10,520 nucleotides of DNA from Flavobacteriales bacterium (GTDB lineage Bacteria; Bacteroidota; Bacteroidia; Flavobacteriales; Flavobacteriaceae): NCBI GenBank assembly GCA_002737105.1, contig NSHO01000054.1:1-10520 (forward strand), read 5' to 3'. Of the stretch, positions 1 to 10,520 are shown piece after piece (position 1 is the first letter of the stretch; each line of letters opens with the position of its first letter). The notes under the pieces were generated by a model. It saw only the letters and a program-made list of their open reading frames with translations. It had not been told where the DNA came from and did not search any database. The position numbers were made by a program, and so were the translations under genes.

Positions 1-57
1 GGCATCGTAATTCCGGAAGTATTGAGAAAATATACTGGGTTTGATAGTATAAACTAA
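1..57 (+). CDS. serS: Seryl-tRNA synthetase, C-terminal end (partial)
   Basis: Only the last 18 codons and a TAA stop are present; the gene begins left of the window. The readable tail is GIVIPEVLRKYTGFDSIN. It resembles the C-terminus of class II seryl-tRNA synthetases, where a PEVLRPY/PEALRKY-type segment follows the last catalytic-domain strand. The enzyme charges tRNA-Ser with serine in the cytoplasm. The call rests on this short tail and on my recollection that a TPR protein often follows serS in flavobacteria, so it is moderately sure only. A hairpin terminator follows the stop codon within about 20 bases, which agrees with this being the end of a transcription unit. Confidence 0.65.
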   Translation, partial: GIVIPEVLRKYTGFDSIN

Positions 58-75
58 TCTTAAATCTTTACTAAT

Positions 76-122
76 AATGCACTGAGTTAACCGTTTTTTG
101 TTACTTTAGTGCATTCTTTTTT
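76..122 (+). terminator. Rho-independent terminator after serS
   Basis: AATGCACT (76-83) pairs perfectly with AGTGCATT (108-115). The stem continues inward through G-U and A-U pairs with one mismatch, and closes with TAAC (88-91) on GTTA (100-103) around an 8-base loop. A run of six T (117-122) follows directly. This has the form of an intrinsic terminator for the upstream gene. Unusually, the T-run touches the ATG at 123, so any transcript reading through or starting upstream carries this hairpin right at the start of the TPR gene. Confidence 0.7.
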
Positions 123-1907
123 ATGAAAAAAATTTACACCATCATATTGTCCTTTTTCTCGTTAGTTGTTTTCTCTCAAAACGAACAATTGGCACAAAAT
201 TATATTGACAAAGGCGAATTTGATAAAGCGGCATCTTTGTATGAAGAATTGGAGAAAAAACAACCTAATAATTTCTATTTTACACAAAAATTGGTAAGTT
301 GTTACCAAGGTTTCAAACAATATGATAAAGCAGAAAAATTACTTTTAAATAAAAAAGAAGCAACCAATCAGCCAATTATTTTTGTTGAATTAGGTTACAA
401 TTCACAACTGCAAAAAGACACAAATAAAGCAGAAGCGTATTTTAAAAAAGCAATTGAAGCGGTAGCAAATCAACCTAATTATGCCTATCAAATTGGACAA
501 GCTTTTGAACAAAAATCGTTATTACTTCAGGCGTATTCCACTTATGAAATAGCTCAAAAAACCAATTCTAGTATGAATTTCGATTACCAAATGGCACTGC
601 TTCAAGGCCAAATGGGGAATTTAGATGTTATGGTAGTAAAATTATTAGATTACTCCTATGCCAACATTAATTCGACGTTGAGCGTACAAAATCAGTTGGT
701 GTTTTTCATGCAAGATGATGCAGAAAATGTGTTTGCCAATTCGCTTAAAAAAGAACTTTTACTTCGCACCCAGAAAACCCAAGACATTTATTGGAATCAG
801 TTTTTAAGTTGGTTATATGTAAATCAGAAAGAATACAACAAAGCCTTTATTCAAGAAAAATCGATCTATAAAAGAAATCCGGAATCGTTTGATGATATTA
901 TTCAACTCGCACAAATTTGTGTAAACGAAAACGAGAACGAAACGGCTCAAGCTATTTTCCAGTTTATTTTACAAAACACCACAGACGAATCTACTGTTTT
1001 AAACGCGCAATATTTTCTGTTGAAAAATGAAATTTCAACTGCAAAACCAGAAACTTATCCAATAATTCAAAGCAAATTTGATGCCTTATTGAGTCAGTTT
1101 GGCGAATCTCCTTTTTCGGTAGATATCCAAATATTAGCCGCACATTTTAAAGCGTTTCATTTAAATGATTTTGAAAACGCAAAATCGCTTTTGGATACAA
1201 CCATGGAAATGCCATTAAATATTCGTCAGAAAGCAAAAGTTAAAATGGAATTGGCGGATGTTTTTGTATTTAATGAAAAGTTCAACCAAGCGATCATTTA
1301 TTACGCACAAATTCAGAACGACTTACCAAACGATGAATTTTCACACGAGGCCAGTATGCGAATGGCAAAAACCAGTTTCTTTAAAAAAGATTTCAATTGG
1401 GCAAAAAAACAAGCTAGTGAATTGAAACAAGCATCAACCCAATTAATTGCAAATGATGCGGTAGATTTGTTTTTATTAATTAGTGATAATTCTGTAGAAG
1501 ATTCTCTTCAAGTAGCGTTACAAGATTTTTCAAAAGCGGATTTGTTAGCATTTCAAAACAAACCAAAAGATGCTTTAGATGCTTTTTTACAAATTTTAGA
1601 CAAACACAAAGGGCAATCTATTGAAGCTGGAACGTTATATAAAGTAGCCAAAAATTACGAAAAATTAGGTAATTTTGCCAAAGCAAATATTTATTATCAA
1701 ACAATTTTAGACCACCACAAAGACGGAATTTATATTGATGAAGCGTTATTTTATTCGGCTGAAATTTATAAAAATCAGCTTAACGATTTAGAAAAAGCCA
1801 AAAATTTATATGAAAAAGTAGTCCTCGAACATCCAGATAGTATTTATTTTACGGAAGCCAGAAAACAATACCGCCAATTGCGAGGCGACAAACAACAAGG
1901 AATATAA
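123..1907 (+). CDS. Secreted tetratricopeptide (TPR) repeat protein
   Basis: A 594-aa protein with a typical Bacteroidota signal peptide: MKK, then a hydrophobic stretch to about residue 17, with probable cleavage in VFS|QNE. It is therefore expected in the periplasm or attached at the outer membrane; no lipoprotein Cys follows the hydrophobic core. The mature part is almost all helix pairs of TPR type. Clear repeats lie at about 23-50 (YIDKGEFDKAASLYEEL), 53-80 and 90-120, and a strong pair near the C-terminus at about 502-572 (YEKLGNFAKANIYYQTIL, then LNDLEKAKNLYEKVVLEHP). TPRs act as protein-docking scaffolds; no enzymatic domain is visible. The start is the first ATG, followed at once by the signal peptide. 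It ends 19 bp before the PLP-enzyme gene, so the two may be co-transcribed. The exact role is unknown; similarity to BamD/YbgF-like envelope proteins is only architectural. Confidence 0.85.
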   Translation: MKKIYTIILSFFSLVVFSQNEQLAQNYIDKGEFDKAASLYEELEKKQPNNFYFTQKLVSCYQGFKQYDKAEKLLLNKKEATNQPIIFVELGYNSQLQKDTNKAEAYFKKAIEAVANQPNYAYQIGQAFEQKSLLLQAYSTYEIAQKTNSSMNFDYQMALLQGQMGNLDVMVVKLLDYSYANINSTLSVQNQLVFFMQDDAENVFANSLKKELLLRTQKTQDIYWNQFLSWLYVNQKEYNKAFIQEKSIYKRNPESFDDIIQLAQICVNENENETAQAIFQFILQNTTDESTVLNAQYFLLKNEISTAKPETYPIIQSKFDALLSQFGESPFSVDIQILAAHFKAFHLNDFENAKSLLDTTMEMPLNIRQKAKVKMELADVFVFNEKFNQAIIYYAQIQNDLPNDEFSHEASMRMAKTSFFKKDFNWAKKQASELKQASTQLIANDAVDLFLLISDNSVEDSLQVALQDFSKADLLAFQNKPKDALDAFLQILDKHKGQSIEAGTLYKVAKNYEKLGNFAKANIYYQTILDHHKDGIYIDEALFYSAEIYKNQLNDLEKAKNLYEKVVLEHPDSIYFTEARKQYRQLRGDKQQGI

Positions 1908-1926
1908 TAGTTTAAAAAAATAAAAC

Positions 1927-3075
1927 ATGAAATTCAACACCAAAGTCATTCACGGTAATCAGCATCACGATCCAAGTACAGGAGCAGTAATGCCACCAGT
2001 ATATCAAACCTCAACATTTGTACAAACAAGCCCAGGTGTGCCTTTAGCAGCAGGATACGAATATAGTAGGTTTTCCAACCCCACTCGTACCGCTTTAGAA
2101 GAAGCTTTAGCTAGTATTGAAAATGGTGTGCGAGGTCTGGCATTTGCTTCTGGTTTGGCCGCAACAGATTCTGTAATGAAACTATTAAAACCTGGCGATG
2201 AAGTAATTGCCATGGACGATTTATATGGAGGCACTTACAGAATGTTTACTCGGATCTACCAAGAATTTGGAATAAAATTTCATTTTATTGATATGACGAA
2301 TTTGGAAAAATTGCAGTCGTTAATAAATGAAAACACGAAATTGATTTGGGTGGAAACGCCAACTAATCCGTTAATGAAATTAGCTGATATTGCAGAAATT
2401 GCTAAAATCACTAATAAACATAAGTTGCTTTTTGCAGTTGATAATACGTTTGCGACGCCCTATTTACAAAAACCTTTAGATTTAGGTGCAGATATTGTAA
2501 TGCATTCTGCAACTAAATATTTAGGCGGACATAGTGATGTAATTGCTGGTGCTTTAATTGTAAAAGACGAAGCGTTAGGCGAAAAACTACACTTTGCACA
2601 ATTTGCAACTGGTGGAACTTTGGGCCCAATGGATAGTTATTTGGTATTAAGAGGTATCAAAACTTTACATTTGCGTGTACAAAGACATTGTGAAAACGGC
2701 GCAAAAGTGGCGGAATATTTAGTCAATCATCCAAAAGTTGCTGCTGTTTATTATCCTGGATTAGAAAGTCATCCCAATCATGAAATTGCAAAAAAACAAA
2801 TGATTGGCGGTTTTGGCGGTATGGTTTCTTTCACTTTTAAATCGGGTGCAAAAGCAGATGCGATTAAAATGTTAGAAAAAGTAAAAGTATTCACATTAGC
2901 CGAATCTTTAGGTGGTGTGGAATCTTTAGCAAATCATCCTGCTTTAATGACACACGCATCAATTCCAGAAGACAAACGTAAAGAAATTGGCATAACGGAC
3001 GATTTGGTTCGCTTGAGCGTTGGAGTAGAAGACATTTCAGACTTACTTGCCGATTTAGAGCAAGCGTTTCAATAA
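1927..3075 (+). CDS. Cystathionine gamma-synthase / gamma-lyase type PLP enzyme
   Basis: A 382-aa cytoplasmic enzyme of the Cys/Met-metabolism PLP family (fold type I), full length for the family. Visible hallmarks: YSRFSNPTR at 46-54 (phosphate contact from the neighbouring subunit), ASGLAA near 74-79, the stacking tyrosine in DLYGGTYR (Y100), the pyridine-binding aspartate in VDNTFATPYLQ (D172), the Schiff-base lysine in SATKYLGGHSD (K197), and ESLGGVESLANHPALMTHAS at 326-345, with the carboxylate-binding Arg in VRLSVGVED (R362). It either joins a homoserine ester and cysteine into cystathionine (methionine synthesis) or splits cystathionine to cysteine (reverse transsulfuration). Flavobacterial members are commonly named cystathionine gamma-synthase, but sequence alone does not separate synthase from lyase, so no symbol is given. 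It follows the TPR gene by 19 bp and ends at a strong terminator. Confidence 0.9.
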   Translation: MKFNTKVIHGNQHHDPSTGAVMPPVYQTSTFVQTSPGVPLAAGYEYSRFSNPTRTALEEALASIENGVRGLAFASGLAATDSVMKLLKPGDEVIAMDDLYGGTYRMFTRIYQEFGIKFHFIDMTNLEKLQSLINENTKLIWVETPTNPLMKLADIAEIAKITNKHKLLFAVDNTFATPYLQKPLDLGADIVMHSATKYLGGHSDVIAGALIVKDEALGEKLHFAQFATGGTLGPMDSYLVLRGIKTLHLRVQRHCENGAKVAEYLVNHPKVAAVYYPGLESHPNHEIAKKQMIGGFGGMVSFTFKSGAKADAIKMLEKVKVFTLAESLGGVESLANHPALMTHASIPEDKRKEIGITDDLVRLSVGVEDISDLLADLEQAFQ

Positions 3076-3088
3076 AAAAACATAAAAT

Positions 3089-3120
3089 AAAAAAGCGAGA
3101 AAATACTTCTCGCTTTTTTT
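3089..3120. terminator. Bidirectional intrinsic terminator between convergent genes
   Basis: AGCGAGAA (3094-3101) and TTCTCGCT (3107-3114) form a perfect 8-bp stem with a 5-base loop. The stem is flanked on the left by A3089-3093 and on the right by T3115-3120, extending pairing with A-U pairs and giving a T-run on both strands. It lies 13 bp after the PLP-enzyme stop codon, and its right flank overlaps the stop codon of the convergent ferredoxin gene (3119-3121), so it can end transcripts from both sides. Confidence 0.88.
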
Positions 3121-3451
3121 ATTGTTCTGGTGCTATTTCTATTTCCAAGCCCTCTAAGTCTTCCGAAATATGTATTTGACAACCTAATCGGCTATTGTCT
3201 TTCACGTGATAGGCGTCTGTTAACATGGCTTCTTCATCGTCGTTTCTTTCAGTTTTTAGAACATCGTTTAGCACATAACATTGGCAAGAAGCACACATCG
3301 CCATTCCGCCGCAAATTCCAACAGTTCCTTCTTCTGCCAATTCGTAGGAACGGATGAGTTCCATCACATTCATGTTCATATCCGTTGGGGCTAAAACTTC
3401 ATGTTTTACTCCGTTTCTATCGGTAATAAATAGGGTTACGTCTTGACTCAC
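3119..3451 (-). CDS. 2Fe-2S ferredoxin (adrenodoxin/ISC-like)
   Basis: A 110-aa acidic electron-transfer protein with the cluster ligands of the adrenodoxin/ISC ferredoxin type: C47-x5-C53-x2-C56 in the ICGGMAMCASC segment and C91 in RLGCQI. It should pass single electrons in the cytoplasm, for example to Fe-S assembly. A reductase that could reduce it is encoded on the same strand about 0.7 kb upstream (4126-5184). The start is a GTG at 3449-3451 that shares one base with the TAG stop of the nucleotidyltransferase gene (TAGTG). The same frame has a TAA three codons further up and no ATG between, and starting at the next internal ATG (M25) would remove conserved N-terminal beta-strand sequence, so GTG is the best start. 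Translation is probably coupled to the upstream gene. The gene ends inside the bidirectional terminator. Confidence 0.9.
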   Translation of the reverse strand: MSQDVTLFITDRNGVKHEVLAPTDMNMNVMELIRSYELAEEGTVGICGGMAMCASCQCYVLNDVLKTERNDDEEAMLTDAYHVKDNSRLGCQIHISEDLEGLEIEIAPEQ

Positions 3452-3906
3452 TATTTTTTATTCTTCATTAATTGTTCCACGTCTGCCAAATCTTTTAGCC
3501 TCCCTGTTGTGCGTTTATTTTTCATCAAATCTTCAAAATCTATATAAGGTATTTTAAATTTATCAAAATTAATATTTTCGCAATTTTTTTTCGATTCTGT
3601 AAATTCTAAACCGCTAACCTTAGTTAATATTTCAATTTTTCTCGGCTCCACACCTATGCTCCAAACATCAAATTTATCGCTTTCGAAATCTTCAATTGAA
3701 AAAATTGGGGCGCCAAAATTAGTATAAACTAGTTTTAATTTATTATAGTTTTCTGTGGTTTGGTTTACCCACAAATCCATGTCGCCTGTACTTCTTGAGT
3801 AGCCATGAAGTATGACCGCATATCCTCCAACTAATAAATATTCAACTTCGTGTTTATCTAATAGTTCTAAGAACTCAAGAAAATCAATATTAAATACGTT
3901 CTGCAT
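3451..3906 (-). CDS. AbiEii-like nucleotidyltransferase (pol-beta superfamily)
   Basis: A 151-aa small nucleotidyltransferase. Residues 24-47 hold the signature: LLVGGYAVILHG (GG at 27-28, the GS-motif position) followed by RSTGDMDLW, with probable metal-binding D42 and D44. A probable third acidic residue is E92 in RKIEILTKVSG. The C-terminal KNKRTTGRLKDLADVEQL (129-146) is the conserved tail seen in AbiEii/DUF6036-like proteins. This superfamily includes type IV toxin-antitoxin and HEPN/MNT-type toxins or antitoxins that transfer nucleotides to RNA or protein. Here there is no AbiEi-type winged-helix partner. Instead the gene overlaps an upstream 68-aa gene by 17 bp, which indicates a translationally coupled pair. 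Catalytic motifs look intact. The target and the toxin/antitoxin role are inference only. Confidence 0.8.
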   Translation of the reverse strand: MQNVFNIDFLEFLELLDKHEVEYLLVGGYAVILHGYSRSTGDMDLWVNQTTENYNKLKLVYTNFGAPIFSIEDFESDKFDVWSIGVEPRKIEILTKVSGLEFTESKKNCENINFDKFKIPYIDFEDLMKNKRTTGRLKDLADVEQLMKNKK

Positions 3907-4096
3907 GTTTTCTAGCGGAAAAAATGGTTCTATCTACTTTTTTTTCAGGACTTGAATCAAAAATAGAATTTATAATATCACAAGCGAAATTTAATCGTTC
4001 CATTGGGGTTTTATCATTATAAAAAGTCACATGATCATCCGCTTCATCAAAAGAAGATTTTGAAACCACGCTTCTATCCATTCTAATATTTTCCAT
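3890..4096 (-). CDS. Small protein of unknown function paired with nucleotidyltransferase
   Basis: A 68-aa soluble, charged protein with no signal peptide or membrane segment. I do not recognise a named domain. What can be seen is a short motif at both ends: MDRSVVSK (6-13) and VDRTIFSARK (54-63), both D-R-[ST]-hydrophobic-hydrophobic-S. Between them lies an acidic patch (DEADDH, 17-22) and a predicted helix around TPMERLNFACDIINSIF (30-46). From memory, similar small proteins with an N-terminal DR[ST]-x-x-S segment and a TPxERL helix precede AbiEii-like nucleotidyltransferases in several phyla; this is unverified. The 17-bp overlap with the next gene and a promoter-like site just upstream (4113-4145) mark it as the first gene of a two-gene cassette. 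An antitoxin or substrate-adaptor role is possible but unproven. Confidence 0.75.
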   Translation of the reverse strand: MENIRMDRSVVSKSSFDEADDHVTFYNDKTPMERLNFACDIINSIFDSSPEKKVDRTIFSARKHAERI

Positions 4097-4112
4097 TTTA
4101 ATCTGTTTATTA

Positions 4113-4145
4113 CAAATGTACCTAATTATTGAATACTTTTCACAA
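4113..4145 (-). promoter_or_regulatory. Bacteroidota-type promoter for the small-protein/nucleotidyltransferase cassette
   Basis: On the minus strand TACATTTG (plus 4113-4120) is a full match to the -7 consensus TAnnTTTG, and TTG (plus 4143-4145) lies 22 bp upstream, within the usual 17-23 range for the -33 element. The expected start of transcription is about 10 bases before the ATG at 4096. The -33 element lies inside the 3' end of the reductase gene. This suggests the cassette is transcribed on its own as well as by read-through. Confidence 0.55.
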
Positions 4146-5184
4146 CCGCTTTTTCGGCTTCTTTTCTGGTGCCATCAAAACCATTTACGCCAGAAACAGT
4201 AGTATATTTTAAAACATAACGCTTTCCTGGATGCAAGCGATTGTATACGCTTTGACACATTAGTGTAGCTTCATGGAATCCGCATAAAATCAACTTCAAC
4301 TTTCCTGGATAGGTGTTTACATCGCCAATGGCATAAATTCCGTCAATATTGGTTTGATAATCCAAAGCATTATTTACTTTAATGGCATTTTTCTCAATTT
4401 CTAATCCCCAATTGGCAATAGCGCCTAATTTTGGCGTTAATCCGAAAAGAGGAATGAAATAATCGGTTGGTACATTTATACGTGCTCCGTTCATTTCTAT
4501 ATCTAACGATTCAATTCTTTCACTTCCTTTAAAACCTACAACTTCAGCCGGAGTAATTAATTTTATTTTTCCTGCAGATTTTAATTCTTGCACTTTTTCA
4601 ACAGAATCTAAAGCGCCGCGAAACTCATTTCGGCGGTGAATTAAAGTCACCGATGTAGCCACATTTGAAAGGAAAATACTCCAATCTAAAGCGGAATCTC
4701 CACCACCTGCAATTACAATGTTTTTGTTACGGTATTTTTCTGGATCTTTTACAAAATAATCGACACCTCGGTCTTCATTTTCATAAAATTCAATGTCTTT
4801 TAAAATAGGTTTTCTCGGTTCAAATGTTCCTAAACCACCCGCAATTGCAATAGCTTTGGCTTTGTGTTTTGTGCCTTTATTTGTGGTTACTATAAACGCG
4901 CCATCTTCTAATTTTTCTATAGTTTCGGCAGTTTCTGATAAAGTAAATCCGGGTTGAAATTGCTTAATTTGTTCCATTAAATTGCTGACCAATTCGCCCG
5001 CCATTACTTCTGGATAACCAGGAATGTCAAAAATAGGTTTTTTAGGATATAATTCTGCTAACTGTCCTCCAGGTTGCGGAAGTGCGTCAATAATATGGCA
5101 TTTTAATTGTAATAAACCGGCTTCAAAAACAGTAAAAAGCCCTGTAGGACCGGCGCCAATTATCAATATATCTGTTTCAATCAT
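4126..5184 (-). CDS. Ferredoxin--NADP reductase-like FAD oxidoreductase (thioredoxin-reductase type)
   Basis: A 352-aa two-dinucleotide-domain flavoprotein. The N-terminal FAD-binding motif is GAGPTG (10-15) followed by DALPQPGGQL (33-42). The NADPH domain carries GGGDSALDW (160-168) and HRRNEFR (183-189), whose arginines normally select NADPH. The closing FAD motif is AIGDVNTYPGKLKLIL (285-300). The redox-active CxxC of true thioredoxin reductases is absent. With the C-terminal extension after residue 320, this fits the TrxR-like ferredoxin-NADP+ reductases (Bacillus YumC type). The probable reaction is NADPH reduction of ferredoxin, and a 2Fe-2S ferredoxin gene lies downstream on the same strand, separated only by the small-protein/nucleotidyltransferase cassette. 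The start is the first in-frame ATG before the nucleotide-binding strand. It lies 43 bp after the NifU-domain gene across a degenerate 7-bp repeat tract. Confidence 0.88.
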   Translation of the reverse strand: MIETDILIIGAGPTGLFTVFEAGLLQLKCHIIDALPQPGGQLAELYPKKPIFDIPGYPEVMAGELVSNLMEQIKQFQPGFTLSETAETIEKLEDGAFIVTTNKGTKHKAKAIAIAGGLGTFEPRKPILKDIEFYENEDRGVDYFVKDPEKYRNKNIVIAGGGDSALDWSIFLSNVATSVTLIHRRNEFRGALDSVEKVQELKSAGKIKLITPAEVVGFKGSERIESLDIEMNGARINVPTDYFIPLFGLTPKLGAIANWGLEIEKNAIKVNNALDYQTNIDGIYAIGDVNTYPGKLKLILCGFHEATLMCQSVYNRLHPGKRYVLKYTTVSGVNGFDGTRKEAEKAVVKSIQ

Positions 5185-5190
5185 TTCATT

Positions 5191-5225
5191 TAAGTCTTAA
5201 ATCCTAAGGTCTAAAGTCCGAAGTC
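5191..5225. repeat. Degenerate 7-bp tandem repeat
   Basis: Five successive 7-base units fill the gap between the NifU-domain gene and the reductase gene: TAAGTCT, TAAATCC, TAAGGTC, TAAAGTC, CGAAGTC. Units share a TAAxxTC-like pattern but differ from each other by one to three bases, so this looks like an old, decayed array. It does not code for anything and no promoter consensus is clear inside it. Confidence 0.6.
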
Positions 5226-5227
5226 TA

Positions 5228-5467
5228 CTATTTTATATTTTCTACTGATTCAATTTGAGGTACGTACTTTTTTATAGTGGTTTCTACGCCAGCTTTCATA
5301 GTGCTAATGCTCAAACTACAACTGGTGCAAGCACCTTGTAATCTTACTTTCACATGTTTTCCATCAAGCACTTCTACCAACTCAATATCGCCACCATCAG
5401 AATTCAAAAACGGACGAATTTCTGCTAAAGCTTTCTCAATGTTTTCGGTTATTTCAATTTCTGTCAT
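5228..5467 (-). CDS. NifU-domain Fe-S scaffold protein (Nfu type)
   Basis: A 79-aa stand-alone NifU C-terminal domain. The family pattern is complete: an N-terminal helix with the RPFLNSDGGDIELV segment (18-31), then VRLQGACTSCSLS (41-53) with the cluster-binding C47-x2-C50, then a helix and a VESV-type end. Such proteins bind a labile 4Fe-4S cluster, typically across a dimer, and hand it to apo-proteins in the cytoplasm. The gene follows the Mrp/ApbC gene by 45 bp and precedes a ferredoxin-reductase-like gene, which supports a joint role in Fe-S cluster delivery. ATG at 5465-5467 is the only reasonable start and gives the normal length for this short form. Confidence 0.92.
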   Translation of the reverse strand: MTEIEITENIEKALAEIRPFLNSDGGDIELVEVLDGKHVKVRLQGACTSCSLSISTMKAGVETTIKKYVPQIESVENIK

Positions 5468-5480
5468 ATTTTTATAATTT

Positions 5481-5509
5481 TCAATTAGTCAATACTCAAT
5501 GTGCCAATT
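5481..5509. repeat. Degenerate TCAAT repeat in intergenic gap
   Basis: TCAAT recurs at 5481, 5489 and 5496, and CCAAT at 5504, a period of 7-8 bases, in the 45-bp gap between the Mrp gene and the NifU-domain gene. The outer ends also form an inverted repeat, TTCAATT (5480-5486) with AATTGAA (5506-5512), around a long loop. Neither strand has a T-run that would make it a good terminator, so I list it only as a short decayed repeat. Confidence 0.35.
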
Positions 5510-5512
5510 GAA

Positions 5513-6649
5513 TTATTTTTTTACAGCGGCACATCCTGCCATTGTTGTTATTTTTATCGCTTCTGTTGCTGGTAAATTTTCGTTTCTTTTTACCGTTTCT
5601 GCTACCACACTTCTGGCTAACTCTTCAAAAACGGTTTCTAAAATCGTTCCAGTTTGCATGGCTGCTGGTCTTCCATAATCGCCCGCTTCTCTTATGCTTT
5701 GTACTAAAGGAACTTCCCCTAAAAACGGCACTTCTAAATCTGCTGCTAAGTTTTTGGCGCCTTCTTTTCCAAAGATGTAATATTTATTTTCTGGAAGTTC
5801 TTCAGGTGTAAAATAAGCCATGTTTTCAATAATTCCTAATACGGGAACCTGAATGGCATCTGACATAAACATCGAAACTCCTTTTTTAGCATCTGCCAAA
5901 GCAACCGCTTGAGGCGTGCTTACTACAACAGCACCTGTTATTGGCAACGATTGCATAATTGACAAGTGAATATCGCCAGTTCCAGGAGGTAAATCGATTA
6001 ACATAAAATCTAATTCGCCCCAATTGGCATCAAAAATCATTTGGTTTAGGGCTTTTGAAGCCATTGGACCACGCCAAATCACCGCTTGATCTGGTTTGGT
6101 AAAGAATCCGATAGATAAAATTTCAACACCATAACACTGTACGGGTTGCATCTTAGATTTGCCATCTATTTCAACTGAAATAGGTTTTGCTGATTCTACA
6201 TCAAACATAATTGGCATCGATGGTCCATAAATATCGGCATCTAAAATCCCCACTTTGAAACCCATTTTAGATAAAGCTACGGCCAAATTTGCGGTAATGG
6301 TAGATTTACCAACGCCTCCTTTTCCTGAAGAAACGGCAATAATATTACTAATTCCAGGAATTTGTTTGCCTTTAATTGTGTTCGCTTCTTCTTTTGTTGG
6401 GGTAACTACTTTAATATTTACCTTAACTTTTGCGTTGGCGTTTATTTTTTCAGTAATGATTTTTTTAATATCAGCTTCTGCACGATTTTTTATATGTAAA
6501 GCCGGCGTGGTTAAAATTACATCTACAACTACTTCATCTCCAAAAGTTACTACATTTTGCACGGCACCACTTTCTACCATATTTTTTCCTTCTCCAGCAA
6601 TGGAAATGGTTTCTAACACAGCTAGTATTTCTTTTCTATCTAATTTCAT
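5513..6649 (-). CDS. Mrp/ApbC-family Fe-S cluster carrier P-loop ATPase
   Basis: A 378-aa protein. Residues about 5-80 form a MIP18/DUF59-like domain (QNVVTFGDEVVVDVILTTP). It is followed by the ATPase domain with the deviant Walker A SSGKGGVGKST (107-117, two signature lysines K110 and K115), the DADIYGPSMP switch (137-146), and LIDLPPGTGD (217-226). The family (Mrp, ApbC, NBP35-like) carries and transfers Fe-S clusters using ATP. The place where proteobacterial ApbC has its CxxC motif reads FTPEELPENKYYIFG (280-294) here and has no cysteine. The only cysteines are C172 and C373, the latter in a C-terminal AGCAAVKK. I believe this variant is common in Bacteroidota, so it may use another ligand set. 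A good promoter lies upstream (6696-6726) and the NifU-domain gene follows. Confidence 0.92.
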   Translation of the reverse strand: MKLDRKEILAVLETISIAGEGKNMVESGAVQNVVTFGDEVVVDVILTTPALHIKNRAEADIKKIITEKINANAKVKVNIKVVTPTKEEANTIKGKQIPGISNIIAVSSGKGGVGKSTITANLAVALSKMGFKVGILDADIYGPSMPIMFDVESAKPISVEIDGKSKMQPVQCYGVEILSIGFFTKPDQAVIWRGPMASKALNQMIFDANWGELDFMLIDLPPGTGDIHLSIMQSLPITGAVVVSTPQAVALADAKKGVSMFMSDAIQVPVLGIIENMAYFTPEELPENKYYIFGKEGAKNLAADLEVPFLGEVPLVQSIREAGDYGRPAAMQTGTILETVFEELARSVVAETVKRNENLPATEAIKITTMAGCAAVKK

Positions 6650-6695
6650 TTTGTTGTGTAAACTTTTTACTTTTATTTAAACTGAATCTGAATTG

Positions 6696-6726
6696 CAAAG
6701 ATAGTTTGAAAATGACAAATGACAAA
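6696..6726 (-). promoter_or_regulatory. Bacteroidota-type promoter upstream of mrp, -33 box inside a tandem repeat
   Basis: On the minus strand TATCTTTG (plus 6696-6703) is a full match to TAnnTTTG, and a TTTG (plus 6723-6726) lies exactly 19 bp upstream, close to the ideal spacing. Transcription would begin around 6690, giving a leader of about 40 bases before the mrp ATG at 6649. The TTTG belongs to the second of three identical 7-bp repeat units, and the neighbouring units provide alternative TTTG elements at 12 and 26 bp. Confidence 0.7.
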
Positions 6727-6738
6727 TGACAAACGATA
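6711..6738. repeat. 7-bp tandem repeat (AATGACA x3 plus one degenerate unit)
   Basis: Three perfect copies of AATGACA (6711-6717, 6718-6724, 6725-6731) are followed by AACGATA (6732-6738). On the minus strand each junction reads TTTGTCA, containing the TTTG promoter element. The array lies in the 150-bp gap between the alkyltransferase-like gene and mrp. The rest of that gap holds the mrp promoter and AT-rich sequence in which I see no terminator. Confidence 0.9.
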
Positions 6739-6799
6739 AAAGTTTGTTAAGTATTGAAAAGGAATTTTATAGGTGATTTAAAAAAATAAAGAAACAATT

Positions 6800-7126
6800 C
6801 TAAAAATCAGGTTCCCAAAAGTGTTTTTTGAAATCTATAATTTGATTATCGGTAACTTGAATGCCTTCGCTTTCTAACAATTGTTGCATTAAATTAGTGC
6901 CTTCAAAATGGTGTTTGCCTGTTAAAAGTCCTAATCGATTGACTACGCGGTGCGCTGGAATATCATCTTGTCCGTGACACGCATTCATAGCCCAACCTAC
7001 CATTCTGGCGGAACGACCTGCGCCTAAAGCTTTGGCAATAGCGCCATAAGAAGTTACTTTGCCGTAAGGTATTTTTCGAGCAACTTCGTACACACGTTCA
7101 AAAAAATTGTCTTCTTTTATTTTCAA
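6800..7126 (-). CDS. Alkyltransferase-like protein (MGMT fold, active-site Cys replaced by Ala)
   Basis: A 108-aa protein equal to the DNA-binding C-terminal domain of O6-alkylguanine-DNA alkyltransferase. Recognisable parts are IPYGKVTSYGAIAKALG (19-35), the arginine finger in SARMVGWAMNA (R41), and the active-site segment, which reads IPAHRVVN (56-63) instead of IPCHRV. The methyl-accepting cysteine is therefore alanine (A58). That places it with the alkyltransferase-like (ATL) proteins, such as Thermus TTHA1564 (Ala) and E. coli YbaZ (Trp). These bind O6-alkylguanine, flip it, and flag the lesion for nucleotide excision repair rather than repairing it. It starts one base after the LysE-family stop codon, so it is the last gene of the trmB operon. 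Confidence 0.9.
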   Translation of the reverse strand: MKIKEDNFFERVYEVARKIPYGKVTSYGAIAKALGAGRSARMVGWAMNACHGQDDIPAHRVVNRLGLLTGKHHFEGTNLMQQLLESEGIQVTDNQIIDFKKHFWEPDF

Positions 7127-7127
7127 G

Positions 7128-7763
7128 TTACTTATTCAAGTTATAAATCGTAAAAACGGCGATTAGTCCGGTAATGATAGCAATTATAAAGTTAATGTTT
7201 TGAATAAAAAAAGTAACTTTATGTTTGATTTTTCTAAACAAAAAAGCATAGCCCATAAACACCGTAAATGTGCCTAAAGTTGTACCTAAAACAAATGCTA
7301 AACCAACTAAATTAGTAAAAAAATCTTCGATATAAGCTGACAGATATAAGCTTACAAAAGCATAATACGGAATTGGAAAAATATTTAACCCAGAAATAAA
7401 AATCCCATGAACAAATGGTTTTAATTTGCTTTTTGTTGCATTCTTTTTTATGGGATCTTTAGCATGAATGACTTTTTGAATACCCTTGCCTAAAAAAAAT
7501 AAGGTTAATAATATAAAAACTAAGCTTCCAACTAACTTTAAATTTTGCATTACTTGTGGATGACTTTCTAAAAAAGTGGCAAAGTAAAACCCTAAAATAC
7601 TTTGAATAAAAACCACTAAAACAGCGCCATTGATAAACTTTCTGGCTTTATTTAGTGATTTTTTAACGCTATAATTGGCAACGGTCATATTTACAATTCC
7701 TGGAGGCAAAACCCCCACGAACGAAAACAAAACTGCAAAAGCAAAAGCGAAAAGTATAGACAT
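7128..7763 (-). CDS. LysE-family transporter
   Basis: A 211-aa integral membrane protein with about six hydrophobic segments, near 4-28, 44-66, 76-95, 116-145, 150-175 and 188-208. The first helix holds GVLPPGIVNMTVA (17-29), matching the PPG/PGP motif of the LysE/RhtB exporters, and the basic loop KKSLNKARKFINGA follows as expected. The family exports amino acids or related small solutes from the cytoplasm; the substrate here cannot be told. The start ATG overlaps the trmB stop codon by one base (TAATG), and the alkyltransferase-like gene begins one base after its stop, so the three are almost certainly one operon. Confidence 0.87.
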   Translation of the reverse strand: MSILFAFAFAVLFSFVGVLPPGIVNMTVANYSVKKSLNKARKFINGAVLVVFIQSILGFYFATFLESHPQVMQNLKLVGSLVFILLTLFFLGKGIQKVIHAKDPIKKNATKSKLKPFVHGIFISGLNIFPIPYYAFVSLYLSAYIEDFFTNLVGLAFVLGTTLGTFTVFMGYAFLFRKIKHKVTFFIQNINFIIAIITGLIAVFTIYNLNK

Positions 7764-8437
7764 TATTTAATTTTAAATTGAATGTAGGTAATGCTTTTAT
7801 TTATTTTTAAATACTGACTTTCATAAAAAGTTTGAATACTGGTCACTTCTTCAGGCGCGCCGGCGTTGTTGTATACATTATGGTTGGCGTACAAAACTTC
7901 ATGTCCTTCACCGTGTAATAAGCCCAAAGTGAAGCCATGCATAAACTCGCTATCGGTTTTTAAATGCATCAAACCGTTGGGTTTTAATATTTTTTTATAG
8001 TTCTGAAGAAATTCAGAATTGGTCATGCGGTGCTTGGTGCGTTTGTATTTTATTTGCGGATCTGGAAAGGTAATCCAAATTTCATCTACTTCATTTTCAT
8101 CAAAACAATGCTTAATTAATTCAATTTGAGTCCGAAGAAATGCCACATTTTTTTGTCCGTTTTCTACAGCAGTTTTAGCCCCTCGCCAAAATCGGGCACC
8201 TTTAATATCAATTCCAATAAAGTTTTTGTTTGGAAATTTTTCTGCTAATCCTACAGTATATTCGCCTTTTCCGCAACCTAATTCTAATACAATTGGATTA
8301 TTATTTTTAAAGAAATCTGAATTCCATTTTCCTTTTAATGCTAAACTATCAGTAACTACTTCTTCACGAGTTGGTTGAAAAACGTTTGGAAACGTTACAT
8401 TTTCGTTGAATCTTTTTAATTTATTTTTACTTCCCAC
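7763..8437 (-). CDS. trmB: tRNA (guanine-N7-)-methyltransferase
   Basis: A 224-aa SAM-dependent methyltransferase that makes m7G46 in the tRNA variable loop. The SAM-binding motif I is LELGCGKGE (51-59), followed by NFIGIDIKGARFWRGA (72-87). The TrmB signature FPDPQIKYKRTKHRM (124-138) carries the basic residues that contact tRNA. HLKTDSEFM (158-166) and the terminal T-F-Y-E segment (203-206) match the family's catalytic/SAM contacts. Length is normal. It is the first gene of the operon with the LysE-family gene. The gap before it (8438-8490) contains a possible -7 promoter element. Confidence 0.95.
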   Translation of the reverse strand: MGSKNKLKRFNENVTFPNVFQPTREEVVTDSLALKGKWNSDFFKNNNPIVLELGCGKGEYTVGLAEKFPNKNFIGIDIKGARFWRGAKTAVENGQKNVAFLRTQIELIKHCFDENEVDEIWITFPDPQIKYKRTKHRMTNSEFLQNYKKILKPNGLMHLKTDSEFMHGFTLGLLHGEGHEVLYANHNVYNNAGAPEEVTSIQTFYESQYLKINKSITYIQFKIK

Positions 8438-8456
8438 AACAATTAATTTTATCCTA

Positions 8457-8464
8457 CAAAAGTA
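8457..8464 (-). promoter_or_regulatory. Possible -7 element for the trmB operon
   Basis: TACTTTTG on the minus strand fully matches TAnnTTTG and lies 19 bases before the trmB ATG, in the 53-bp gap after the histidine-kinase gene. I find no TTTG or TTG at 17-23 bp upstream, so this is weak evidence for a separate trmB promoter. Confidence 0.35.
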
Positions 8465-8490
8465 TAAAAATTAAAGTTTTGAAGGTCTAA

Positions 8491-9537
8491 TTATTTACTA
8501 GTTTTCAAGGTAAACGAAAACTCAGAACCTATTTGATGCGTGCTTTGCACAAATATTTTTTCGTTGTGTGCTTCAATAATGTGTTTTACGATGGCTAAGC
8601 CCAAGCCAGAACCGCCCTCTTCTCTTGAGCCGCTTTTGTTAACTCTGTAAAAACGTTCAAAAATTCTAGACATATGTTGTTGTTCAATTCCTTGCCCGTT
8701 ATCGTAAATGCGCACTAAAATTTTGGTTTTACTTATTTTTTCTACGGCAATTTCTGTGGTGCCATTTTCTTTTCCGTATTTGATTGAATTCATGACTAAG
8801 TTGGTTAAAACTTGTTGAATTTTATCTTTATCGGCATAAACAATTATGGGAGAAACGTATTTTTCATCAAACATTAAAATAATGTTTTTGGCATCGGCTT
8901 TCATTTCTAAAAGATCAAAAACGTTTTGAATTTCGGCAATAATGTCAAATCCTTCGATATCTATGTTTAAATCACCAATTTCAAATTTAGAAATCATATC
9001 TAAATCTTGCACAATATTAATTAGTCTTTCAACGCCTTTTGATGCGCGTGCAATATATTTTACACGTAGGGCTTTGTCTTTAATGGCGCCGCCTTCGATA
9101 AGTGTTTCTAAATAGCCTTGAACTGTAAAAAGTGGTGTTTTTAATTCGTGAGAAATGTTACCTAGGAATTCTCTTCTATATTCTTCACGAATGTTTAAGG
9201 ATTCAATTTCAATTTTTTTCTCTTTGGCGAAGTTTCTTATGTCGTTAGTTAAAGTAGAAACATCGGTGGTAACAGTTTTGTTTTTTAAAGAAGTGGCGTC
9301 TAAAAGAGAAACCTCATCATATAATTTTTTAATTCTTTTGTAGATAAATACTTCTACACGATATTGCATTAGAAAAAAACTAAAAAAGAATAATGTAATT
9401 GGAAAAACAATCAATATTAAGTAGTCTACTAACTGAATAAAATTATGGTAAATCAACAAACTTATTACAACAAAAAAAGAAATGTAAAGCGATGATTTAA
9501 ATGCAAATTTGTAAGATTTTTTAAAACTAATCGCCAT
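8491..9537 (-). CDS. Sensor histidine kinase, PhoR-like
   Basis: A 348-aa membrane histidine kinase. Two hydrophobic helices lie at about 16-31 and 37-58 with almost no loop between them, so there is no extracytoplasmic sensor domain. A charged helical linker (60-120) leads to the HisKA domain with phospho-accepting H130 in FLGNISHELKTPL. It is followed by the ATP-binding domain: N-box N250 (LVMNSIKYG), G1 box DNGQGIE (279-285), F-box FERFYRV (293-299) and G2 box GGSGLGLAIVK (308-318). All catalytic motifs are intact. It overlaps the response-regulator gene by 11 bp, so the two are co-translated partners. PhoR likeness is suggested by the lack of a periplasmic domain, the partner's type and the Pho-box-like operator upstream. 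The signal is not shown by the sequence, and no PAS domain is evident. Confidence 0.9.
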   Translation of the reverse strand: MAISFKKSYKFAFKSSLYISFFVVISLLIYHNFIQLVDYLILIVFPITLFFFSFFLMQYRVEVFIYKRIKKLYDEVSLLDATSLKNKTVTTDVSTLTNDIRNFAKEKKIEIESLNIREEYRREFLGNISHELKTPLFTVQGYLETLIEGGAIKDKALRVKYIARASKGVERLINIVQDLDMISKFEIGDLNIDIEGFDIIAEIQNVFDLLEMKADAKNIILMFDEKYVSPIIVYADKDKIQQVLTNLVMNSIKYGKENGTTEIAVEKISKTKILVRIYDNGQGIEQQHMSRIFERFYRVNKSGSREEGGSGLGLAIVKHIIEAHNEKIFVQSTHQIGSEFSFTLKTSK

Positions 9538-10222
9538 TTAATTCAATTTTGTATCCCACACCTTTAATGGTTTTGAATACATCTTCGTCAATTTTTTCTC
9601 TAAGTTTTCTGATGTGAACATCTATGGTTCTACCGCCAACAATGACTTCATTGCCCCAAACTTTATCTAAAATTTCGGCTCTGGTGAACACTTTTCCTGG
9701 TTTTGAAGCTAATAAATATAAAAGTTCAAATTCTTTTCTTGGTAAAACGATGGTTACGCCGTCTTTGATAATTTTATATTCTTCTCTGTTTATTAGAAGA
9801 TTTCCTACAGTTAATGTTTCGGAATTTTCTAATTCTGTATCTTTTAATCTACGTAATAGTCCTTTTACCTTACTAACTAATAATTTTGGTTTAATAGGTT
9901 TGGCGATATAATCGTCGGCGCCAACTTCAAAACCGGCTACTTGTGAATAATCTTCGCTTCTAGCGGTAAGAAAGGTAATAATGGTGTCTTTTAATTCTGG
10001 AATTTCTCTAATTTTTTCACAGGCTTCCATTCCGTCCATTTCTGGCATCATCACATCCATAATAATAAGATGTGGTTTTACTTTTATAGCCAATTTAACA
10101 GCTTCTTTACCATTTTCTGCTTTGGTAACGTGGTAGCCCGCTTGCTCTAAATTATAACCAACAATCTCCAGAATATCCGGTTCGTCGTCAACCAATAATA
10201 TTTTTATGTCTTTCTTTTTCAT
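9527..10222 (-). CDS. Response regulator, OmpR/PhoB family
   Basis: A 231-aa two-domain regulator. The receiver (5-122) has the acidic pair D12-D13, phospho-acceptor D56 (IMDVMMPEMDG), T86 (FLTAR) and K108 (AKPIKP). The C-terminal winged helix (about 136-228) includes LPRKEFELLYLLASKPGKVF, the recognition-helix region VGGRTIDVHIRKLREKI and the wing KTIKGVGYKIEL, typical of PhoB/OmpR proteins. It should bind tandem direct repeats as a phosphorylated dimer. The intergenic region upstream contains such repeats with PhoB/PhoP spacing (10313-10374), which supports assignment as a phosphate-type regulator that controls the divergent receptor gene and possibly itself. The histidine-kinase gene overlaps its end. 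Start ATG at 10220-10222 directly precedes KKKDIKILLVDDE. Confidence 0.92.
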   Translation of the reverse strand: MKKKDIKILLVDDEPDILEIVGYNLEQAGYHVTKAENGKEAVKLAIKVKPHLIIMDVMMPEMDGMEACEKIREIPELKDTIITFLTARSEDYSQVAGFEVGADDYIAKPIKPKLLVSKVKGLLRRLKDTELENSETLTVGNLLINREEYKIIKDGVTIVLPRKEFELLYLLASKPGKVFTRAEILDKVWGNEVIVGGRTIDVHIRKLREKIDEDVFKTIKGVGYKIELNGD

Positions 10223-10312
10223 ATTGAATATAAAAGTAATTAAAAAAATTTAAGTTCCGTAAAATTATATATAAAAATGACAATAAATACTTATTTACTA
10301 TTATTTAATCTG

Positions 10313-10374
10313 TTAACATTAACTTAACATTTTGCGTACTAATAAATAACCTCTAAGTAACATTAACGTAATTG
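10313..10374. promoter_or_regulatory. Pho-box-like operator: phased TTAACAT direct repeats
   Basis: TTAACAT (10313-10319) and TTAACAT (10324-10330) are perfect 7-bp direct repeats 11 bp apart, separated by TAAC. A second pair, GTAACAT (10357-10363) and GTAATTG (10368-10374), has the same 11-bp step, again with TAAC between. The second pair starts exactly 33 bp (3 x 11) after the last repeat of the first, and ATAACCT (10346-10352) fits the same phase. Direct repeats of TTAACA type every 11 bp are the known binding pattern of Bacillus PhoP and, with another base sequence, of E. coli PhoB. The array lies between a PhoB-like regulator gene and a TonB-receptor-like gene. Confidence 0.65.
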
Positions 10375-10383
10375 AGGTGGGTC

Positions 10384-10391
10384 TATTTTTG
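10384..10391 (+). promoter_or_regulatory. -7 promoter element of the TonB-receptor-like gene
   Basis: TATTTTTG fully matches TAnnTTTG and lies 22 bases before the ATG at 10414. No TTTG is present at the normal -33 distance; instead the last Pho-box-like half-site ends 9 bp upstream. That is the arrangement of an activator-dependent promoter in which the regulator substitutes for the upstream box. Confidence 0.55.
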
Positions 10392-10413
10392 CAACAAAAA
10401 TAAACACAAACTC

Positions 10414-10520
10414 ATGAAATTAAAATTTCTACTTATTGGATTATTCGTTACGGTAATCTCATTCGCACAAAACACAGCCAAAGTTGCTGGTTTAATTACA
10501 GACAAAGACAGCAAACAACC
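10414..10520 (+). CDS. TonB-dependent receptor-like outer-membrane protein, N-terminal part
   Basis: The first 35 codons are present; the gene continues beyond the window. It opens with a signal peptide (MKLKFLLIGLFVTVISFAQ, cleavage about residue 18-19) and then NTAKVAGLITDKDSKQ, the start of a carboxypeptidase-regulatory-like (CarboxypepD_reg) domain as found at the N-terminus of Bacteroidota TonB-dependent receptors (usual form GxVxDxxxxxP). Such proteins import nutrients through the outer membrane. A surface protein with the same domain but no beta-barrel is also possible, because the diagnostic plug and barrel are outside the window. The gene is divergent from the PhoB-like regulator and its promoter abuts the Pho-box-like operator, so it may be a phosphate-starvation receptor. 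Confidence 0.7.
   Translation, partial: MKLKFLLIGLFVTVISFAQNTAKVAGLITDKDSKQ

Follow-up and report, generated by a model that had tools for sequence, protein, structure and literature searches.

The 191-bp gap between a PhoB-like response regulator gene and the ATG of a divergent TonB-dependent receptor gene, at the end of the window (the whole stretch of 10,520 nucleotides analysed here), holds an array of half-sites repeated every 11 bp. The array is conserved among related species and recurs before phosphate genes, and the genes around it stand in the order of genes that are induced by phosphate depletion in Flavobacterium johnsoniae. We read the gap as the control region of a flavobacterial phosphate (Pho) system in which the regulator, seated on the array, activates the receptor promoter, and we give this reading a probability of roughly 0.8.

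We propose that low phosphate would lead the kinase to phosphorylate the neighbouring regulator, which would bind head to tail along the array (10313-10374) on one face of the helix; the promoter-proximal half-site, standing in the place of a -33 box, would recruit RNA polymerase and thereby fire the receptor promoter at TATTTTTG. Through the distal pair the regulator most likely adjusts its own divergent promoter, and the receptor itself probably takes up a phosphorus compound. As far as sequence comparison can tell, the array suggests a switch by which phosphate-scavenging genes would be turned on at phosphate shortage. The kind of element, the PHO box, is already known; the operator at the PhoBR receptor gap is what is described here. 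Much organic phosphorus is recycled by Bacteroidota, and a consensus of fixed geometry would allow the Pho regulon to be read from sequence; it predicts the receptor and its lipoprotein neighbour to be members of that regulon and provides a compact promoter on which activation at a Bacteroidota -7 box can be studied.

Layout of the gap and the 11-bp array

The window shows the Flavobacterium PhoBR layout of regulator, kinase and divergent TonB receptor, the last being cut by the window end (Table 1). The lipoprotein next to the receptor, which completes the layout, is present in the loci of F. difficile (L031) and F. pectinovorum (L088), and the receptor orthologue in the former carries PF13715 and Plug domains. 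The regulator scores 205.7 bits against TIGR02154 (cut-off 296.2) and 207.2 bits against NF053854 (cut-off 270), and since it falls under both of these PhoB cut-offs we name it PhoB-like rather than file it under either model; RprY (NF051850), with 129.5 bits against 207 for the PhoB models, is not its best model. For the kinase the scores are 220.2 bits with PnpS (cut-off 400) and 214.6 bits with PhoR (cut-off 334.2).

A few features of the surroundings may be recorded in passing. Only about 54 bp (8437-8491) lie between the kinase gene and the gene at 7763-8437, and the glycosyltransferase gene found behind the kinase in F. difficile (L031 11706-12767) has no equivalent at that place in the window. 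Further off, a 151-aa gene (3451-3906), nucleotidyltransferase-like by eye, adjoins a 110-aa ferredoxin-like gene (3119-3451), and no counterpart of the former is listed between the corresponding L031 genes. The kinase of genome G001 is 100% identical to that of the window, and its contig stops inside the regulator gene.

Table 1. Genes and control elements around the regulator-receptor gap, in window coordinates
Feature	Position	Strand	Basis or conservation
Histidine kinase, PnpS/PhoR-like	8491..9537	-	NCBIfam PnpS and PhoR matches, below cut-off
Response regulator, PhoB-like	9527..10222	-	best NCBIfam models are PhoB, both below cut-off
Distal conserved pair TTTACTATTATTTAAT, candidate autoregulatory site	10294..10309	.	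alignment and column counts
Half-site 1, TTAACAT	10313..10319	+	sequence; T/A/A/C in 43/44/44/43 of 45 gaps
Half-site 2, TTAACAT	10324..10330	+	T/A/A in 43/45/45 of 45 gaps, then C in 21 or T in 23
Slot 3, degenerate half-site	10335..10341	+	A at 10338 in 45/45; C/T at 10339 in 44/45
Half-site 4, ATAACCT	10346..10352	+	TAA in 45/45, then C in 35 or T in 9
Half-site 5, GTAACAT	10357..10363	+	TAAC in 45/45
Half-site 6, GTAATTG	10368..10374	+	relatives mostly TTTACA; lies where a -33 box would be expected
-7 box TATTTTTG, predicted receptor promoter	10384..10391	+	9 bp after the last half-site
TonB-dependent receptor gene, first codons, ATG at 10414, cut by window end	10414..10520	+	window sequence

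The half-sites and the -7 box had been located by a sequence-only reading of this DNA, and its coordinates are exact to the base. That reading had also remarked that a -33 box is missing, and indeed no TTG or TTTG is seen some 19 bp ahead of the -7 box, from which the TTG at 10372 is only 9 bp away; judged by its position in the sequence, half-site 6 fits the place of the -35/-33 box in this predicted promoter. The slot at 10335 it had taken to be empty, which is wrong, as the 45 aligned gaps show a degenerate yet conserved half-site there. The array has the geometry of a PHO box, with direct repeats, a period of 11 nt and about seven conserved and four variable positions in each repeat. Ten TAA[CT] words occur in the gap, five of them on one 11-bp register; none of 5000 dinucleotide shuffles of the gap reached five words on an 11-bp register, and at the other periods from 6 to 16 at most three words share a register.

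A scan of the named genomes with the regulator gave at least 80 loci, and among the 80 listed 47 have a divergent receptor with a carboxypeptidase-regulatory-like N-terminus. These 47 gaps were aligned with that of the window, and columns were counted in 45 rows, three of the 48 gaps (L039, L063 and L098), shortened by a too-early choice of start codon, being left out of the counts. The 11-bp register is not lost in relatives, and the array is present in the 45 aligned gaps. For the four slots starting at 10313, 10324, 10346 and 10357, the T and both A's of the TAA core are each kept in 43-45 of the 45 gaps, and the spacers vary. By phase over 10313-10378, the commonest letter has a mean share of 0.93 (T), 0.88 (A), 0.99 (A) and 0.79 (C), and of 0.42 to 0.67 in the remaining phases. 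Upstream of the array the distal pair reads mostly TTAAC and, 11 bp on, TTTAAT; it is off the register of the array because it is spaced 8 bp, not 11, before it. The half-sites at 10313-10330 had been named as a pair that could also control the regulator's own promoter; the conserved pair nearest the regulator proves instead to be the one at 10294-10309. The -7 box keeps TTTG in relatives, usually as TTnnTTTG, the flavobacterial sigma-A -7 consensus being TAnnTTTG (PMC9723704).

TTAA-like words are common in the window DNA, and loose patterns are as frequent as their reversed controls, which might favour mere chance repetition in AT-rich DNA. This explanation is already contradicted by the conservation of the array, the core of which is kept in 45 gaps, and given also the outcome of the 5000 shuffles and the period-specific recurrence described below, we regard it as scarcely credible.

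Recurrence of the array before other genes

A half-site matrix of seven positions, built from five slots of the relatives' gaps with the window left out, gives the window array at 10313 a score of 33.1, against 9.6 for the best place elsewhere in the window that does not overlap it; none of 5000 shuffles of the gap came up to 33.1, the highest reaching 25.9. The 80 loci, extending up to 10 kb either side of the regulator and amounting to 1,494,525 bases, contain 124 places above 12, and the 90 of these 124 that are listed all fall in the interval from -3182 to +2222 relative to the start of the regulator. Apart from those in the gap, they group in two places that played no part in building the matrix: some 3 kb upstream, ahead of the gene that follows the receptor, and some 2 kb downstream, behind the kinase.

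Upstream regions were scored by the best five of six slots against a null of 805 other genes of the same loci, with a 95th percentile of 5.7 and a 99th of 11.1. A first null of 836 genes had taken in, from five loci, pst genes adjoining the regulator, and these 31 genes were removed from it; the pstS genes of L063 and L083 still stand near the top of the null. The scored rows throughout are related species and are not independent. The gene that comes next after the receptor, in most cases encoding a lipoprotein, has a median of 17.5; the 95th percentile is exceeded in 32 of 43 cases, and of the 11 that fail 8 are outside Flavobacterium. The OprP-position gene after the kinase has a median of 23.3 and exceeds that percentile in 16 of 16 cases. 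Strong arrays at this position are found in L088 (12160-13455) and in 15 other loci. The pstS genes do so in five of five, although those scored lie near the regulator and are thus not independent of its neighbourhood.

Among PhoX-like lipoprotein genes 9 of 11 lie above the 95th percentile, or 13 of 19 when the eight PF05787 rows left out of the main scoring are restored, with L123 and L141 representing one gene. In the phytase operons no phytase (0/19) scores above 7 at its own start, and the receptor before the phytase was scored instead: 11 of 14 lie above the 95th percentile, and 12 of 19 exceed 5.7 once the five regions left out of the main scoring are put back. Only 1 of 29 PhoA genes, one of 30 having been dropped by a length filter, and none of 25 binding proteins that belong to the Pfam family of pstS and in our judgement are not pstS lie above the 95th percentile. 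When the period is shifted to 8-10 or 12-14 the medians fall to about -1 to 6, with several shifts still significant; the significance at other periods is an effect of composition, so it is the size of the shift and not the p-value that carries the point.

The sequence-only reading had expected the pattern to be enriched before phosphate genes. This holds for the matrix at the named genes, but not for the bare consensus counted over whole genomes against reversed controls. With up to two mismatches, TTAACAT-N4-TTAACAT occurs 82 times in G001 and its reversed control 182 times, and two four-slot TAAY patterns in G001 and G002 gave 28 against 48 and 30 against 33; three WTAAC words at 11 bp have 12 places in 12 genomes against 6 for the control. 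The gapped pattern has three exact matches in G002, one of which is the regulator-receptor gap. Phytase and PhoA gave no match in G001 and G002, nor did PhoX in G002, and the PBP_like_2 matches in these two genomes were judged not to be pstS, those with a locus scoring 0.5 and -2.9.

Two minor observations belong here. A CCP_MauG gene follows the PhoX-like gene of L133, which recalls the pairing of Fjoh_2478 with Fjoh_2477 (PMC8115612). Three near relatives of the window have, upstream of a small secreted-protein gene, pairs of TTAAC at a distance of 11 bp (L031 2198-2713, L032 534-1040 and L003 1603-2049), with scores of 17.3, 17.3 and 19.6.

The phosphate link and the reader of the array

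The regulator/kinase pair had been taken from the first for the Pho system of this organism, and this is now backed by the gene order of Fjoh_0541-0546 and by orthologues that face phosphate genes (see below). By gene order the window trio corresponds to Fjoh_0543-0545. The genes of the F. pectinovorum locus (L088) run from a glycosyltransferase (PF04101) and OprP (PF07396) through kinase and regulator to receptor and lipoprotein, an arrangement equal to that of the 'PhoBR operon' (Fjoh_0541-0549; Table 1 of PMC8115612), where kinase, regulator, receptor and lipoprotein follow one another as in the relatives of the window; the orthology rests on gene order and Pfam domains rather than on F. 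johnsoniae DNA. PF14905 is listed for Fjoh_0545 in that paper and was not reported in our Pfam scan of the L088 receptor.

Under phosphate depletion, the fold changes given there, which we read as log2, are 8.02 for the receptor (Fjoh_0545), 9.91 for the lipoprotein (Fjoh_0546), 3.06 for the regulator (Fjoh_0544), 0.76 for the kinase (Fjoh_0543), 7.59 for Fjoh_0549 and 5.42 for the glycosyltransferase (Fjoh_0541); according to the same source the genes beside the gap show no response to iron or nitrogen limitation (PMC8115612). OprP (Fjoh_0542), at -1.3 on the same scale, was not significant, and this value counts against a simple reading because F. pectinovorum and other relatives have strong arrays before OprP; repression, another signal or a strain difference may lie behind it.

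The same expression values bear on the idea that the array acts chiefly on the promoter of the regulator itself and that the receptor is driven from elsewhere. Fjoh_0544 is itself induced, and pairs such as TAACATTAAGGTAAC persist upstream of the regulator where no adjoining receptor was found (L082, L090 and L102). Yet Fjoh_0545 rises more than Fjoh_0544 (8.02 against 3.06; PMC8115612), the array ends 9 bp before the receptor -7 box, and arrays of this type also precede genes remote from the regulator promoter, so that we consider this explanation very improbable.

The main rival concerns the protein that reads the array, which might be chiefly another OmpR-type regulator, above all an RprY-like paralogue, with the neighbouring pair a bystander or co-regulator. 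The DAP-seq motif of the Riemerella anatipestifer 'PhoP', in which TTTAACA is most conserved, is nearly the window half-site and is reported also before a TonB receptor; it was compared with ArcA and not with a Pho box (PMC9603813). A primer for this 'PhoP' gene (Table 2 of PMC5399024) matches exactly in three genomes of one genus among 320 searched, and the RprY-like regulator located by it lies at 1401-2087 in L270-L272. The protein is 33% identical to the window regulator and has RprY as its best model with 291.8 bits (below the cut-off of 370), the PhoB model giving 174.6. Since it thus turned out to be a paralogue, its TTTAACA motif is no proof of binding at the window array and was dropped as such, and since it is suggested to be RprY-like its targets should not be counted as Pho regulon. 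A second regulator may therefore read a word similar to the array half-site. As the principal reader, though, an RprY-like protein seems unlikely to us: the array clusters round the PhoB-like regulator's own gene and before pstS, PhoX-like and OprP genes, and the F. johnsoniae neighbours respond to phosphate and not to iron or nitrogen limitation (PMC8115612).

The Pho reading of the predicted operator is well supported, and the sequence-only interpretation appears right in outline, the case for a putative Pho operator with a lineage-specific half-site being supported. Like the PHO box of Escherichia coli (CTGTCAT), Bacillus subtilis and Streptomyces coelicolor, the array is made of 11-nt direct repeats before phosphate genes. 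Its half-site, TTAACA/TAAC, is unlike CTGTCAT or GTTCACC, and the array has about six slots, of which one is degenerate, next to a Bacteroidota -7 box. The PhoP of Bacillus recognises words resembling TTAACA. A PHO box has been described as a set of 11-nt direct repeats lying before phosphate genes, with seven positions better conserved and four less so (PMC4415409).

Within the open-licence literature we found no operator sequence stated for the PhoB-like regulator. The Bacteroides fragilis PhoB (BF1576), a Bacteroidota Pho regulator like that of the window, is needed for pstC expression, and no operator sequence is given in the available text of PMC3547664. The words 'motif' and 'promoter' are absent from the text of PMC8115612, the accessible portion of PMC9723704 mentions neither PhoB nor TTAAC, and that of PMC8812569 neither PhoB nor a box. 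Putative Pho boxes near plcP are reported in marine bacteria without their sequence (PMC4796936).

Distant orthologues and the genes they face

A match to the regulator at 1e-60 is found in 175 of 246 sampled genomes of the order, and 28 such loci besides that of G001 made up a distant sample in which 20 gaps were scored. On the strand facing away from the regulator, only 8 of these 20 distant gaps exceed 11.1 and 14 exceed 5.7, so the motif weakens with distance. In the Riemerella genus, a separate PhoB-like orthologue (55%; L275 4743-5420) adjoins a receptor-sized gene and a lipoprotein gene. The array score of that locus is 1.2, despite these neighbours.

A tentative reading, to which we give somewhat less than even odds, is that of a very old phosphate divergon across Flavobacteriales, in which the operator plan beside the Pho regulator (a regulator-side pair and a helically phased array of about six slots replacing the -33 box) would have been kept and the driven gene exchanged, the cargo being a TonB receptor with a lipoprotein, pstS with further pst genes, or a porin with a phosphate permease. 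In two of the distant loci (L281 and L294) the regulator faces pstS, followed by genes that by eye resemble further pst genes; in two others (L297 and L298) it faces a porin-like gene, that of L297 being below Pfam cut-offs, and then a pstS-like gene; and L288 has OprP and a PHO4-family transporter, a phosphate permease, opposite the regulator.
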